Origin: Fibrobacter sp. UWEL
GTDB lineage: Bacteria; Fibrobacterota; Fibrobacteria; Fibrobacterales; Fibrobacteraceae
Direction: 5' to 3'
Length of the DNA: 64,000 nucleotides
NCBI RefSeq assembly: GCF_900142535.1
Contig: NZ_FRBE01000003.1
Coordinates: 62,001-126,000, forward strand
Shown here: one piece after another, positions 1-64,000 of the stretch
Position numbering within the stretch: the first letter of the stretch is position 1
Layout of the letters: each line of letters opens with the position of its first letter
Program-made: the position numbers and the translations under genes
The notes under the pieces: generated by a model
Told to the model about the DNA's origin: nothing
Databases searched by the model: none
What the model saw: only the letters and a program-made list of their open reading frames with translations

Positions 1-486
1 CTTCAGAGGGCTGTCGAAGGAAACGCCGCGCTGACCAATCTGGATCAATTCGCGAATTTCTTCGTTAATTTCCTTACCGCGGGACTGTTCGTGCAATGCC
101 TTACGCACGCGGAGGTGCTGGTTTGCAGGAAGACGAATCAGGTTACCCTGTTCGTTAATGGCGCGGGTAATGTAAGCCTTAATCCACCAAACGCCGTAAG
201 AAATGAACTTCAAACCACGGGTGTGTTCGAAAGATTCAATGGCGCGGACCAGGCCCATAGCGCCTTCACTTACCAGGTCCGGCAGGGGAATGGGACAGCC
301 ACGGTACTGGATGGCTACCTTCAAAACGAAACGCATGTTTGCGGAAATAAGCTTCTTACGTGCAATTTTGTCGCCTTCTTTGGCCTTCTGGAAGAGAATC
401 TGTTCTTCTTCACGGGAAAGAGGTGCAGTGCGACGAATATCTTCAAGGTATCTTTTTAGAGTAGTATCAGTAGAGTCAATATGCAT
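1..486 (-). CDS. RNA polymerase sigma-70 family factor (5' part, cut by window edge)
   Basis: Directs RNA polymerase to promoters. The 162 visible residues begin MHIDSTDTTLKRYLEDI and go straight into region 1.2, so there is no acidic region 1.1, as in Bacteroidetes-type primary sigma factors. Regions 2.1-2.4 are clear: an SANMRFVLKVAIQY core-binding helix, then SYGVWWIKAYITRAI, which contains the residues that read and melt the -10 element. Region 3 starts at LIRLPANQ. Regions 3.2 and 4 lie outside the window. The ATG at 486 is the first codon of the conserved fold, with a long AT-rich region upstream. It could be the primary or a group 2 sigma factor; the missing C-terminus prevents a decision. 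Confidence 0.9.
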   Translation of the reverse strand, partial: MHIDSTDTTLKRYLEDIRRTAPLSREEEQILFQKAKEGDKIARKKLISANMRFVLKVAIQYRGCPIPLPDLVSEGAMGLVRAIESFEHTRGLKFISYGVWWIKAYITRAINEQGNLIRLPANQHLRVRKALHEQSRGKEINEEIRELIQIGQRGVSFDSPLK

Positions 487-716
487 GTTTTGTAAACCTT
501 ACTCTTAATATCGTTTATTTTTAAGCAAGTTGCGTGCCAATTATGTAAAAAAATGGGAAGATAGTGTTAAAATGCGTTTCAATTGTGTTATTTTGTCATT
601 CTATTATTACTAAATGTAGTAAAATTACGTCTTTGTAATGTGTGCGTGACGTTTGTTGTCGTCCTTTTTTACATATGTTGTTCTCATCCTTCAAAATGTG
701 AATGAGAAAGATTTCG

Positions 717-722
717 TATATT
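717..722 (+). promoter_or_regulatory. -10-like TATATT close to the methyltransferase start
   Basis: TATATT ends 9 nt before the ATG at 732, with no Shine-Dalgarno in between. This predicts a leader of only a few nucleotides. The rest of the 487-716 gap is AT-rich and holds no ORF or hairpin I can support. Confidence 0.45.
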
Positions 723-731
723 TTCCTCGCT

Positions 732-1511
732 ATGTCTATCAAAGAACCTGATCAATCTGTTTGGAATCGTTTTTGGAAACGCAAAAATGACATGGAGAAG
801 GTTTATCCTTCCTCCCCGTCGGTATTGCAAACTATTAAGAAGAACTTTAAACTGGAAGGACTGAAGATCCTAGAAGTAGGTGCTGGCACTGGTCGTGATA
901 GTGCTGAACTTGCTCGTCTGGGTGCTGATGTCTACGTTCTTGATTTTGCCGAAAACAGCCTGAAGATTGTGAACTCGCTCCGTCAGAAGGAACAGGTTTT
1001 TGATAACTTGCATTTGGTTCGTGGCGATGCCTTTAAGGCGCCTTTCCCGGACGAGACTTTTGATTTGGTTTTCCATCAGGGACTTGCGGAACATTTCAAG
1101 GATCCTCTGCCTCTGATCAAGGAAAACTATCGTATTCTGAAGCACGGTGGTCATTGCCTTTGCGATGTTCCTCAGACTGTGCATCCCTATACAATTATTA
1201 AGCATATCCTGATTGCTATGGACAAGTGGTTTGCCGGTTGGGAAACCCAGTTTACAATGCCTGAGCTGAAGAAGCTTATGCGCGATGGTGGCTTCAAGTG
1301 TGTTTATACATACGGTGACTGGATGCGGCCTAATCTCTACTATCGCATGCTTCGTGAAGTGTGCTTTAAGATTGGTGTCGAATTGCCGAAGTATCCGCTC
1401 CAGGGAACGGCCTATCAGAAGATGAAGGATAAGATTCTGGATTCTCTTGAGTCGGTTCCGTTGATGCATTATACTCAGCTTTGCATTGGAGTCTTGGGTC
1501 GTAAGCCCTAA
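732..1511 (+). CDS. Class I SAM-dependent methyltransferase
   Basis: Cytosolic methyltransferase of the Methyltransf_11/25 type, 259 aa. Motif I is LEVGAGTGRDSAELA, followed by the acidic post-I strand ADVYVLDFAENSL. A motif near NLHLVRGDAFKAPFPDETF leads to the FHQGLAEHF segment. The frame is open from ATG 702, but 732 is preferred because a TATATT promoter element overlaps the earlier codons. It lies 9 nt before a GT4 glycosyltransferase and two genes before a flippase-like membrane protein, so the substrate is probably a surface glycan or lipid-linked sugar. That role is inferred from context only; the substrate cannot be read from the sequence. Confidence 0.8.
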   Translation: MSIKEPDQSVWNRFWKRKNDMEKVYPSSPSVLQTIKKNFKLEGLKILEVGAGTGRDSAELARLGADVYVLDFAENSLKIVNSLRQKEQVFDNLHLVRGDAFKAPFPDETFDLVFHQGLAEHFKDPLPLIKENYRILKHGGHCLCDVPQTVHPYTIIKHILIAMDKWFAGWETQFTMPELKKLMRDGGFKCVYTYGDWMRPNLYYRMLREVCFKIGVELPKYPLQGTAYQKMKDKILDSLESVPLMHYTQLCIGVLGRKP

Positions 1512-1520
1512 GTTTTAAAC

Positions 1521-2669
1521 TTGAACATACTTGTCGTTAATTATCGTGATCGTTTGCACCCCGCTGCTGGCGGTGCCGAAAAACACTTGCATCGAATTTT
1601 CTCCCTGATTGCCCAGGCGGGTCATCAGGTGGTTCTGTTTACCACTTCCTTCAAGGGGGCTCAGGAACGAGAAGTCGTGGATGGTATTCAAGTTGTCCGC
1701 AAGGGCGGCGACCTGATGTTCCAGCTGAACTGTGCTCTCAATTTGAGAAAGCTGGACAAGGAATTCAATTTTGATGTGGTGGTTGAGGATCTAAACAAGC
1801 TTCCTCTCTTTACCCCGCTGTTCCTGAAAAAGCCTGTGTTGGTGCAAATGCATCACTTGTGGCGAGGCTCAATTTTCCATGAGGCTGCTTTCCCTGTTGC
1901 CTTTGGCGTCTGGTTCTTTGAAAGGATCATTCCTTTCTTCTATCGCAAGCAGGACTTCGTGGTGGTGAGCCCCAGTACCAAACGAGAGCTGTGCGAAATT
2001 GGTATTGATGAAGATCGCGTTGCGGTAATTTATAATGGATCTGACGATTGCGGTACGACTCCCGAAGATGATGTTCAGGTGGAACGACAATCTGGTATTC
2101 CTTATTTCCTTTGGCTTTCTAGAGTCCATAAGTACAAGGGTGTTTGGACGGCGCTGGAAGCCTTTGCTGAATTCGCCAAGAAACATTCTGACGTGAAGTT
2201 GATGGTTGCCGGTGATGGCCCGTTGCTGAAGAAGATTCCTGCTTGGCTTAAACAGCGGAACCTTTCCGATCGCGTGGAGTTGTTGGGTTTTGTTTCCCGA
2301 GAAAGAAAGCGTGAACTTCTGGCTGGGGCGGTTGCCCTTCTGCAGACCAGCTATAAGGAAGGCTGGGGCCTGACTGTGGTGGAAGCTGCTAAGCTTGGCA
2401 CTACCACCATTGCTTGCGACGTTCCTGGCCTTCGTGATAGTGTTCGCAATGGCGAAACGGGCTTGCTGTTCCAGGCGGGTGATGCTCAGGCTTGCGCCTC
2501 TGAGATGGATCGTCTTTATTGTAACGATGACTTGCGCACTCGTCTTGAAGAAGCTGCCAAAAATTATGTGGAAGAATTCCGATGGGATACTGCTGCGGAA
2601 CTGACGACCAATTTGTTGCAGGATCTCGTTATTGAACATCAGGTAAGTGCGGTTGCTGAAGATGAATAG
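1521..2669 (+). CDS. Glycosyltransferase family 4 (GT-B fold)
   Basis: Transfers a sugar from a nucleotide donor, probably to a surface glycan or glycolipid. 382 aa, usual length for GT4. The N-terminal acceptor domain starts with ILVVNYRDRLHPAAGGAEKHL, whose Gly-Gly loop is typical. The C-terminal donor domain shows VAGDGPLLKKIPAW and the EX7E motif within KEGWGLTVVEAAKLG. The start is TTG at 1521, directly before the conserved first strand; no ATG fits as well. The gene overlaps the next one by 8 nt, so the two are probably translationally coupled. Donor and acceptor are not identifiable. Confidence 0.88.
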   Translation: MNILVVNYRDRLHPAAGGAEKHLHRIFSLIAQAGHQVVLFTTSFKGAQEREVVDGIQVVRKGGDLMFQLNCALNLRKLDKEFNFDVVVEDLNKLPLFTPLFLKKPVLVQMHHLWRGSIFHEAAFPVAFGVWFFERIIPFFYRKQDFVVVSPSTKRELCEIGIDEDRVAVIYNGSDDCGTTPEDDVQVERQSGIPYFLWLSRVHKYKGVWTALEAFAEFAKKHSDVKLMVAGDGPLLKKIPAWLKQRNLSDRVELLGFVSRERKRELLAGAVALLQTSYKEGWGLTVVEAAKLGTTTIACDVPGLRDSVRNGETGLLFQAGDAQACASEMDRLYCNDDLRTRLEEAAKNYVEEFRWDTAAELTTNLLQDLVIEHQVSAVAEDE

Positions 2670-3663
2670 CAAGTTGAAATCATTCCTGGTGTTCTGCCTG
2701 AAATTGCTGATTACGTTGGTGCCTGCGTACTTTGTGTACCGCAATATTGTGCTGGCACCGGATTGGAACATAGAGGACTTGTACGACCTGTTCACCATGA
2801 ACAGCGTGACTCCGCTGGTACTTGCCATTGCCTGTCTTGGCTTGTCCAATTTTACCGCATGCCTTCAGTGGAAGCTTCTTCTGGAAAAGCAGGATATTCA
2901 TCTGGGTTATGCCCGACTCCTGAAGTTGTACTATGTCGGGTTGTTCTTCAATAACTTCATGCCAGGCAATGTCGGCGGTGACGCAAAGAAGGTTTACGAT
3001 ATTCGCATGCAGGGCGGACAGGATACGGTGGGCGCAGGCCTTACGGCTACCTTCTTTGATCGCCTGTTTGGACTGCATTTTATTACTTTGTTTGCGCTTG
3101 CTGTGGGCCTCCTGTTCTTTATGTACGATCCTGAACAGCGTGCCTTCATGTGGCCCTCCCTGTGGATTTGTCTGGGCTTTTGCGCCTTGTTTGCTTCTTT
3201 GTTCAGCCGTCGTCTTGGGAGTCTTCTTTGCAAGTTGATGACGAAGTTTTTGCCTGCGAAGATTAGCGAACGCTTGACTCATATGTTCAAGCGATTCCAG
3301 CAGTTCCGTTCCGTGAAACTGTGGGTATCCATCAGTATCCTGTCTGCGATTACCCAATCCTTAAGAATTTTTGTGCATTACTTCTGTGGAATTGCTGTGG
3401 GTGTGGATCTTTCCATGTCCTGGTATTTCTACTATATCCCGCTGGTGGCTATTGTGAGCGCTCTGCCCATTTCCATTGGCGGCTTTGGCCCCCGCGAACT
3501 CCTGGCTCAGTCCCTCTTTGCCCGAGCCGGTGTGGCAAATTTGCCCTCGGTGGTGATCCAGCTTTTGGCTTACCTGGTGAGCCTTATATTGAGCCTTGTT
3601 GGCGCCTTCCTGTTCTTGTTGGGAGGGGAAGGGCCTAAGGCTAAGACTGCAAGCGAAAAGTAA
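2662..3663 (+). CDS. Lysylphosphatidylglycerol synthase TM-domain (UPF0104/AglD-like) membrane protein
   Basis: Polytopic inner-membrane protein, 333 aa, with about eight hydrophobic segments and the family motifs NNFMPGNVGGDAKKVYDI and PISIGGFGPRELLAQ. These match the LPG_synthase_TM family, which includes MprF flippase domains and archaeal AglD. It lacks the soluble MprF synthase domain, so it is more likely a flippase-like or glycan-related protein than a lysyltransferase. ATG 2662 overlaps the end of the glycosyltransferase; the in-frame GTG at 2647 is possible but less likely. The operon context suggests assembly or export of a lipid-linked glycan (inference). Confidence 0.8.
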   Translation: MNSKLKSFLVFCLKLLITLVPAYFVYRNIVLAPDWNIEDLYDLFTMNSVTPLVLAIACLGLSNFTACLQWKLLLEKQDIHLGYARLLKLYYVGLFFNNFMPGNVGGDAKKVYDIRMQGGQDTVGAGLTATFFDRLFGLHFITLFALAVGLLFFMYDPEQRAFMWPSLWICLGFCALFASLFSRRLGSLLCKLMTKFLPAKISERLTHMFKRFQQFRSVKLWVSISILSAITQSLRIFVHYFCGIAVGVDLSMSWYFYYIPLVAIVSALPISIGGFGPRELLAQSLFARAGVANLPSVVIQLLAYLVSLILSLVGAFLFLLGGEGPKAKTASEK

Positions 3664-3731
3664 TTCGCTTTTGATAGATGGAGAGGTTCTGCACCGCTAT
3701 GGGGAATGAACCTTAACTGAATCGAGGAAAT

Positions 3732-5927
3732 ATGGATGCAGAAAGCATCCTCTCTGGACTGAATGGTGACCAGAGGGCGGCCGTGTTGCATGACCATGAC
3801 AAAGGAGCTCAGCTTTTAATTCTTGCTGGTGCGGGTTCCGGAAAAACTTCCGTGCTTACCAAACGAATCCAATACCGAATTTTATGCGGGGTGCAGCCGG
3901 AAAAGATTTTAGCCCTGACGTTTACGGCAAAAGCGGCGGCAGAAATGCGGGAACGAGTGCAGAAACTTTTTCCCAATGCTGGGGTTCGGCTTTGCACGTT
4001 CCATTCGTTGGCGCTACACATCCTGAAGAGCGATGTCCCCTGCGATTTGTCAAAATCACAGACGGGTTTTATTCCTGCGTACCAATTATTGGGCTTTGAA
4101 AAAATGCCGTCCCCTACGGAATCTTCGGACCGTGACTTTCTGCAGCAAATCAAGAAGACCAGACTGAAACCGGGAAGTCTGCTTCGTGAAAATCTCTTTT
4201 CCGATGGTTTGCCTAGAAAAGTGATTTCGAGAATAAAACCGTTGCAGCAGGAAGTGTTACGGTCGGGGAAGGTGGTCTTTGAGGACTTGATTTATTTGAC
4301 CATCAAGTTGTTAGAGACGAACGAGGTTGCCGCCTGTTATTTTAGAGAACAGTGGGCTGAAATTCTGGTGGATGAATATCAGGATATTAATCCGTCCCAG
4401 TACCGCATGGTGAAAAATCTTTTGGGAGATCGGAAGTCCCTTTTTGTGGTAGGGGATGATGACCAGGCAATTTATGGTTTTCGCGGGGCGGACATCGGAA
4501 ACATCAACCGCTTCCGGGATGATTTCAAGGACAGTACCTTGATCCGTCTGGAATGGAATTATAGGTCCGTGCCTAACGTGTTGCACTTGGCCAATGACAT
4601 TTTCAAGAATAAACCCATCCACCTTCAGAAAGTACTGCGGGCTGGCAATCCTAGGGGCTCCGGCGGTAATCCCCTTTATACGGAAAACCGCAAGCCGGAA
4701 GTCTGGGTGTCGGACAATCCCGTGGAGGAAATCCAGCGGGTGGTGGCTTCTATCAAGGAACTGCGTATGGGCTACGACCTGCAATGGAAAAACTTCGCCA
4801 TTCTGGTTCGGTACAACCGGCAGCGTCTCTATTATGAGGAGGCCCTTCGAGATTACAACATCCCGGTCTGTGGGGACGTGGTGGACGTAGGGGACCAGGG
4901 GGAGGTTACGGTCGAAGACGGAATCCATGTGGAGACGGTTCATGCTTCTAAGGGATTGCAGTATGCGGTGGTCTATTATGCAGGTCTTGCTGAAGATTTA
5001 ACGCCAGGGGAATGTACGGGAAATCGCAAACAGCGTTTAAAGCAGCTGGATGAAGAACGTAGGCTGTATTATGTAGGCGTCACTCGAGCGGAGGCCTATC
5101 TGATTTTATTATATTGCAAGAAAAGATTTTGGAAAGGCCGCCTTCGAAAGTATAGGCGCTCCCGCTTTTTGCCAAAACCGCAACCTGAGACGGAAATTGT
5201 TATGCCAATGATCCTTTTTAGAATTTGGGCAATCCTTACGGTGTTCGGATTTATGTTCGTTCAGATTTGTAAGGTCCCTTATGTACTGATTCGTTATGGA
5301 AAGAATTCTAATGTCTGGGTAGATAAGAAGATTCAGGAATTTGGCCGCTACACCATGAACCGACTCCGTATCGACTTGACCATCGATGACCAGGCGAAGC
5401 TTGGCGCCGTGGACTGGAATCGTCCTGTATTTGTTATTGGTAATCATGGCTCCTTCCTGGATATTCCTATTGCATTCCTTGCTATCCAGAAGACCATTGG
5501 CTTTGTGGCTAAGAAAACCTTGGGCCGCATTCCTTTCCTTCATTTCTGGATGGTTCGTATTGGCTGCGTCCTGATTAACCGTACCAGCGGTAACGCCGCT
5601 GTTGCTATCCGTAAGGCCATTGCGGAACGCGGTCAGGGTGCTCGCATCTTTATCTTCCCGGAAGGTCATCGCAGTAAGGATGGCAAGCTGGGTCCCTTCA
5701 AGAGTGGCGCTTTCCGATTCGCTGCTGAAAACGATGGCATTATCCTCCCGCTGGTCATCCGCGGTTCCGGTGCTACCTGGGAACAGCGCAAGAGCTCCAA
5801 GCGTTGCAAGGTTTCCGTCCAGATTCTGGACCCGGTGGACGTGGGCGCTATGAAGAAGAATGAATCCTTCGATCTTAAGAAGGATGTGATGTTTGCTCTC
5901 CGCGATAAGATGAGTGCTGCGTTATGA
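3732..5927 (+). CDS. UvrD-like helicase lacking 2B, fused in frame to a PlsC acyltransferase
   Basis: A 731-codon ORF holding two unrelated enzymes. Residues 1-485 are an SF1A helicase: Walker A near 33-39 (AGAGSGKT), DEYQD near 213, the VVGDDDQAIYGFRG motif near 240, NYRS near 277, VHASKGLQ near 402 and YYVGVTRAEA near 446. Only about 50 residues separate the post-NYRS region from motif V, so the 2B subdomain of Rep, PcrA and UvrD is almost absent. Residues 491-731 form a 1-acylglycerol-3-phosphate acyltransferase with NHGSFLD (HX4D, His572) and FPEGHRS. ATG codons at 5202 and 5208 could start plsC alone. A one-base change in nearby T5 or A4 runs would give two genes. The SD is AGGAA before 3732, and the end overlaps murI by ATGA. 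Confidence 0.8.
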   Translation: MDAESILSGLNGDQRAAVLHDHDKGAQLLILAGAGSGKTSVLTKRIQYRILCGVQPEKILALTFTAKAAAEMRERVQKLFPNAGVRLCTFHSLALHILKSDVPCDLSKSQTGFIPAYQLLGFEKMPSPTESSDRDFLQQIKKTRLKPGSLLRENLFSDGLPRKVISRIKPLQQEVLRSGKVVFEDLIYLTIKLLETNEVAACYFREQWAEILVDEYQDINPSQYRMVKNLLGDRKSLFVVGDDDQAIYGFRGADIGNINRFRDDFKDSTLIRLEWNYRSVPNVLHLANDIFKNKPIHLQKVLRAGNPRGSGGNPLYTENRKPEVWVSDNPVEEIQRVVASIKELRMGYDLQWKNFAILVRYNRQRLYYEEALRDYNIPVCGDVVDVGDQGEVTVEDGIHVETVHASKGLQYAVVYYAGLAEDLTPGECTGNRKQRLKQLDEERRLYYVGVTRAEAYLILLYCKKRFWKGRLRKYRRSRFLPKPQPETEIVMPMILFRIWAILTVFGFMFVQICKVPYVLIRYGKNSNVWVDKKIQEFGRYTMNRLRIDLTIDDQAKLGAVDWNRPVFVIGNHGSFLDIPIAFLAIQKTIGFVAKKTLGRIPFLHFWMVRIGCVLINRTSGNAAVAIRKAIAERGQGARIFIFPEGHRSKDGKLGPFKSGAFRFAAENDGIILPLVIRGSGATWEQRKSSKRCKVSVQILDPVDVGAMKKNESFDLKKDVMFALRDKMSAAL

Positions 5928-6733
5928 TCGGCGTATTCGATTCCGGCTTTGGTGGATTGACGATCCTGAGGGACCTACAGAAGGCCCTGCCGGAATACGA
6001 CTACCTGTATTTGGGCGATAACGCCCGTGCGCCCTATGGTTCCCGTAGCTTCGAGACTATTTACCGCTATACGTTGCAGGCCGTTCGCGAATTGTTCAGC
6101 AGGGGCTGCCCTCTGGTGATTCTTGCCTGCAATACGGCGTCCGCCCGAGCTCTCAGAAGCATCCAGCAGGATGTACTACCTTTTGAATTCCCGGACCGTC
6201 GAGTGCTGGGCATTATTCGTCCAACGGCAGAAGAGGCTGGCAGTTTTAGCCAGACAGGACATATCGGGATTTTCGCTACGGCGGGAACGGTGTCCTCCGG
6301 AAGCTACACCATTGAAATCAACCGCTTCTTCCCGGATTTGAAAGTCACCCAGCACGCTTGCCCCATGTGGGTTCCTCTGGTGGAATACGGGGAGAAAGGT
6401 ACGGAAGGGGCTCAGTTCTTCGTCCAGAAGGAGGTGAACGCCCTTATGCGGGAAGATCCTGAAATAGATGCTGTCCTTCTGGCTTGCACTCATTACCCCC
6501 TGCTGGAAGCGGAAATCCGGAAGGCTCTGCCTGCGGGAGTCCGCCCTGTATTTCAGGGGGACATCGTAGCTCACAAGACTGCGGACTACTTGAAGCGCCA
6601 TCCAGAAATTGAAAGCCGCCTTACCAAGACTGGAAAAACCAGTTATTTGACCACAGATACCGCGAAATTCTTTGAAAAAGGGGCAAAACTCTTTGGAATG
6701 AGTGATATTTGTGCGGAGTCGTTGACTTTTTAG
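5924..6733 (+). CDS. murI: Glutamate racemase
   Basis: Converts L- to D-glutamate for peptidoglycan in the cytosol. 269 aa, normal length. It opens with IGVFDSGFGGLTIL, and both catalytic cysteines are present in the expected settings, LACNTASA and LLACTHYPLL. Its ATG overlaps the stop of the preceding acyltransferase ORF by 4 nt (ATGA), the classic arrangement for translational coupling. No terminator follows directly; a new promoter and leader for the next gene begin inside its last codons. Confidence 0.95.
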   Translation: MIGVFDSGFGGLTILRDLQKALPEYDYLYLGDNARAPYGSRSFETIYRYTLQAVRELFSRGCPLVILACNTASARALRSIQQDVLPFEFPDRRVLGIIRPTAEEAGSFSQTGHIGIFATAGTVSSGSYTIEINRFFPDLKVTQHACPMWVPLVEYGEKGTEGAQFFVQKEVNALMREDPEIDAVLLACTHYPLLEAEIRKALPAGVRPVFQGDIVAHKTADYLKRHPEIESRLTKTGKTSYLTTDTAKFFEKGAKLFGMSDICAESLTF

Positions 6734-6750
6734 CAAGTAAATTGTATCTT
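6722..6750 (+). promoter_or_regulatory. Candidate promoter at the end of murI
   Basis: TTGACT at 6722-6727 and TATCTT at 6745-6750 are separated by 17 bp. Initiation near 6757 would give a leader of about 116 nt before the ATG at 6873. Confidence 0.45.
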
Positions 6751-6764
6751 GCATGTAGTAAATC

Positions 6765-6831
6765 GACGGACCGATTTTTCGGCCCGCTTGTGGAGTATTA
6801 TAAAAAGGGGCTACTCCGAACGTCAGTTCGG
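6765..6831 (+). promoter_or_regulatory. Structured 5' leader with competing hairpins
   Basis: Three hairpins are readable: CCGA/TCGG around a T-rich loop (6771-6783), GGAGTA (6792-6797) pairing with TACTCC (6812-6817), and CCGAAC/GTTCGG with a 4-nt loop (6816-6831). The last two share 6816-6817 and so cannot both form fully. There is no long T run, so this is not a plain terminator. It matches no riboswitch class I recognise. Confidence 0.35.
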
Positions 6832-6872
6832 GGCGGTCTAAGTTTAACCTTATTGATTGGAAAGTAAATAAG

Positions 6873-7511
6873 ATGCCGAAAACTCAGATTAACCTTGATG
6901 GTTGGCAGGACTACCGCGGTAACGCTGCTGGTTCCCTGCTCTATGTCGAAACCAGCCACACTTCCGAAGTGCCGGTTCGCGACCAGCTGAACGAAAATGG
7001 TAAGGGCTTTCTTTATGAACCGAACTATGAGACCAGCACCTATGGTCTGATGAGCTGCTACAACGTGAAGGCTGTGAACGCCATCCTCAAGGCAAAGAGC
7101 CGTTACATCCTGTTTGGTACTCGCTACGAAGGTCTCAGCGATTCTGAAATGCGCAACAAGTACCTCATCATGGGTTACATGCGTATCGATAAGATCAAGG
7201 ACGTCCGTACCCGTCACATCCAGCGCTACATGGCTAATCCTGAACTGGAAGAACCGGAATGCATGCAGATGGAACACAACTGGGCTGTCTATGGTCCCAT
7301 GCGTTTCGTCTCCATGAACGACTCCTTCGTTGTCACCGACGAAATCCTCAAGGAATGGGGCTATCGCGGTCATGCTTCTCGCCAGCTGAAGGCTGTGTTC
7401 AAGAAGGAACACCTGGAACAGATCATTAAGTATCTGGACGAAAAGGAAGACATGATCGACGAATACATCGCTACCGTCGACGAATATAAGGAAGCTCTGG
7501 AAGAAGGGTAG
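6873..7511 (+). CDS. Unknown conserved-looking soluble protein, likely well expressed
   Basis: 212 aa, not recognised with confidence. No signal peptide or membrane segment is visible. The middle, RYILFGTRYEG followed by NKYLIMGYMRIDKI, faintly recalls PUA-like (EVE/ASCH-type) folds, but that is only an impression. The C-terminus from about residue 170 is highly charged and helical, probably coiled. Codon choice is strongly biased (CTG, GGT, CGT, AAC, AAG, GAA), like argG and HU in this window, suggesting high expression. It has its own long structured leader and a strong terminator, so it is probably monocistronic. The only upstream purine-rich element is a weak GGAAAG. Confidence 0.75.
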   Translation: MPKTQINLDGWQDYRGNAAGSLLYVETSHTSEVPVRDQLNENGKGFLYEPNYETSTYGLMSCYNVKAVNAILKAKSRYILFGTRYEGLSDSEMRNKYLIMGYMRIDKIKDVRTRHIQRYMANPELEEPECMQMEHNWAVYGPMRFVSMNDSFVVTDEILKEWGYRGHASRQLKAVFKKEHLEQIIKYLDEKEDMIDEYIATVDEYKEALEEG

Positions 7512-7538
7512 GTCGCCTCCATCCATCGCTAGGGAATA

Positions 7539-7575
7539 GAACTGCCGCTGGACCTCCAGTGGCGGTTCTTTTTTT
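7539..7575 (+). terminator. Rho-independent terminator
   Basis: A 13-bp stem (7539-7551 with 7556-7568, two G-U pairs) with a 4-nt loop is followed by a T run to 7575. It terminates the unknown gene ending at 7511. Confidence 0.9.
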
Positions 7576-7591
7576 GATGTAGGGAGCGGAT

Positions 7592-7630
7592 TGAAAACAA
7601 GAAACCCCGCGGTTTAATCCGCGGGGTCTC
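7592..7630 (-). terminator. Rho-independent terminator of the carboxyltransferase gene
   Basis: A perfect stem, ACCCCGCGG with its complement across a 6-nt loop (7604-7627). On the minus strand it runs into TTTCTTGTTTTC. Confidence 0.85.
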
Positions 7631-7668
7631 TTTGCATTGTCATTCTCGCGAAAGCGAGAATCTAGCTG

Positions 7669-9237
7669 TTACTTGAGGGTGCTTACCTGAACGTCCCAGC
7701 TCTGGTTGCCGAGAGCGATACGGTAGGTAGAAGCCTGACCAGCCTTCATGTTCTTGGTGTCCACAGCCGGAGCAGCGTTGGGGTCCTTCTTGGGAACGCC
7801 AATCTTGCGTTCGCCCTTCAGGAAGTCGATACCCTTGTTGCCAGCCTTAGTCTGGAGACAGCCGACGATGAAGATGTTTTCATCGGTAACAGGCAGACCG
7901 TTGTCTTCGAGCTGCTTCTTTGCAGCCGGAATACCCGGTTCCAGAATTTCTTCTGCGCACTGAACGCCCGGATGAGCCTTTGCAAACGGTTCCAGCTTGA
8001 ACTGGTCAGCAGCAATCTTCACCAGTTCCGGATCCGGTTCGCAAGGAGTCTTACCCTGGTAACCGAGGAGCATCTTGCCGTAGCCTTCAGTCATCTTGAA
8101 CCAACGATCACGACCAGCGTTTTCGTTGATGGTGTTCATGTAGGCCTGCTGGAAGTAGAACTGAGAAACCGGGGTCACGGAAGAAGCAAAGCCACCGCGA
8201 GCCACGCATTCGCTCATGTTCTTGATCACCTTGTCGTACAGGTGGAAGGTCTTGGTTTCGCGCATCATGAGGGTGTTGGCGGTAAGTGCGCCACCCGGCA
8301 TGGGGGAGAAGATCACGTCCGGAGAGATCTGACGTGCTTCGGGCGGGAAGTTGTAATCCTTGAGGCATTCAACTGCGACGTTGTTTGCGTCCATCAATTC
8401 CTTGATGTGATCGTCAACGATACCATCTTCGCCGAGAGCCAGCTGGAATTCAGAACCCTTCAGGGCGTGGAACATGGAGAAGAGGTCCGGCTGAGAAGTA
8501 CCACCAGAAAGGGGCTTGCGAGCCAGGTCAACGCCATCGGCACCACCGTTGATAGCTGCAACGTACTGAGCAACGCCAGTACCGCAAGTATCGTGGCTAT
8601 GGATGCGGAGTTCAACGTCGTCGCCCAGGAGCTTACGAGCGCGCTTGAAGGTTTCGTAAACCTTGTTGGGATTTGCGGTACCGGAAGCGTCCTTGAAGCA
8701 AACGGATGCGAACGGAACGCCTGCGTCCAGGATGTTCTTCAGAATGCGTTCGTAGAATTCCGGATCGTGTGCGCCAGAGCATCCCGGAGGAAGTTCCATC
8801 ATGGTAACAACGACTTCGTGTTCCAGACCGGCGTCGGTAATGCACTTACCGGAGTAGATCAGGTTGTTCACGTCGTTAAGAGCGTCGAAGTTACGGATAC
8901 GGGTCATGCCGTGCTTCTTGAACATGTCAGCGTGGAGCTTGATCATGTCGCGGGGCTGAGGAGCCAGTGCCACAACGTTAATACCGCGGGCCAGGGTCTG
9001 AAGACGAGCCTTGGGGCCCACAACGCGACGGAATTCGTCCATCATGTCGAATGCGTCTTCGCCGCAGTTCTGGTAGAGGGCCTGGAAACGTGCGCCACCA
9101 CCTGCTTCAAAGTGAGTGATACCTGCGTGGCATGCTGCTTCGACAGCGGGCATGAAGTCCTTTGCGAACACGCGGGCACCGAAAATAGACTGGAAACCAT
9201 CACGGAAGGAGGTGTCCTGGAATTTGATCTTTTTCAT
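7669..9237 (-). CDS. Pyruvate/oxaloacetate carboxyltransferase (OadA / PycB / transcarboxylase 5S type)
   Basis: 522 aa carboxyltransferase of the DRE-TIM metallolyase superfamily, moving CO2 between a biotin carrier and pyruvate or oxaloacetate. The start KIKFQDTSFRDGFQS is typical. The metal site IHSHDTCG and the SVCFKDASGT segment with the active lysine are present. The C-terminal half carries the PYC/OAD conserved region. No biotin-attachment (AMKM) domain follows, so the carrier must be a separate protein. A role in the C4-dicarboxylate route to succinate is plausible but inferred. A TATAAC box lies upstream, then a GGGG/CCCC hairpin near 9245-9260 and the SD AGGATGACAC before ATG. Exact donor and acceptor specificity cannot be assigned. 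Confidence 0.87.
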   Translation of the reverse strand: MKKIKFQDTSFRDGFQSIFGARVFAKDFMPAVEAACHAGITHFEAGGGARFQALYQNCGEDAFDMMDEFRRVVGPKARLQTLARGINVVALAPQPRDMIKLHADMFKKHGMTRIRNFDALNDVNNLIYSGKCITDAGLEHEVVVTMMELPPGCSGAHDPEFYERILKNILDAGVPFASVCFKDASGTANPNKVYETFKRARKLLGDDVELRIHSHDTCGTGVAQYVAAINGGADGVDLARKPLSGGTSQPDLFSMFHALKGSEFQLALGEDGIVDDHIKELMDANNVAVECLKDYNFPPEARQISPDVIFSPMPGGALTANTLMMRETKTFHLYDKVIKNMSECVARGGFASSVTPVSQFYFQQAYMNTINENAGRDRWFKMTEGYGKMLLGYQGKTPCEPDPELVKIAADQFKLEPFAKAHPGVQCAEEILEPGIPAAKKQLEDNGLPVTDENIFIVGCLQTKAGNKGIDFLKGERKIGVPKKDPNAAPAVDTKNMKAGQASTYRIALGNQSWDVQVSTLK

Positions 9238-9426
9238 GTGTCATCCTATGGGGCTTTTGACCCCGTGTTATATTCAATGTTTTATCAAATACGGAGTGAA
9301 AATAAAAAAGTTTTAGAAAAAAAGTCTGTGATTTTTTGGAGAGAGGCACGTTTTAGGGAGTAATCTTATTAGCTTTCTATGAGGTGATCGAGATTGTGGA
9401 AAATGTTTTACAAAACTGGTAATGAA

Positions 9427-10470
9427 ATGATGAAAAAATGGGTGGTGATTTTTCTAACCACGCTTTCCTGTATTGCGGTTTTAGGTTGCGATGACGATGA
9501 TTCTTCCGTTGTCGCATCTGAATCTGTTCCAGAGGAGTCTGCTTCAATAGATACAGTATTTGTGAATTCTACTGATACGGTATTTATGAATTTTATTGAT
9601 ACTGCTTTTGTTGATCGCCTGGATACTGTTGTTGTGGAGCATAGGGACACTCTTACTTTGACATCTAGCGGACTCGTAAAAAAGTGCAGAACGTCCTTTG
9701 ATTCCAGTTTTGTTCCTGGATATTCCTTGTTCTGGGGAAATTCTCTTCTCTTGGGGTATCAAGACTTTGGCATGAGTGCTTCTGCTGCAGACAAGGACTA
9801 CTATTGGCAAATAGAAGATTACTTTATAAAAAATAAAATTGATTTTACGGGAAATCGAGTCACGGGTTCTTTTGAAAATATGACGACTCTAGAAGCCCAA
9901 GAACAGTTTCTTAAGGAAAATATTTATCCGCATTTGGAAAAAAATCCAGGATTGATTGTTATTCAGCTGGGGGATAATATTGACGAAAATGAAGAATTTT
10001 TCATTATGGAAGAAAGCATTTCCCATGTGATGGAACGTATTTGCTCGATGGCTGATAGTGCCCGTGTTCTTTGGGTAGGAGAGTGGTATTCAACTCCTTT
10101 AAAACAATTTCTTCTGAAGCGCCTGGCTGATGATTATGGGATTACCTTTGTGGATATTTCCGATTTGAATACATCTGACAATCAGGCTAGGCTCGGTGAT
10201 GTGAATGTTTATCCTTTTGAAAGAGAATTCTCATTGAAGTATGATTCCTATGAGGTGAATGGAGATTCCTTGACCATAAGGTTTTATTCTGAGGATTCGC
10301 TTTATGCATCCATCATAAAAATATCATCTTATGAAGATGATTCTGAAAATAAGAGAATTACTTGGACAGGAAAGGAATTCATAACAGCGGATGTATTTGT
10401 CGCTTCCCATCCCAATGACAAGGCTTTTGAGGAAATATCTAAAAGAATATTGGCTGCTCTCGGGTATTAG
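9427..10470 (+). CDS. SGNH-hydrolase-like lipoprotein
   Basis: 347 aa exported lipoprotein. The ATG at 9427 is followed by a KKW N-region, a hydrophobic core and the lipobox VLGC; a TTG at 9394 would only lengthen the signal. A spacer of degenerate repeats based on D-T-V/A-F-V-x follows (mature residues about 20-60), then an SGNH-like fold: WGNSLLLG as block I with the nucleophile Ser, VIQLGDN as a block III-like segment, and VASHPND near the C-terminus as the Asp/His block V region. The likely activity is a cell-surface esterase, with substrate unknown. Block matches are partial, so it may be catalytically altered. It precedes FISUMP lipoproteins. Confidence 0.7.
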   Translation: MMKKWVVIFLTTLSCIAVLGCDDDDSSVVASESVPEESASIDTVFVNSTDTVFMNFIDTAFVDRLDTVVVEHRDTLTLTSSGLVKKCRTSFDSSFVPGYSLFWGNSLLLGYQDFGMSASAADKDYYWQIEDYFIKNKIDFTGNRVTGSFENMTTLEAQEQFLKENIYPHLEKNPGLIVIQLGDNIDENEEFFIMEESISHVMERICSMADSARVLWVGEWYSTPLKQFLLKRLADDYGITFVDISDLNTSDNQARLGDVNVYPFEREFSLKYDSYEVNGDSLTIRFYSEDSLYASIIKISSYEDDSENKRITWTGKEFITADVFVASHPNDKAFEEISKRILAALGY

Positions 10471-10522
10471 GGACGATTAGTTTTTTACAAAAGTCTATAT
10501 TTGGGGTTGGAGGATACATCTA

Positions 10523-10828
10523 ATGTATAAGTTTTCTTTGGGGGCTTTTGCCTGTTTGTTGATGTTGGCCGCATGTAGCGGTTCCGATGACAAGTCTTCT
10601 ACTGAACCTTCTGAATATGATTATGTCTGGGATTCTGAATCCGCCCAGCTGACGTTCCCCTGTAATGAGGGTAAGGAAGGGGCTACGGCCTATCTGAAAT
10701 CAAAGGATAAGATTCTTGTTTGTCTAAAGGAGGACGGCGAGTGGATTTGGTCTGACGATTCTGCCGCCGTAGCGGAAGTTCTTCTTCTCGAGATCCTGGT
10801 GAAATGTGGGATATCACCCAGTACTTGA
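10523..10828 (+). CDS. N-terminal fragment of a frameshifted FISUMP lipoprotein
   Basis: This frame encodes a lipoprotein signal (MYKFSLGAFACLLMLAAC), an acidic Ser-rich stretch, and an AYLKSKDKILVCLKEDGEWIW segment similar to the N-terminus of the intact paralogue at 12086-13813. It then leaves the family frame near 10766-10770 and ends at 10828. The other frame continues with Gly-Ser-Ser-Ser-Ser and the FISUMP domains starting at 10804. Adding one C in GCCGCCGT would give Ala-Ala-Ala-Ser-Gly-Ser4, just like the paralogue's linker. The two ORFs are therefore one gene with a one-base deletion, or a sequencing error. Confidence 0.75.
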   Translation: MYKFSLGAFACLLMLAACSGSDDKSSTEPSEYDYVWDSESAQLTFPCNEGKEGATAYLKSKDKILVCLKEDGEWIWSDDSAAVAEVLLLEILVKCGISPST

Positions 10829-12084
10829 ATCCAGAGATTCAGTATAACGATTTTGAAGACTCCCGCGATGGTCAGGTTTACAAGACCGTAGTAATTGGTG
10901 ACCTAGAATGGTTTGCACAGAATTTGAACTATGACTACCACAAAGGTTATCAGAAGTTGAGCTATTGCCTTAAGGATTCTAAGGATTCCTGTGCCAAGTA
11001 TGGACGTATTTATCAATGGAAATATGCAGTGGATTCTCTTGGCCTTCTATCGGCTGCTAACATAAATCCTGATTATGAGAACGATCATGTGCAGGGAGTT
11101 TGCCCTGAGGGATGGTGGATTCCTACTTGGGCGGAATATTACGACAAATTGTGGAGTTATGCAGATGTGTATACCAAGGAATCTGAATATCACTGGAATA
11201 CTCTTTTGGCGATGAAGGGATGGCTTTGGGAAACACGGGGTATTGAGTGTCATGGGACAGATGCGCTTGGTTTTTCCGCTCTGCCTTCTAAGGGCAATGG
11301 AACGAAAGGGTATATAGAATTCGAGGTGTTCTTGATGTGGTTTGCCGATCATCAGTATGTGGCTCTATATGGCTCATCTGGTTCTATTATGCCTGTAGAT
11401 ATGCATAGTTTGATGTCTGTTCGTTGTGTCCGGGAGGTGGATATGTCGAATCCTCCCAAGCGTACAGAGAGAGTGGTTCGTAGGGGAAATGTCGAGGACT
11501 ATTTTAATCCGGATGTGAAGTATGATGAGTTTAAGGATGAACGTGATGGTCAAGTTTATAAGTCTGTAAAGATTGGACCTCATGTTTGGATGGCCCAGAA
11601 CTTGAATTATAAAGTGGATGAGAATACTCCTTGCGGGGGAGGTATCAACTATCGAGTAGGTGAAGAAGGTGACTGTGCATTAAATGGACGCCTTTATCCC
11701 ATGGATGACGCCTATGATATCTGCCCTGATGGTTGGCATCTGCCTGATTCCCTTGAATTTGAATCCCTCATGGATGAGTCCAGAGCTGATGGCGACACGA
11801 CTGTAATCGCCCTCAGAGGTGAGAAAGGCTGGGATGTAAACCTGTATAAGGCTTTAAATACATCAGGCTTTACAGCAATTCCCGCGGGAAGAGATGTGTC
11901 CGATCGTAGCGGTAGAGTTTTGTTCCACAAGGAAACAGGATTTGCAGCTGTATTTTTTATCCAGAATACGGATCCGTTGGATGATTATCGGGATTTGAAG
12001 ACTGCAACCATTACCACCAGGAGTGTAGTTCCGCTATATGGCAAAAGTCCAATGAGGGCTTCTATTCGGTGTGTGAAAGACTAA
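10804..12084 (+). CDS. FISUMP-domain part (two domains) of the same frameshifted lipoprotein
   Basis: 426 codons with two copies of the Fibrobacter succinogenes major paralogous domain (TIGR02145). Domain 1 runs from about 17 (SRDGQVYKTVVIG) through YGRIYQW and GVCPEGWWIP to SVRCVREV near 218. Domain 2 runs from about 238 (ERDGQVYKSVKIG) through ICPDGWHLPD to SIRCVKD at the end. Function is unknown; members are typically surface lipoproteins or carry sorting domains. The ATG at 10804 is unlikely to be a true start, since the signal peptide lies in the overlapping upstream ORF in another frame. As read, this part would not be exported. Its stop lies 1 nt from the stop of the convergent paralogue. 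Confidence 0.75.
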   Translation: MWDITQYLNPEIQYNDFEDSRDGQVYKTVVIGDLEWFAQNLNYDYHKGYQKLSYCLKDSKDSCAKYGRIYQWKYAVDSLGLLSAANINPDYENDHVQGVCPEGWWIPTWAEYYDKLWSYADVYTKESEYHWNTLLAMKGWLWETRGIECHGTDALGFSALPSKGNGTKGYIEFEVFLMWFADHQYVALYGSSGSIMPVDMHSLMSVRCVREVDMSNPPKRTERVVRRGNVEDYFNPDVKYDEFKDERDGQVYKSVKIGPHVWMAQNLNYKVDENTPCGGGINYRVGEEGDCALNGRLYPMDDAYDICPDGWHLPDSLEFESLMDESRADGDTTVIALRGEKGWDVNLYKALNTSGFTAIPAGRDVSDRSGRVLFHKETGFAAVFFIQNTDPLDDYRDLKTATITTRSVVPLYGKSPMRASIRCVKD

Positions 12085-12108
12085 GTTAGTCTTCCACGCA
12101 GCGAATGC
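12066..12108. repeat. Inverted repeat formed by convergent homologous C-termini
   Basis: GTGTGAAAGACTAAG on one side mirrors the complement of TTAGTCTTCCACGC on the other. The two FISUMP genes end head-on, and each codes R-C-V-K/E-D-stop, so their last codons form a near-palindrome around 12085. It could act as a weak bidirectional terminator, though there is no T run. Confidence 0.6.
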
Positions 12109-13813
12109 TGTACATATATTTTTTGTTCATTGAATCGAATCGGGCGTCATCAAAATTTTGCTTGAATACAACAGCGACTGCAGAATATTCGCTATGCTGG
12201 GTGGCTGTCCAGAAATAGGCGTCCTTGGTTACGTGAAGGGATGATCCTATTTCGTAGCTTGCGTATCCTGTTGCTGTGACAGTAAAACCGTATTTGTTGG
12301 TTGCTCGATTGCTGAAGTATATGGATGCCAAACTGTTGGCCGTTCCTACGGTAGGGTTGTCCTTTTTTACATAGTTGATAAGCTCTGCCCATTCTGTTGA
12401 GTCTGGAATGTGCCAGCCTTCAGGGCATACTCCTACGATGGTTTCCTTGATGTCGCAATCCACAAAGGATCCACACCCTTTGCCGATTCCGTCAAAGTTG
12501 CCCAGGGAATCTACGACTGCGGCCCAGCTGTATTTGTAATTAAGCTGATAACCTTTGCCATGGTATTCTTCTGCATTGCAGGCGATAGCGGGGTAATCAT
12601 CGTAACTACGAACGGCGTCTCTGTATGGGTATTGTAAATCCTGGGCCATCCATGTTTGGTTTCCGATTTTGGCTGTCTTGTAAAATTCACCATTTCTTTT
12701 ATCTATGAAGTAGCTTGTTTTGACTCTTGCTTGGTTGGATGTGTTTTTAACGCATCTGACAGGCCTATTATCGTCTTTGGGTCTCGTGGTAGACGAATAG
12801 AATCCCATATCGGCATAAAAAATTGCTAAATAAACATGATTAATCCATTCTTCGGTTGAACTCCAAAAATCGTTGAAGCTACTGGTGCTGGTGAGGTTGA
12901 ATCCTCGTGCATTCAAACTATCTGTACTACTTAAATTGGTTGCAAAGGCGAGTTCTTTCCATTCATTGATGTTGGGAAGATGCCAACCCTCAGGGCAAAC
13001 TCCTTGAACTTCTGGTGCGTTGTAACATAAGGTACTATCTCCGCATCCTATGGCGTCTTCACTAAAGAGTCCTGCGGAATCCATAGCGGCTGACCACGTA
13101 TAGACTACGCTATCTGCGGGACAGTCATCATTGTTAAAGGTTGTGTGTAAGCAACCGTTAAACCCGGTGTGTATTTGCGTGTTAGGGCGGCCTCCAATCG
13201 CAGAAGAACTATGGTATTGGAATGTCAGATTTTCTGCCATCCAGGTTTGTGTGCCGATGTTAATAGTCTTGTAGATGTGTCCGTCTCGAGCGTCGGTGAA
13301 GGTTCCATACTCACAGTTGTCCACGCTATCTATTACGCAGGGTTCCGCAATCTTTATGCTTGCGGAGTCCAACTCTGGCAGCTCGTATCTTTCAGGGCGT
13401 TCCGCGGAAGTGGTGTCCTTAGGAAGTCTTTCGGAAGAATCGCTTTTGACACTGCTGGAGGATTCAACCATCTTGCTGCTGGAGGAGGATTGCGCAGAAC
13501 TGCTGCTGCCGTTACTGCTAGAGGAATCGTCTTCCTTGCTGCTGGAGGATTCTTCGTTATTGCTGCTGGCCGTCCAAACCCATTCCTTATACTTGCTACT
13601 GTATTCGCAGGATAGGATTACGTCATCGGGCTTGTAATAGGCCGTGCTATTCTCATGATCCTTATCGCAAGGTAAACCTTTCATTTCCGATTGGGAATTG
13701 AAGAGATAGTCAGCTCCATGAAATTCAGAGCTGGAAACGGTGTCGCCTTCGCTACATGCGGAAAAATAAAGTGCGGTTGCAGCAAGAGCTGCAGCCCAAA
13801 TGTGCTTTGTCAT
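12086..13813 (-). CDS. FISUMP lipoprotein with two domains and a poly-Ser linker
   Basis: 575 aa, the intact relative of the broken plus-strand neighbour. The signal peptide ends at the lipobox FSAC. Residues about 85-130 are a Ser-rich linker with Ser4 and Ser5 runs, typical of Fibrobacter surface proteins. Domain 1 starts near 172 (ARDGHIYKTINIG, WMAENL, GVCPEGWHLP, PVRCVKN); domain 2 starts near 372 (KRNGEFYKTAKIG, WMAQDL, GVCPEGWHIP, SIRCVED). Probably attached to the outer membrane and exposed; molecular function unknown. A strong SD, AGGAGGATCTG, precedes the ATG. It follows the CnoX-like gene by 23 nt on the same strand and is probably co-transcribed. Confidence 0.88.
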   Translation of the reverse strand: MTKHIWAAALAATALYFSACSEGDTVSSSEFHGADYLFNSQSEMKGLPCDKDHENSTAYYKPDDVILSCEYSSKYKEWVWTASSNNEESSSSKEDDSSSSNGSSSSAQSSSSSKMVESSSSVKSDSSERLPKDTTSAERPERYELPELDSASIKIAEPCVIDSVDNCEYGTFTDARDGHIYKTINIGTQTWMAENLTFQYHSSSAIGGRPNTQIHTGFNGCLHTTFNNDDCPADSVVYTWSAAMDSAGLFSEDAIGCGDSTLCYNAPEVQGVCPEGWHLPNINEWKELAFATNLSSTDSLNARGFNLTSTSSFNDFWSSTEEWINHVYLAIFYADMGFYSSTTRPKDDNRPVRCVKNTSNQARVKTSYFIDKRNGEFYKTAKIGNQTWMAQDLQYPYRDAVRSYDDYPAIACNAEEYHGKGYQLNYKYSWAAVVDSLGNFDGIGKGCGSFVDCDIKETIVGVCPEGWHIPDSTEWAELINYVKKDNPTVGTANSLASIYFSNRATNKYGFTVTATGYASYEIGSSLHVTKDAYFWTATQHSEYSAVAVVFKQNFDDARFDSMNKKYMYSIRCVED

Positions 13814-13836
13814 CAGATCCTCCTACCCAAGGTTGT

Positions 13837-14661
13837 TTAGATGAACATAATGGTATTCAATTTGGCACGGTACTTCCAAGTCAGCTCGTGCTTGGGGCCT
13901 AGAACGCCGAACAAGGTGAGCATGGCCTTCTTGGCTGCTCCATCATTCCATTCCGGGGCTTCCACGTACAGGTTCAGGAATACCTGGAGGGCTTCCTCGA
14001 ACTGTTCTGCAGCGGCGAGCCCGCAGGCTTCGTGATAGACGATGGCTTCCTTGCCCTGAACATCCTTCTTGGCTGCTTCGGCGTGGAAGTCCAACAGTTC
14101 CAGGAGGGATTTTGCTTCCTTGTACTGGTCGTCGGCTTCATTGAACTTCTTGAGAATTTCCTTTGCCTTTTCGGAGTCGCCGATTCCCAGACTTGCCTTT
14201 GCCCACAGGAGCATCAACTGCTTGTCTTCGGGCTTCTGCTGGAGGGCTTCGTTCAGCATGGGAAGGGCTTCATCGTAATTTTTCTGGGCGATTGCTTCTT
14301 CCAGGGCGGTCATGAAGCGGTTCTCGTCGGAGACGTAGAACTTTTCCAGACGCTTCTTCAGTTCTTCTTCGGGAAGTACACCGGCGATTACATCTGCAAT
14401 CTGGCCCTTGTCCACGATATGAACTTCGGGAACGGAGCGTACGCGGAATGCCTGGATGAGTTGCATGTTGGCACGGTCATCACAGCTGACCACGCCCAAG
14501 GTGAAGTCCATGCTGGTGGAAAGCTGACCCATGAGCTGGGCGTAACCTGCGCAATCGGGATATTCAGCGGAAGAGAAAAGAACGGCTACAGCCCTAGTTT
14601 CGGAAGGCTGGGCGATTTCGGTTTCAAAATTTTCGGAAGTAATCTGTACAACTTTTGCCAT
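13837..14661 (-). CDS. Thioredoxin-fold plus TPR protein, CnoX/YbbN-like
   Basis: 274 aa with an N-terminal thioredoxin fold (1-110) and C-terminal TPR helices (about 118-274, with YDEALPMLNEALQQKPEDKQL typical of YbbN). Proteins of this type are chaperedoxins that protect clients and hand them to GroEL or DnaK. The CXXC site is degenerate: YPDC replaces CGPC, keeping only the second cysteine, so thiol-disulfide oxidoreductase activity is unlikely and holdase or mixed-disulfide roles are favoured. The cis-Pro loop, RVRSVPEVHI, is present. A TATATT box lies 7 nt before the ATG with no SD. Cytosolic, although the gene downstream in the same direction encodes a FISUMP lipoprotein. Confidence 0.82.
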   Translation of the reverse strand: MAKVVQITSENFETEIAQPSETRAVAVLFSSAEYPDCAGYAQLMGQLSTSMDFTLGVVSCDDRANMQLIQAFRVRSVPEVHIVDKGQIADVIAGVLPEEELKKRLEKFYVSDENRFMTALEEAIAQKNYDEALPMLNEALQQKPEDKQLMLLWAKASLGIGDSEKAKEILKKFNEADDQYKEAKSLLELLDFHAEAAKKDVQGKEAIVYHEACGLAAAEQFEEALQVFLNLYVEAPEWNDGAAKKAMLTLFGVLGPKHELTWKYRAKLNTIMFI

Positions 14662-14668
14662 GGCCTGT

Positions 14669-14674
14669 AATATA
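14669..14674 (-). promoter_or_regulatory. -10-like TATATT next to the CnoX-like start
   Basis: The minus-strand TATATT ends 7 nt before the ATG at 14661. Upstream it is directly abutted by the AGGG-type heptamer array. Confidence 0.5.
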
Positions 14675-14708
14675 GTAAATAGGGTCTAGGGTTTAGGGGC
14701 TAGGGCCG
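14674..14708. repeat. Degenerate heptamer array, AGGGNCT type
   Basis: Consecutive 7-mers AGGGTCT, AGGGTTT, AGGGGCT and AGGGCCG run from 14681 to 14708, preceded by the weaker AGTAAAT. The array touches the -10 element of the minus-strand CnoX-like gene. Confidence 0.7.
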
Positions 14709-14780
14709 CACAATGCAGGCGCAGACGCCCCTGGATGTTTCGTCTTTTTTGCACTAGGTAATGTTCATCTCCTGCAATCC

Positions 14781-14843
14781 CTAGTCTCTAATTTCTAGTT
14801 TCTAATCTCTATACCCTATCCCCTGTTCCCTAATCTCTACTCT
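14781..14843. repeat. Degenerate heptamer array, CTANYYY type (9 units)
   Basis: Nine uninterrupted 7-bp units, each starting CTA or CTG followed mostly by pyrimidines (for example CTAGTCT, CTAATTT, CTATCCC, CTACTCT). The array ends 13 bp before the TATATT of the zinc-ribbon gene. Units differ but the 7-bp phase is never broken. Confidence 0.75.
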
Positions 14844-14856
14844 GAAAAAAGTTTCC

Positions 14857-14862
14857 TATATT
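14857..14862 (+). promoter_or_regulatory. -10-like TATATT of the zinc-ribbon operon
   Basis: TATATT ends 7 nt before ATG 14870 with no SD between, which predicts a leaderless transcript. Confidence 0.5.
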
Positions 14863-14869
14863 GAATCCT

Positions 14870-15382
14870 ATGAGTACATGTTCTTTTTGTAAGGCCGAAG
14901 TGACTGAAGTAACCCTGCATCACCTGCAGTTGCGTATTTGCCCTAAGTGCCATTCTGTGTTTTTCCCCTGCGATCAGACCATGGCTTTCCGTGGTGACCT
15001 GACGGATAAGTCCCGCGAACTGTGGCTTGCGGCCTTGAAGCGTATGAATGTGCAGGATCCGGTTTGTGAAAATCCTTGCTGTATCGATCACGGGGAACCT
15101 CTGGTAGACGGAAAACTTCCCGATTATGGCTTTGACGGCAAGGTGACCACCTGCTGCAAGACTTTCCATATGAAACCCTCCCTCTTTATGGAACTGCTCC
15201 AGCGTACTCTGGACAATCCGTTCCAGAATCCGGGCAAGGAAGGCAAACACCACTTCTTCTTCATCAAGTGGTTTGATGCTCTTGTCAATAAGATTATGGG
15301 CGAAAAGATGCCGGACGAGGATCCGCTGGACCTGGTACAGTACAACATTCACCTGAAGAAGTTCATCGAGATAGAAGAATAA
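14870..15382 (+). CDS. Zinc-ribbon protein (TFIIB-type zinc finger), unknown role
   Basis: 170 aa. The N-terminus has a CSFC...CPKC knuckle pair within about 25 residues, as in zf-TFIIB family proteins, followed by FFPCDQTMAFRGD, which resembles the region after such ribbons. Further cysteines (CENPCC, TTCCKTF) suggest a second metal site. The C-terminal half is helical and charged, with HHFFFIKWFDALVNKIMG as an amphipathic stretch. The ATG at 14870 is chosen over the TTG at 14861 because the latter lies in the promoter. Its stop overlaps the next start by 1 nt, and it leads an operon of four genes whose other products are all membrane proteins. Confidence 0.7.
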   Translation: MSTCSFCKAEVTEVTLHHLQLRICPKCHSVFFPCDQTMAFRGDLTDKSRELWLAALKRMNVQDPVCENPCCIDHGEPLVDGKLPDYGFDGKVTTCCKTFHMKPSLFMELLQRTLDNPFQNPGKEGKHHFFFIKWFDALVNKIMGEKMPDEDPLDLVQYNIHLKKFIEIEE

Positions 15383-16116
15383 TGACTAAGACTTACACCA
15401 TATTAGGGATTGTGGTGGCAATCATTCTGGGAGTGTATAACTACCTCCCGGATCAGCGCTTCTTTGACTCGGCTTTTCCGGTGAGTGACGGAATTTCTGT
15501 AGAGGCTTACGATGACCAGTATGATGGTGGAACCTCCCAGATTGAATATGCTGCAGGGGATTCTACGCTAGAGTTTAGCTGTACCTTGGGACCGGAAAGT
15601 GGCAAGGGCGGCTGGTGTGGCGTTCTTTTCCAGCTGGGTGATGTGGCCAACAAGAAATTCAAGAAGTGGAATTTTGTGGACACGGTTCTTCTGGATATTG
15701 AATCGAGTGGAACCAAGGAAATTCTCCTGAAAATCTGGACCTTTGATCCGGATGTGACTCAGCTGGATAAGCCTAATACCTTTAGACTTCTCCTGAAGGA
15801 AGTGCCCCTGAAGGGTGGCCGCGAAACCATCGCTATCCCTATGGATGATTTCTACACGCCTGATTTCTGGTTTGATGAATACGGCCAGAAGTCTGCCCGT
15901 AACCGCCGCTCGCTGGAATCTTCCGCTCGTCTGGAAATTACCTCCGGTTGGAATCAGCCCCGCGGGCAGAAGTATTCTCTCAAGGTCCATCAGCTGTCTG
16001 TGTCGGGCGTAAGCAATCTTTATTTCGGTATTACCTTGGGCTTGATTCTCCTGGTGGTCATTGCCGCCATTGGACTTCGCCATCCCAAGAAAAAAGGCAA
16101 TGATAATGAAGCGTAA
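15382..16116 (+). CDS. Membrane-anchored protein with beta-rich external domain
   Basis: 244 aa, not assigned to a family with confidence. A hydrophobic N-terminal segment (residues 6-22) and a C-terminal helix (about 212-232, GITLGLILLVVIAAIGL) bracket a beta-rich domain followed by a basic tail. The domain has alternating strands and the phrases GWCGVLFQLGD and TVLLDIESSG, which recall CBM/CIA30-like jelly rolls (weak). The next gene encodes a shorter protein with a similar layout, including the DF(Y/F)..D and TPEWW/TPDFW segments, so the two look like diverged duplicates. It overlaps both neighbours and is translationally coupled. Confidence 0.65.
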   Translation: MTKTYTILGIVVAIILGVYNYLPDQRFFDSAFPVSDGISVEAYDDQYDGGTSQIEYAAGDSTLEFSCTLGPESGKGGWCGVLFQLGDVANKKFKKWNFVDTVLLDIESSGTKEILLKIWTFDPDVTQLDKPNTFRLLLKEVPLKGGRETIAIPMDDFYTPDFWFDEYGQKSARNRRSLESSARLEITSGWNQPRGQKYSLKVHQLSVSGVSNLYFGITLGLILLVVIAAIGLRHPKKKGNDNEA

Positions 16117-16765
16117 GGTTGTAATTGTCATTGCAACTTGCGTCCTTTTGCTGGTTGTGCTTCTAGCTTTTTTTGCCTTGCAGAAAAAGTTTGGCTTTCG
16201 TGAAATGACGATTTTCCCTACGGATACCTATGAAGTATACGCCATGAATGACTCTATTGCGGGTGGATATTCTACTAGCACGATTCATGTGGCGAAAGAT
16301 GGCTCCGTTACGGCTGATGTGAATATCCGTTCTGGCAAGGCGTATTCCTACGCGGGAATTGGCGTGAACCTATTGTCCGTAAATCATCGTCCTGCAGCAA
16401 ACTTCTTTGACTTTGATGAGTTTGACTCTGTGGAAGTGAATGTAAGAACGGGACGTATGCAGTCGGTGGAATTTCGTATTTTGAATAACGATCCTGTTTA
16501 TAGCCGGGCGGGGGCACTGTTGAGCTATCGTCCAAAAACAAAGATTATTCCTGCAAATACGGTAACCAAATTTGCCTTGACGGATCTTAAAACTCCGGAA
16601 TGGTGGCTTGTGGAGCAAGGCTTGGATAAGGATGATTACCTGTCTTACTTTGATCGAGGCGTCATTCTTGCTGTAGTAAATGGAGAAAAGGTGATGCGAG
16701 GCATTCCGGATGAAATAGAACTGAAATCCATTAGGCTTTGGCGTGGAAATGCATCTCGGGAATAA
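16106..16765 (+). CDS. Membrane-anchored protein, diverged relative of the upstream gene
   Basis: 219 aa with an N-terminal signal anchor (VVIVIATCVLLLVVLLAFFAL) and a beta-rich exported domain. Shared features with the preceding protein include SVEVNVRTG/TVLLDIES-type strands and a TPEWW motif in the late domain, but no C-terminal membrane helix. ATG 16106 is preferred because AAAAAGG lies about 9 nt upstream; ATG 16100 would leave too little space. It overlaps the previous gene by 11 nt. Function unknown; possibly a ligand-sensing or carbohydrate-contacting envelope protein acting with its neighbours (inference). Confidence 0.62.
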   Translation: MKRKVVIVIATCVLLLVVLLAFFALQKKFGFREMTIFPTDTYEVYAMNDSIAGGYSTSTIHVAKDGSVTADVNIRSGKAYSYAGIGVNLLSVNHRPAANFFDFDEFDSVEVNVRTGRMQSVEFRILNNDPVYSRAGALLSYRPKTKIIPANTVTKFALTDLKTPEWWLVEQGLDKDDYLSYFDRGVILAVVNGEKVMRGIPDEIELKSIRLWRGNASRE

Positions 16766-16776
16766 GAAAGGAAAAT

Positions 16777-17910
16777 ATGCAAGTGAATAGAATTTGGACC
16801 ATTGATAAGATTATGCGCCTATTGGGCGTTGTTCTTGGTGCTGTGGCTTTGCTGTGGCTGGTGAATTATCTTAAGGGAGTTCTTTTTCCTTTCTTCGCTG
16901 CGTTTTTGCTTGCGTACATTTTAGACCCGCTGGTTGCAAAGTTGCAGGTTAAGGTCAAGCATCGTATTATTGCTGTAATCATCGTTTTGCTTTGCACGCT
17001 GAGCGTCGTAGGCGGCTTACTCTGGTTCATTGTCCCAAAAATCGTTGGGGAAATCCAACATTTAGGTGTTCTTGTCTCTCGAATTTTTAGCGACTCCAAC
17101 TGGGCTAACCGTCTATCGGAATTCGTTCCGGATGAACTCTGGAATTCCTTGAAGAATGACGTTTCCTGGAAGAATATTTCTACCACACTTAAGGAACTGG
17201 ATATTTGGCAGTCAGCACAATCACTGGCGGGAAAAGTCCTGCCGGGTGCCTGGGGTGTAATTTCCAAGGGTGGTCAAATCTTTGTGTGGATTTCTGGTGC
17301 ATCCCTGATTTTCATGTATCTGGTGTTTATTATGCTGGACTTGCCCAAACTCCGCAAGGGTGTTCGAGATTTGTTTCCCAAGCGCTTCAAAGGTCGTATT
17401 TCTGAATTCGGTTCCGAAGTAGACAAGTTCATGGGTAATTATTTCCGCGCCCAGTCCCTGGTGGCTTTGAGCGTAGGTGTTCTTTACGCTATCGGCTTTG
17501 CTATCATAGGGTTACCGATGGGCGTGGCTTTCGGCTTGGTATCTGGTGCCATGAATATGATTCCCTATTTCCAGCTGGCATCTATCCCCGTAGCGCTCCT
17601 TCTTGCTGTTGTTTATGCATTGGAATCGGGCATGCCTTTCTGGGAAGTCGCCATCATCGTCTTGCTGGTTTACCTTATCGTACAAGTGATTCAGGACTTC
17701 TTCCTTGTGCCGAAAATAGTGGGCTCCTCCATGGATTTGCCTCCTGTTGGAATCCTCCTTTCCCTCTCTATCTGGGGAAAACTCTTGGGATTCCTGGGCC
17801 TTATCGTTGCCATTCCCTTTACCTGCATTTGCCTAGTTTACATCAAGAAAATCCAGCAGAAAGCCGATAGTAGCGCCGTTCCAGCGGTGGAGGACGGCTC
17901 TAAGGCTTGA
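16777..17910 (+). CDS. AI-2E family transporter (PerM/YdiK-like)
   Basis: 377 aa polytopic inner-membrane protein. The PFFAAFLLAYILDPLV motif after the first helix pair, the amphipathic middle region, and the late GSSMDLPPVGILLSLSIWGKLLGFLGL segment are family landmarks. Members include TqsA-like exporters and Na+/H+ antiporters, so the name does not prove autoinducer transport. AAAGGA lies 7 nt before ATG 16777; the frame is open further upstream inside the previous gene but has no ribosome site there. It is last in the zinc-ribbon operon, 11 nt after the previous stop. Confidence 0.88.
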   Translation: MQVNRIWTIDKIMRLLGVVLGAVALLWLVNYLKGVLFPFFAAFLLAYILDPLVAKLQVKVKHRIIAVIIVLLCTLSVVGGLLWFIVPKIVGEIQHLGVLVSRIFSDSNWANRLSEFVPDELWNSLKNDVSWKNISTTLKELDIWQSAQSLAGKVLPGAWGVISKGGQIFVWISGASLIFMYLVFIMLDLPKLRKGVRDLFPKRFKGRISEFGSEVDKFMGNYFRAQSLVALSVGVLYAIGFAIIGLPMGVAFGLVSGAMNMIPYFQLASIPVALLLAVVYALESGMPFWEVAIIVLLVYLIVQVIQDFFLVPKIVGSSMDLPPVGILLSLSIWGKLLGFLGLIVAIPFTCICLVYIKKIQQKADSSAVPAVEDGSKA

Positions 17911-17944
17911 TTTTATTAGGTTTTTTGAAAATTTTTGTGAAAGA

Positions 17945-17975
17945 TTCAACTTCTTTCTGAAAAAAAAGGTATAAT
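17945..17975 (+). promoter_or_regulatory. Candidate HU promoter
   Basis: TATAAT at 17970-17975 follows an A-rich tract; TTCAAC at 17945-17950 is a weak -35 with a 19-bp spacer. The leader is about 40 nt and ends with AAGGAG before the ATG at 18022. Confidence 0.5.
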
Positions 17976-18021
17976 ATTGCCATTGAAATTCTAACCTACT
18001 CAAAAACTCAAGGAGTTAATA

Positions 18022-18375
18022 ATGAACAAGCAAGAACTCATCGACGCAATCCTCGCCAACAAGGAAGCTGGCATTGAATCCAAGGCTGCTGCTGGCCGCG
18101 CTCTCGACGCTGTGCTCGATGCAATCGCTGCTGGTGTTAAGAAGGACGGCAACGTTCAGCTCATCGGTTTCGGTACTTTCGCTGTTAAGGAACGCGCTGC
18201 TCGTGAAGGCCGCAATCCTCTGACCGGCGAAAAGATCAAGATCAAGGCTTCCAAGACCGTTGGCTTCAAGGCTGGCGCTGCTCTCAAGGGTTCCGTTGCT
18301 GCTAAGAAGGCTGCTCCCAAGGCTGCTCCGAAGGCTGCTGCAAAGCCCGCTAAGAAGGCTGCTAAGAAAAAGTAA
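18022..18375 (+). CDS. HU-family DNA-binding protein with histone H1-like tail
   Basis: Nucleoid-associated protein, 117 aa. Residues 1-92 are a standard HU fold: helical NKQELIDAILANKE, FGTFAVKERAAREGRNPLTGE in the beta arm with the conserved RNP tip, and a C-terminal helix. From about 93 the protein adds a 25-residue Lys/Ala/Pro tail (AAKKAAPKAAPKAAAKPAKK-type) like that of eukaryotic H1 or actinobacterial HupB; canonical HU ends at about 90. The tail probably increases non-specific DNA binding and compaction (inference from HupB). Strong SD, strong codon bias and a strong terminator suggest an abundant monocistronic product. Confidence 0.93.
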   Translation: MNKQELIDAILANKEAGIESKAAAGRALDAVLDAIAAGVKKDGNVQLIGFGTFAVKERAAREGRNPLTGEKIKIKASKTVGFKAGAALKGSVAAKKAAPKAAPKAAAKPAKKAAKKK

Positions 18376-18405
18376 TTTTTCTTCTAGCTATTCAAAAGCT
18401 TAAAA

Positions 18406-18440
18406 AGAACGCCCGTCGTTGACGGGCGTTCTTTGTTTTG
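18406..18440 (+). terminator. Rho-independent terminator of the HU gene
   Basis: A perfect 12-bp stem (18406-18417 with 18421-18432) and a GTT loop, followed by TTTGTTTTG. Confidence 0.93.
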
Positions 18441-18469
18441 TTATCCTTAGAGAAAAAGGAGAGTCAATA

Positions 18470-18625
18470 ATGATTCGCAAGTTTATCGGTTTAACCCTTC
18501 TAGTCTCTGTTCTGTCCATCATCGGCTGCGGTAACAACTCCACAGATGCAAAGGATGAATGCTCTGAAGATCCGCAGTCTCCGGCTTGTGTCAATGCAGA
18601 ACCGGATCCTGTACCGGCTGAATAG
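18470..18625 (+). CDS. Very small lipoprotein (51 aa)
   Basis: MIRKFIGLTLLVSVLSIIGC is a complete lipoprotein signal with lipobox SIIGC, followed by 31 acidic residues containing two further cysteines (DECSEDPQSPAC) that could form a disulfide. An AAAGGAGAG SD lies about 9 nt before ATG 18470, which supports it as a real gene even though it is short. It sits just behind the HU terminator, possibly relying on read-through or its own weak promoter, and converges with rlmI, whose stop is 3 nt away. Function unknown; it resembles entericidin-sized envelope lipoproteins only in size. Confidence 0.72.
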   Translation: MIRKFIGLTLLVSVLSIIGCGNNSTDAKDECSEDPQSPACVNAEPDPVPAE

Positions 18626-18628
18626 TCC

Positions 18629-19822
18629 TTAGATTACCTGGACCAGCAATCCCTTAAGGTACTGACCTTCAGGGAATGCGGTATTCACTGGATGGTCTGC
18701 GGGCTGTCCAAAGCGTTCGATGATCTGCACTCGCTTATGGGCGTCTGCTGCAGCATCGGCGATAATCTTCTGGAACAAATCCATTTCCATCAGGCCGGAG
18801 CAACTAAAGGTTGCCAGCATTCCGCCTTCTGCCAGAAGTTTCATAGCCAACAAGTTGATGTCCTTGTAACCGCGGCAACCTTTCTGAAGGTTGTCCTTGG
18901 AGTCTACAAACTTAGGCGGATCCAATACGATAAAGTCAAAGGTTTCTGCCTTGTCGCGGCACTTACGCAGATACTGGAATACGTCTGCTTCCACGTGGGT
19001 TGCATGTGCTGTGGAAAGTTTGTTGCGCATGATGCCTTCCTTGGCAAGCTTCAGGGCGTCCTTGGAAACGTCCACCTGGTAAACCTTCTCGCAACCACCG
19101 CGAAGAGCGTACAGACCAAAGCCACCTGTATAGCAGAAGCAATTCAAGACTTTCTTTCCCTTTGCCAATTCACCTACGCGACGGCGAGCGTCTCGCTGGT
19201 CCAGATAGTAACCTGTCTTATGGCCGTTCTTTACGTCGATGGGGAAGAGAATGCCGTTCTCGTTAATGATGACCGGTTCATCGGGAACTTCGCCATAGAC
19301 ACAACCTGTACGGATGGGGAGACCTTCCTTCTTGCGGACGTCGGAATCGCAGCGTTCATAGATGCCGCGGCAGCCAGTTTTTTCTGCCAGTAGTTCGTAA
19401 ATAATCTTACGGTTGACTTCTGCACCTGCAGCAAGAATTTCCACAGAGTAGATGTCTGCATACTTATCGATAATGCATCCGGGAATGCCGTCATTTTCCG
19501 CATTGATCAAGCGGAAGGCGCTTTCCTTGTCGGCGATGTCAAAACCGCGGCTCTTGCGGGCGGCAATGGCTCGGTCCAGAATGTCGCTAAAGAAATCTCG
19601 ATCGATGTTTGCCTTTTCGCCAAAGGTCCAGAAACGTCCACGAATCTGGGATTTGGGAGAGTAGGCTGCCAAACCAAGAAAATCGCTATGATAGCTGTAA
19701 ACTTCTACTACGTCGCCCAACTGGGGGTCGCCGGTAACTTCATCAATGGCGCCACTGAAAATCCAGGGATGGAAACGCAGTGCGGACTTTTCACGGGTTG
19801 CTTTCAGGATAATTGCTTTCAT
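18629..19822 (-). CDS. rlmI: 23S rRNA (cytosine-C5)-methyltransferase RlmI-like
   Basis: 397 aa, standard length. An N-terminal PUA domain (HPWIFSGAIDEVTGDPQLGDVVEV), a central EEHEE-like domain and a C-terminal Rossmann methyltransferase are in order. The methyltransferase shows VLNCFCYTGGFGLYAL (motif I), VDVSKDAL, FIVLDPPKF (motif IV) and FSCSG with the catalytic-type cysteine. The family (RlmI/YccW) makes m5C in 23S rRNA. Its ATG is preceded at 7 nt by TATATT, divergent from the vanZ-like promoter. The 3' end converges with the small lipoprotein with almost no gap. Confidence 0.9.
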   Translation of the reverse strand: MKAIILKATREKSALRFHPWIFSGAIDEVTGDPQLGDVVEVYSYHSDFLGLAAYSPKSQIRGRFWTFGEKANIDRDFFSDILDRAIAARKSRGFDIADKESAFRLINAENDGIPGCIIDKYADIYSVEILAAGAEVNRKIIYELLAEKTGCRGIYERCDSDVRKKEGLPIRTGCVYGEVPDEPVIINENGILFPIDVKNGHKTGYYLDQRDARRRVGELAKGKKVLNCFCYTGGFGLYALRGGCEKVYQVDVSKDALKLAKEGIMRNKLSTAHATHVEADVFQYLRKCRDKAETFDFIVLDPPKFVDSKDNLQKGCRGYKDINLLAMKLLAEGGMLATFSCSGLMEMDLFQKIIADAAADAHKRVQIIERFGQPADHPVNTAFPEGQYLKGLLVQVI

Positions 19823-19829
19823 GGGATGA

Positions 19830-19835
19830 AATATA
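19830..19835 (-). promoter_or_regulatory. -10-like TATATT of rlmI
   Basis: The minus-strand TATATT ends 7 nt before the ATG at 19822 with no SD. A divergent TATTTT at 19851-19856 lies 10 nt before the vanZ-like ATG. Confidence 0.5.
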
Positions 19836-19866
19836 GAAATTGCTTTTTTCTATTTTTAGTCCTAAG

Positions 19867-20325
19867 ATGTTCGAAAGCCTATTTGACAAGTATCCGTTTT
19901 TCCGTAAGATTCCTGCAGTCCTCTGCATGGCAATCATTTTTAAGCTATCTTCCATGACGCAGGCGGACCTTCAGGACTTTCCTCATGTTTGGGATAAGCT
20001 GGCTCATACTTGTGAATATGCGACTCTGGCGGGCTGTTTTGCTCTGTGGTGGAATCGCGCCAAGTGGTCCTCCCGCCAATGGCTGAGAGTCTTGATCGTG
20101 GCGGTGCTGGCTTTGGTTTATGGCTGTACCGATGAATTTCACCAGAGCTTTGTGGATGGTCGTAGCTGCGATCCTATGGACTTGATCGCAGATTTTACTG
20201 GCGGTGCTATTGGCGGAATTGTTTATGCCATTGTTTGCAAAATCCTCAATCGCTTTGATCCGCTGCCCGCAAAAGAAAATGCGCCGGACGAATCCGACGC
20301 AGAAGATCTTGAAAAAGAGAATTAG
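19867..20325 (+). CDS. VanZ-like family membrane protein
   Basis: 152 aa inner-membrane protein with about four hydrophobic segments. The signature phrases DKLAHTCEYATLAGCFALWW and YGCTDEFHQSFVDGRSCDPMDLIADFTGGAIG match the VanZ-like domain (E-x-x-Q-x-F-x-x-x-R-x-x-x-x-D-x-x-x-N-x-x-G type). The role is unclear; the domain name comes from teicoplanin resistance, but most members are not resistance genes. ATG 19867 fits the first conserved helix and lies 10 nt after TATTTT; an earlier in-frame ATG at 19840 overlaps the promoter. Its stop overlaps the murB stop on the other strand by two bases. Confidence 0.82.
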   Translation: MFESLFDKYPFFRKIPAVLCMAIIFKLSSMTQADLQDFPHVWDKLAHTCEYATLAGCFALWWNRAKWSSRQWLRVLIVAVLALVYGCTDEFHQSFVDGRSCDPMDLIADFTGGAIGGIVYAIVCKILNRFDPLPAKENAPDESDAEDLEKEN

Positions 20326-21248
20326 AAATTTCCTAGCAAGATGATTTCCCGCTGTAGCTGAATGTTGAATTTTTCAGCTACAGTTTTTTGTACGTACTCG
20401 CTGAGCGTCTTGATGTCGTTTGCGGTGGCGCCACCTGCATTGACGATAAAGTTGGCGTGGACGGTACTGACTTCGGCGCCACCTATGCGGAATCCCTTGA
20501 GCCCGCTTTGTTCGATGTAATAACCAGGGGCAATCTGCTGGGGCATTTCTGCGGAACCGACGGGAAGTCGCTTGAAGGTGGAACCTGCGTTGGGCATATT
20601 CAGCGGTTGGCTAGCCTTACGCTTAGCCATGCATTCCTGCATTTCCGTTTCCAGCGTGTAGCTGTCCTTGCCTGATACTTCTGCAGGCTCCAATTGGAAT
20701 GTTGCAGATAAAATAATTTCTGCGGTTTCAATTTTTTTCGCTAGACCTTGGTACAGGCTGGTTCTATAACCGAAGTCACATTCTGCGGCAGGACGTACGT
20801 GATGGTTCCCATTGCGGTCTATACTTTCAACTTCCACACAGGTCTGACAGATTTCCTGACCGTATGCACCCGCATTCATATAGATGGCTCCGCCCAGAGT
20901 TCCCGGGATGCCTGCCAGCTTGTGGATTCCTGCGAAGCCCATCTTGATGGACTTGCGGGCGAATGCTCCTAGAGAAATCCCTGCGCCCACCTTGAACTTT
21001 CCGTTTCCTAGTTCTTCTACTTCGGAAAAGGGCTTGCCCAAGGTGATGATGCCGCCCTCGAACCCAGTGTCGGCAACCAGAAGGTTGGTGCCGTTGCCTA
21101 CCACATAATGAGGAAGGTGCTGGTCGGCAAGCATTTTGAGTGCTTCCAGAATTTCTTCTGAGGAATCAACCTTGATGAAATATCTAGCGGGGCCGCCTAC
21201 CTTGAAGGAGGTGTGGTTGCACATAGGTTCGTTTTCGAGAATTTTCAT
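20322..21248 (-). CDS. murB: UDP-N-acetylenolpyruvoylglucosamine reductase
   Basis: FAD enzyme that reduces UDP-GlcNAc-enolpyruvate to UDP-MurNAc in peptidoglycan synthesis. 308 aa. The FAD-binding stretch YVVGNGTNLLVAD, the GIPGTLGGAIYMNAGAYG loop and the NAGSTFKRLP segment with the proton-donating serine are present, with a late HANFIVN. The start at 21248 (MKILENEPMCNHTSFKVGG) is the normal family start; the longer frame upstream reads through heptamer repeats and gives Phe/His-rich nonsense. It converges with vanZ and diverges from the primase-like gene. Confidence 0.94.
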   Translation of the reverse strand: MKILENEPMCNHTSFKVGGPARYFIKVDSSEEILEALKMLADQHLPHYVVGNGTNLLVADTGFEGGIITLGKPFSEVEELGNGKFKVGAGISLGAFARKSIKMGFAGIHKLAGIPGTLGGAIYMNAGAYGQEICQTCVEVESIDRNGNHHVRPAAECDFGYRTSLYQGLAKKIETAEIILSATFQLEPAEVSGKDSYTLETEMQECMAKRKASQPLNMPNAGSTFKRLPVGSAEMPQQIAPGYYIEQSGLKGFRIGGAEVSTVHANFIVNAGGATANDIKTLSEYVQKTVAEKFNIQLQREIILLGNF

Positions 21249-21272
21249 AGCCAAAATGTAACAATAAAAGGA

Positions 21273-21307
21273 ATGAAAAATGAAATGTGAAAGATGAAAA
21301 ATGAAAA
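21273..21307. repeat. Heptamer array, ATGAAAA type (5 units)
   Basis: Five contiguous 7-mers: ATGAAAA, ATGAAAT, GTGAAAG, ATGAAAA, ATGAAAA. The array lies in the divergent murB/primase intergenic region, just upstream of the TATACT of the primase-like gene. Confidence 0.8.
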
Positions 21308-21336
21308 AGCTTTTTGTTATACTTGTGGTACGCAAG

Positions 21337-22461
21337 ATGACTAACGAAGAATTGAAACAGTTTAAGTCCGCAATTTCCATTACGGCGGTGGCCCAGTCCC
21401 TGGGCGTGGAAGTGAGTCACGGCAAGTGCCGTTGCTTTTTCCCGCAGCGCCATACCCATGGGGATCGCACGCCTTCTGTTTCCATATCTGAAGAGTACGG
21501 CAGTTTCCGCTGCTGGGTCTGCGACGATGTTCGTGGTGATGTAATCTCCCTTGTTCAGCTCTTGAAGGATTGTTCTTTCACAGAGGCGCTGGACTGGCTT
21601 ATGGAACAATATCCGGTTCTTGTCCCCGCCAATGCGAAACGTCCTGTGGTGTCTCAGAAAACACCTGCAGTTTCCAGAGGACCTATTAATACAAAACTCG
21701 TTGCCCCTGTGGTAATTGCTCCTTCTGAAGATGTGATGCCGGAAACCGAGGAAAAAGAACTGATTTCCGAGGACGAAAGAAAGAAATTGATTCTTTCATT
21801 CTTGAAACGTCTTAGTCCGGTGGATAACACTCCCGCGGCTGCGTGGCTCATGCGTCGTCGCATTTATAAGCCTATCTGGGACAAGATGCTTCTGCGAACG
21901 ATTACGGACTATAGTGCATTGAACAAGAGCCTTCGGGATGAGTTCGGTGTGGAAGTTTTGCAGCATGTAGGCCTCTTTAATGAAAAGGGCAATCTCCGTT
22001 ATTACAAGCACCCTTTGATTTTTCCTTACCTGGATACGGGCCGCCGTTCCTTCTATTTCCAGGCAAGGGCTCTGGATAAGGATACCAAACCTAAGGAACT
22101 GTGCCTGAAGGGGACTGTTCCTTACCCCTACAATATGTCTGCGCTGGACCAGAAACCTGGCTGGATTTACTTATGTGAAGGTGTAGTAGATACCTTGACG
22201 ATGATTGGTCAGAAGATTAATGCCGTAGGTATTCCTGGAGTTCGTTCCTTCAAGGTGAGTTGGTTGCCTCTCTTTAAGAACAAGAACGTTGTGCTGTGCC
22301 TGGATCATGATGAGGCGGGGCGCAGTGGTATGGAATATATTGGAAACCTGTTCAACCAGAATGGCATTCGCACTGTAATCCTGGGGGAGGGTATGGAAAA
22401 CCTTCCTACCGCCATGAAAGAGGGACAGGATGTGAATGAATGGTTTGGTGGCCGCAAATAG
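21337..22461 (+). CDS. DnaG-like primase-fold protein (CHC2 zinc finger plus Toprim), no DnaB-binding domain
   Basis: 374 aa. The N-terminus carries a CHC2-type zinc-finger region (CRCFFPQRHTHGDRTPSVSI then FRCWVC), a linker of about 100 residues, and a Toprim segment (WIYLCEGVVDTLTM with the conserved Glu, then VVLCLDHDEAG with the DxD). It lacks the helicase-interacting C-terminal domain of replicative DnaG and is shorter, so it resembles phage or plasmid primases or toprim-domain proteins. No mobile genes flank it, so it seems resident. ATG 21337 lies behind TATACT; the in-frame ATG at 21301 falls in the repeat array. Confidence 0.75.
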   Translation: MTNEELKQFKSAISITAVAQSLGVEVSHGKCRCFFPQRHTHGDRTPSVSISEEYGSFRCWVCDDVRGDVISLVQLLKDCSFTEALDWLMEQYPVLVPANAKRPVVSQKTPAVSRGPINTKLVAPVVIAPSEDVMPETEEKELISEDERKKLILSFLKRLSPVDNTPAAAWLMRRRIYKPIWDKMLLRTITDYSALNKSLRDEFGVEVLQHVGLFNEKGNLRYYKHPLIFPYLDTGRRSFYFQARALDKDTKPKELCLKGTVPYPYNMSALDQKPGWIYLCEGVVDTLTMIGQKINAVGIPGVRSFKVSWLPLFKNKNVVLCLDHDEAGRSGMEYIGNLFNQNGIRTVILGEGMENLPTAMKEGQDVNEWFGGRK

Positions 22462-22513
22462 TTGCTATATTTTCAGCGTCTAAAATTCAACTGTCTAAAA
22501 AAGGACAATAACA

Positions 22514-23785
22514 ATGGCAAAGAAAGAATCCAAGAAGAAGGTCGTTCTCGCTTATAGCGGTGGCCTCGATACCTCCATCATTATTCCTTGGCTCAAGGAA
22601 AACTACGATTGCGAAGTGATCGCTTTCGCCGCTGACCTGGGTCAGAACGATTTCCCGGATGCTAAGGCTCTGGAACAGAAGGCTCTCGCTACTGGCGCTT
22701 CCAAGTGCTACGTCCTGGACCTCAAGAAGGAATTCCTCGAAGACTACGTATGGCCCACCGTCCGCGCTGGTGCCAAGTACGAAAGCACCTACCTCCTGGG
22801 TACCTCTTTCGCTCGTCCTCTTATCGCTAAGTACCAGGTTAAGATCGCTGAAAAGGAAGGCGCATACGCTGTTTCCCATGGCGCAACTGGTAAGGGTAAC
22901 GACCAGGTCCGTTTCGAACTGACCTATGCCGCTCTCAACCCGAAGCTCGAAATCATCGCTCCGTGGAAGGACCCCAAGTGGAACATCCACAGCCGCGAAG
23001 ACGCTATTGACTACGCTGCAGCCCGCAAGATTCCTCTGAACGGCATCAGCAAGAAGAAGATCTACTCCGAAGACGGCAACCTGTGGCACCTCTCTCACGA
23101 AGGTGGCATCCTGGAAGAACCGGATAAGGAACACAAGTACGATATGCTCAAGCATACCGCTACCTACGAAAAGGCTCCCAACAAGCCCGCTCACGTGACC
23201 ATCGGTTTCGAAAAGGGTACTCCGGTTTCCATCAACGGCAAGAAGATGGGCGCAGTTGAACTCCTGGAAGCTCTCAACAAGATCGGTGGTGAAAACGCTT
23301 GCGGTCTCCTGGACATCGTTGAAAACCGTCTCGTTGGCCTCAAGAGCCGCGGCGTGTACGAAACTCCGGGTGGCACCCTCCTGTACAAGGCTCACGAATG
23401 CCTGGAACAGCTGGTTCTCGACAAGGAAACCTTGTTCGAAGCTCAGAAGATGTCTATGACCTATGCAAACCTGGTCTACAATGGTCAGTGGTTCACTCCG
23501 CTCCGTCAGGCTATGGACGCATTTTTCGACGAAGTTAACAGCGTCGTTACCGGTGAAGTCACCCTCAAGCTCTATAAGGGTAACATCATTCCGGCTGGCA
23601 TCAAGAGCCCGAACTCCCTGTACGACATGGACCTCGGTGGCTTCTCTGACGTCGAAATGTACGACCAGAAGGATGCAACTGGCTTCATCCGTTGCTTCGG
23701 CCTGCCCCTCAAGACTCGCGCTCTCTTGCTCGGCAAGAAGACCAACGTGAAGTTCGGCAAGGAAGTCAAGCTCCCTAATAAGTAG
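22514..23785 (+). CDS. argG: Argininosuccinate synthase
   Basis: Condenses citrulline and aspartate with ATP in arginine synthesis; cytosolic. 423 aa. The PP-loop VVLAYSGGLDTSIIIPWL is intact, and SHGATGKGNDQVRFE and YETPGGTLL are family signatures. Codon use is strongly biased, suggesting high expression. A TATATT box lies about 29 nt upstream and AAGGACA serves as the SD. It stands alone with its own terminator; no other arg genes are nearby. Confidence 0.97.
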   Translation: MAKKESKKKVVLAYSGGLDTSIIIPWLKENYDCEVIAFAADLGQNDFPDAKALEQKALATGASKCYVLDLKKEFLEDYVWPTVRAGAKYESTYLLGTSFARPLIAKYQVKIAEKEGAYAVSHGATGKGNDQVRFELTYAALNPKLEIIAPWKDPKWNIHSREDAIDYAAARKIPLNGISKKKIYSEDGNLWHLSHEGGILEEPDKEHKYDMLKHTATYEKAPNKPAHVTIGFEKGTPVSINGKKMGAVELLEALNKIGGENACGLLDIVENRLVGLKSRGVYETPGGTLLYKAHECLEQLVLDKETLFEAQKMSMTYANLVYNGQWFTPLRQAMDAFFDEVNSVVTGEVTLKLYKGNIIPAGIKSPNSLYDMDLGGFSDVEMYDQKDATGFIRCFGLPLKTRALLLGKKTNVKFGKEVKLPNK

Positions 23786-23830
23786 CAAGGGAAACCCCAG
23801 GGTTTCCCCTGGACCCTTTCCTAGAAGCTA

Positions 23831-23866
23831 AAAAAGGTCGCGGTTATGCCGCGGCCTTTTTCTGTT
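23831..23866. terminator. Bidirectional terminator between argG and the minus-strand OMP gene
   Basis: A stem of AAAAAGGTCGCGG with its complement (one G-U) across a short loop, flanked by T runs on the plus strand and the matching A run for the minus strand. Confidence 0.88.
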
Positions 23867-23880
23867 TTTGTTCGATAGAT

Positions 23881-24390
23881 TTAGAATTCTATCATATATC
23901 CTGTTCCCCAAAGGATGTTGGGGGCATCATGGTCCAGGAATTGATAGGCGGGGACGCTAATTTGTGTGTAAAACCCGTAGACATGGGTCCACAGTTCTAG
24001 AGATACGTCCAGGTTTTCCTTGTAGTTGTATCCGTAGAGGTAATGTCCATTGTTGGCGTCGTTAAAAGCCTGGTGAATTTTGTTGGGGGCTTTGGCAAAG
24101 TCGTAGCCGCCACCTACACCGACATCAAAGTTGAAGGGTAGATTTCCAAAGAACGTCCACAGTAGGCTTCCTCGAATGCCGCACCAGAAATCGTTAGGGC
24201 CACTTTGGTATCCAAGACCTTGAATCTTGACGGTTAAATCCTTGTAGCCGACACTCCCGACCAGCACGACGGGGGTTGTATTCCTAATTCCTGCTCCAAA
24301 TCCGAAACGCCAATCTCCCGCATGGCTGGAGACTGTGAAACTAATCACTAGGGCGAGCAAAAGGATGCTTTTTGAACGGATAAAATTCAT
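23881..24390 (-). CDS. Predicted small outer-membrane beta-barrel protein
   Basis: 169 aa. A signal peptide (NFIRSKSILLLALVISFTVSSHA, cleaved before GDW) is followed by short alternating Gly/aromatic strands (FGFGAGIRN, VVLVGSVGY, FDVGVGGGYDF) and a terminal Phe in GYMIEF, features of outer-membrane barrels. Size suggests an 8-stranded barrel. No family assigned. The ATG at 24390 lies 8 nt after a TATATT element. Divergent from the next outer-membrane candidate at 24476, though they are not obviously homologous. Confidence 0.65.
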   Translation of the reverse strand: MNFIRSKSILLLALVISFTVSSHAGDWRFGFGAGIRNTTPVVLVGSVGYKDLTVKIQGLGYQSGPNDFWCGIRGSLLWTFFGNLPFNFDVGVGGGYDFAKAPNKIHQAFNDANNGHYLYGYNYKENLDVSLELWTHVYGFYTQISVPAYQFLDHDAPNILWGTGYMIEF

Positions 24391-24396
24391 CGCACA

Positions 24397-24404
24397 CAAA
24401 TATA
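24397..24404 (-). promoter_or_regulatory. -10-like TATATTTG of the OMP gene
   Basis: The minus-strand TATATTTG matches the Bacteroidetes -7 consensus TAnnTTTG; its TATATT core ends 8 nt before ATG 24390. Confidence 0.5.
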
Positions 24405-24475
24405 ATCAAATATTTATCCTATCTTTAAACCCAAATCACGGGCCTGAATGTCGGGCCGCTACAAAAGGAACAAAA

Positions 24476-25372
24476 ATGAAGTTGAAATCATTCTTGATGT
24501 CTTGTGTTGCTGCATGCGCTTTTGCAGCTCCCGCTATGGCCGAAGGTGGCATGTTCGAAGGTGCTCTTCCTGAAAACATGAAGGCAGACGTAGTCGCCGC
24601 TGTAAAGTATAACTACTATAACTTCAGCAACTGGCAGCAGGATGGTACCTCCAACTATACTTGGTTGGTTACCTTTGATGCAGATTTGCAGAACCAGTGG
24701 AAGGTTGCCAACTGGCGTAACCTCATTGACTTCGACCTGGGTCAGACTTGGACCAAGGGTCTCGGCAAGCGTAAGTCTTCCGACCGTATCTTCTGGGAAT
24801 CCATGCTGGACTTCAACATGACTGAAGTTCTTAAGCCCTATGTCGGTAACCGTTTTGAAACTCAGATGATTGCTGGTTATAAGTACAGCGAAGACGAAGA
24901 CGGCAACGAAGTGAAGACTGCTATTTCCAGCTTCATGGACCCTGCATACGAAACACAGGTTGCAGGTCTTGCTTACATTCCTAATGATATGTTCAGTCAG
25001 CGTATCGGTTTTGCAAACCGTATGACCATTTCTGATGGTTATGGCTATGCTGACGATCATGGCGCAGAAAAGATTGCTCGTGGTGATCGCAAGCATCTTA
25101 AGACCGTCAAGGATGAACCGGGTCTGGAATCCGTTACCGAATTCAAGTACGCTTTCTCCGACATCGTAAGCTTCAAGAGCCGTCTGTGGGCTTTCGTGAA
25201 CTTCGAAGGTGTTGAAGAAATCGATGGCCGCTGGGAAAACCTGCTGACCGTAAGCATCGCTCCGCTGGTCGAACTCCAGGTCGGTTACGACATGGCATAC
25301 GATCTGGATCAGGATACCGATACTCAGTACAAGACCATGGTGCTGTTCGGCCTGACTTGGAAGATGTTCTAA
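24476..25372 (+). CDS. Outer-membrane protein of DUF3078-like type
   Basis: 298 aa. The signal peptide is MKLKSFLMSCVAACAFAAPAMA, followed by a barrel-like sequence with many Trp/Tyr-containing strands (YNYYNFSNWQQDGTSNYTWL, RNLIDFDLGQTW, KSSDRIFWESMLDFNM) and a C-terminal strand ending WKMF with terminal Phe. The NWQQDG start resembles DUF3078 outer-membrane proteins of the FCB group. An AAAAGGAAC SD lies before ATG 24476; the open frame upstream of it has no signal peptide. Strong codon bias suggests an abundant surface protein. Ligand unknown. Confidence 0.75.
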   Translation: MKLKSFLMSCVAACAFAAPAMAEGGMFEGALPENMKADVVAAVKYNYYNFSNWQQDGTSNYTWLVTFDADLQNQWKVANWRNLIDFDLGQTWTKGLGKRKSSDRIFWESMLDFNMTEVLKPYVGNRFETQMIAGYKYSEDEDGNEVKTAISSFMDPAYETQVAGLAYIPNDMFSQRIGFANRMTISDGYGYADDHGAEKIARGDRKHLKTVKDEPGLESVTEFKYAFSDIVSFKSRLWAFVNFEGVEEIDGRWENLLTVSIAPLVELQVGYDMAYDLDQDTDTQYKTMVLFGLTWKMF

Positions 25373-25397
25373 GTTAACGCGTCTTTACGTATAACGT

Positions 25398-25436
25398 AAA
25401 TAACCTGCAGGTAGTCCCGCAGGTTATTTTTTATTT
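25398..25436 (+). terminator. Rho-independent terminator
   Basis: AAATAACCTGC pairs with GCAGGTTATTT and runs into TTTTTATTT. The T run overlaps the stop codon of the convergent gene at 25431. Confidence 0.88.
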
Positions 25437-26048
25437 CTGAATATTTAGGAGATCGTCTTCCCACTGATCCCTGGTTTTGCGGAGCGCTTCCAGTGATTTA
25501 TCGTCCGCGGCGCTTTCGTCTCGTATTTGAATGAGCTTACGGTATCCGTCCAGGAGTTTTTCCGCTTTGGGGTAGGTGGGGGAGAGCTCTTCCAGAGCTT
25601 TCTCGATGGCTTCGTCCGAATAGAGGCGGGATATTCCTTCTAGACTGCGGGTGATGAAGGTTTCCTTGTCTCCGGCTTGTAGGGCCTCTCGGGCTTCCTC
25701 AAATTCCAGGGGCTCCATCTGGTCCATGAATCGGGATTCCTGGGCATAAAGTTCGTCGTCTTCGACTAGGGCGTCCTTTCGTTTGGATAATTCCAGCTGG
25801 ATTTTCATGTAGGAACGGTACGGTTCCATATCTAAGTCGAGGTTTCTTTCGAAAATGAACCTTTTTAGGTTTTGAAAATTGCGCTCAGTAGGGTTGTTTA
25901 GAAGACATTCCTTCAAAACAGCCAGCTGATCCTTGGGGGGAAGGTTCTTAAAATGTTGATTTTGGGTTCCTGCGGCCTTAATTCTCAACCAGAAAACCCT
26001 CAGGAGAACCAAAACAATAGCGATGGTGAATAGAGTTGATGCGGACAT
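25431..26048 (-). CDS. Membrane-anchored helical protein, unknown
   Basis: 205 aa. One N-terminal transmembrane helix (STLFTIAIVLVLLRVFWLRI) is followed by a cytosolic, highly charged, mainly helical region with Glu/Leu-rich stretches (EPLEFEEAREALQAGDKE, SDEAIEKALEELSPTYPKAEK) that look like short TPR-like or coiled helices. No family recognised. Single gene with its stop inside the convergent terminator. The ATG at 26048 begins immediately before the membrane helix, and no other start fits better. Confidence 0.65.
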   Translation of the reverse strand: MSASTLFTIAIVLVLLRVFWLRIKAAGTQNQHFKNLPPKDQLAVLKECLLNNPTERNFQNLKRFIFERNLDLDMEPYRSYMKIQLELSKRKDALVEDDELYAQESRFMDQMEPLEFEEAREALQAGDKETFITRSLEGISRLYSDEAIEKALEELSPTYPKAEKLLDGYRKLIQIRDESAADDKSLEALRKTRDQWEDDLLNIQK

Positions 26049-26168
26049 AATGCCACATTTTAGAAAAATAGGGGCGAAAATCCATGTTTTTTGTCACGCA
26101 AATGTTGTAAAACCCTTTTTTACATAGATTTTTCCAATTTAGATTTTCATGTTTAGCCCAAAATGGAG

Positions 26169-26205
26169 TATATTTAGGTTCGGATATTTGAACCTGTGTA
26201 CAGGT
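26169..26205 (+). promoter_or_regulatory. -10 box and alternative leader hairpins of the fibro-slime gene
   Basis: TATATT at 26169-26174 is followed by AGGTTC/GAACCT (26176-26195, 8-nt loop). ACCTG and CAGGT (26192-26205) form a second hairpin that shares the ACCT of the first and ends at the SD GTGGAG. The two hairpins are mutually exclusive. Confidence 0.4.
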
Positions 26206-26218
26206 GGAGATTGGAATT

Positions 26219-28990
26219 ATGAAGAAGACAGCTAAGCGAATTGTACTTTCTGCAGTGTTGCTCAGTCTGGCAGGGGTGGTCCCCTCTCAGGCAATCGTTG
26301 CAGAAAATCAGCGTGAACTGGATATTATTGTTCGTGACTTTCCGGTAACTCATCCGGACTTTGAAAACTTCCAGGAAGAAGCTTACAATAGTATAGCTAA
26401 CGGCTCCAAAAACAGAGATATTGGTGATTTGACAACTTGGCATTCGTCCTATACGACTGATACCGAGTGGATGAAGCGTCGCAGCCAACCTGATGTTTAC
26501 GGTTGTGGTAATACTCAGTCTCCGTCTCTTGGTATTGCAATTGGTACTCTCGGTTATCCTAAGGACTTGGCTTCTGAGACTGGCTCAAAGTCCACGGTTC
26601 CGGACTATGTCGCTGCTCTTGCCCTCCCGGCAAACACTCCCCAGGGCTATGCCTGGTACGGTGAATTTTCCAACTGCCAGCCGGACACCAAGCTGAATCC
26701 CCTTGGCCTGAAGGTGATGCGTGGCTTGGTGGCGGATCTTTGTTCCGATGATTCCGACTCTTGGGCTAAGAATATGGCCGATAAGAGCAAGCAGTGCACC
26801 AAGACTTGTAAGACTCATGGATGGTCCCAGATTGTGTATATCACTCCGGGCATGGTGAAGGAGGCTTTGTATTTCCCGAAGGATGCAGAAGGAAATCTGG
26901 ACATGTATTCTCCGACCATTCTTAAGAATCGCGATGCTTGCGATAATGGACTTTTTGAACAGTGGTATGCAGACTCTGTTGCTGGAACAAAGATCGAAGG
27001 TATCGCTCATAAGCGTACCAATACGACTTTGATTTTGGATCAGGACCCCACTGATTCCAAGTACTTTGAAATTGATAAGAACTGGAATAACGGTGGTTAC
27101 TTCCCTCTGGATTCTATTTCTGACGATGGTAAGTTTACCTGGATGGGTTCCAAGCCGCAGTACCCGAACCAGTTCGGTGCTCAGTCCCTGTCCATTTTCT
27201 GCCCTCCCTATCAGTACCAGTGGGCTTCTACCCAGACTGACTTCATGGGCGATAATACCGCTAAGCTTTGTAATGCTTGGATTGCTGCCGGTGGTCCTAA
27301 GAATGGTGACGCTGCACAGGCTGCCACCTTGTCTGATCCGACCTTGGGACAGCGCCATCTCCGTAACTATGGCTTTACCATGATGGGCTATGCTGCCTTT
27401 AAGTACAAGAAGGGTGCTGGCGAAGTCTTTAAGTTCACCGGTGATGATGACATGTGGATTTATGTGGATGGCGTCCTGGTTGTGGATCTGGGTGGTACTC
27501 ACCTTGCTGCTGCTGGTACTGCAAACATGGACTACCTGGCTGCAAATAGTCACGGCTGCCACTTTGGTGATCCCTTGGCAGATTCTTGTGCAACTAAGAT
27601 TGACGCTGCAGGTGTCTGGAAGGACGAATCCTGGCATCACATTCACTTCTTCTATGCTGACCGCCAGACCGATGGTTCCAATCTCCGTATCCGCAGCTCC
27701 TTGTCCGAACTGGCTCCGTCCCGTTATGGTCAGCCCGCTGCAAACAACGTGTCTGTGAAGAACGAAACTAGAGAAGATGGCACTACCTACCAGGCTGTCA
27801 GCATGTTGCTGAATACTGAACTGGATATGGAAACATATCAGAATATTGCCATGAAAGGCGCCACCCAGCCTGCTATTATCGTGATGCGTACGGAAAAGGA
27901 TGCTAGCGGTAATACCGTAACCAAGACTTATGGCTTCTACATTGAATCTATTTCTGGTCCGGAAAATAAGGGCGCCAAGGGTCAGCTCTATCAGATGAAC
28001 GGCACCTTGAAGGATGCTGCTGGTAATGTTGTGGAAACCGGAATTCTGGGTTCTGACTTGATTGCCTTTAACTTCCCGCTGGAAAAGTACTCTGAAATTG
28101 CAAATGACGATGAACTGAAGGGTGCTTACGTTTCCGCCGTGGGTGCAGAAACATGGGCAGAACTTCTTCAGTGGGCATCTAAGATGAGCTTTGAAGTCAA
28201 GTCCACTTCTGGTAAGGCTGTGGTTGGTTTCCCGGATACACCTACTGGTGATGACTGGGCAATTGTGCAATTCATTCCGTCTGGTAATAAGACTCTTGCT
28301 CCTGTGGATACTACCATTACCCGTCCGGACTTTGCTGAATCTCAGCAGAAACTCCAGGATATGGCTGGTTCCGGAGAACTGTCCAACGAATTTACAGCTG
28401 ATTTGATCTTGACTCCGCTGCCCACTACTGTAGGTAAGGGTGACCCGACCAAGATGAGTGACGAAGAATACAAGCAGTATGGTTCTTCTGATCCTGCTGT
28501 AACTACAGCAACTAACCGTACTTCTGTGGTGGGTGGTAATCCGGGTAATCCTGGTGAATCCAATGGCCTCTGTTTCTCTCAGAATGGCGTTGAAAGCTGC
28601 ACCAACTTCAGTAAGGTGATTTCTGGTCCTAGCCGCATCAGTGTTCGTGTGTTTGATAACATGGGTCACTTCGTGAGCCAGTATCAGATGACTATTACCG
28701 AAGAAATGTTGCGTAATGCTTTGGGCAAGACGAATAAGCAATGCTACAATAATGGTGTTGCTAATGATGTGTACGGCGATACGGGTTACTTGCTCCTGTC
28801 TGCCAAGATGTATCCGGTGTCTCAGAATGGCCGCATGCTGGCAACTGGCCCCTACATCTATCAGGTGACTGTCGTTGAAGAAAAGTACGCCTCTTGCGTG
28901 GTTTCTAACGGCTCTCCCCAGTGGCTGCCCATTGACTACTCTCGTACTGCAGAAACCTACGTACGTGGCTATCGTCGCCTCAACAAGTAA
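26219..28990 (+). CDS. Secreted fibro-slime domain protein (PA14-like)
   Basis: 923 aa exported protein. The signal peptide MKKTAKRIVLSAVLLSLAGV ends near PSQA. Residues about 375-495 carry the fibro-slime domain (TIGR02148), with VFKFTGDDDMWIYVDGVLVVDLGG, an acidic calcium-binding-like loop as in PA14 domains, then HIHFFYADRQTDGSNLRI. The long C-terminal part has repeated beta-strands and ends in a domain (RISVRVFDNMGHFVSQYQ ... PYIYQVTVV) like extracellular sorting or adhesion modules. In Fibrobacter, fibro-slime proteins are found in outer-membrane and cellulose-binding fractions (known of the family), so a role in contact with plant fibre is likely here (inference). Cysteines are plentiful in the first third. 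Confidence 0.88.
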   Translation: MKKTAKRIVLSAVLLSLAGVVPSQAIVAENQRELDIIVRDFPVTHPDFENFQEEAYNSIANGSKNRDIGDLTTWHSSYTTDTEWMKRRSQPDVYGCGNTQSPSLGIAIGTLGYPKDLASETGSKSTVPDYVAALALPANTPQGYAWYGEFSNCQPDTKLNPLGLKVMRGLVADLCSDDSDSWAKNMADKSKQCTKTCKTHGWSQIVYITPGMVKEALYFPKDAEGNLDMYSPTILKNRDACDNGLFEQWYADSVAGTKIEGIAHKRTNTTLILDQDPTDSKYFEIDKNWNNGGYFPLDSISDDGKFTWMGSKPQYPNQFGAQSLSIFCPPYQYQWASTQTDFMGDNTAKLCNAWIAAGGPKNGDAAQAATLSDPTLGQRHLRNYGFTMMGYAAFKYKKGAGEVFKFTGDDDMWIYVDGVLVVDLGGTHLAAAGTANMDYLAANSHGCHFGDPLADSCATKIDAAGVWKDESWHHIHFFYADRQTDGSNLRIRSSLSELAPSRYGQPAANNVSVKNETREDGTTYQAVSMLLNTELDMETYQNIAMKGATQPAIIVMRTEKDASGNTVTKTYGFYIESISGPENKGAKGQLYQMNGTLKDAAGNVVETGILGSDLIAFNFPLEKYSEIANDDELKGAYVSAVGAETWAELLQWASKMSFEVKSTSGKAVVGFPDTPTGDDWAIVQFIPSGNKTLAPVDTTITRPDFAESQQKLQDMAGSGELSNEFTADLILTPLPTTVGKGDPTKMSDEEYKQYGSSDPAVTTATNRTSVVGGNPGNPGESNGLCFSQNGVESCTNFSKVISGPSRISVRVFDNMGHFVSQYQMTITEEMLRNALGKTNKQCYNNGVANDVYGDTGYLLLSAKMYPVSQNGRMLATGPYIYQVTVVEEKYASCVVSNGSPQWLPIDYSRTAETYVRGYRRLNK

Positions 28991-29009
28991 TTCTACGAGA
29001 TAGAGTTTG

Positions 29010-29040
29010 AAAAAGACCTTCCGAAAGGAAGGTCTTTTTT
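29010..29040 (+). terminator. Rho-independent terminator
   Basis: A perfect 13-bp stem, AAAAAGACCTTCC with its complement around a GAAA tetraloop, ending in T6. Confidence 0.95.
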
Positions 29041-29075
29041 ATATGATATGAGATGTAGAGGGCGGGGCTTTATTG

Positions 29076-30395
29076 CTAGATGACTTCGGCGATGAGGGCG
29101 AAGGGTTCTGCGGCGGTAATACGGACGTTTAGGCGGATGCCTGGGGCGTATTGGGCTTCGTCGGTTACCTGGATGGCTACGGGGCGGTAAGCGTCGTTAC
29201 GGGCGATGAGGGTGCCTTTGCGGTAGCCTGACTTCTCTACGGTGACGGATTCGGTTTGACCGATCCAGCGGGCGTTATTCTGCTGGGCGATTTCCTGGAA
29301 TGCGGCTGCGAGCTCTGCGGAACGCTTGTGCTTAATCTCGTCGGGGACGGGATTGGTCATGCGGGCTGCGGGAGTGCCTGGCCTGCTGACGAAACGGGTG
29401 ATATTGCAGACGGTTGGGCGAGTTTCCCGAAGGATGCTCATGGTATCTGCAAAGTCCTGATCTGTTTCCCCAGGGAAGCCTACAATGAGGTCTGTACTGA
29501 GAGTGAACAGCGGGAAGCGCTTGTTGAATTCATTGGCCAGGTCGGCGTAATCTCGGGCGGAGTGCTTGCGGTTCATGTCCTGAAGGGTATGTTCGCTTCC
29601 GCTCTGGACCGGCAGGTGGATGAACTTGTACACCCTGGGATCGCTGAAGCAATCCATGAGGGCGTCCTTGTAACGCAGGATATGGCGGGGATTGCCCATC
29701 CCCAGGCGCATGCGGTAATCTCCGGGGACTTCCGCTAGAATTTTCTGGACTAATTCCGCCAGATTGCGGGGGCCTGCGGGATTTGCCTGCTGATCCGAGG
29801 TCTCCTCAAGGTCAAATCCATAGCACCCGCAGTCCTGACCGGTGAGCTGGATTTCATGGCAACCGTCGGCCACCAGCTTGGCAACCTGCTGTACGATTTC
29901 CTTGGCGGGATAGCTCTGGAGGCGTCCCTTTACAAGACGGGTGGAGCAATAGCTACAGGCGTCCAGACATCCGCTCTCGATGTTGACGATACCCACCAGA
30001 GGGGACTCGCGGAGAACGGCGGAATCCTTCGCTATGTTTTTTTTCATCTCTTGCGGAACAATTTCACGGGTCAGTTCCTTGATGTCCGTAAAGACGATTC
30101 TCGAGGTGATGCGGAGCGCTTCTTCGCGAAAGTCCTTGGGAGCGCATCCGGTAATGAAAATCTTGGCGTCGGGGGCGTTGTCAATGGCCTGGCGCAATAG
30201 CTTGATGGCTCCTGCGTTACCCTTGACGGTGCATACGTTTAGGACATAGGCCGCGGGCTTGGATTCGCTAGTGAGGGGTTGGCCGAACTTGACGTCGTAT
30301 TCGTCTTGGAAGACGCGGGCGATTTTTTCGCCTTCGCCAAAGTTGGCGGCGCAACCTTGGCTAATGATCCGAAGTTCTGGCTTGAGATTTTCCAT
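29076..30395 (-). CDS. Radical-SAM methylthiotransferase, MtaB-like (archaeal/eukaryotic e-MtaB character)
   Basis: Adds a methylthio group to a modified adenosine in tRNA using two Fe4S4 clusters. 439 aa with UPF0004, radical SAM and TRAM domains in order. The N-terminal cluster cysteines are in SQGCAANFGEGE, VLNVCTVK and ITGCAPKD; the radical-SAM cluster is GCLDACSYCSTR. The segments SYPAKEIVQQ, LTGQDCGCYGFD, LRLGMGNPRHIL, STDLIVGFPGETDQDF and ITRFVSRPGTPAA read more like CDKAL1 or archaeal MtaB (t6A37) than bacterial MiaB or MtaB. It is last in the yajC-def-spoIID operon, 1 nt after the previous stop. RimO is excluded by motif character, though not by any test I could run. Confidence 0.85.
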   Translation of the reverse strand: MENLKPELRIISQGCAANFGEGEKIARVFQDEYDVKFGQPLTSESKPAAYVLNVCTVKGNAGAIKLLRQAIDNAPDAKIFITGCAPKDFREEALRITSRIVFTDIKELTREIVPQEMKKNIAKDSAVLRESPLVGIVNIESGCLDACSYCSTRLVKGRLQSYPAKEIVQQVAKLVADGCHEIQLTGQDCGCYGFDLEETSDQQANPAGPRNLAELVQKILAEVPGDYRMRLGMGNPRHILRYKDALMDCFSDPRVYKFIHLPVQSGSEHTLQDMNRKHSARDYADLANEFNKRFPLFTLSTDLIVGFPGETDQDFADTMSILRETRPTVCNITRFVSRPGTPAARMTNPVPDEIKHKRSAELAAAFQEIAQQNNARWIGQTESVTVEKSGYRKGTLIARNDAYRPVAIQVTDEAQYAPGIRLNVRITAAEPFALIAEVI

Positions 30396-30396
30396 G

Positions 30397-31848
30397 TTAA
30401 CGCTGGAACTTTTCCAGGGTGATTCCCTGGTAGTAGTGGGTCAGGATTTCTTCGTAGGACTGACCGTCCTTGGCGCGGGCTCGAACGCCCATCTGGCACA
30501 TGCCTACACCGTGGCCAAAGCCTGTGCCGGTAAGCTTCCAGGAACTGCCTTCCCGCTTGATGGTAAAGAAGGATGAGGGGAGGATGGAACCTCCCTTCTT
30601 GAAGAGCCAGCGGGTGCGATCGGTCAGCACTTCCATTTCGCCCTTGTCCGTCTTGACGATGAGGGTGAGAATGCGGCCGCTTTTCAATTTATCCTTGATG
30701 GAAATGTTCTTGATTTTCTTGATGTCACTGGGCTTGAAACCGCTGAACTTTGCCTTGGCTTCGTTGGCGTTGGACTTGACCATTTCCAGAATTTCTTTAT
30801 CTGTAAAGTTTCGTTCCCACTTGGTATAGCTGGATTCCTTGCAGTAGGGAGTCCCGTTTTTCATCAAGTCCGATGTACTTTTCAGGTAGGGGAGGTCGGG
30901 GCGGTTCCAGGTGGCCAGCGTTTCCGTGACGCCGCCGCAAGTGGAGTGATAATAGGCGATGATGAAATCGTTGTTGTACATCATGACGACACCTGCGGTT
31001 GCCTTTACCGCCTGATCTGTAAGGACTGTGGCACTTTCTAGACCTTTGTAGACTTGGTCCTTGGTGTCGGCGTAGACGTCAAAGCCCATGGCTTCGCGGC
31101 TGTTAAAGTGCTTGTAGGCGTAAGTACGTGCGGCCACTGCCTGTGCCTTCAGGGCTTCAATGCGGGAGGTGTCTAGACGGCCTATTTCGTAGGGGACGAC
31201 TCCTCGCAGGTAATCTTCTACGTCTACGATGTTGATGGCGTCCAGCTTGCCGTTGTTTGCCCTAAATGCCATGACTCCGGGGTAACATGCCTGCTTTAGA
31301 CTTTTAGTGTCGGGAGCAACTGCTAGACAGGTTCCGTCTTCGTTGCTGAATTCCCGAGTGTCCATTTCCATGGAGTGGCTGCCGCTGGAAAGCTTGATGT
31401 TCTTGCCTGCGGGAGTGATCTTGATGGTTTCACCAGCGTAGTTGAGGTACAGTTCCTTGACGCCTACAAAGACGCCTACTCGGAGGGGACGATCCAGATT
31501 TTCCGGGATGGCCTCTGCCTGAACCTTGGCGGATTCGTTCTCGACGACAATCTCCGCCTTCTTTTCCGTTACTGGCGCCTGGATTTCTGCGGGGCTGGGT
31601 GCCGGGGCTACAGGTGTAGCAACGGGCTTAAACGTTTCGGGGGCGGGCTCCTTGGCTACGGTTGCCTTGGGTGGCTCGGGAGCTGGTTCTGTAGTGCTAG
31701 TTGCTTCGATGGGCTTGAAGTTCTGGGGATTGGGTTCAAATTCCGGCAGCTCGAAGTCATCGTCAGATGCAGAAAAAGCCTGGGCTCCCGTAAGGGTGGG
31801 CCACAGGCTCAAAAGAAGAGTACAGAGGAATGTCCATCGACGATTCAA
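30397..31848 (-). CDS. SpoIID/LytB-domain secreted protein
   Basis: 483 aa exported protein. The signal RRWTFLCTLLLSLWPTLTGAQA is followed by a Pro/Ala/Glu-rich spacer (residues 25-120) and a SpoIID domain: VDVEDYLRGVVPYEIG, EALKAQAVAARTYAY, YHSTCGGVTE and FGHGVGMCQMGVRARAKDG. SpoIID-type enzymes are lytic transglycosylases acting on denuded glycan, and LytB is an amidase enhancer. In a non-sporulating Gram-negative cell the role is likely septal or general peptidoglycan turnover. The start is TTG 31848 with AGGGGA about 8 nt upstream. It sits 19 nt after def. Confidence 0.87.
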   Translation of the reverse strand: MNRRWTFLCTLLLSLWPTLTGAQAFSASDDDFELPEFEPNPQNFKPIEATSTTEPAPEPPKATVAKEPAPETFKPVATPVAPAPSPAEIQAPVTEKKAEIVVENESAKVQAEAIPENLDRPLRVGVFVGVKELYLNYAGETIKITPAGKNIKLSSGSHSMEMDTREFSNEDGTCLAVAPDTKSLKQACYPGVMAFRANNGKLDAINIVDVEDYLRGVVPYEIGRLDTSRIEALKAQAVAARTYAYKHFNSREAMGFDVYADTKDQVYKGLESATVLTDQAVKATAGVVMMYNNDFIIAYYHSTCGGVTETLATWNRPDLPYLKSTSDLMKNGTPYCKESSYTKWERNFTDKEILEMVKSNANEAKAKFSGFKPSDIKKIKNISIKDKLKSGRILTLIVKTDKGEMEVLTDRTRWLFKKGGSILPSSFFTIKREGSSWKLTGTGFGHGVGMCQMGVRARAKDGQSYEEILTHYYQGITLEKFQR

Positions 31849-31867
31849 CGGCGTCCCCTGTATGTTT

Positions 31868-32410
31868 TTAGCGCTTGCCTTTCAGCTTGGTCTGGGTGTC
31901 CTTAGCCATCTTCTTCAGCTTGGACTGGTTCATGGTGCGGTCTGCAGTGGAAATCTTGTCCACGAACAGGTCGCCGCTGAGGTGATCCACTTCGTGCTGG
32001 ATGCAGCGACCGAAAAGGCCGTCGCAATTATGGATTTCCTGAGCTTCACCGTTGATGTCGAAGAAACGGACGCAAACCTTGTCCGGACGGTTCACGTTGC
32101 AGAAAATGTCGGGGACGGAAAGGCAGCCTTCGTCATATTCCACAACCTTTGCATCAGGTTCTGCTTCCCATTCGGGATTGAACATGATGTAGGGGCGGGG
32201 ATCCTCCTCGCCGGGAACTGCGGTGTCAATGACGACCAGGCGAATGTTCTTGCCAATCTGGGGGGCAGCGAGGCCGCAACCCGGAGCGTCGTACATGGTT
32301 TCCAGCATGTCACGAGCCAGCTGGCGCAGTTCAGGAGTGATTTCGGTAATGGGTTCGCACTTCTTGCGGAGAACCGGATCACCGTAAATTCGGATGGGGA
32401 GGATTGCCAT
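31868..32410 (-). CDS. def: Peptide deformylase
   Basis: Removes the formyl group from nascent proteins. 180 aa with all three family motifs: GCGLAAPQIG (motif 1), EGCLSVP (motif 2, metal Cys) and QHEVDHLSG (motif 3, HEXXH metal site). The C-terminal tail is Lys-rich and helical. It sits 17 nt downstream of yajC and 19 nt before the SpoIID-like gene. No fmt neighbour is present, unlike the common def-fmt pair. Confidence 0.95.
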   Translation of the reverse strand: MAILPIRIYGDPVLRKKCEPITEITPELRQLARDMLETMYDAPGCGLAAPQIGKNIRLVVIDTAVPGEEDPRPYIMFNPEWEAEPDAKVVEYDEGCLSVPDIFCNVNRPDKVCVRFFDINGEAQEIHNCDGLFGRCIQHEVDHLSGDLFVDKISTADRTMNQSKLKKMAKDTQTKLKGKR

Positions 32411-32427
32411 AAATACCCTGCCTTAGA

Positions 32428-32946
32428 TTACTTCTTTTCTTCGGTCTTTGCTTCTGCCGGCTTGGCTTCTGCGTTGAGCACGCGGAGAACTGCGGCCTTT
32501 TCAAAGTCGATGAGGGTGGTGGAACCGGTGCGGACGGTAATGACGGTGGAGGTTTCGTCGATGTTGGTTACAACACCGATGATGCCTGCTGCGGTCATGA
32601 CCTTGTCACCCTTCTTGAGGGACTTGCGCATAGCTTCCTGCTGCTTCATTTCCTTGTTCTTGGGGCGGATGAAGAAGAGCCACATGACAACGAAGAGGAG
32701 GATGATGGGCATCATGCCACCCAGCATGCTGGGCTGTTCCTGTTCGGCTGCGGGGGCTGCTGCTTCGGTTGCAGTTGCGGTTGCTGCGGGAGCATCCTGC
32801 TGGGCTGCTGCTGCCAGAGAGCCTTCTGCTGCAGGTGCGGCAGAGAGAGTGGGTGCTGCGGGTGCTGCTGCGGGAGCGGCTTCGCCTTCAGCAAAAGTGA
32901 ATGCAGCTGCGGTGAGGAGAGCGGCAAGGAACAACTTGATCTTCAT
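32428..32946 (-). CDS. yajC: YajC-type preprotein translocase subunit with signal peptide and long Ala-rich extension
   Basis: 172 aa against about 85-110 in typical YajC. The conserved part starts near 73: GGMMPIILLFVVMWLFFIRP (membrane helix), then KNKEMKQQEAMRKSLKKGDKVMTAAGIIGVV, unmistakably YajC, an accessory of SecDF. Before it lies a cleavable-looking signal (MKIKLFLAALLTAAAFTFA) and about 50 residues rich in Ala, Pro and Glu. If the signal is cleaved, the extension is periplasmic and the helix is N-out. No secD or secF follows; instead def is next. A TAAATTTG element at 32986-32993 suggests a promoter 39 nt upstream. Confidence 0.87.
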   Translation of the reverse strand: MKIKLFLAALLTAAAFTFAEGEAAPAAAPAAPTLSAAPAAEGSLAAAAQQDAPAATATATEAAAPAAEQEQPSMLGGMMPIILLFVVMWLFFIRPKNKEMKQQEAMRKSLKKGDKVMTAAGIIGVVTNIDETSTVITVRTGSTTLIDFEKAAVLRVLNAEAKPAEAKTEEKK

Positions 32947-32998
32947 TTTTAAACCTTTGGTTTAAGGGGTGAAATTTAACTGACGCAAATTTAGAAAA

Positions 32999-33931
32999 TT
33001 ATTCAACCAGCTTCTTGTCCAGCAGAGGGAAGATGCGGTTCAGTTCCATCAAATCGATGATGTGGTCCAGGTCTCCGGAGAAGGAGTGGATGGATTCAAT
33101 GGATGTTGTGGCTTCGATAGGCGCCGTGGCGGAACAGGTAAGAATTTTTTTGTCCAGCAGGGGCATGATATTTCTCATGGTGAGGGTCATGCCGAAGGTT
33201 ACCTTCTTGGCAATGGCAACGAGGTTTGCTGAGGAGACGACGCAGGTTCCGTTGTTGAGGGGCTCCGTACTTTCCTGGGCGGCCTTGATAACTGCCTTCA
33301 GGACCATCTGTTCGGTGATGGAAAGAATGTTGGGAGAGGTTTCCTTTTTCAGAGCCCTATGGAGAATTGCCTTGTAGAGCATTTCCACCACATTGCAGTT
33401 CTTGATCCTGACGGTGGTGGATTGGAGCTTCAGCAGGTCCATTTCCTGTAAAATCTGGAGAAGTTCCTTGGTAATGTCTACAGGAAGATTGGCGAGATGT
33501 CCCATCTTCTCGGTTAGTACAGATAAACTAACTTCTGCTTCCTGACGGCCTTTAGCGGTTGTGGACAGGAGGTAGAGAATGGAGGGAAGGGAACGAACTT
33601 TAAGACTCTTACGGAAATCCCCTTCGGCAATGCGTGATCGCTGGGAAAGGAACTGGACGATGGATCCAATCCAGGAGGGTTCCTGCTGAAGGGCGTCCTT
33701 TAGGGTCTGGCCCTCAATTATCTGGATTTCGCAATCGGACTGGGCACTGATGGTTTCCGCAATGGGACTGTTTTCCACCAGGCAGAATTCGCCTACGATG
33801 GAGCCGGGACCGTAAACATTCTTGGCGCCTGTCTGGAGGGAGGTTCCTTCCAGGAAACCCTTCTTGACAATATAGAGGGCGTTGATGAATTCCCCTTCAC
33901 GGCAGATGATTTCGCGAGATGCGTACTGCAT
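32999..33931 (-). CDS. Cyclic-nucleotide-binding-domain protein, second of a tandem pair
   Basis: 310 aa. Residues 1-115 form a cNMP-binding beta-barrel: REIICREGEFINALYIVKKG, GPGSIVGEFCLVENSPIAETISAQSDCEI, with the phosphate-cassette-like GEFCLVENSPIAET (the Arg that contacts the cyclic phosphate is replaced by Ile or Ala). The remainder is helical with a repeat-like LMELNRIFPLLDKK end; no clear helix-turn-helix is visible. So it may have lost ligand binding or use another ligand. Its ATG overlaps the preceding gene's stop by 1 nt. The pair probably acts together; function unknown. Confidence 0.75.
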   Translation of the reverse strand: MQYASREIICREGEFINALYIVKKGFLEGTSLQTGAKNVYGPGSIVGEFCLVENSPIAETISAQSDCEIQIIEGQTLKDALQQEPSWIGSIVQFLSQRSRIAEGDFRKSLKVRSLPSILYLLSTTAKGRQEAEVSLSVLTEKMGHLANLPVDITKELLQILQEMDLLKLQSTTVRIKNCNVVEMLYKAILHRALKKETSPNILSITEQMVLKAVIKAAQESTEPLNNGTCVVSSANLVAIAKKVTFGMTLTMRNIMPLLDKKILTCSATAPIEATTSIESIHSFSGDLDHIIDLMELNRIFPLLDKKLVE

Positions 33932-34842
33932 TAGAGAACCCCCTTGATGTTTGTTTCAAAGAGGAGCGCCAAGTAGGTCTTTGCCAGACTGTTGATGTGG
34001 ATCGCAAAATTGCCGTCCCCGCAGTCACTGAAACATCCGATGTTCTTTAGGATGAGCCAGTCGGAGAGGGTTGCCTCAGGTACATTTTCGGACAGGAACT
34101 TTACCCAGCTGGCTCCTTCACGAGGGCCGCTGCCGGATTTTCTCGCCAACAGTTCGATAAGCTTTCTCTGGATCTTACTTAAGGTGTAAGGCGGGAAGGG
34201 AATTTCCTTGCTGCGGGCTGCCTGATAGTCCACGTAAGTTTCCAGCAGGCGTGTGTCCGGAATCTTGCAACATTCCTTGTTGTCTATGGACTTGATTTCA
34301 ATAAAGTGGCGTCGGGCAAGGCCTTTGAATGCCTGGATAATCTCTACGGCGCGAAGTCTGGACAGGAAGGTATATTCCAGAAGGAGATCCTGGAGGGGGA
34401 GGTATTCCTTGGAGGGTTTATGGCTCAGGAATTCTGCCAGGCTGAGAAGCTCGTTTTCAATGTTACTCTTCTGGCTGGCAAGCTTTAAGTCGCGGGTTCT
34501 GGAACCGAAGGATCGAATCGTTGCAAGGAGCCATAGGGGCAGTCGCTTCAGTTCTGATTCCATGCATTCTTCGTTAATGATAGTAACGTCTGAATCCCGG
34601 CTGGCTACCAGCTGGTACTTGAAACGTTCACGTTCCAGGAGGGATGCTACTCCAACCAAGTCTCCCGGATGCATGGTAAAGACGATTTTATGGGGGCTGT
34701 CCTTTTCGCGAGCTTCGAGTTCCCCGTCATTCAGGATGACTATGCAACGTTCTTCGCTGTCCGGTGCATAAACAACAAATCCCGCCTTCACGCGCATTTG
34801 CGTGGGCGGGACTAGTTGCTGTCGGGAATCCGCCATATTCAT
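33931..34842 (-). CDS. Cyclic-nucleotide-binding-like protein, first of a tandem pair
   Basis: 303 aa. Residues about 15-120 follow the Crp-like barrel pattern (VKAGFVVYAPDSEERCIVILNDGELEA, HPGDLVGVASLLERERFKYQLVASRDSDVTII), but the cassette lacks the usual Glu-Arg pair in register. The C-terminal part is helical and may contain a winged-helix-like region (PYTLSKIQRKLIELLARK), not certain. The same size and layout as the downstream gene suggest an old duplication. A 1-nt TAATG overlap couples them. The start is ATG 34842 or 34836, both just after TATCC. Confidence 0.7.
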   Translation of the reverse strand: MNMADSRQQLVPPTQMRVKAGFVVYAPDSEERCIVILNDGELEAREKDSPHKIVFTMHPGDLVGVASLLERERFKYQLVASRDSDVTIINEECMESELKRLPLWLLATIRSFGSRTRDLKLASQKSNIENELLSLAEFLSHKPSKEYLPLQDLLLEYTFLSRLRAVEIIQAFKGLARRHFIEIKSIDNKECCKIPDTRLLETYVDYQAARSKEIPFPPYTLSKIQRKLIELLARKSGSGPREGASWVKFLSENVPEATLSDWLILKNIGCFSDCGDGNFAIHINSLAKTYLALLFETNIKGVL

Positions 34843-34872
34843 GGTGTCGGATATCCGCTAAAACGCAGTAGA

Positions 34873-35217
34873 TTACTGACGTTCGTCGATACGAGCAGCC
34901 TTACCGCGGAGGTCGCGCATGTAGTAGATGCGAGCCTGACGGACCTTACCCGGGCGATCCAGGAGGATGGAGGCGATACGGGGGCTGTTTACCGGGAAGA
35001 TACGTTCAACAGCGACGTTGCTGGACATCTTACGAACGGTGATAGTCTTGGAAATGCCAGAGTTCTTGACCTGGATGATGACGCCCTTGAACGGCTGGAT
35101 ACGTTCCTTGGTGCCTTCAATAACCTTAACGTTCACGGTGACGGTGTCGCCAGCGCGGAATTCGGGAAGGTCGGTCTTCACGTTTTCATTCTGGAGTGCT
35201 TCGATATTCAGGGACAT
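34873..35217 (-). CDS. rplS: 50S ribosomal protein L19
   Basis: 114 aa. The L19 landmarks are FRAGDTVTVNVKVIEGTKERIQPFKGVII, GISKTITVRKM and RIFPVNSPRIASILLDRPGKVRQARIYYMRD. L19 sits at the 30S-50S interface. It is last of the rpsP-rimM-trmD-rplS operon, 15 nt after trmD. A TAAATTTG lies within the final trmD codons (35244-35251), a possible internal promoter. Confidence 0.97.
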   Translation of the reverse strand: MSLNIEALQNENVKTDLPEFRAGDTVTVNVKVIEGTKERIQPFKGVIIQVKNSGISKTITVRKMSSNVAVERIFPVNSPRIASILLDRPGKVRQARIYYMRDLRGKAARIDERQ

Positions 35218-35232
35218 AATGTACCTCGTTAA

Positions 35233-35937
35233 TTATTTGATGCCAAATTTAGTATCTCTTTCGAGATTTTTAAAGATGTCTGGGCGCCTTTCTTCCGTTC
35301 TTTTTAACGATTCCTGGCGCCTCCAGGCTGCAATGTTCTTGTGATGGCCCGAGAGAAGCACATCTGGAACCTTTTTTCCTTCAAAAACTTCTGGACGAGT
35401 GTAGACCGGCCAGCCAAGTACGCCCTGGGCAAAGGAATCGGTATCACCGGATTCGCGGTTGCCAAGTGCGCCGTCGATAAGGCGGACTACTGCGTCTGTT
35501 ACCAGCATGGCGGGCAATTCACCACCACTGACAACGAAGTCACCTATGGAGATTTCAAGATCCACTTCGGACTGGCGGATGCGGTCGTCGATGCCCTTGT
35601 AGTGCCCGCAGATGAGGACCAGGTGACTTTCCTTGGAAAGTTCTGCTGCCATCTTGTGGGTGAAGGGCACGCCGTCAGCGGTCAAATAAATGACCTTGCC
35701 GCCATCTTCCTTGACGCCAGTGCTACGAATAGCTGCTGCCAGGGGTTCCGGTCGGATGACCATGCCCGGCTCGCCGCCGTAGGGGACGTCGTCTACCTGA
35801 CCATAATCGTTAATGGCGAAGTCTCGCAGGTAGACAGTGTTGAATTCCATAAGTCCCTTATTCTGGGCCCTACCCATGATAGATGTCTTCATGGGGGTGA
35901 ACATTTCCGGAAAAATGGTAATGCAGTCAATTTTCAT
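35233..35937 (-). CDS. trmD: tRNA (guanine37-N1)-methyltransferase
   Basis: Makes m1G37 to prevent +1 frameshifting. 234 aa. The start at 35937, MKIDCITIFPEMF, is the normal family start; the frame is open further into rimM but that part is unrelated. The trefoil-knot SPOUT signatures DVPYGGEPGMVIRPEPL, LICGHYKGIDDRI and DFVVSGGELPAM are intact, as is the SGHHKNIAAWRR C-terminal element. It lies 7 nt after rimM. Confidence 0.97.
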   Translation of the reverse strand: MKIDCITIFPEMFTPMKTSIMGRAQNKGLMEFNTVYLRDFAINDYGQVDDVPYGGEPGMVIRPEPLAAAIRSTGVKEDGGKVIYLTADGVPFTHKMAAELSKESHLVLICGHYKGIDDRIRQSEVDLEISIGDFVVSGGELPAMLVTDAVVRLIDGALGNRESGDTDSFAQGVLGWPVYTRPEVFEGKKVPDVLLSGHHKNIAAWRRQESLKRTEERRPDIFKNLERDTKFGIK

Positions 35938-35944
35938 CACTGAA

Positions 35945-36511
35945 CTACTTTTCCCCCGGGCACATACTCTTGAGGTAGTCTGCGCCGCAGGTAATGCTCT
36001 CGCCTTCTTCGTCGATTTCCAAAATGCAGTCGTCGACCCAAGGTGCCAGAATAGGCTTAGCGGAAAATTCTTTCTGGTACTCCAGATCAAACTTGATCTG
36101 GAAGGCATAGACGGTGGGGAGCTCTTGAACCTCAATGACCTCGCCAACTTCTCTGCCATCTTCCAGTTTGACACGGAATCCAGCCAGGTCGTCAATGTAG
36201 TACTCGCCCTCGGGGGCGGGAATGCGCTCGGATTCAGGAATCATCAAGTCGCCATTGACAAAGTGGGTAATGGATTCGGGGGTGTCGTACCCCTTGAATT
36301 TAAGCAACCACAGGTCATTTGCCAGCCTGGAATCTTCCACCGTCAGTTTAACCAGTTCGCTATTGGTCTTTTTTAGCATCACATCCGTAAGCTTCTCGTG
36401 ACGAGTTAAGTCGTGAGTCAGAGGCATCGCCTTGATGTAGCCCTTGACGCCATGAGTGCGCATGAGCTGACAGACGGTGATATACTCTTCTTGTGCTTCG
36501 GATTCAGACAT
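35945..36511 (-). CDS. rimM: 16S rRNA processing protein RimM
   Basis: 188 aa assembly factor for the 30S head. The RimM N-domain (TVCQLMRTHGVKGYIKAMPLT) and the PRC-barrel (EGEYYIDDLAGFRVKLEDGREVGEV, then the conserved WVDDCILEID near the end) are both present. The normal operon position between rpsP and trmD supports the call. The rpsP-rimM gap holds a terminator, so its expression depends on read-through. Confidence 0.94.
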   Translation of the reverse strand: MSESEAQEEYITVCQLMRTHGVKGYIKAMPLTHDLTRHEKLTDVMLKKTNSELVKLTVEDSRLANDLWLLKFKGYDTPESITHFVNGDLMIPESERIPAPEGEYYIDDLAGFRVKLEDGREVGEVIEVQELPTVYAFQIKFDLEYQKEFSAKPILAPWVDDCILEIDEEGESITCGADYLKSMCPGEK

Positions 36512-36608
36512 TAAAGACGTGGGTGGGAATCTGACTACAGTAAACTAAAAAGCGGATACTGTATATGGAAGGTGGTTACAAAGGGGTCGGAACCTTTCGA
36601 TCCCGTTT

Positions 36609-36640
36609 AAAAAAGCCTCGCGCAGTGATGCACGAGGTTC
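36609..36640 (-). terminator. Terminator/attenuator between rpsP and rimM
   Basis: On the minus strand a CCTCGTGCA/TGCGCGAGG stem (one G-U) is followed by CTTTTTTAAA. It lies 17 nt after the rpsP stop, within the ribosomal operon. Confidence 0.8.
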
Positions 36641-36656
36641 TTTTAAAAAGCTTGGA

Positions 36657-37094
36657 TTAAGCTTCTGCAGGTGCTTCTGCGGGAGCTTCAGCAGCGGCAG
36701 CAGCTTCTGCTTCTGCAGCAGCCTTAGCAGCCTTTTCAGCTTCGATCTTGGCGAGAGCCTTAGGACCGAGCTTTGCCTTCTTTTCCTTAGCAGCCTTGGG
36801 AGCAGCAACCTTACCATCGATGGAGCGACCAGCGCGGAGTTCGTGGAAGAGTTCCATGATGCCAGCCTGCTTCAGGAGGCTACGAACGGTGTCGGACGGC
36901 TGTGCGCCGGTAACGAGCCACTTGAGAGCCTTTTCCTGATCGAACTTGATTTCGGGGGTCTTGGTGTTGGGGTTGTAGAAACCGACCTGTTCGATAAAGC
37001 TATCGTCGCGTGCCTTACGGCTGTCGATAACGACTACGCGGTAGATCGGGTTGTGACGCTTACCAAAGCGAGAAAGACGGATAGCGGTTGCCAT
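36657..37094 (-). CDS. rpsP: 30S ribosomal protein S16 with Ala/Glu-rich C-terminal extension
   Basis: 145 aa; typical S16 is 80-90. The N-terminal 85 residues are standard (ATAIRLSRFGKRHNPIYRVVVIDSR, FIEQVGFYNP, LKWLVTGAQPSDTV). After the core come a Lys-rich segment (PKAAKEKKAKLGPKALAK) and an Ala/Glu/Pro-rich tail ending EAPAEAPAEA. The tail is likely disordered. First gene of the rpsP-rimM-trmD-rplS operon with a good promoter at 37162-37190. Confidence 0.96.
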   Translation of the reverse strand: MATAIRLSRFGKRHNPIYRVVVIDSRKARDDSFIEQVGFYNPNTKTPEIKFDQEKALKWLVTGAQPSDTVRSLLKQAGIMELFHELRAGRSIDGKVAAPKAAKEKKAKLGPKALAKIEAEKAAKAAAEAEAAAAAEAPAEAPAEA

Positions 37095-37159
37095 TTTTGG
37101 ACCTCTTTTTATTGTTTTGAACGTTTAAGCCCTATACAGGACCTTTTTTTAACTGTCGC

Positions 37160-37190
37160 CAAATATAGCAACAAGACCTTTGTGTGTAAA
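37160..37190 (-). promoter_or_regulatory. Promoter of the rpsP operon
   Basis: On the minus strand TTTACA (37185-37190) and TATATT (37162-37167, extended to TATATTTG) are exactly 17 bp apart. The leader to the rpsP ATG is about 60 nt. Confidence 0.75.
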
Positions 37191-37254
37191 GGACGGCAAC
37201 GAAAAAAAATCCGTTCTTTACATATAAATTAAGGATAATAGACTGGTGATTTAA

Positions 37255-37295
37255 AAGAAAAATGGCGAATTCTTTCGAATTTCGCCATTTTTGTG
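37255..37295 (-). terminator. Terminator downstream of the secreted-protein gene
   Basis: AAATGGCGAA (37260-37269) pairs perfectly with 37281-37290. On the minus strand it is followed by ATTTTTCTTTT; a weaker T run also follows on the plus strand. Confidence 0.85.
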
Positions 37296-37333
37296 CTTAC
37301 GATAATGTTATGGAACAATCAGCTTTTATGGGG

Positions 37334-37816
37334 CTATTTCTTGCCCGGACGACGCTGTTTCAGGGTTGGATCCGGAACGAAACCCTTGGATTTCATGCTT
37401 TCGGTGTCCATATCGAAGCCTTTTTCCTTTCCGATAGTCAAATCGCAGCCGTTGAACTTCTGGGTGCAGACCACTAGAACCTTGCCTTCTGCCTTGACTT
37501 CCGCATCTGTAATAATGATGTTGGCCTTATCGGAAGAAGATTCGGTGAATTTCACTTCATGAGAACAGACTGCGCTTCCAACGGCGGCGGCAAAACGATC
37601 TCGTTCACAAAGATTCTTTCCTGCCAATTCGTTAATACCTTGCACTAAGTTCTTGTCTGCCAGGTTGAAGTGTACGTTGTACTGGGCTTGGCTCAAGTTG
37701 GTCAGGTCTGTGGCGGATACGATCATAGGGAGTATGATCAATTTCTTGCTCGGGTCCATCTGGGCCATGGCGAAAGAACACAGGAATGCTACTAATACAA
37801 TTGCGATCTTCTTCAT
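37334..37816 (-). CDS. Secreted or periplasmic protein of unknown function
   Basis: 160 aa with a clear signal peptide (MKKIAIVLVAFLCSFAMAQ). The mature protein (about 141 aa) has four cysteines (LCERDRF, AVCSHEV, VVCTQKFNGCDL) and a basic tail (PTLKQRRPGKK). Segments such as KKLIILPM and NIIITDAEVKAEGKVLVVC suggest an alpha/beta fold like CsgG- or TolB-N-type lipoproteins that begin with a (V/I)xVLPF strand; this is a weak resemblance. It is translated with the coiled-coil membrane protein upstream (1-nt overlap), so the two likely act together. Confidence 0.65.
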   Translation of the reverse strand: MKKIAIVLVAFLCSFAMAQMDPSKKLIILPMIVSATDLTNLSQAQYNVHFNLADKNLVQGINELAGKNLCERDRFAAAVGSAVCSHEVKFTESSSDKANIIITDAEVKAEGKVLVVCTQKFNGCDLTIGKEKGFDMDTESMKSKGFVPDPTLKQRRPGKK

Positions 37817-38193
37817 TACTTGTCTTCTCCTACAGAAATCTTAGTGTTTCCCTTGGAAATGGAAAATCCCTTCTTGAGGGCGATGAGAACCAGGGCGATG
37901 ATGAAAACGATGACGATGCCTGCGCCATAGGGGGTGGACATTACTCCCCAGACGGTGTTGGGAAGACTCTTGGTGGAGGCTTCCAGCTGGGCAATTCTTG
38001 TATTCATGAGGGCGAGGGAGTCTTTCAGCCCTTCAACGCGGACTTGAAGCTGCTTAGCCTGTCCTTCCAGGGTGGACTGGGTATTCTGGAGCGTCTGGAT
38101 TTGGGTATTGAGGCTCTGGATGTATGTCTTATAGACTGCGGTGATGCTTTCGTCTACACCAATGTTCTGATCTACGCTGTTCTCTTCAGCCAT
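37816..38193 (-). CDS. Coiled-coil single-pass membrane protein
   Basis: 125 aa. Residues 15-75 form an uninterrupted heptad coiled coil (YIQSLNTQIQTLQNTQSTLE, VRVEGLKDSLALMNTRIAQLE). A transmembrane helix follows at about 88-107 (GAGIVIVFIIALVLIALKKG) and a short polar tail. No signal peptide, so topology is uncertain. Unknown function. It precedes and overlaps the gene for a secreted protein by 1 nt (TAATG). Confidence 0.65.
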   Translation of the reverse strand: MAEENSVDQNIGVDESITAVYKTYIQSLNTQIQTLQNTQSTLEGQAKQLQVRVEGLKDSLALMNTRIAQLEASTKSLPNTVWGVMSTPYGAGIVIVFIIALVLIALKKGFSISKGNTKISVGEDK

Positions 38194-38453
38194 GTGTTAT
38201 CCTTACAAGTTTGCAATGATTTAAAGGTGTACATACAAAATAAAAAAAAGAAATGGAGGGTATTCCATTTTGGAATTTTCCAGAGTGCAATTTTCCACCG
38301 TAAATTATTGGCTCGAGTATTATTCCAAGTCGAAATGGTCGTTGATTTCTAGTCCATGGAACTTGTGGTGTACCGATGTTTTTTGAGGGAGGGAGAATCT
38401 ACTTTATGAATGTAAGGGGGGTGTGACCCTTACAACTCAAAAGCGAGGTGTTT
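38194..38453. other. Intergenic region without a recognisable gene
   Basis: An AT-rich stretch between the coiled-coil gene and the 31-codon ORF. It has TGGAA/TTCCA-rich inverted segments (38265-38345) but no strong hairpin and no coding potential beyond very short ORFs. It presumably holds promoters for both divergent genes. Confidence 0.4.
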
Positions 38454-38549
38454 ATGGAAAAGAAGTCTGTTAAGCTGTATGCTCCCGTTGTAGAGACTAT
38501 TTGGGGCGTGATCGCAACAATCGGTCTTTGCTCCTTCATTCTGATGTAA
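38454..38549 (+). CDS. Predicted 31-aa membrane peptide
   Basis: An ORF too short for standard calling: MEKKSVKLYAPVVETIWG followed by a hydrophobic half with VIATIGLCSFILM at the end. Lys-rich N-terminus and a single helix suggest an inner-membrane small protein. Support comes from GCGAGGTG as an SD about 5 nt upstream of the ATG and a strong terminator directly after (38567). The pattern of gene, stop and terminator argues against chance. Homologues in related strains would settle it. Confidence 0.5.
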   Translation: MEKKSVKLYAPVVETIWGVIATIGLCSFILM

Positions 38550-38566
38550 TGAGTTTGGTGGTTGAA

Positions 38567-38598
38567 AAAAGGACGTCGCTTTGTTGCGGCGTCCTTTT
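38567..38598. terminator. Bidirectional terminator between the small ORF and ffh
   Basis: AAAAGGACGTCGC pairs with its complement (one G-U) across a 6-nt loop. T runs are present on both strands, serving the plus-strand small gene and minus-strand ffh. Confidence 0.9.
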
Positions 38599-38627
38599 CT
38601 AATATCCAGAGGCTGGATTGGAAATGC

Positions 38628-39992
38628 TTAGTGCTTCTTTTTCTTGTTCTTATTCTGGGGAGGGGTGTAGTTGGAACCGATCTGGGCGCCGCCATTCTGT
38701 CTGCGGGCCATTTCGCCAACCTTCTTGAACATTTCCTTCATGGACTCGTACTGTTTGAGCACGGCGTTCACGCGACCGATTTCGGTACCGGAACCCTTGG
38801 CGATACGGTCCTTACGGGAACCGTTGATGATGCTGGGGTTCTTACGTTCCTTGGGGGTCATGGAACTGAGGACGGCTTCCACATAGACCAGTTCCTTCTC
38901 GTCGAAGTTGTCCAGCGGGAGCTTGTTCAGACCGGGAATCAGGCTCATGATGCTTCTGATGCTACCCAGCTTCTTGATGGTGCGGAGCTGGTTCAGGAAG
39001 TCATTGAGATCGAAGGTGTTGTTCAGGATCTTCTTCTTCAGGTCCTTGGCATCCTTTTCGTCGATGACCTGCTGGGCCTTTTCCACCAGGGAGACTACGT
39101 CGCCCATGCCGAGGATTCGGTTGGCCATACGGTCCGGATGGAACAGGTCGATTTCGTTCAGCTTTTCGCCCACACCGATAAAGCAGATAGGTACGCCGGT
39201 CATCTTCTTGATGGACAGGGCAGCACCGCCACGGGTGTCACCATCCATCTTGGAAAGGCAGACGCCGGTGAACTTGAGGCGCTGCCAGAAGGTTTCGGCA
39301 ACGTTCACGGCTTCCTGACCGATCATGGCGTCGGCAACGAACAGGACTTCGTCCGGGTGGACGGCTTCCTGGGCCTTTTCCAGTTCCTGCATCAATTCTT
39401 CGTCGATCTGGAGGCGGCCTGCGGTATCGTAGATGACCAGGTCAAAACCGTTGTCCTTGGCGTATTGATAACCATGCTTGATGATCTCTACGGGATTGCC
39501 CTGGCCTTCGTCGTAGACGGGAATGCCGATGGACTTGCCTAGCACCTGCAACTGCTTGATAGCGGCGGGGCGGTACACGTCTGCTGCCACCAGGAGGGGC
39601 TTGCGCTTCTTCTTGGTACGCATCCAGAGAGAAATCTTACCTGCGAAGGTGGTCTTGCCGGAACCCTGGAGACCCACCATCATGATGCCCACGGGAGCGG
39701 GGGCATTCAAGTTAATTTCCTTAGTTTCGCCACCCATGACGTTTACCAGTTCGTCGTGGATGATCTTCACGATCTGCTGACCCGGGGTCACGGAGGTCAG
39801 GACGTCGGCACCCAGTGCCTTTTCCTTGACGGCCTTCACGAAGTCGCGGGTGACGTTGAAGTTCACGTCTGCTTCCAGGAAGGCGCGACGAACTTCACGG
39901 AGGGATTCCGCAACGTTTTCTTCGGTAAGTTTGCCCTGCCCACGCAGGTTCTTGAGGGTCTTTTCTAGAGAATCAGTCAGCATTGAAAACAT
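38628..39992 (-). CDS. ffh: Signal recognition particle protein Ffh
   Basis: GTPase that targets membrane proteins co-translationally. 454 aa, normal length. N domain (SLEKTLKNLRGQGKLTEENV), G domain with GLQGSGKTT (G1), DTAGRLQID (G3) and SKMDGDTRGG (G4), then a Met-rich M domain with NGSRKDRIAKGSG, which binds 4.5S RNA. The tail is Lys-rich (KNKNKKKKH). ATG 39992 is 9 nt after TATATT; the longer frame upstream translates heptamer repeats and is not coding. ATG 39983 is also possible. Confidence 0.96.
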   Translation of the reverse strand: MFSMLTDSLEKTLKNLRGQGKLTEENVAESLREVRRAFLEADVNFNVTRDFVKAVKEKALGADVLTSVTPGQQIVKIIHDELVNVMGGETKEINLNAPAPVGIMMVGLQGSGKTTFAGKISLWMRTKKKRKPLLVAADVYRPAAIKQLQVLGKSIGIPVYDEGQGNPVEIIKHGYQYAKDNGFDLVIYDTAGRLQIDEELMQELEKAQEAVHPDEVLFVADAMIGQEAVNVAETFWQRLKFTGVCLSKMDGDTRGGAALSIKKMTGVPICFIGVGEKLNEIDLFHPDRMANRILGMGDVVSLVEKAQQVIDEKDAKDLKKKILNNTFDLNDFLNQLRTIKKLGSIRSIMSLIPGLNKLPLDNFDEKELVYVEAVLSSMTPKERKNPSIINGSRKDRIAKGSGTEIGRVNAVLKQYESMKEMFKKVGEMARRQNGGAQIGSNYTPPQNKNKKKKH

Positions 39993-39999
39993 AGTGGGG

Positions 40000-40007
40000 C
40001 AAATATA
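40000..40007 (-). promoter_or_regulatory. -10-like TATATTTG of ffh
   Basis: The minus-strand TATATTTG has a core ending 9 nt before ATG 39992. Four ATGAACA-type heptamers lie 6 bp further upstream. Confidence 0.5.
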
Positions 40008-40013
40008 GGAATT

Positions 40014-40041
40014 AACAATGAACAATGAACAATGAACAATG
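40014..40041. repeat. Perfect heptamer array, 4 x AACAATG
   Basis: Four identical 7-bp units in the ffh/FISUMP intergenic region. In circular phase the unit is ATGAACA, one base from the ATGAAAA unit at 21273-21307. Confidence 0.92.
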
Positions 40042-40151
40042 GGGAATATGAGGAAAAATAACCCCCGATTTTGGATGTGTCGAATTGCATAATCTACATG
40101 CATCATTTACGTTTTTTTTTAGATTTCATGGGGCGTAAGTTAGGAGTCTTT

Positions 40152-40940
40152 ATGAAAACTGTTTTTTTGAGGGCCACTTTGTGTGTGGCTATGGTCGCCA
40201 TGATGTCTGTATTCGTCGCTTGCGGCGGAAATTCTGACTCCAGTGTTACCCCATGTGAAATTGATGACTCTAGCATTAAGGATGGCTATGATGCCGCAGC
40301 AAATACCCTAACGGATGCTCGTGACAACCAAACCTACAAGACCGTAACCATCGGCGATCAAACTTGGATGGCGGAAAACTTGAATTACGCCTATAACGAA
40401 CCCACGTCAAGTTTAGATTCCTCCAGTGTCTGCTACAACAATGATGCCCATTTCTGTGTCCATTATGGTCGCTTGTACCTGTGGTCAGCAGCCATGGACT
40501 CTGCTGCTGTATTCAGTACTGCAGGCAAGGGCTGCGGCTACGGCAAGACTTGCGCTTCGGCAGGCTCAGCGATCTTGGTGCGTGGAGTCTGTCCTGAGGG
40601 CTGGCACTTGCCAAACGATGATGAATGGAACACTCTGTTTACCGCAGTAGGTGGGACTAGCGTCGCCGGTACTAAACTCAAATCCCTCAGCGGGTGGCGT
40701 CGTAGTGGGGAAGGAACGAATGCGTTCGGGTTCTCGGCTCTCCCTGCTGGCTACTCCTCCACCAGCAACCTCGACTACTTCCACGACGTTGGCGACGGCG
40801 CCATCTTCTGGACTAGTTCTGAGAACGATTCTATCTCCGCCTACTACGTGGGCTTCGCCTACAGCCACGAGCGCGCCATCGCGCGCAACGTCCGTAAGTA
40901 CAACGCGTTGTCGGTTCGTTGTCTCCGCGACTCTGAATGA
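40152..40940 (+). CDS. FISUMP lipoprotein, single domain
   Basis: 262 aa. The signal ends at lipobox VFVAC, followed by a short polar linker (about 30 residues) and one FISUMP domain: ARDNQTYKTVTIGDQTWMAENLNY, YGRLYLWSAAMDSA, GVCPEGWHLPNDDEW, AFGFSALPAGY, FWTSSENDS and SVRCLRDSE. It is the compact form of the family seen in double-domain versions at 10804 and 12086, without a long Ser linker. GGAG lies 8 nt before ATG 40152; upstream in-frame ATGs give no signal peptide. Surface-located; function unknown. Confidence 0.88.
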   Translation: MKTVFLRATLCVAMVAMMSVFVACGGNSDSSVTPCEIDDSSIKDGYDAAANTLTDARDNQTYKTVTIGDQTWMAENLNYAYNEPTSSLDSSSVCYNNDAHFCVHYGRLYLWSAAMDSAAVFSTAGKGCGYGKTCASAGSAILVRGVCPEGWHLPNDDEWNTLFTAVGGTSVAGTKLKSLSGWRRSGEGTNAFGFSALPAGYSSTSNLDYFHDVGDGAIFWTSSENDSISAYYVGFAYSHERAIARNVRKYNALSVRCLRDSE

Positions 40941-40993
40941 GGTGAGTGAGGCTTTTTTAGATTATATTCTTCGCTCATTTTTTGGGGCTCGTT

Positions 40994-42112
40994 ATGAAAA
41001 TATTTGCTTTAAAGGCCAAAGATCCTGCAATTGAGTTGATTCGAATTATTGCCTGCCTGTTGGTTATTTTTGCCCACAGTCAGTTTGCGGTTGTGATTGG
41101 GGGGCAGCTGTCAAAAGGTCTATTGGGGGTATCTACTTTAGTGGCCGATGATGTTCCCCTCTTTTTGTTGGTGACAGGCTTTTTCTTCTTTAATCGGGTG
41201 ACTTCCGATCAGGAAATTGGGAAGACATTTGTCTATAGGGCGAAATCTTTTCTTACTAGCATTTACATCCCGACGATTATCTATATCCTCATCAGCATTC
41301 TGTATAGTCGGTTTGCTTCGCCGGTGGATGGCTTTGTTCCCAAGGACTGGGGGTATCTTGGCCATTTCGTGTTCATGCTGTTGCCGGGGGATCACCTGTG
41401 GTACGTTTGTACCTATTTGTCCTTCGTGTTTTTCTTCCCTATGTTTGCGTTCCTGTGCCAGGACAAGCCTGAACGAAATAAAATGCGACGTATTTTGCTG
41501 GCGGTGGCCATAGGTGGCGCCGTGGTTGCGGACGTTCAGTATTTCTTTAGAATGGTCTTACTGGATGTGGATAAGTTCCTCTGGGGCTATTGTACCATCT
41601 TCCTCATTTTGGGCTATGAACTTTCCTTGCTGATGAAGAAGGAAAATTTGAGCAAGCTAAAGCTTGGATTGGCGGGTCTTGCGATGTATTTGCTGTCCTT
41701 CTCCTTGAAGTATGGACTGCAAACCTATATGTTCAACCAGTTTGGATTCGTGGAAAATCGTTATAGGTGGCTGCAGACGTCTCTTTGTTTTGCCAGTGCG
41801 GTGGGGCTTTTCCTGGTGATTTATTCCCTGGGGAGCTTGATCAAGAAGGGCGGAATTCTCGCCTATGTCATTAACTTTCTTGGAAGTTGCACCTTCGCCA
41901 TTTATCTGTTCCATCAGTTGGTGATTAGCAGGACTCTTCAGTGGCGTTATGAAATCCTGGCCTATTTTGGTAACGGAAGTTCTGAGTTGGGATGTTTTGC
42001 CTATTACATCTGTTATGGTGGGATTGTCTTCCTGATTTCCTTGGGTATCGGGTTTGTATTCAAAATGACGCTTGATACAGTTTTGCGTAGTTTTCCGTTT
42101 CGAAAGAAGTAA
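40994..42112 (+). CDS. Acyltransferase family 3 membrane protein
   Basis: 372 aa with about ten transmembrane helices. The opening DPAIELIRIIACLLVIFAHSQF is the family's first helix with the conserved Arg and His (R-x10-H). Later segments GDHLWYVCTYLSFVFFFPMF and TFAIYLFHQLV fit the Acyl_transf_3 pattern (OafA/NodX type). These enzymes O-acylate or succinylate exported sugars. ATG 40994 matches the family start; TTG 40982 would add four residues. It precedes the xylanase, which has its own promoter; substrate unknown. Confidence 0.87.
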   Translation: MKIFALKAKDPAIELIRIIACLLVIFAHSQFAVVIGGQLSKGLLGVSTLVADDVPLFLLVTGFFFFNRVTSDQEIGKTFVYRAKSFLTSIYIPTIIYILISILYSRFASPVDGFVPKDWGYLGHFVFMLLPGDHLWYVCTYLSFVFFFPMFAFLCQDKPERNKMRRILLAVAIGGAVVADVQYFFRMVLLDVDKFLWGYCTIFLILGYELSLLMKKENLSKLKLGLAGLAMYLLSFSLKYGLQTYMFNQFGFVENRYRWLQTSLCFASAVGLFLVIYSLGSLIKKGGILAYVINFLGSCTFAIYLFHQLVISRTLQWRYEILAYFGNGSSELGCFAYYICYGGIVFLISLGIGFVFKMTLDTVLRSFPFRKK

Positions 42113-42160
42113 AACTTTGCTGGAATGATTATATTCTACCTAAAATAAATAGGTGTATTT

Positions 42161-43954
42161 ATGCGCAAATCCTTGAAAACAGCTCTTGTTGCTCTGCCCA
42201 TGGCCGCTTTGGTGGGCTGTGCTGCCAGCGAAAACGCAACTCCCTCTGTAATCTCTACTGCAGGTGGCCCCGCTAGTATGGCGGCCTCCTCTGCAAATGC
42301 GGATGTTCCTCCTCCCACAGGCTGCAATCCCGAAGAATTCGAGGAAATTCCTGTATCCAACAAGATGACCAATGGCGACATGGAATATGGCGACGGCGGT
42401 TGGTATTTGTGGATCAAGGAAGATGGCCGCAAGACTGCCAAGGTGGAAAGCCAGATTGGTGTTCAGGGTCTTGGTGTGAACTGCTCCAATGGTGCCCAGG
42501 TGATTGTGAAGGAACTTCCGGATCCTTGGTGGGGTCTGCAGCTGCAGCCGCCTAAATTCCTGGCTGATTCCACTTATTATACTCTTTCCTTCGTGGCCAG
42601 AGGTAACATGGCTATGAATGCCGTGGTTCAGGGTGGTCCTGATACGGAATACAAGCAGAAGGAAAGCGCTTCCTATTCTCTGACTCCGGAATGGCAGACT
42701 TATTCCATGACCTTCCTTGCTGACCAGAAGGGCTATGGTCTGAATAACGTTACCTTCCAGATTGGTATCCAGAAGGGTTGGATTCAGGTCGATAACGTGG
42801 CTATTGAAAAGCAGGGTGATCTTGACACTACCTGGTATGCTGAAGCAGATACCCGTATCGATGAAATCCGCAAGTCTGATTTCGAAGTGAAGGCAAAGCC
42901 GGGTGAAGAAGTTTCCGTTAAGCTTCTCCGTCATGATTTCCCCTTCGGTACCGCTCTCGCTTTCTATGGTCCGGACAAGGACAGCACGGAACAGTGGTAT
43001 AAGGCTGCCGCCAAGAAGTACTTCTGGCACGCTGTGACTGAAAACCAGTTCAAGTGGCCGGAATACGAACGTAAGGAAGGCAAGCCCCTCCGTGAAGAAA
43101 TGGATCGCTACGTGGAGTTTGCTCAGGAAAATGGCTGGTCCCTCCGCGGTCACGCTCTGTACTGGGCTCACCAGGGCTACGGCTTCGACAAGCATTTCTC
43201 TAACCCCAATAAGGCTAGCCAGTGCGAAGATTTCGGCAAGAAGCTGAAGGCTCGTATTGATCGCGACCTGAAGGAATACAAGGGCAAGATTGTGGAATAC
43301 GACGTGTGGAACGAACCGATCCACGAAATGTATACCACTAACCTTTGCGGCATCAACTATCTGGATAGCGCCTTCATCTGGGCACACCAGGCTGATCCCG
43401 AAGCAATTCTCTACATTAACGATTACCAGGTGGTGGCTGCTGGTGAAACTGATCGCTACATGAGTCTCATCAAGGGTATGCTGGACCGTAAGGTGCCTGT
43501 CATGGGTATCGGTGTTCAGTGCCACTTTGGTACTCGTCCTGTGGTTCCCGCCCTGATTCGTGAACGCCTGGACAAGCTTGCTACTTTGGGCCTGCCCATC
43601 AAGGTGACCGAACTTGACTTTGGCGCCTGGGACAAGGGTCTGACCATTAGCGAAGAAGAACAGGCTAGCGAATATGAAAAGGTTCTCCGTACCTTGTTCA
43701 GTCATCCCGCAGTCAACGGCATTGTGATGTGGGGCTTCTGGGATAACCGTCACTGGGTGCAGAACGGCGGTATCATCCGCGCCGACGGCTCCGAAAAGCC
43801 TGCTGCAACGAAGATTTACGACCTGTGGCACAAGGATTGGACTACCGAAGCTACCGCAACTGCCGACGAAAATGGCGTTGCCAAGTTCCGCGGTTTCAAG
43901 GGTAAGTACCAGGTAACCGTCGGTGGCAAGACTACCGAAATCGAAGTGAAGTAA
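42161..43954 (+). CDS. Lipid-anchored endo-1,4-beta-xylanase (GH10) with N-terminal CBM
   Basis: 597 aa. The lipobox is LVGC, followed by an Ala/Ser linker. Residues about 65-215 form a CBM4_9-like jelly roll (NKMTNGDMEYGDGGWYLWI, YYTLSFVARGN, IQVDNVAIEK). Residues about 225-560 are a GH10 barrel: WHAVTENQFKWPEYE, RGHALYWAHQ, acid/base Glu385 in VWNEP, nucleophile Glu484 in KVTELDF, and MWGFWDNRHWV. A short C-terminal beta module (about 565-597) may be a Por-like or CBM remnant. Hydrolyses xylan at the cell surface, a core Fibrobacter trade (known of the genus). The TATATT at 42127-42133 and a 25-nt leader suggest its own promoter. Confidence 0.95.
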   Translation: MRKSLKTALVALPMAALVGCAASENATPSVISTAGGPASMAASSANADVPPPTGCNPEEFEEIPVSNKMTNGDMEYGDGGWYLWIKEDGRKTAKVESQIGVQGLGVNCSNGAQVIVKELPDPWWGLQLQPPKFLADSTYYTLSFVARGNMAMNAVVQGGPDTEYKQKESASYSLTPEWQTYSMTFLADQKGYGLNNVTFQIGIQKGWIQVDNVAIEKQGDLDTTWYAEADTRIDEIRKSDFEVKAKPGEEVSVKLLRHDFPFGTALAFYGPDKDSTEQWYKAAAKKYFWHAVTENQFKWPEYERKEGKPLREEMDRYVEFAQENGWSLRGHALYWAHQGYGFDKHFSNPNKASQCEDFGKKLKARIDRDLKEYKGKIVEYDVWNEPIHEMYTTNLCGINYLDSAFIWAHQADPEAILYINDYQVVAAGETDRYMSLIKGMLDRKVPVMGIGVQCHFGTRPVVPALIRERLDKLATLGLPIKVTELDFGAWDKGLTISEEEQASEYEKVLRTLFSHPAVNGIVMWGFWDNRHWVQNGGIIRADGSEKPAATKIYDLWHKDWTTEATATADENGVAKFRGFKGKYQVTVGGKTTEIEVK

Positions 43955-43993
43955 TTTGCTCTAGGAAGAGCTGAAGATCCTCCTAACCCCCCT

Positions 43994-44026
43994 AGTGGTC
44001 CCGGACTTGTCCGGGGCCGCTTTTTT
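43994..44026 (+). terminator. Rho-independent terminator of the xylanase gene
   Basis: GGTCCCGGA pairs with TCCGGGGCC (one T-G pair) across a 4-nt loop, then CGC and T6. The remaining intergenic sequence to 44153 holds a TATATT at about 44104 and the SD GGAGAAGG for the next gene. Confidence 0.88.
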
Positions 44027-44153
44027 AAATACTTGACTGTATTCATCGTCACATCTTATTTTTTGTATACAGACGTTTTCTTGACTAGGCGGGGGCAAAA
44101 AATTATATTCCCCAGCGGATTTTGGAATCTCCATTGAGGAGAAGGATGTTGCG

Positions 44154-46079
44154 ATGAAGATTTTTAAGCGTTTTGGTTGCGCTGCGTTGGTCTTGGGTAT
44201 GGGCTTTTTTATGGCCTCCTGTTCTGAAGATTCGGATAAACCCTCTTCCCCTTCTTCTACAACCCCTCCCTCTACCGAAAAGGAAGCGGAACAGGCTGCT
44301 GAAGCCGCCAAGGACGAAATCGTAGTGACCGACTGGGAGGCCGAAGGTGTCAAGGAAAACGGCCTGACGAAAAAATCCTTGCCTAAGGTGGCTTTGCCTG
44401 CTGCAGGTTTTTACGATAAGGCTTTGTCTGTAGAAATTCCTGCCCCGGAATATGGTGGCGAGATTCGTTGTACTTTTGATGGCAATGAACCCACCCTTGA
44501 AACCGCTGTAATAGAAGGTCCTGTAACGATTGATACTTCTGCAGTGGCTCGCTGTACTGAATTTATTGGGGATTCCGTTGCGGCTCAGTCCGTGGAAACC
44601 TACTTTGTTGGGGAATCGGTTGCCATGCCTGTGGTGGCCGTGACTGTTCCGCCTTGGTATTACAAGAAAATCCTGAAGGAAGAACCTTGTAAACCGGATC
44701 CCTGTAAGGAAGCTGATTTCTGGTTGGATACCTCTGTGGTTGCTCATGTGGAATATTTCCCCAGCGGCAGCAAGACGGACGTGAAGGCTTTTGAAGTGGA
44801 TATGGAAGCCTCCATCATGGGTGGCTACAGCCGTAATCAGAAAAAGAAGTCCCTTTCCCTGAATATGAAGAAGAAACTTCAGAAGGGCCACTTCAGATAC
44901 CCTCTGTTTGAAACACGCCCCTACCAGAAAAAGTTCAAGGGTTTTATCCTTCGTAATAACGGTAACCGCTTTGTTAGCGACTATCTGGAAGACGCCATGG
45001 CCACCAGCCTTCTGGAAGGAACCCAAGTGGATTACCAGCGTTCCCGCCAGGTGGTTGTTTTCTATAACGGTCTCTATTATGGCATTCACGACATGCGTGA
45101 AAAGTTGAACGAACATTTCGTGGAAACCAATTACGGTATTGATGCTGAAGCGGTGGACTTCATTAAGCATGCTGGCCATGAAGTGGAAGCTAGCGGTGGT
45201 ACTACCGATGACTATCTGGATTTGCTGAACTTCATTTTCAATAGTGACTTGTCTGCAGATGATAGTCCTGCTTATGAAGCCATCAAGGCCCGCATGAATA
45301 TGCAGAGCTATATGGAATATATGGCCGCAGAAATCTACTACCACAACGGTGACTGGCCCAACAACAACCTTCGCGTATGGCGTTCTGGGACTCAGAAGTG
45401 GAAGTTTGTGGCATACGACCTGGACCACGGTTTTGACTGGGAATGGGGCGTTAGCGGATTCTCCCAGAGCATCAACATGTTCTCCTGGATTAAGCAGGGT
45501 GGGAACGGATCTTGCAGTAACAAGAATGGAGGCAACAACGAACCTGTTTGCTTCCACAATGTATTTGTGAAACTGAATACCAATCCTCAGTTCAAGCGAG
45601 TGTTTGTTAACCGTGCTGCCGTGCTTTATTCCACCTATGTGAATTCCGAAAGGGTGACGGAAGCGACCAATCGTATTGCGGCTACCATTCCCGATGCAGA
45701 ATCTGAACGTGATATGAAAAAGTTCGATCGTGAAAAACTGTATTACAAGAACTCCTGCGGTAAGGGTTTCTCTGTGACGGGTAGTTGCATCAAGGAATGG
45801 GCTGAAGAACGTGATGCGGTTAACCGTAGCGCATGGCGTAAGGAATATGGCCTGGGTGCCGACGTGGATGTTTCCTTTGCTGTTGCTGGCAATGGTGAAA
45901 TCCTTCTGGATGGAATGTCTCTGCCCAGTACAAACTATACGGGCTCGTTCTTCGCAGGAAATGCCATGGTGCTTACCGCCAAGGGAGAAGGTTTCGTGGG
46001 CTGGGAAGACGGTTCTACCGAAAATCCCCGCATTGTGATTCCGACGGAAACGGCATCCTATGGAGCCACCTTCCAGTAA
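44154..46079 (+). CDS. CotH-family (kinase-like) lipoprotein
   Basis: 641 aa. The signal ends at lipobox MASC, then a Ser/Pro/Thr linker. Residues about 80-150 hold a chitobiase-like C-terminal repeat (GGEIRCTFDGNEPT). The CotH domain spans about 190-560: ADFWLDTSVVAHVEYFPSG, FKGFILRNNGNR, YYGIHDMREKLNEHFVE, and the active-site-like KWKFVAYDLDHGFDWE near 418-428. The end has a VLTAKGEGFVGWEDGSTENP repeat of InlB-B type. CotH proteins are atypical protein kinases of spore coats; in Fibrobacter relatives they are found in secreted or cellulosomal-type proteins (family knowledge). The substrate here is unknown. It follows the xylanase but has its own terminator-separated promoter. Confidence 0.85.
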   Translation: MKIFKRFGCAALVLGMGFFMASCSEDSDKPSSPSSTTPPSTEKEAEQAAEAAKDEIVVTDWEAEGVKENGLTKKSLPKVALPAAGFYDKALSVEIPAPEYGGEIRCTFDGNEPTLETAVIEGPVTIDTSAVARCTEFIGDSVAAQSVETYFVGESVAMPVVAVTVPPWYYKKILKEEPCKPDPCKEADFWLDTSVVAHVEYFPSGSKTDVKAFEVDMEASIMGGYSRNQKKKSLSLNMKKKLQKGHFRYPLFETRPYQKKFKGFILRNNGNRFVSDYLEDAMATSLLEGTQVDYQRSRQVVVFYNGLYYGIHDMREKLNEHFVETNYGIDAEAVDFIKHAGHEVEASGGTTDDYLDLLNFIFNSDLSADDSPAYEAIKARMNMQSYMEYMAAEIYYHNGDWPNNNLRVWRSGTQKWKFVAYDLDHGFDWEWGVSGFSQSINMFSWIKQGGNGSCSNKNGGNNEPVCFHNVFVKLNTNPQFKRVFVNRAAVLYSTYVNSERVTEATNRIAATIPDAESERDMKKFDREKLYYKNSCGKGFSVTGSCIKEWAEERDAVNRSAWRKEYGLGADVDVSFAVAGNGEILLDGMSLPSTNYTGSFFAGNAMVLTAKGEGFVGWEDGSTENPRIVIPTETASYGATFQ

Positions 46080-46125
46080 GAAAATTTCTATCTTGCGTTG
46101 CCGGAGAAAATAATGCGGTAACGCA

Positions 46126-47553
46126 ATGCTGAATAGCGCTGTAGAAGAAAGACAAATCGAGAAATCCTTAGGGAAACGAAAGTTCCGAAAGAATGGGGAC
46201 ATCCGGGATGTGCTAGTTGTTGCACTTCCCATGCTTTTGTCCATGTCTTTCGATACCTTGATGACTTTCGTGGATCGCCTTTTCCTGAGTAAGCTTGGTC
46301 CTGCGGAAATGAATGCCAGCCTGGGCGCTGGCGGTATGAATCTGGTACTTACCACGTTCTTTACGGGAATGATCAGCTATACCACCGCCATGGTGGCCCA
46401 ACGATTCGGGGCTGGCAAGAAGGATGAATGTGCCAGCGTGTTTATGCAGGCGGTTTTCCTTTCCATCGTTTGCGTTCCTCTGCTGTATTTGACCATCCCG
46501 TTGGGACATGCCATCTTTGATGTTCAGGGGGTGGCGGCTGACCAGCTGGTCCATCAGAAAACCTACTTCAATATTCTGATGTTCGGTGGGGTGGTGAGCC
46601 TGATTCGAAATGCGGCTCCCTGCTTCTTTAGCGGTATTGGTGAGACGAAGGTGATCATGAAGGCGGCCTTCGTGGGCATGCTGGTGAACATCGCCTGCAA
46701 TTACCTCTTGATTTACGGTTGTGGTCCCATTCCACGCTTAGGTGTGGCCGGGGCCGCTTACGGTACGGTCATTGGAAATATCGTCTCTACGGTGATGCTT
46801 TTTGCGGTTTATTTCAGCAAGAGGAATAACGCCCGCTTTGGTACCCGAGTCCATTTGAAGGTCAATCTAGACCAGATGAAAGAGCTGCTGAAGCGTGGTT
46901 TACCTTCTGGCGTGGAAATGTTCCTGAATATGTCTGCGTTCCAGCTGCTGATCTTGCTGTTCCATGGCCTGGGCCCGGTGGAAGCTACCGCGGCTTCTGT
47001 CATGTTTAACTGGGACATGGTGGCTTACGTTCCCCTGATGGGGCTTGAAGTGGCGTCGACCAGTCTGGTGGGACGCTATGTGGGGGCAAAACAGGCGGCT
47101 GCGGCAACTCGCTCTACGTATTCCGGAGTGAAGGTGGGCTGGGGCTATTCCCTGATTATTGGCGTTTTACTGGTGTTCCTGCCTGGTGTGCTGGCGGATA
47201 TTTTCCGACCGGATTCTACCGCGGCGGCAGAAGCGCTTGCGATTTTTGAAACTGCCAGACCCATGAGCATCTTTATGCTTCGATTTGCCACTCTCTATAT
47301 TTTTGTGGAAGTTCTGCTGGTCATTTACTGCGGCGCCCTTCGTGGGGCTGGGGATACCGTATGGGTGATGATTGCTTGCGGCATCATGAACTGGTTTAAT
47401 GCGATTGCCTTGTATATTGCTGCCTATGTTTTGAAGATGCCTGCCCATTACGCATGGATCATTGTGGTTTGCGTTTATGGAACAGCGCCGGTGCTGTTTT
47501 TCCTTCGCTGGAAAGGTGGAAAATGGCGTAGGCATGTGCTGGACAAGATGTAG
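46126..47553 (+). CDS. MATE family efflux transporter
   Basis: 475 aa, twelve hydrophobic segments in two halves. Family features: DVLVVALPMLLSMSFDTLMTFVDRLF in the first helix pair, LGPVEATAASVMFNWDMVAYVPLMGLEVA at the start of the second half, and GAGDTVWVM late. Probably exports drugs, metabolites or lipid-linked material using Na+ or H+. ATG 46126 has no close SD; a GGAG lies further upstream and the next good start is not inside a conserved region. Followed 32 nt later by a hybrid histidine kinase; cotranscription is possible. Confidence 0.9.
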   Translation: MLNSAVEERQIEKSLGKRKFRKNGDIRDVLVVALPMLLSMSFDTLMTFVDRLFLSKLGPAEMNASLGAGGMNLVLTTFFTGMISYTTAMVAQRFGAGKKDECASVFMQAVFLSIVCVPLLYLTIPLGHAIFDVQGVAADQLVHQKTYFNILMFGGVVSLIRNAAPCFFSGIGETKVIMKAAFVGMLVNIACNYLLIYGCGPIPRLGVAGAAYGTVIGNIVSTVMLFAVYFSKRNNARFGTRVHLKVNLDQMKELLKRGLPSGVEMFLNMSAFQLLILLFHGLGPVEATAASVMFNWDMVAYVPLMGLEVASTSLVGRYVGAKQAAAATRSTYSGVKVGWGYSLIIGVLLVFLPGVLADIFRPDSTAAAEALAIFETARPMSIFMLRFATLYIFVEVLLVIYCGALRGAGDTVWVMIACGIMNWFNAIALYIAAYVLKMPAHYAWIIVVCVYGTAPVLFFLRWKGGKWRRHVLDKM

Positions 47554-47585
47554 GTGACCCCTCTGTTGCTATTTTTGGAACTAAG

Positions 47586-49850
47586 ATGTTTGAAAAATTA
47601 AAGAATTACCTGCTGTATGCCAATCTGAAGGAATCAGATTGGAATTTGATATGGCCTGCAATCCAGAAGGAAAATCGATTTCTTCTGGTGATGGTGTCGG
47701 CATCCATGTGCTTGCTGATGTCCGTTCTGGCCTTCTATACGCAATTTTTTGATGACATGTACCACGAAAATGCGGCTTCCTATGCCTTGATTGCCGCTGT
47801 GGAACTGGTAATCTTCGCCCTTGCTAAATTCGTCAAGAAGAACTCTCCTTATTTTGTTGCCGCATTGACTTTGTTCTTTAACGTGACCTTGTTTGCGCTG
47901 GGTATTACTATCGGCACGGTTCTGGATCCGGACTCCTATGCTCTTGCTTTTGTGGTAATGATCATTGTGTTGCCCATGCTGTTTTGCTTGAGGCCCATGA
48001 ATGGTGTGTTGTTGGTTGTGTGCGCTGATATAGCCTTCCTGTTTGTTGCCCAGCAGTTTAAATCGCCCAGTATTTTTCATTCCGATGTGATGAATGTGGT
48101 GGTGTGGTCCATCGTAGGCTTTTTCGTCGCTGGCATTACGAATACTGCCCGAGCCAACAACAGAATTGTAATCAAACGTAACAGGGATAACCAGCAGCGT
48201 ATTCAGGATTCCTACGATCAATTGGAATCCCAGATGGATATGTTCCGTTCCTTGGGAAATATCTATACCACGCTTTATTATATCGACTTGAAGACGGATG
48301 ATTACATCGAGCTAGTTTCTTTACCGCAGCCACATTCCTTGTTTGGTAAAAGCGGTCAAAATGCTACCCACCGGATGAAAATTTTCTGTGAGAAGTTCGT
48401 GGTGGAAGTCTTCCGCGAAGAAATGCTTAAATTTACGGACTTGCAAACCATTGGTAAAAGGCTTGTTGCTCGCAATATGATTTCCATGCAGTTCCTGTCT
48501 TCGGCTGTTGACAACACGAATCATAGTATGGAATGGAGCGAGATTAGCATGATTGCCGTGAAGCGTGATGGAAACGAAAACGCTTCGGGTGTACTTCTGG
48601 CTACACGTAGAATCCATAAGGAAAAGCTGAAGGAAATGGAGCAGATGAATCGCTTGCAGAAGGCTCTCTCTGCTGCAGAATCTGCAAATAAGTCCAAGAC
48701 CGTGTTCTTGAATAACATGAGTCACGATATTCGCACGCCCATGAATGCGATTACGGGTTTTACCAAGCTTGCCCAGCAGCATGTGGAAGATACAGCCCAG
48801 GTCAGTGACTATCTGGATAAGATTTCTGTTGCCAATAAGCACCTTCTTGCCTTAATTAATGATGTGCTGGACATGAGCCGCATTGAAAGTGGTCGTATCA
48901 ACTTGTCCGAGAAGCCAGAAAATGTGGCTGTAATTGTGGATGAACTGAATACCATTCTCCATGATGATGTTGCCGCCCGTCAGTTGAAGTTCAACTTGAA
49001 TATGGAAATCGACAAGGACCGCATGGTACTATGCGATAAGCTGCGCTTAAAACAGATACTGTTGAACCTCCTGAGCAATGCGGTGAAGTTTACTCCGGAA
49101 GGCGGCGTTGTGGACTTGTCCATTACGGAACAGGAATGTGGTATGCCTGAACGTGCGGGTTATCGCTTTGTGGTGAAGGACTCCGGCATTGGTATGTCTC
49201 AGGAATTCCTCAAGAACATTTTCGTCCCCTTCGAACGCGAAAAGACAAGTACGGTCAGCGGCATTCAGGGAACTGGCCTTGGCATGTCCATCGCCAAGAC
49301 TCTCGTGGATATGATGGGCGGATCCATTTCCGTCAAGAGCGCTCAGAATGTGGGTACGGAATTTACGGTGGACTTGAACTTCTCTAAGGCTGGTGACGTG
49401 CAGACTTGCGGCCTGGATGCTGCTCAGCCCGAGGAAGTTGTTGATGTTCATGTGGAACCCAACCAGTTTGCGGGTAAACGTATCCTTCTGGCAGAAGATA
49501 ACCGCATGAATCAGATTATCGCAAAGCACCTGCTGAAGGAATCCGGTGCGGAGCTGGTGATTGCAGAAAATGGTCGTGTTGCCTGCGAAACTTTGGAAAA
49601 GAGCGAAGTCGGCTATTTCGACTTGATACTGATGGATATTCAGATGCCTGTGATGGACGGCTATACGGCCGCCCGCAATATTCGTAATTCTGAACGTAAG
49701 GATCTTGCGGGGTTGCCCATTATTGCCATGACCGCCGATGCCTTCGAGGAGGACCGGGAAAAGGCTCTTGCTGCAGGCATGAACGACCACGTTTCAAAAC
49801 CTGTGGAATCGGAGAAGCTTTTTGCGGCCCTGCTGAAATATTTCCGCTAG
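47586..49850 (+). CDS. Membrane-bound hybrid histidine kinase
   Basis: 754 aa. Residues about 30-200 form five to six membrane helices (unknown sensor type). A linker and PAS-like region (about 215-345) follow. HisKA has MSHDIRTPMNAI with His380; HATPase_c shows LLNLLSNAVKFTPEGG (N box), VKDSGIGM (G1) and GTGLGMSIAK (G2). A receiver domain (about 637-754) has ILMDIQMPVMDG with phospho-acceptor Asp684 and the MTADAF and VSKPV motifs. No Hpt domain or DNA-binding output is present, so the signal must pass to another protein. TATTTT lies 10 nt before the ATG. Signal unknown. Confidence 0.93.
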   Translation: MFEKLKNYLLYANLKESDWNLIWPAIQKENRFLLVMVSASMCLLMSVLAFYTQFFDDMYHENAASYALIAAVELVIFALAKFVKKNSPYFVAALTLFFNVTLFALGITIGTVLDPDSYALAFVVMIIVLPMLFCLRPMNGVLLVVCADIAFLFVAQQFKSPSIFHSDVMNVVVWSIVGFFVAGITNTARANNRIVIKRNRDNQQRIQDSYDQLESQMDMFRSLGNIYTTLYYIDLKTDDYIELVSLPQPHSLFGKSGQNATHRMKIFCEKFVVEVFREEMLKFTDLQTIGKRLVARNMISMQFLSSAVDNTNHSMEWSEISMIAVKRDGNENASGVLLATRRIHKEKLKEMEQMNRLQKALSAAESANKSKTVFLNNMSHDIRTPMNAITGFTKLAQQHVEDTAQVSDYLDKISVANKHLLALINDVLDMSRIESGRINLSEKPENVAVIVDELNTILHDDVAARQLKFNLNMEIDKDRMVLCDKLRLKQILLNLLSNAVKFTPEGGVVDLSITEQECGMPERAGYRFVVKDSGIGMSQEFLKNIFVPFEREKTSTVSGIQGTGLGMSIAKTLVDMMGGSISVKSAQNVGTEFTVDLNFSKAGDVQTCGLDAAQPEEVVDVHVEPNQFAGKRILLAEDNRMNQIIAKHLLKESGAELVIAENGRVACETLEKSEVGYFDLILMDIQMPVMDGYTAARNIRNSERKDLAGLPIIAMTADAFEEDREKALAAGMNDHVSKPVESEKLFAALLKYFR

Positions 49851-49869
49851 TTTTTTTTTCGGTAATATG

Positions 49870-49910
49870 AAGGAAGCCTCCCTGGGAAATCTCAAGGAGG
49901 CTTTCGTTTT
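49870..49910. terminator. Terminator between the convergent kinase and DUF1653 genes
   Basis: AAGCCTCC pairs with GGAGGCTT across a purine-rich loop with further internal pairing, followed by TCGTTTT on the plus strand. Confidence 0.75.
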
Positions 49911-50151
49911 AAAGTTCTTCCACCAGCTCGAAGCGGTATTTCTGTTTTACGTCGGGATATTTCTCGTGGTCCACTTCGCTGAGAAACATGTTCTTCTCGC
50001 GAATCCACAGGGAGTTGTCTCCGTACAGTCGGCGGTAGACCACATATTCTTCCGTTGTTTCGGAATGGAAGGCCACGTCTTCCACGATGTAGAGGCGGTT
50101 CTTGAAATGACGGTAGAGGCCGTGGATTTTCACTTCGCGTTTTTCGGACAT
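49909..50151 (-). CDS. DUF1653 family protein
   Basis: 80 aa. [47 protein letters not shown] and the late [10 protein letters not shown] match the DUF1653 pattern (G.YRHFKG..Y.V...A.HSET.E..VVYR.LY). Small cytosolic beta-rich protein, role unknown. It starts 30 nt from the tRNA-Ala gene on the same strand and could be transcribed with it. The ATG at 50151 is preceded by a purine-rich AGGTAAACG. Confidence 0.85.
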
Positions 50152-50180
50152 CGTTTACCTGCTTGGACTAGGCTTGATAA

Positions 50181-50253
50181 TGGAGATAGTGGGAGTCGAA
50201 CCCATGACCTACTGATTGCGAACCAGTCGCTCTACCAACTGAGCTATATCCCC
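50181..50253 (-). tRNA. tRNA-Ala (anticodon CGC)
   Basis: The minus strand folds as a complete 73-nt cloverleaf: acceptor GGGGATA/TATCTCC with a G3-U70 pair (the alanine identity element), discriminator A, D arm GCTC/GAGC, anticodon stem ACTGG/TCAGT with loop TTCGCAA, variable AGGTC, T loop TTCGACT. Reading 34-36 gives CGC, for GCG codons. The outer T-stem pair is an A-C mismatch. CCA is not encoded. Confidence 0.9.
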
Positions 50254-50277
50254 GGAATGGCATTAAATATAGTAATA

Positions 50278-50306
50278 TTGAAATATGCTCAAATGTTTAC
50301 TATATT
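50278..50306 (+). promoter_or_regulatory. uvrA promoter
   Basis: TTGAAA (50278-50283) and TATATT (50301-50306) are spaced by 17 bp. The ATG at 50313 is only 6 nt downstream, and no SD is possible on such a transcript. Confidence 0.7.
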
Positions 50307-50312
50307 GAAGAT

Positions 50313-53300
50313 ATGACCAAGTCTATTGAAATTCGCGACGCTCATGAACATAACCTCCGAAATGTAAGCCTTTCCATTCCCCGTGATTCTATTGTGGTGG
50401 TCACCGGTGTGTCGGGTTCTGGTAAGTCCAGCCTTGCCTTCGATACGGTTTTTCAGGAAGGGCAGCGTCGCTTCGTGGAGTCTCTTTCCGCTTATGCCCG
50501 CCAGTTCATTGGCCGCATGAAGCATCCCGAAGTGGAAAGCGTCCGCGGAATTTCTCCCACCATTTCCATCGACCAGAAAACGGTGAATCGCAACCCTCGC
50601 AGTACGGTGGGTACGGTGGTGGAAATCCTGGATCATTACCGCTTGCTGTTCGCCCGACTTGGCGTTCCTCATTGCCCCAATTGCGGCCGTGTAATCCAGG
50701 CCCAGACGGTGGACCAGATTGTAGATAACCTTTACGCCAGCGACGAAAACAAGCAAGTGACGGTGATGGCGCCTATTGTGCAGGACCGTAAGGGTGAATA
50801 TCGCAAGGAACTTTCGGAACTGAAGGAAAATGGTTTCGTCCGCGCCCGTGTGGATGGGACCATCTATCGTATCGAGGAGGTTCCTGCCTTGGTACGTTAC
50901 GAGAAGCACACCATCGAAGCGGTGATAGACCGCCTGACGTTGGAACGTAAGAATATGAGCCGCCTTCGCGAAGCTCTGGAAGGTGCGTTGAAGCTGACGG
51001 ATGGAAAGCTGGTAAGCTTTTTGTTCGGCGAAGGGGAGTATCGCCTGCAGGGTACGCTGCTGGCTTGCCCCAAGTGTAACATTTCCATTCCGGAACTGGA
51101 ACCGAGATTCTTCAGCTTTAACGATCCCAAGGGTCGCTGCCCTGTTTGTAAGGGCATGGGCGAATCCTGCGAATTTGATGTGGACTTGATTGTACCCGAT
51201 AAGACTTTGTCCCTGAAACAGGGCGCTCTTGCCGTCCAGAAAAAGGATACGGGTACATTGCTGTTTAGCGATTACGGTTGGCGCAACCTGCGTACCATCG
51301 CGAACGAGATGAAGTTTACCTTTGACACTCCCTGGAATAAACTGAAGCCGGCTCAACAGCAGGCTATTCTCCATGGCACTCCCAGCGGAAGCGAACGGGG
51401 CGTCATTGATATTATCCAGGAGCTTTGGGACATGTGGCACATTTACCACTTCCGAAAGTACATGAACATCGGGGTGTGTCCCGAGTGTAAGGGGACCCGC
51501 ATCAATCGCTGTGCCAATGCGGTTCAGTTCCACGGGGTAAACCTGACGGAAATGACGGAATGGTCCGTAGAAAAATCCGTAGAGTTCTTTAACAAGCTGG
51601 ACTTAAGCGATCGCGAGCAGCATATTGGCCGTGAAATCCTGAAGGAAATTCGAGGTCGTCTCAGCTTCTTGAATGCGGTGGGCCTTGGTTACTTGAACAT
51701 TTCCCGAAAGGCTTCTACGTTGAGCGGTGGCGAGGCGCAGCGTATTCGCTTGGCTAGTGCTGTGGGCGCTGGGCTCCAGGGTGTGCTTTATGTGATGGAC
51801 GAACCCAGCATTGGCTTGCACCCGCGAGATAACGATAAGCTGCTGGAAATGCTGGAGCACTTGAGAGCTCAAGGGAACAGCCTCATTGTGGTGGAACACG
51901 ACGAGGATACCATGCGTCATGCAGATTACGTCATTGACGTAGGTCCTGGCGCCGGCGTGGAAGGCGGACGCATTATTGCCGCAGGTACTGTAGACGAACT
52001 GGAAAAGAATAAGGCTTCTCTAACCGGCGCGTACCTGAGTGGACGTAAGGCTATTGAAATTCCCAGCGAGCGGAAGAAGATTACCAAGGAAACTCCCAAG
52101 CTGAAAGTTTGCGGGGCTACGGAAAACAACCTGAAGAATATTGACGTGGAGATTCCTCTGGATGGTGCATTGACTGTCGTGACGGGTGTATCCGGCTCCG
52201 GCAAGAGTACGCTGGTGAACCAGATTCTCCGTCGTGAATTGGCTCGCATTTTCTTCAATTCCGAAGAGCCTGTTGGAAAGTTCGACCATCTGGAAGGCAT
52301 CGAGAATATTGACAAGGTCATCGAAATTGACCAGACGCCTATTGGCCGCACCCCGCGAAGCAATCCCGCCACTTATACCAAGATTTGGGACGATATTCGC
52401 GATCTTTTCGCTGGCATGGAAGAAAGTAAGATCCGCGGTTATACCAAGAGCCGCTTCAGCTTTAATGTGAAGGGCGGTCGCTGTGACGCATGCGAAGGCG
52501 CTGGCGTTAAGGTGGTGGATATGCACATTCTGCCCTCCGTCCAGGTGACCTGTGAAGTCTGTAACGGTAAGCGTTTCAACGACGCTACCCGCGAAGTTTA
52601 TTTCAAGGGTAAGAATGTCTCTGAAATTCTGGACATGAGCATTAGCGATGCGGCGGAATTTTTCAAGGACATTTCAAAAATCGCGCAACCATTGAACCTG
52701 CTGTGCGAAGTGGGCTTGGGCTACTTGACTTTGGGACAGCCTTCCACAACGCTTAGTGGTGGTGAAGCCCAGCGAATCAAGATTGCCTCGGAATTGCGTA
52801 GGCCTGGTACCGGCAAAACTTTGTACTTACTGGACGAACCTACCACCGGACTCCATTTCGAAGATATTCGTAAACTCATGGACTGCCTGAATCGTCTTCG
52901 CAGCCTGGGCAACAGCATTGTGATTATTGAACACAATCTGGATGTGATCAAGTGCGCGGACTGGATTATTGACTTGGGCCCCGACGCCGGCGTGCACGGC
53001 GGTAAGATCGTGGCCACCGGTACTCCGGAACAGATTGCGAAATCCAAGAAATCTGAAACCGGTAGATACCTAGCGCCAGTATTGGCAAAGAAACATGGGG
53101 AGAACAAGCCCATGAGTAAGCTGATGGGCGCTCTGGCAGATAACAAGGCGCGTTACAATGCCTTCGCCTCTTCCATCAAGGGAACTGCTGGTGAAACGGA
53201 AGGCCCGTCTTTGGATATTGAAGTTCGTGGCGCTCGCAAGCACAACCTGAAGAATATTGATGTGACCATTCCCCGCCACAAGCTGACGGTAGTTACAGGT

Positions 53301-55631
53301 GTTTCTGGCTCTGGTAAGTCTAGCCTTGCCTTCCATACATTGTTCAGCGAAGGCCAACGTCGATTTGTGGAAACCTTGAGTACTTACGCTCGCCGCTTCC
53401 TGGGTCGTCCGGACCGTGGTTCCATCGATTCCATTTCCGGTCTTGCTCCTGCTATTGCCATCGACCAGAAGAGCGCTAGCAAGAGCCCTCGTAGTACAGT
53501 GGCCACCCTCACGGAAATTTATGACTACTTCCGTATTTTCTGGTCCCGCGCGGGAACGCCTCACTGCCTCCATTGCGGGAAGCCTGTGGATTCCTACGCT
53601 GCCGGCGATTTGATGCAGTTGGCCTTCAACCGTGACGAAGGCAAGATGGTGACCGTCCTTGCTCCGTTTGAACTGAAGGATGTCATCAAGACTTCCAAGA
53701 TCCTGACGGAAAAGGGCTACCGGAAAGTTTACCTGGGGAAGGAACTGGTGGACTTGCCTCTGCCTAAAATTCCTACCCGTGAAAAGCAACTCCTGGCTGT
53801 AGTGGATCAGGTAATCGTCAAGGAAGAAAACCGCGCCCGTCTGGTGGAAGCTTTTGAACGTGCCTACCGCGATGGGAACGGCATTCTGTTTGTGGACGCC
53901 GAAGGTCATGAACGTCTAGCCGCCAGCGAAAAGCCGGGCTGTCCGGAATGTGGCTGGTATATGGATAGTTCCCTCAATCCAAAGCTCTTCAGCTTTAATA
54001 CTCACTGGGGCGCCTGCGAGACATGTCTTGGCCTCGGTTATCTGAAGGACAGCAAGAAGGATGCTGCAAAGCCTTGCCCCAGCTGTCAGGGGGAACGCCT
54101 GAAACCGGAATATCTTGCAGTCCGCATCGCTGGTAAGAACATTATGGATGTTCACCACATGAGCATCGACAATGCTCGGGATTGGTTTGCCCAGGTGGAT
54201 TTTGACGGCGAGAAAAATGCCGAGGGCAAGCGCACTATTGCAGAACCGCTCCTTCGAGAAATTATCGGGCGACTGGACTTCCTGAAGTCGGTGGGCTTGG
54301 GATACATCGGCCTGGACCGCGCCGGCGATACGTTGAGCGGTGGCGAATCCCAGCGAATCCGTCTGGCATCTCAGATTGGTAGCGGCCTGGAAGGAGTGCT
54401 CTACGTTCTGGATGAACCTACTGTCGGCCTTCACGAAAGTGATACCGCCAAGCTGTTGGATACCCTCTATCGACTTCGCAACTTGGGGAACACCCTGGTG
54501 GTAGTGGAACATGACCAGAAGATGATGGAAGCTGCGGACCATATTATCGATATGGGTCCCGGCGCAGGTGACTTCGGTGGGGAAGTGGTGGCGGAAGGTT
54601 CCCCTCAGTTGCTGGCCAAGCCTTATGCGCTTCAGCAGTTCCCCCGTAGTGAAACCGTGAAGTTCCTGACTCATCAGACTCCTGTGGCTAACGAGGTGGC
54701 TCCCATTCGCATTACGGACTCTACAGAGTTCTATGAATTTAGCGGGCTGAATCATAACAACCTGAAGAACCTTTCCGTGAAGTTCCCCAAGTGTGCGGTC
54801 AGTGTGGTTTGTGGCGTTTCCGGCTCCGGCAAGAGCTCCATGGTCATGGACGAAATCTACCCGGCCCTGAAAAAGAAGTTCCAGGCCCGCGGCAAGAAGA
54901 AACAGAGTGGGGAAGTGTTGCTGGTGGACCAGAGTCCGATTTCTGGCACGCCCCGCAGTACTCCCGCCAGCTTTACCGGCGTCTTCGACGATATCCGCAA
55001 GTTGTTCAGCAAGCTGGAACAGTCCAAAATCAAGGGCTTTGACTTTGGCCGATTCAGCTATAATCTAGCCCGCGGTCGGTGCGAAGCTTGTGAGGGCCGA
55101 GGTGTCATTTCTGTAGAAATGCACTTCCTTTCCGACGTGTGGGAAACCTGCGAAGCCTGTGGCGGAAAACGTTATAACCAGGAAACTCTGTCGGTTACCT
55201 TCAAGGGTAAGAACATTGCCGATGTTCTGGACATGCGTGTCATTGATGCCTGCGAGTTCTTCAAGGACCAGCCCAAGATTCTTCCCAAGCTGGAGACCCT
55301 TCGTGATGTGGGCTTGCCTTACGTAAAGTTGGGACAGTCTGTCACTACCATGAGTGGGGGCGAAAACCAGCGCTTGAAACTGGCTGCGGAACTGACCAAG
55401 AAAAAGGCGACGGAAACGGTCTACCTGCTGGATGAGCCCACCACCGGCCTCCACCTGAAGGATATTCAAATCCTGTGGAATCTCATGCGTAGGCTTTCTG
55501 CCCGCGGGGACACGGTCATTGTCATCGAACACCATCCGGATATTATCCGTCTGGCGGACTGGAAGGTGGAACTTGGCCCTGTGGGAGGTTCCGAAGGTGG
55601 CCATTTAATGGAAATGGGACCAAATAATTAG
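50313..55631 (+). CDS. uvrA: Double-length UvrA excinuclease subunit (two fused UvrA copies)
   Basis: 1772 aa; ordinary UvrA is about 940. Residues 1-930 are a full UvrA: Walker A near 32 (GVSGSGKSS), zinc-knuckle CPKC/CPVC with FSFNDPKGRC, LSGGEAQ near 470, a second Walker A near 625, CDACEGAG and CEVCNGKR, LSGGEAQ near 814. Residues about 965-1772 repeat the order: Walker A near 996 and 1501, LSGGESQ near 1341, MSGGENQ near 1680, each with its own zinc-finger cysteines and LLDEPTTGLH or VLDEPTVGLH. All four ATPase sites look intact. Residues 931-964 are a low-complexity linker. It would act as an intramolecular UvrA dimer in nucleotide excision repair. A similar fusion is known in Chlamydia. 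Confidence 0.95.
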   Translation: MTKSIEIRDAHEHNLRNVSLSIPRDSIVVVTGVSGSGKSSLAFDTVFQEGQRRFVESLSAYARQFIGRMKHPEVESVRGISPTISIDQKTVNRNPRSTVGTVVEILDHYRLLFARLGVPHCPNCGRVIQAQTVDQIVDNLYASDENKQVTVMAPIVQDRKGEYRKELSELKENGFVRARVDGTIYRIEEVPALVRYEKHTIEAVIDRLTLERKNMSRLREALEGALKLTDGKLVSFLFGEGEYRLQGTLLACPKCNISIPELEPRFFSFNDPKGRCPVCKGMGESCEFDVDLIVPDKTLSLKQGALAVQKKDTGTLLFSDYGWRNLRTIANEMKFTFDTPWNKLKPAQQQAILHGTPSGSERGVIDIIQELWDMWHIYHFRKYMNIGVCPECKGTRINRCANAVQFHGVNLTEMTEWSVEKSVEFFNKLDLSDREQHIGREILKEIRGRLSFLNAVGLGYLNISRKASTLSGGEAQRIRLASAVGAGLQGVLYVMDEPSIGLHPRDNDKLLEMLEHLRAQGNSLIVVEHDEDTMRHADYVIDVGPGAGVEGGRIIAAGTVDELEKNKASLTGAYLSGRKAIEIPSERKKITKETPKLKVCGATENNLKNIDVEIPLDGALTVVTGVSGSGKSTLVNQILRRELARIFFNSEEPVGKFDHLEGIENIDKVIEIDQTPIGRTPRSNPATYTKIWDDIRDLFAGMEESKIRGYTKSRFSFNVKGGRCDACEGAGVKVVDMHILPSVQVTCEVCNGKRFNDATREVYFKGKNVSEILDMSISDAAEFFKDISKIAQPLNLLCEVGLGYLTLGQPSTTLSGGEAQRIKIASELRRPGTGKTLYLLDEPTTGLHFEDIRKLMDCLNRLRSLGNSIVIIEHNLDVIKCADWIIDLGPDAGVHGGKIVATGTPEQIAKSKKSETGRYLAPVLAKKHGENKPMSKLMGALADNKARYNAFASSIKGTAGETEGPSLDIEVRGARKHNLKNIDVTIPRHKLTVVTGVSGSGKSSLAFHTLFSEGQRRFVETLSTYARRFLGRPDRGSIDSISGLAPAIAIDQKSASKSPRSTVATLTEIYDYFRIFWSRAGTPHCLHCGKPVDSYAAGDLMQLAFNRDEGKMVTVLAPFELKDVIKTSKILTEKGYRKVYLGKELVDLPLPKIPTREKQLLAVVDQVIVKEENRARLVEAFERAYRDGNGILFVDAEGHERLAASEKPGCPECGWYMDSSLNPKLFSFNTHWGACETCLGLGYLKDSKKDAAKPCPSCQGERLKPEYLAVRIAGKNIMDVHHMSIDNARDWFAQVDFDGEKNAEGKRTIAEPLLREIIGRLDFLKSVGLGYIGLDRAGDTLSGGESQRIRLASQIGSGLEGVLYVLDEPTVGLHESDTAKLLDTLYRLRNLGNTLVVVEHDQKMMEAADHIIDMGPGAGDFGGEVVAEGSPQLLAKPYALQQFPRSETVKFLTHQTPVANEVAPIRITDSTEFYEFSGLNHNNLKNLSVKFPKCAVSVVCGVSGSGKSSMVMDEIYPALKKKFQARGKKKQSGEVLLVDQSPISGTPRSTPASFTGVFDDIRKLFSKLEQSKIKGFDFGRFSYNLARGRCEACEGRGVISVEMHFLSDVWETCEACGGKRYNQETLSVTFKGKNIADVLDMRVIDACEFFKDQPKILPKLETLRDVGLPYVKLGQSVTTMSGGENQRLKLAAELTKKKATETVYLLDEPTTGLHLKDIQILWNLMRRLSARGDTVIVIEHHPDIIRLADWKVELGPVGGSEGGHLMEMGPNN

Positions 55632-55710
55632 AGTTTTTGGAGAATTGTAACGTCCTGTTTTACAAAAAAGTTATTTTTACGTAAGAAAATGGACATCTTT
55701 TGGACGTTTT

Positions 55711-55718
55711 TAGATTTG
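55711..55718 (+). promoter_or_regulatory. -7-like TAGATTTG upstream of the FGE/PEGA gene
   Basis: Matches TAnnTTTG. It lies 17 nt before ATG 55736, with AAAGGAG in between. Confidence 0.4.
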
Positions 55719-55735
55719 TATTTAAAGGAGACTTT

Positions 55736-57985
55736 ATGTCTTTTAAACATTTGTTGCCTCTCTTGCTGTTGGTTCCGGCTATTTCCTTTGCCGATAGCGA
55801 TCGTAATTTCAAGATTGCCCCCAATATGTTCAAGGATGGGGTTGCCTTACAGTCCAAGACTGAAATTGCCCTAGATAAGAAAGGCCTAAGTCTTTCCGAA
55901 ACGCCCAAGATTCCTCTTCGTACCAATACCTTCTACTTCCGTCAGAAAGTTGGCCCCAAGGAATACAACTGGTATGTGGGTCAGCCCAACCTGAAAACCT
56001 ACGAAAAACTTCATGCCTTTAGCTTGAAGGACAACTACCTGAAGGGCTCCGAAGTGGTGACCATGCGCTTTTACGCCACCCAGAATAACAAGGCCTTCCA
56101 GGATGAAAACGATATCTATTTTGATAGGGAATACATCTATTCCGCCCGTGTGCCGAAACTGTACTTTATGAAGAACGGCCGTTGGCAGCAGCTGAAGGAA
56201 ACGGACCTTCCGGGTGTCATCTCTATTGATAATTCCATTCCAGGTCTGGAAACGGTGGCTATCACCAAGGCTGTTCGACAGGTTTCCTCCCTGGTTTATC
56301 CTCTTGCTCCTGGCATGTATGCCTTCTCCTTTTCTGCCCCCGGCTATCTGCCTTTCGTAGACGCAGTTTCCATCCAGGAAGGTCAGACCTTGACCCTTAA
56401 GCCGAAGCTTCCCCTGGCTGATACTACTGGTGCTCATAAGGATGCCAAGATCTCCATTACGAAGGATCAGGTGGCTCAGGCCAAGTCCCTGGAAGATGTG
56501 GAAGCCCTGTACGACGCATTCGTCCGTGAACTGGAAAGCAATGTGTCTCTGGTAGATACCAATGAATTCACAAAGATCTATCCTGCTGCAGTAAACAGCC
56601 TCAAGCTGGGTGTGGCTAAGGATGACGACAACTATGTGGATTACGTAAAGCGCTTTGAAACGACCCGTCGCAACGCCAAGGACCAGTGGCGCAGTGATAA
56701 GCTGGGTGGTGCTGGTGAAGTTGGTCGTGCAATTCACGCAAAGATGGATAGCCTGGAAAACCTTCCCATTCGTGGATCCATAGCACCCGCTCGTGTAGAA
56801 CCGGTATACGATGAACAGTCCAAGGATCGTCCTATTGTAGCCGTAAAGATTTTCTTCGGTCAGGAAAAGGGCCGCTATGATGTTGCATGGGTTGGTACTG
56901 TGGTTGGTCTTTCTCCTGCAGACTTCTATGGCAAGTTGACTTCCGGCAATGTGAAGCTCTCCTTGACTTTGGCTAATAACAAGCCCGTCTGGATTTATAA
57001 TCAGGGTGTTCTGTTGGGCCGCTACCAGTACCGCTACGACCGTCTGGATGTGACCATCGATGGTGCGGAAGTGGCTAATAAGGGCGAATTCGTTTTGCCG
57101 GCTCATATCCGCGATCAGGAAGAAGTAAAGGCCTGGCTCAACCGTCCTAAGGATGATGTCAAGGAAGAAACGGTTCAGCAGGTTGCCGATGCCCAGGATG
57201 CCGCAGAACGTTTGGCTTTGGCTCTGCAGCGTGCAAATGATATTGATGCTGAAGTGAAGATGAATGCACCCCGCATTGTCCGCGATCGCGAACATGGTAC
57301 TGTGGCCTTGCTGGATTCTGGCAAGTTCCGCTACTACGGTCGTGTGGTGTCCATGTCTCCCTTTGCCATCCAGACGACTGAAGTGACCCAGCAGTTCTTC
57401 AGAGATATTATGGATCGTACGGACTCCACCAAGAGAATTAAGGACAGATCCCACTTTGTGGATCCCAACAAGCCGGTTCACAACATCAACTGGGACGACG
57501 CTCGTGCATTCTGTCAGATGATTGGCGGTGATCTTCCCACGGAAGCTCAGTGGGAATTTGCTGGTCGTGCAGATAATAATGAAGGCTCCCTCTGGAACCT
57601 GGATGAAGACCCGGATCCCACACAGTACGCAGTCTTCCGTGACAATTCCTACAAGCTGGGCAAGAAGAATCCTGGCTATGGTCCCCAGCAGGTTGCTCTC
57701 CGCAAGCCCAACGCATGGAGCATTTACGATATGTCCGGTAACGTTGCTGAATGGACTCGCGACAGCTACTTCATGTTCTCCTTCTGGGTGGAATCCTCCA
57801 ACCCCACAGGTGCTGCAATGGGTCTGCACAAGGTGTATAAGGGCGGTTCCTGGAAGGATAAGGAAGCCCGTCTGAATCTTACTGAAAGTGATGACGAAGA
57901 TCCGCGTTATTGGTCTGACGCAATCGGTTTCCGCTGCGCTTTCCCCATTTCCGTTTTTGAAGGTGATGCAAATGTCAAAAAATAA
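55736..57985 (+). CDS. Exported protein with PEGA and formylglycine-generating-enzyme-like (FGE) domains
   Basis: 749 aa. The signal peptide is MSFKHLLPLLLLVPAISFA. Residues about 60-170 form a beta-rich domain, about 183-222 a PEGA-type repeat (YPLAPGMYAFSFSAPGYLPF), then a coiled middle (230-350) and another beta domain to 490. The C-terminal FGE/SUMF1 domain (about 535-745) has QTTEVTQQFFRDIM, INWDDARAFCQMIGGDLPTEAQWE, GNVAEWTRDSY, YKGGSWKD and GFRCAF. The paired cysteines of true formylglycine enzymes are absent in the usual positions, so a binding role is more likely. AAAGGAG sits 6 nt before the ATG. It overlaps the following membrane gene. Confidence 0.82.
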   Translation: MSFKHLLPLLLLVPAISFADSDRNFKIAPNMFKDGVALQSKTEIALDKKGLSLSETPKIPLRTNTFYFRQKVGPKEYNWYVGQPNLKTYEKLHAFSLKDNYLKGSEVVTMRFYATQNNKAFQDENDIYFDREYIYSARVPKLYFMKNGRWQQLKETDLPGVISIDNSIPGLETVAITKAVRQVSSLVYPLAPGMYAFSFSAPGYLPFVDAVSIQEGQTLTLKPKLPLADTTGAHKDAKISITKDQVAQAKSLEDVEALYDAFVRELESNVSLVDTNEFTKIYPAAVNSLKLGVAKDDDNYVDYVKRFETTRRNAKDQWRSDKLGGAGEVGRAIHAKMDSLENLPIRGSIAPARVEPVYDEQSKDRPIVAVKIFFGQEKGRYDVAWVGTVVGLSPADFYGKLTSGNVKLSLTLANNKPVWIYNQGVLLGRYQYRYDRLDVTIDGAEVANKGEFVLPAHIRDQEEVKAWLNRPKDDVKEETVQQVADAQDAAERLALALQRANDIDAEVKMNAPRIVRDREHGTVALLDSGKFRYYGRVVSMSPFAIQTTEVTQQFFRDIMDRTDSTKRIKDRSHFVDPNKPVHNINWDDARAFCQMIGGDLPTEAQWEFAGRADNNEGSLWNLDEDPDPTQYAVFRDNSYKLGKKNPGYGPQQVALRKPNAWSIYDMSGNVAEWTRDSYFMFSFWVESSNPTGAAMGLHKVYKGGSWKDKEARLNLTESDDEDPRYWSDAIGFRCAFPISVFEGDANVKK

Positions 57986-58637
57986 TGACATCAAGGGTCA
58001 GGAAAAAAAGCCTAAGGAAATGAAGCTTTTCAAGAAGCTTACTGCCATTCCTTACCTGTTGATTTTCTTTGCCCTTCTGATGCCGTTTGCTACTGTTTCC
58101 TGTACGGGTGCGAACCTCACTCCTAAAAAGGTGGAGGGACAGGATTCCGTTCAGATGATTCCCCAGGTGGAAAAGACTGAAACTGTCCTGATGGAACTTT
58201 CCCTTTACAAGCTTATTTCTGGTGTTAATCTGGAAGAAGATATGAGTGAAGTGGGCGCAACAGAATTGAAACGCTTTGAGAAGAGCGGATTCCTCACGGC
58301 CTTGAAGGCTCGTACTCCGGATTACCCGCAGCTTCCTCCCATGAGTTTCCTGTGGGTGATTCTTCTGGGCATTGTCCTTTCGGCTGTATTCGCTCTCTTT
58401 ACGCCTCTTGGCTCCATTACCCTAGGGATGTTGACCTGGGTTGCCATGTGGGGCGCTCTGGCCCAGCTGGGTGAGGTGAGCGGCGCTGTCGGTGTTCCTA
58501 TCCTGAAGGTGGAACCTGGCGTTGGACTTTATGCGGCTACGTTCATGATTTTCTTCGGAACCGCAATGAACCTGGCCTCCATCATTCGACCGATCGTTGT
58601 GGAACTGAAAGCTCGTAGGGCTGCGAAAAAAGCTTAA
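57972..58637 (+). CDS. Four-helix membrane protein, unknown
   Basis: 221 aa. One helix lies at about 22-42 (IPYLLIFFALLMPFATVS), an extracytoplasmic loop of about 90 residues follows, then three C-terminal helices (FLWVILLGIVLSAVFALF, ITLGMLTWVAMWGALAQ, GLYAATFMIFFGTAM) and a basic tail. No family recognised. ATG 57972 has AGGT 8 nt upstream and overlaps the end of the FGE/PEGA gene by 14 nt, indicating translational coupling; the two products may form one envelope complex (inference). Confidence 0.68.
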   Translation: MSKNNDIKGQEKKPKEMKLFKKLTAIPYLLIFFALLMPFATVSCTGANLTPKKVEGQDSVQMIPQVEKTETVLMELSLYKLISGVNLEEDMSEVGATELKRFEKSGFLTALKARTPDYPQLPPMSFLWVILLGIVLSAVFALFTPLGSITLGMLTWVAMWGALAQLGEVSGAVGVPILKVEPGVGLYAATFMIFFGTAMNLASIIRPIVVELKARRAAKKA

Positions 58638-58687
58638 GGTTTAAAGTATAAAGAGATGCAAGGGGATGTTCTCCCCTTGGAACCCCT

Positions 58688-58734
58688 AAAAAGAATTGGT
58701 CCTCAAAGCATCGCTTTGGGACCATTCTTTTTTG
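58688..58734. terminator. Strong terminator (likely bidirectional)
   Basis: A long stem, AAAAAGAAT plus GGTCC plus CAAAGC, pairs with GCTTTG, GGACC and ATTCTTTTTT with small bulges. It separates the plus-strand membrane gene from minus-strand ychF. A second 7-bp hairpin, AAGGGGA/TCCCCTT, lies at 58660-58678. Confidence 0.88.
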
Positions 58735-58787
58735 TCTGAAGGGGAGTAAACTCCCTCTTCAGAATATAATCTCGCGCCTCGCGCTTA

Positions 58788-59885
58788 TTACACATTGAAG
58801 CGGAACAGCATGATGTCGCCGTCCTGCACCACGTATTCCTTACCTTCGGTACGGAGTACGCCTGCTTCCTTAGCGGCGTTCCAGCTGCCGTACTTTTCGA
58901 AGTCAGCGAAGGAGAGGGTTTCTGCACGGATGAAGCCGCGTTCGAAGTCGGAGTGGATGACACCTGCGCACTGGGGAGCCTTGAAGCCAGCTTCGAAGGT
59001 CCATGCACGGCATTCCTTTTCGCCTGCGGTAAGGAAGGTGCGGAGGCCCAGGATTTCGTAACCCTTACGGACCACTGCGTCCAGGCCAGATTCTTCAAGG
59101 CCCAGGTCCTTCAGGAATTCCACCTTATCGGCGGGTTCCATCTGGGAAAGTTCTTCTTCGATCTTGCCGCTGATCATGATCACTTCGTGACCGTTCTTTG
59201 CAGCGTATTCCTTCAGGGCTTCCACGTAAGCGTTGCCGGTGAGGATGTCGTCTTCCTTCACGTTGGCGCAGTAGAACAGGGGCTTTGCAGTGAGGAGGGC
59301 CAGATCCTTGATCACCTGATCCATTTCTTCGGATTCACCCACGAGGCCGCGGGCAGCCTTACCTTCCTGGAAGGCGTCACGGAGCTTTTCGCAAGCAGCC
59401 AGACGAGCCTTGGCTTCGGCACCACCCATACGGGCGTTCTTTGCTTCGGTAGCCAAGCGCTTTTCAACGGATTCCAAATCCTTCAGGATCAGTTCAGTTT
59501 CGATAATATCCACGTCACGAACCGGATCAACGGAGCCGTGGACGTGAACGATGTCGCCGTCATCAAAGCAGCGGACCACTTCCATAATGGCCTGGCATTC
59601 ACGGATGTGGGTGAGGAACTGGTTGCCAAGGCCTTCGCCCTGGGCAGCGCCCTTCACCAGACCTGCGATGTCCACGAATTCGGTAACGGCGGGAACGATG
59701 GACTTGGGGTTGTAAACTTTTACCAGAGCATCCAGACGTGCATCCGGAACGTTCACCATACCCACGTTGGGGTCGATGGTGCAGAAGGGATAGTTGGCGG
59801 CTTCGGCGCCTGCGTTGGTAATTGCGTTAAAGATGGTGCTCTTGCCTACGTTGGGCAAGCCTACGATACCACATTTAAAACCCAT
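58788..59885 (-). CDS. ychF: Redox-regulated ATPase YchF (Obg family)
   Basis: 365 aa translation-linked ATPase. GLPNVGKST (G1), the [20 protein letters not shown] switch II region and the C-terminal TGS domain ([45 protein letters not shown]) are diagnostic. The usual NKxD is replaced, consistent with ATP preference in this family. GGAG lies about 9 nt before the ATG. Strong codon bias. No pth neighbour. Confidence 0.96.
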
Positions 59886-59956
59886 GATAATCTCCGGTTT
59901 AATTTTTACGCAACAAAGTTAGTAAAAAGGGACTTTCCGTGTAGTTCTCAATTAGC

Positions 59957-59964
59957 TAAATTTG
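59957..59964 (+). promoter_or_regulatory. -7-like TAAATTTG of the second MATE gene
   Basis: TAAATTTG matches TAnnTTTG and ends 9 nt before ATG 59974; no SD. Confidence 0.45.
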
Positions 59965-59973
59965 GCCTCAACT

Positions 59974-61332
59974 ATGGCAAACTCGAAAAACATGGACTTG
60001 CTCTCGGGCTCGATATGGGATAAGATCCTTAAGTTTGCCATTCCCCTGGCTGCCAGTTCCATCTTTCAACAGCTGTTTAATTCCGCTGACGTTGCTGTGG
60101 TGGGGAAGTTTGCCGGCGATGCTGCCCTGGCTGCCGTGGGTGCCAATACCTTCGTTATCAACCTGATGGTGAACCTTTTTGTGGGTCTTTCCATCGGGGC
60201 AAATGTGGTGGTGGCCAATGCCCTTGGGGAAGGGCGCCCCCGTTCTGTTTCCCGAGGGGTACATACCTCGGTGGCTGTGTCCCTAGCCTGTGGAGTCCTG
60301 CTGGGACTTATCGGGATATTCTTTGCCCGTCCTATCCTTACCGCAATTTCTACCCCCGCCGATATTCTGGATCAGGCGATTCTCTACTTCCGCATTTACT
60401 TCATGGGAATGCCCTTTATCATGCTGTACAATTTCTGTGCAGCCCTCCTGAGAAGTAAGGGGGATACCAAGCGACCTTTCTATGTGCTGCTGGTTGCAGG
60501 TGCAATCAACCTGGTTTTAAACATCCTCTTTGTGGTGGGCTTCCATATGGATGTGGATGGCGTTGCCATCGCGACGGTCATTGCCAACGTGATCAGCTCT
60601 GTAACCTTACTGGTATTCCTGAGACGGGAAACGGGGCCCTTCAAGTTTAATTTCTGGAAAATGCGTTTTACACCCTGGATTCTGGGACGCATCATAAAGA
60701 TTGGCTTGCCCGCCGGTGTGCAGGGTGCATTATTCTCCTTCAGTAACGTGTGTATCCAGTCTGCAATTAACAGCTTGGGCTCTACGGCGGTGGCAGCTTC
60801 CGCCGTGGCCATGAACCCGGAATTAATCGTTTACTTCTGGCTTGCTTCCTTCGGTCACGCCTGCGTTACCTTTGTGGGGCAGAACTATGGGGCCCGAAAT
60901 CTGGAACGTTGCAAGAAGGTTGTCCGCTGGACTCTTTTGCTGTCGGGCTTGTCCACTTTTGCACTGGGCGCCTTGACCAGCATATTCTATCACCCCATCC
61001 TTTCCATTTTTACCAATGACGAAGCTACCATCGCAACGGGCATGTATCGCGTGTACATTGTCATCGGCCTGGAGTTTATTAACGTGCTGATCGATGTGAG
61101 TTCCGGTGCCCTTCGCGGTATGGGAAAATCCATGCTGCCCACATTAATTTGTGTGTTTGGTATTTGTGGAATCCGTATTTCCTGGGTTTTTGTCATGTTC
61201 CCCAAGTTTGGAACCTTCAAGGCCCTTATGTTCTGCTATCCCATCAGCTGGCTTGTCACTGGAATCGTACTGGTCTGCATTTATGGCCGTTTTGTCCGCA
61301 AAAAGAAAATAGAGTGGTCTTCCGAAAAATAG
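59974..61332 (+). CDS. MATE family efflux transporter (second copy, diverged)
   Basis: 452 aa, twelve hydrophobic segments. DKILKFAIPLAASSIFQQLFNSADVAVVG, LGEGRPRSVSRGVHTSV and GLPAGVQGALFSFSNVCIQSAIN are typical of the NorM/DinF-like MATE group. It differs enough from the transporter at 46126 to be a separate subfamily. ATG 59974 is preferred; TTG 59962 lies within the promoter element. Divergent from ychF and 22 nt before the next lipoprotein gene, which has its own promoter. Confidence 0.9.
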   Translation: MANSKNMDLLSGSIWDKILKFAIPLAASSIFQQLFNSADVAVVGKFAGDAALAAVGANTFVINLMVNLFVGLSIGANVVVANALGEGRPRSVSRGVHTSVAVSLACGVLLGLIGIFFARPILTAISTPADILDQAILYFRIYFMGMPFIMLYNFCAALLRSKGDTKRPFYVLLVAGAINLVLNILFVVGFHMDVDGVAIATVIANVISSVTLLVFLRRETGPFKFNFWKMRFTPWILGRIIKIGLPAGVQGALFSFSNVCIQSAINSLGSTAVAASAVAMNPELIVYFWLASFGHACVTFVGQNYGARNLERCKKVVRWTLLLSGLSTFALGALTSIFYHPILSIFTNDEATIATGMYRVYIVIGLEFINVLIDVSSGALRGMGKSMLPTLICVFGICGIRISWVFVMFPKFGTFKALMFCYPISWLVTGIVLVCIYGRFVRKKKIEWSSEK

Positions 61333-61340
61333 GCTTTTTA

Positions 61341-61346
61341 TATATT
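61341..61346 (+). promoter_or_regulatory. -10-like TATATT of the lipoprotein gene
   Basis: TATATT ends 8 nt before ATG 61355, with no SD between. Confidence 0.5.
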
Positions 61347-61354
61347 TCATTTCG

Positions 61355-62542
61355 ATGAAGTATTTAATTACGTCTACATTATTACTAGCTCTTGGCCTTT
61401 CTGCCTGTGTTTATGAACCTGAGCAGTTTGAGGAGTCCTCTTCTGCCCCCGCATCTGGGTCCAGTTCAGAAATTGGAACGGTTCGTGCCATTAACAGCGG
61501 CAAGCAGATTTGCAATCCGTCTATTTCTCAGGATACGGCAAATTATCCCGGTGCCATGCTGTGGTTGAATTTTGGTGGCGTCCTGAATGTAACCCCTAAG
61601 GATTCCAACTATACCACTCGTCAAGTGGTGCAACACGACCGTTTGACGGTGACCAACCAGGATAACGAAGTAGTTTGGTACTTAATGATGGACTCCACGG
61701 ATTGCCAGTTCCAGGATCCGGAATGGAGTACTCATCCTAATTTCGTGGTTGCTACTCGAGGTGTGGATAGCGAAGGCTCCAAGGGATGTACTGATCTGGA
61801 TTACGGTATCTTTGCCGCCCGCATGAGCGACCATAAGCAATTCTGGCTTGTAGATAAGGGCCTTGGCGAATTTACCACTCCCCATTTGTGGGTGGATCCT
61901 TCTGTAACGGATCTGGATACTACGGCTTCCGACACTACGGTACAGGGATTCTTCGGTACCGAAAATGTTCGTCTGGTTTATGTGGACACCAAGAGCGAAA
62001 TCAACTTTGTGGATTTTGCCAACGGCGGCGTGAAAAAGACGGTCAAGCTGAAGAAACCCGCAGAAATGCAGAAGGAAAACTGGACTCCTGATAGTCCTAT
62101 GATTTCCCCGGACGGCAAATTCATCGTGTTCAATGCTGTTAAGATCATGGGTAACAGCACTGTCATGAAGTCTTACATCCAAAAGCTGGATGCAAATGCA
62201 ACCGCTGTAGAAATGGAACGTTCTTCTGACATGATGGGCGAGCCTATGCAGCCCCATTGGTTCAAGTATGGTGCACGTCTCTTTGTGACTTGGACTGAAG
62301 TCTCTGAAAATAATTTCTTCGTTAAGGGTGATTTGTCCTTGGCCGAAACTCAGGATGGAAGCCTGGGCCGTACGGTTATGCGCGAAATTTCCCTGGATGC
62401 AAACGCTCCTGCTGACTTGGCTATGCAGTGGGTGGGTTCTGTAATTGAAATTGCTCCTGTTCCTATGACTGGCGGACGCTCTCCTGATGGAAAGTTCCTT
62501 GCCACTGGTTATCAAAACGGCTTTATGCTGGAACTTCCGTGA
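61355..62542 (+). CDS. Lipoprotein with TolB-like repeats, unknown
   Basis: 395 aa. Lipobox GLSAC, then a Ser-rich linker (EESSSAPASGSSSE). The mature protein has spaced SPDGKF motifs (DSPMISPDGKFIVFNA near 247, GGRSPDGKFLATGYQ near 377) and regular beta strands, suggesting a TolB-like propeller. Five cysteines lie in the N-terminal half. Probably outer-membrane or periplasmic; no family assigned. It is followed 8 nt later by an outer-membrane candidate, likely co-transcribed. Confidence 0.7.
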   Translation: MKYLITSTLLLALGLSACVYEPEQFEESSSAPASGSSSEIGTVRAINSGKQICNPSISQDTANYPGAMLWLNFGGVLNVTPKDSNYTTRQVVQHDRLTVTNQDNEVVWYLMMDSTDCQFQDPEWSTHPNFVVATRGVDSEGSKGCTDLDYGIFAARMSDHKQFWLVDKGLGEFTTPHLWVDPSVTDLDTTASDTTVQGFFGTENVRLVYVDTKSEINFVDFANGGVKKTVKLKKPAEMQKENWTPDSPMISPDGKFIVFNAVKIMGNSTVMKSYIQKLDANATAVEMERSSDMMGEPMQPHWFKYGARLFVTWTEVSENNFFVKGDLSLAETQDGSLGRTVMREISLDANAPADLAMQWVGSVIEIAPVPMTGGRSPDGKFLATGYQNGFMLELP

Positions 62543-62550
62543 GGCTCTCG

Positions 62551-63675
62551 ATGAAATTTGATTACAGAAAGATTTGCGGAATTGCTGGCGTGGCCCTGTT
62601 GGCCTCTATCGCAGGCTTTGTTGGCTATAAGGCTCCTGTTGAAGTTGCTACTCCGTGGCAGTCCATTGGTGGCTGCGGTGCTGGTGGCTCTGGTGGCGGT
62701 TCCGGCGACGGTATTAAGTGGATTGGCCAGGGCGTCTCTGGTGGTTATCTGGAAGTGGAAGCCTTTACCAAGTATGCAGTGGGCCAGAATTTCTCCAGCA
62801 TGACCTTTACGCCCCATTTGTCCGTGAAGCCCACCTGGTCTACGAAACTGGGCGTGAGCATTCCCATGATGAGTCATCAGGGTGAAGTGCAGTATCGAAG
62901 CAACCAGAATCCTACCGATCGCACCACAGGCGGTCTGGGGGACGTGTCCTTTGACTTTAGCAAGACCATTGGTAGTGGTGGCGCAGCATCTCTTTCCGCC
63001 AGTTTGAGTATTCCTACGGGACAGTACGACATTAAGCGCGGTACTGATGGTGGTAAGGAAATTCTGCCTAGCAGTTTCCAGAAGGGTTCTGGCTTGTACA
63101 GCTTGACCTTGGGCTGGGACTATAGCCGCGATACGGATAAGGGCATCTGGCTTTACGGCTTGACTTATACCCATCCTTTTGCCATGCACCTGTTCTCCGG
63201 GGAAAACGAATTTAACGATTCCTACTGGAAGGACTTGGACCATAAGGGAGACCGGTTCAAGTATCGATTCAAGGCTTATGGCGAAAACGACCTTGGCGCC
63301 TATACGCCGCCCAGCGTAGGTGGTTCCATTGCCTACGGTTATCGTGGACGTCCGGGAATTGTGCAGTCCTTCGGCCTGAGTTTCTCTGCTCCGCTGGGTG
63401 TAGCCTGGATTTCTTCTGAAACGGAAGGCAAGTACGATCCTCGTCCGGATCCGGATCATAAGGCCTGGTCTGCGGCTCTTGCCTATGGTATCGAATTTTC
63501 CGATACGGACTTCCCCGTGTATTTTGCAGTAAGTATTCCTATTCACGACAAGTCCAACTCCAACTCTAAGGACGAGTACGATGAAAAGCCCATGCGCCAG
63601 TGGGACGCTCCCGATTGGTCTGATTTTGGACAGCAGTGGACTGTGGCTGTGGGCGTGAAGGGTTCGTTCTTCTAG
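62551..63675 (+). CDS. Predicted outer-membrane beta-barrel protein
   Basis: 374 aa. The N-terminus (FDYRKICGIAGVALLASIAGFVGY) is a signal or anchor, then a Gly/Ser-rich linker (GGCGAGGSGGGSGDG). The rest alternates polar and aromatic residues in strands: VEAFTKYAVG, LSVKPTWSTKLGVSIP, VSFDFSKTIG, ASLSASLSIPTGQY, ending VAVGVKGSFF with C-terminal Phe. This resembles barrel proteins of the MetA-pathway phenol type (weak). ATG 62551 with GAGG upstream is chosen over GTG 62539. It pairs with the preceding lipoprotein; ligand unknown. Confidence 0.65.
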   Translation: MKFDYRKICGIAGVALLASIAGFVGYKAPVEVATPWQSIGGCGAGGSGGGSGDGIKWIGQGVSGGYLEVEAFTKYAVGQNFSSMTFTPHLSVKPTWSTKLGVSIPMMSHQGEVQYRSNQNPTDRTTGGLGDVSFDFSKTIGSGGAASLSASLSIPTGQYDIKRGTDGGKEILPSSFQKGSGLYSLTLGWDYSRDTDKGIWLYGLTYTHPFAMHLFSGENEFNDSYWKDLDHKGDRFKYRFKAYGENDLGAYTPPSVGGSIAYGYRGRPGIVQSFGLSFSAPLGVAWISSETEGKYDPRPDPDHKAWSAALAYGIEFSDTDFPVYFAVSIPIHDKSNSNSKDEYDEKPMRQWDAPDWSDFGQQWTVAVGVKGSFF

Positions 63676-64000
63676 TTTGCTGGTTGGTCGCCTGTAGTTC
63701 ATCTTTGTTTCGTCGGGTTGATTTGGGGTTTGCCGCGAGTTTGCTGCGGGTTTGCTGTGGGTTTGCCTCGGGTGGGGCTCGGCGGTAACTAGTCCCTTCG
63801 CTCCGCTCCCTGCGCTTCGCTGGCGGCGATGTTTTTTATTGCGAAAAAAGGTAATTCTTATTACGTACAAAATAATTACGAACCTTTATTGTCCTGAGGG
63901 GTTTCTTTAGGGGGCTTTTTCCTGGTTGGCTGTGGTCTGGAAAGTTGGGTTTTTGTATCTTTGTTGCCGAAATTGTCTTTTTTTTCGTGATAGGTAGGTT
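63676..64000. other. Intergenic end of window, no gene found
   Basis: Contains the 11-bp repeat at 63729-63772 and a GC-rich stretch (63786-63830) built from CTTCGCT/CCGCTCC-like pieces. After 63840 the DNA is AT-rich, with a TAATT...AATTA partial palindrome near 63853-63880. No ORF with a credible start is visible. Confidence 0.5.
63729..63772. repeat. 11-bp tandem repeat, 4 units
   Basis: Four contiguous 11-mers: TTTGCCGCGAG, TTTGCTGCGGG, TTTGCTGTGGG, TTTGCCTCGGG. Confidence 0.85.

Follow-up and report, generated by a model that had tools for sequence, protein, structure and literature searches.

Two heptamer arrays between the CnoX-like and zinc-ribbon genes

The window, the whole analysed stretch of 64,000 nucleotides, comes from the genome of Fibrobacter sp. 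UWEL, a 3.53-Mb draft in 62 contigs that is 99.98% complete. It contains a 208-bp gap between two divergent genes, a CnoX-like gene on the minus strand (13837–14661), which encodes a thioredoxin fold and TPR (Pfam PF00085, PF14561 and PF14559), and a cysteine-rich, zinc-ribbon-like gene on the plus strand (14870–15382), for which a Pfam search returned no family. A putative −10 region of the CnoX-like gene, TACTATATT, is located on the minus strand at 14666–14676 and is kept in all sister species. The putative −10 of the zinc-ribbon gene, TATATT at 14858–14863 on the plus strand, lies 6 bp upstream of the ATG at 14870 and is retained in species that have no array. The window also encodes Fib_succ_major proteins and carries a degenerate 11-bp tandem repeat, GGGTTTGCCGC, at 63723–63782.

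Two arrays of 7-mers occupy the gap. The right one (14781–14843, plus strand) consists of nine in-frame heptamers, CTAGTCT, CTAATTT, CTAGTTT, CTAATCT, CTATACC, CTATCCC, CTGTTCC, CTAATCT and CTACTCT, of which seven fit CTANYYY exactly and two have one mismatch. This run of nine, reported already in the original prediction, is a genuine array, as the longest run in 1000 dinucleotide shuffles of the gap was four units, with one mismatch per unit allowed. The left array (14676–14708, minus strand) has three to five degenerate units, CTAGCCC, CTAAACC and CTAGACC, followed by CTATTTA; the latter and CTATATT, which is the −10 region itself, continue the frame into the −10 of the CnoX-like gene. By itself this array is weak (TRF score 38, 84% match). 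On the plus strand it is G-rich and reads TAGGGTC, TAGGGTT, TAGGGGC and TAGGG, and it is thus the CTANYYY unit on the opposite strand. The two arrays, which had been taken for separate ones, therefore form one inverted pair. They are the arms of a single palindromic element of about 170 bp (approximately 14676–14843) with a conserved core.

The core between the arms (14709–14780, plus strand), GGGGCTAGGGCnGCnnGATGCAAGTGC ... GGATGTTTCRTCTTTTTT, is common to other copies in the same genome outside the heptamers. A short hairpin with a T-run, GGATGTTTCGTCTTTTTT (14733–14750, plus strand), is kept in several copies and resembles a terminator in form only.

Period 7 prevails in non-coding DNA

In a lag scan of the whole window, three strong arrays were found at lag 7, as compared to none in ten shuffles, and lags 4–6, 8–10 and 13 gave zero strong arrays. 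The exact 7-bp phase noted before is far above chance, and it extends genome-wide and genus-wide in non-coding DNA. In eight species of the genus (2.06 Mb), arrays in non-coding DNA cluster at lag 7 (104) and its multiples 14 (71) and 21 (39), with 1–8 at each of the remaining lags from 4 to 24; repeats in ORFs showed the expected lags of 3n. The excess of period 7 in intergenic DNA, whose absence would have spoken against the original prediction, is thus present. As described for heptanucleotide repeats, period 7 is over-represented and lies mainly outside coding sequence: 104 lag-7 arrays were non-coding and 34 were in ORFs, some of the latter in over-extended ORFs (21269, 40001). Both of these window arrays (21269–21310 and 40001–40052) are located in gaps upstream of genes, though the mechanical ORF call extends through them. 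The first is of AATGAAA type and separates a murB-like gene from a divergent, primase-like gene with a CHC2 motif. The second comprises four to five AATGAAC units and precedes an ffh-like gene in another divergent gap, where the −10 AAATATAG adjoins the array as it does at the CnoX locus.

The period is shared by many unit families, among them ATGAGTT, TGAGCAA, GTAGGAA, TTAGTCA and GATGATT. Between adjacent units there are 419 transitions and 467 transversions, more transitions than a 1:2 ratio would give. Repeated slippage, which had been proposed for the arrays, is compatible with these data and would be the source of the 7-nt steps, by which the arms probably lengthen, shorten and drift. 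Two explanations through stop codons were set aside. A role of the period in placing stops in all three frames is hard to argue, since arrays that contain stops pass the non-coding filter more easily and certain unit families are stop-free. Seeding of the arrays by the stop codon of the gene itself was rejected, as this codon recurs as the trinucleotide 7 nt further along in 16 of 97 cases, about the 1 in 7 expected by chance.

The arms belong to a dispersed element

Four tandem CTANYYY units, with one mismatch allowed, gave 46 and 13 overlapping matches at about 20 places in the genome, as opposed to 2 and 0 matches of the reversed-pattern control. Several of these places are inverted pairs 60–170 bp apart that flank a related core. 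The cores of the window copy and of four other copies (L012, L025, L029 and L032) align outside the heptamers, with z-scores against shuffles of 6–15 for the window copy and above 10 for several pairs. Using a sequence model of the core, whose match in the window (G000:C3:76696-76790, G000 being the UWEL genome) corresponds to 14696–14790, we counted 8 copies in UWEL, 24 in G011, 36 in G030, 22 in G031 and 2 in G033. The core is absent in 72 of 80 genus members, and three others have a single weak match. This distribution is that of a lineage-restricted dispersed repeat. Named Fibrobacter records carry the same heptamer repeat as well (L097, L115 and L169), and in some places window-type elements are arranged in tandem at a spacing of about 130–150 bp (G030:C75:43840-44433, G011:C51:4191-4569, and L276 in G011). 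The draft of G031 harbours two near full-length CnoX-like genes (L069 on G031:C70, and G031:C3:3539-4360), 91% and 86% identical to the window gene, and may be mixed.

As in MITE-like elements, many copies share sequence beyond the simple repeat (8–36 core copies in four genomes), and three gaps have empty orthologous sites. No clear target-site duplication was seen by eye at the CnoX/zinc-ribbon gap and the gap upstream of the L012 gene; since none was established, we infer insertion as a unit from the copies and the empty sites. The whole element, arms and core, would be copied by some mechanism to other gene junctions in a small Fibrobacter clade. With its short dispersed palindromes and inverted pairs between genes it resembles the REP/BIME palindromes that go with RAYT transposases, but its arms are heptamer arrays and the genome has no RAYT. 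The RAYT family PF01797 (Y1_Tnp), the sole transposase family searched, is absent from UWEL and from the array-rich G013 and G059, which rules out a REP/RAYT origin.

Sister species have empty or differently filled gaps

The CnoX/zinc-ribbon gap was compared across 30 species, each represented by one genome. Arrays do occur in close relatives, as the original prediction required. The shortest form of the gap, found in 10 species, measures 30–41 bp and consists of the back-to-back −10 boxes (AAATATAG ... CTATATT), followed at once by the start codon, so that an array would not fit. Other species carry, between these two boxes, an AACTTAG inverted pair (G004), AACTCCG/AAATCCG (G049, G007), AATGACT (G043), AATGAAC with CTAGCCC (G030), AGTTACT (G015, G054) or TCTCGTC (G054), and in G011 there is a window-type element whose orientation relative to the CnoX-like gene is the opposite one. 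As the −10 boxes and the genes persist without arrays, the arrays are not required there. In many species both boxes lie about 6–10 bp before the starts in a divergent gap of 30–33 bp (L066–L095), which suggests leaderless transcripts for the CnoX-like and zinc-ribbon genes.

Two further gaps behave likewise. The gap in front of the L025 gene is missing in G074, G079, G017 and G041, where the genes next to each other overlap; it holds a window-type element in UWEL, G011 (twice) and G030 and an AATGAAA pair in G032. Upstream of the L012 gene, the gap is 5 bp in G041 and array-free in G033 and G034; it holds a window-type element in UWEL, a GATGATT pair in G030 and arrays of TGAGGTA/TGAGGTC type in G011 and G038. 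In every case these lie immediately behind the stop codon of the upstream gene and ahead of a conserved stretch that precedes the start. At all three gaps the number of units varies between species, each seen in one genome. A second type of filler was also observed, namely GCGAAGC-type hairpins that contain GACCTC/GAGGTC motifs and in many cases lie next to heptamer arms or between them (L081, L088 and L090 in G039, G047 and G055; L290–L291 in G011 and G038).

These comparisons bear on the proposal that the 7-bp phase is selected as a spacing device, to curve the DNA or let a protein bind at the promoters, with three units making about two helical turns. The phase is indeed exact through nine units despite the drift of their sequence, and the array spans the place where a −35 would lie. 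Yet ten species keep both promoters array-free, the arrays that others have in the same place vary freely in length, number and sequence, and the same period is found downstream of stop codons and in convergent gaps, places at which promoter spacing plays no part. The empty orthologous gaps largely refute selection on spacing, which we now regard as very improbable. In sister species the element would have been lost repeatedly or swapped for heptamer elements of another kind. At these promoters it is probably neutral, most likely filler that is tolerated and not a required regulatory part, and it would lack a function.

Strand polarity of the arrays at gene edges

The arrays of Fibrobacter have a fixed polarity, with the G-rich strand running outward from whichever gene edge is closest. 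Scored on the plus strand, 45 of the arrays nearest to a left gene edge are G-skewed and 13 are C-skewed, and at right edges the numbers are 11 and 33 (odds ratio 10.4, p = 1.2e-7; with one array per 600-bp bin, 10.1 and p = 4.6e-6). The polarity appears at both stop and start edges (38:15 and 40:9). When measured by purine content it is clear in tandem-plus, divergent and convergent gaps and unclear in tandem-minus gaps, which should mirror the tandem-plus ones; we read this discrepancy as sampling noise, and it is a weak spot of the rule. A general purine or GC-skew asymmetry of gaps was dismissed as the cause, as array-free gaps show no purine asymmetry and their GC skew is weaker and of opposite sign to that of the arrays.

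All clear inverted pairs (14/14) have the G-rich arm first and the C-rich arm second, as would befit a functional RNA or DNA hairpin under selection, for example a bidirectional hairpin or terminator at transcript ends, whose arms pair in the 7-nt register with G.U pairs. The arms of the 22 loci examined fold into long hairpins (−51.7 kcal/mol for the window, z = −3.7, and below −4 at several others), and the arrays crowd gene ends, in other phyla above all stop codons. Folding in the 7-nt register is, however, expected of any inverted pair. The copy in the window sits between divergent promoters, a place without anything to terminate, the element is missing or of a different kind in sister species, and Rfam covariance models gave no match over 14400–15100 up to E = 5. 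By a hand tally, mismatches between the arms amount to about 31 G.U versus 30 A.C on the sense strand in tandem gaps. As G.U is not preferred over A.C, nothing points to selection for an RNA helix on the sense strand, and this candidate was rejected; single loci are skewed, in both directions relative to the gene strand. Altogether, a selected hairpin seems an unlikely explanation of the element.

Similar arrays recur in many phyla

Four exact CTARTYT units in tandem were found in at least 119 stretches from many phyla, including Vibrionaceae and other Gammaproteobacteria, Bacteroidota, Campylobacterota, Patescibacteria, Chloroflexota, Cyanobacteria, Planctomycetota and Methanosarcina. Within the phylum of Fibrobacter, the matches concentrate in its genus and family. 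In 20 such genomes, which were selected by having a CTARTYT match, the three-unit pattern is often frequent, with up to 185 matches, and the reversed control is absent in most and present in G086, G089, G090, G093 and G095. The CTARTYT arrays of other phyla show the same polarity as those of Fibrobacter (35:12 versus 14:26, p = 2.6e-4). There it resides at stop-codon edges (70:20), and start edges show no bias (27:27).

Such observations could hint at a dedicated process, by a template-copying polymerase, a reverse transcriptase or hairpin transposition through single strands, which writes heptamer arrays at gene edges in a fixed orientation in many bacteria. The polarity is fixed across unrelated units and phyla, CTARTYT recurs in many phyla with few control matches in most genomes, and the same gap is refilled with unrelated units of the same period. 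Against this stands the choice of the cross-phylum genomes for having a match; moreover, no enzyme was identified, and PF01797, the one family searched, is excluded as a requirement. We consider such a process improbable, and give as little weight to the broader idea that many phyla share a process building 7-nt arrays at gene edges, with the G-rich strand outward regardless of unit sequence and gene direction, of which the Fibrobacter element would be one fast-moving product.

Discussion

The reading that we favour, with a probability of about 0.6, is that a palindromic dispersed repeat with slippage-prone arms lies between the back-to-back promoters of the CnoX-like and zinc-ribbon genes, was copied there and lost or replaced elsewhere, and is most likely tolerated filler. 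Slippage in gene gaps together with copying of whole hairpin elements is the most economical account. Simple slippage alone predicts neither the strand polarity nor the recurrence of unit sequences across loci and distant phyla.

Heptanucleotide repeats are reported to be the most abundant class of long repeats in most bacterial genomes (PMC4679880, PMC4692102), and the length of 7 nt has been tied to a possible contact length of DNA polymerase by Mrazek and colleagues, as these two papers cite them. The original prediction knew of no described function for such arrays, and this still stands as to function; arrays of the kind themselves have been described (PMC4679880, PMC4692102). For the Xanthomonas heptamer repeats, GGGAATC or (GGGANTN)n, no function was found (PMC4692102). 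In Fibrobacter the unit is a different one, the arms flank a conserved core in 8–36 copies, sister species show the same gap either empty or filled anew by unrelated heptamers, and the sites include divergent gaps. Degenerate tandem heptanucleotides between genes also occur in cyanobacteria (GGGGAYT in Nostoc; three tandem heptanucleotides in Calothrix PCC 7601; cited in PMC4692102), but their unit sequences differ, and few inverted pairs are reported in Nostoc. The TAACTGA repeats of Beggiatoaceae, Cyanobacteria and Bacteroidetes are likewise intergenic heptamers, patchy across phyla and with array-free gaps in close relatives; unlike those of Fibrobacter, their units are near-invariant and usually lie upstream of starts, and translational control has been proposed for them (PMC4679880). 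The finding belongs to this known, unexplained class of bacterial repeats. What it contributes is a dispersed element with inverted arms, gaps that are emptied and refilled by heptamers unrelated to one another, and a rule of polarity.

Nearly twenty years have passed since heptanucleotide repeats were described as the most common long simple repeats of bacterial genomes. The present results carry a warning that heptamer arrays should not be read as promoter elements. They also make the origin and use of such repeats a testable question, as it is the period and not the sequence that recurs, the same gap is emptied and refilled with unrelated units, and several unit families, as well as arrays of other phyla, have a polarity that is fixed relative to gene edges. 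The genus has more than 80 sequenced species, which range from zero CTANYYY arrays to well over a hundred matches, and is well suited to a comparative-genomic search for a generator of these repeats.
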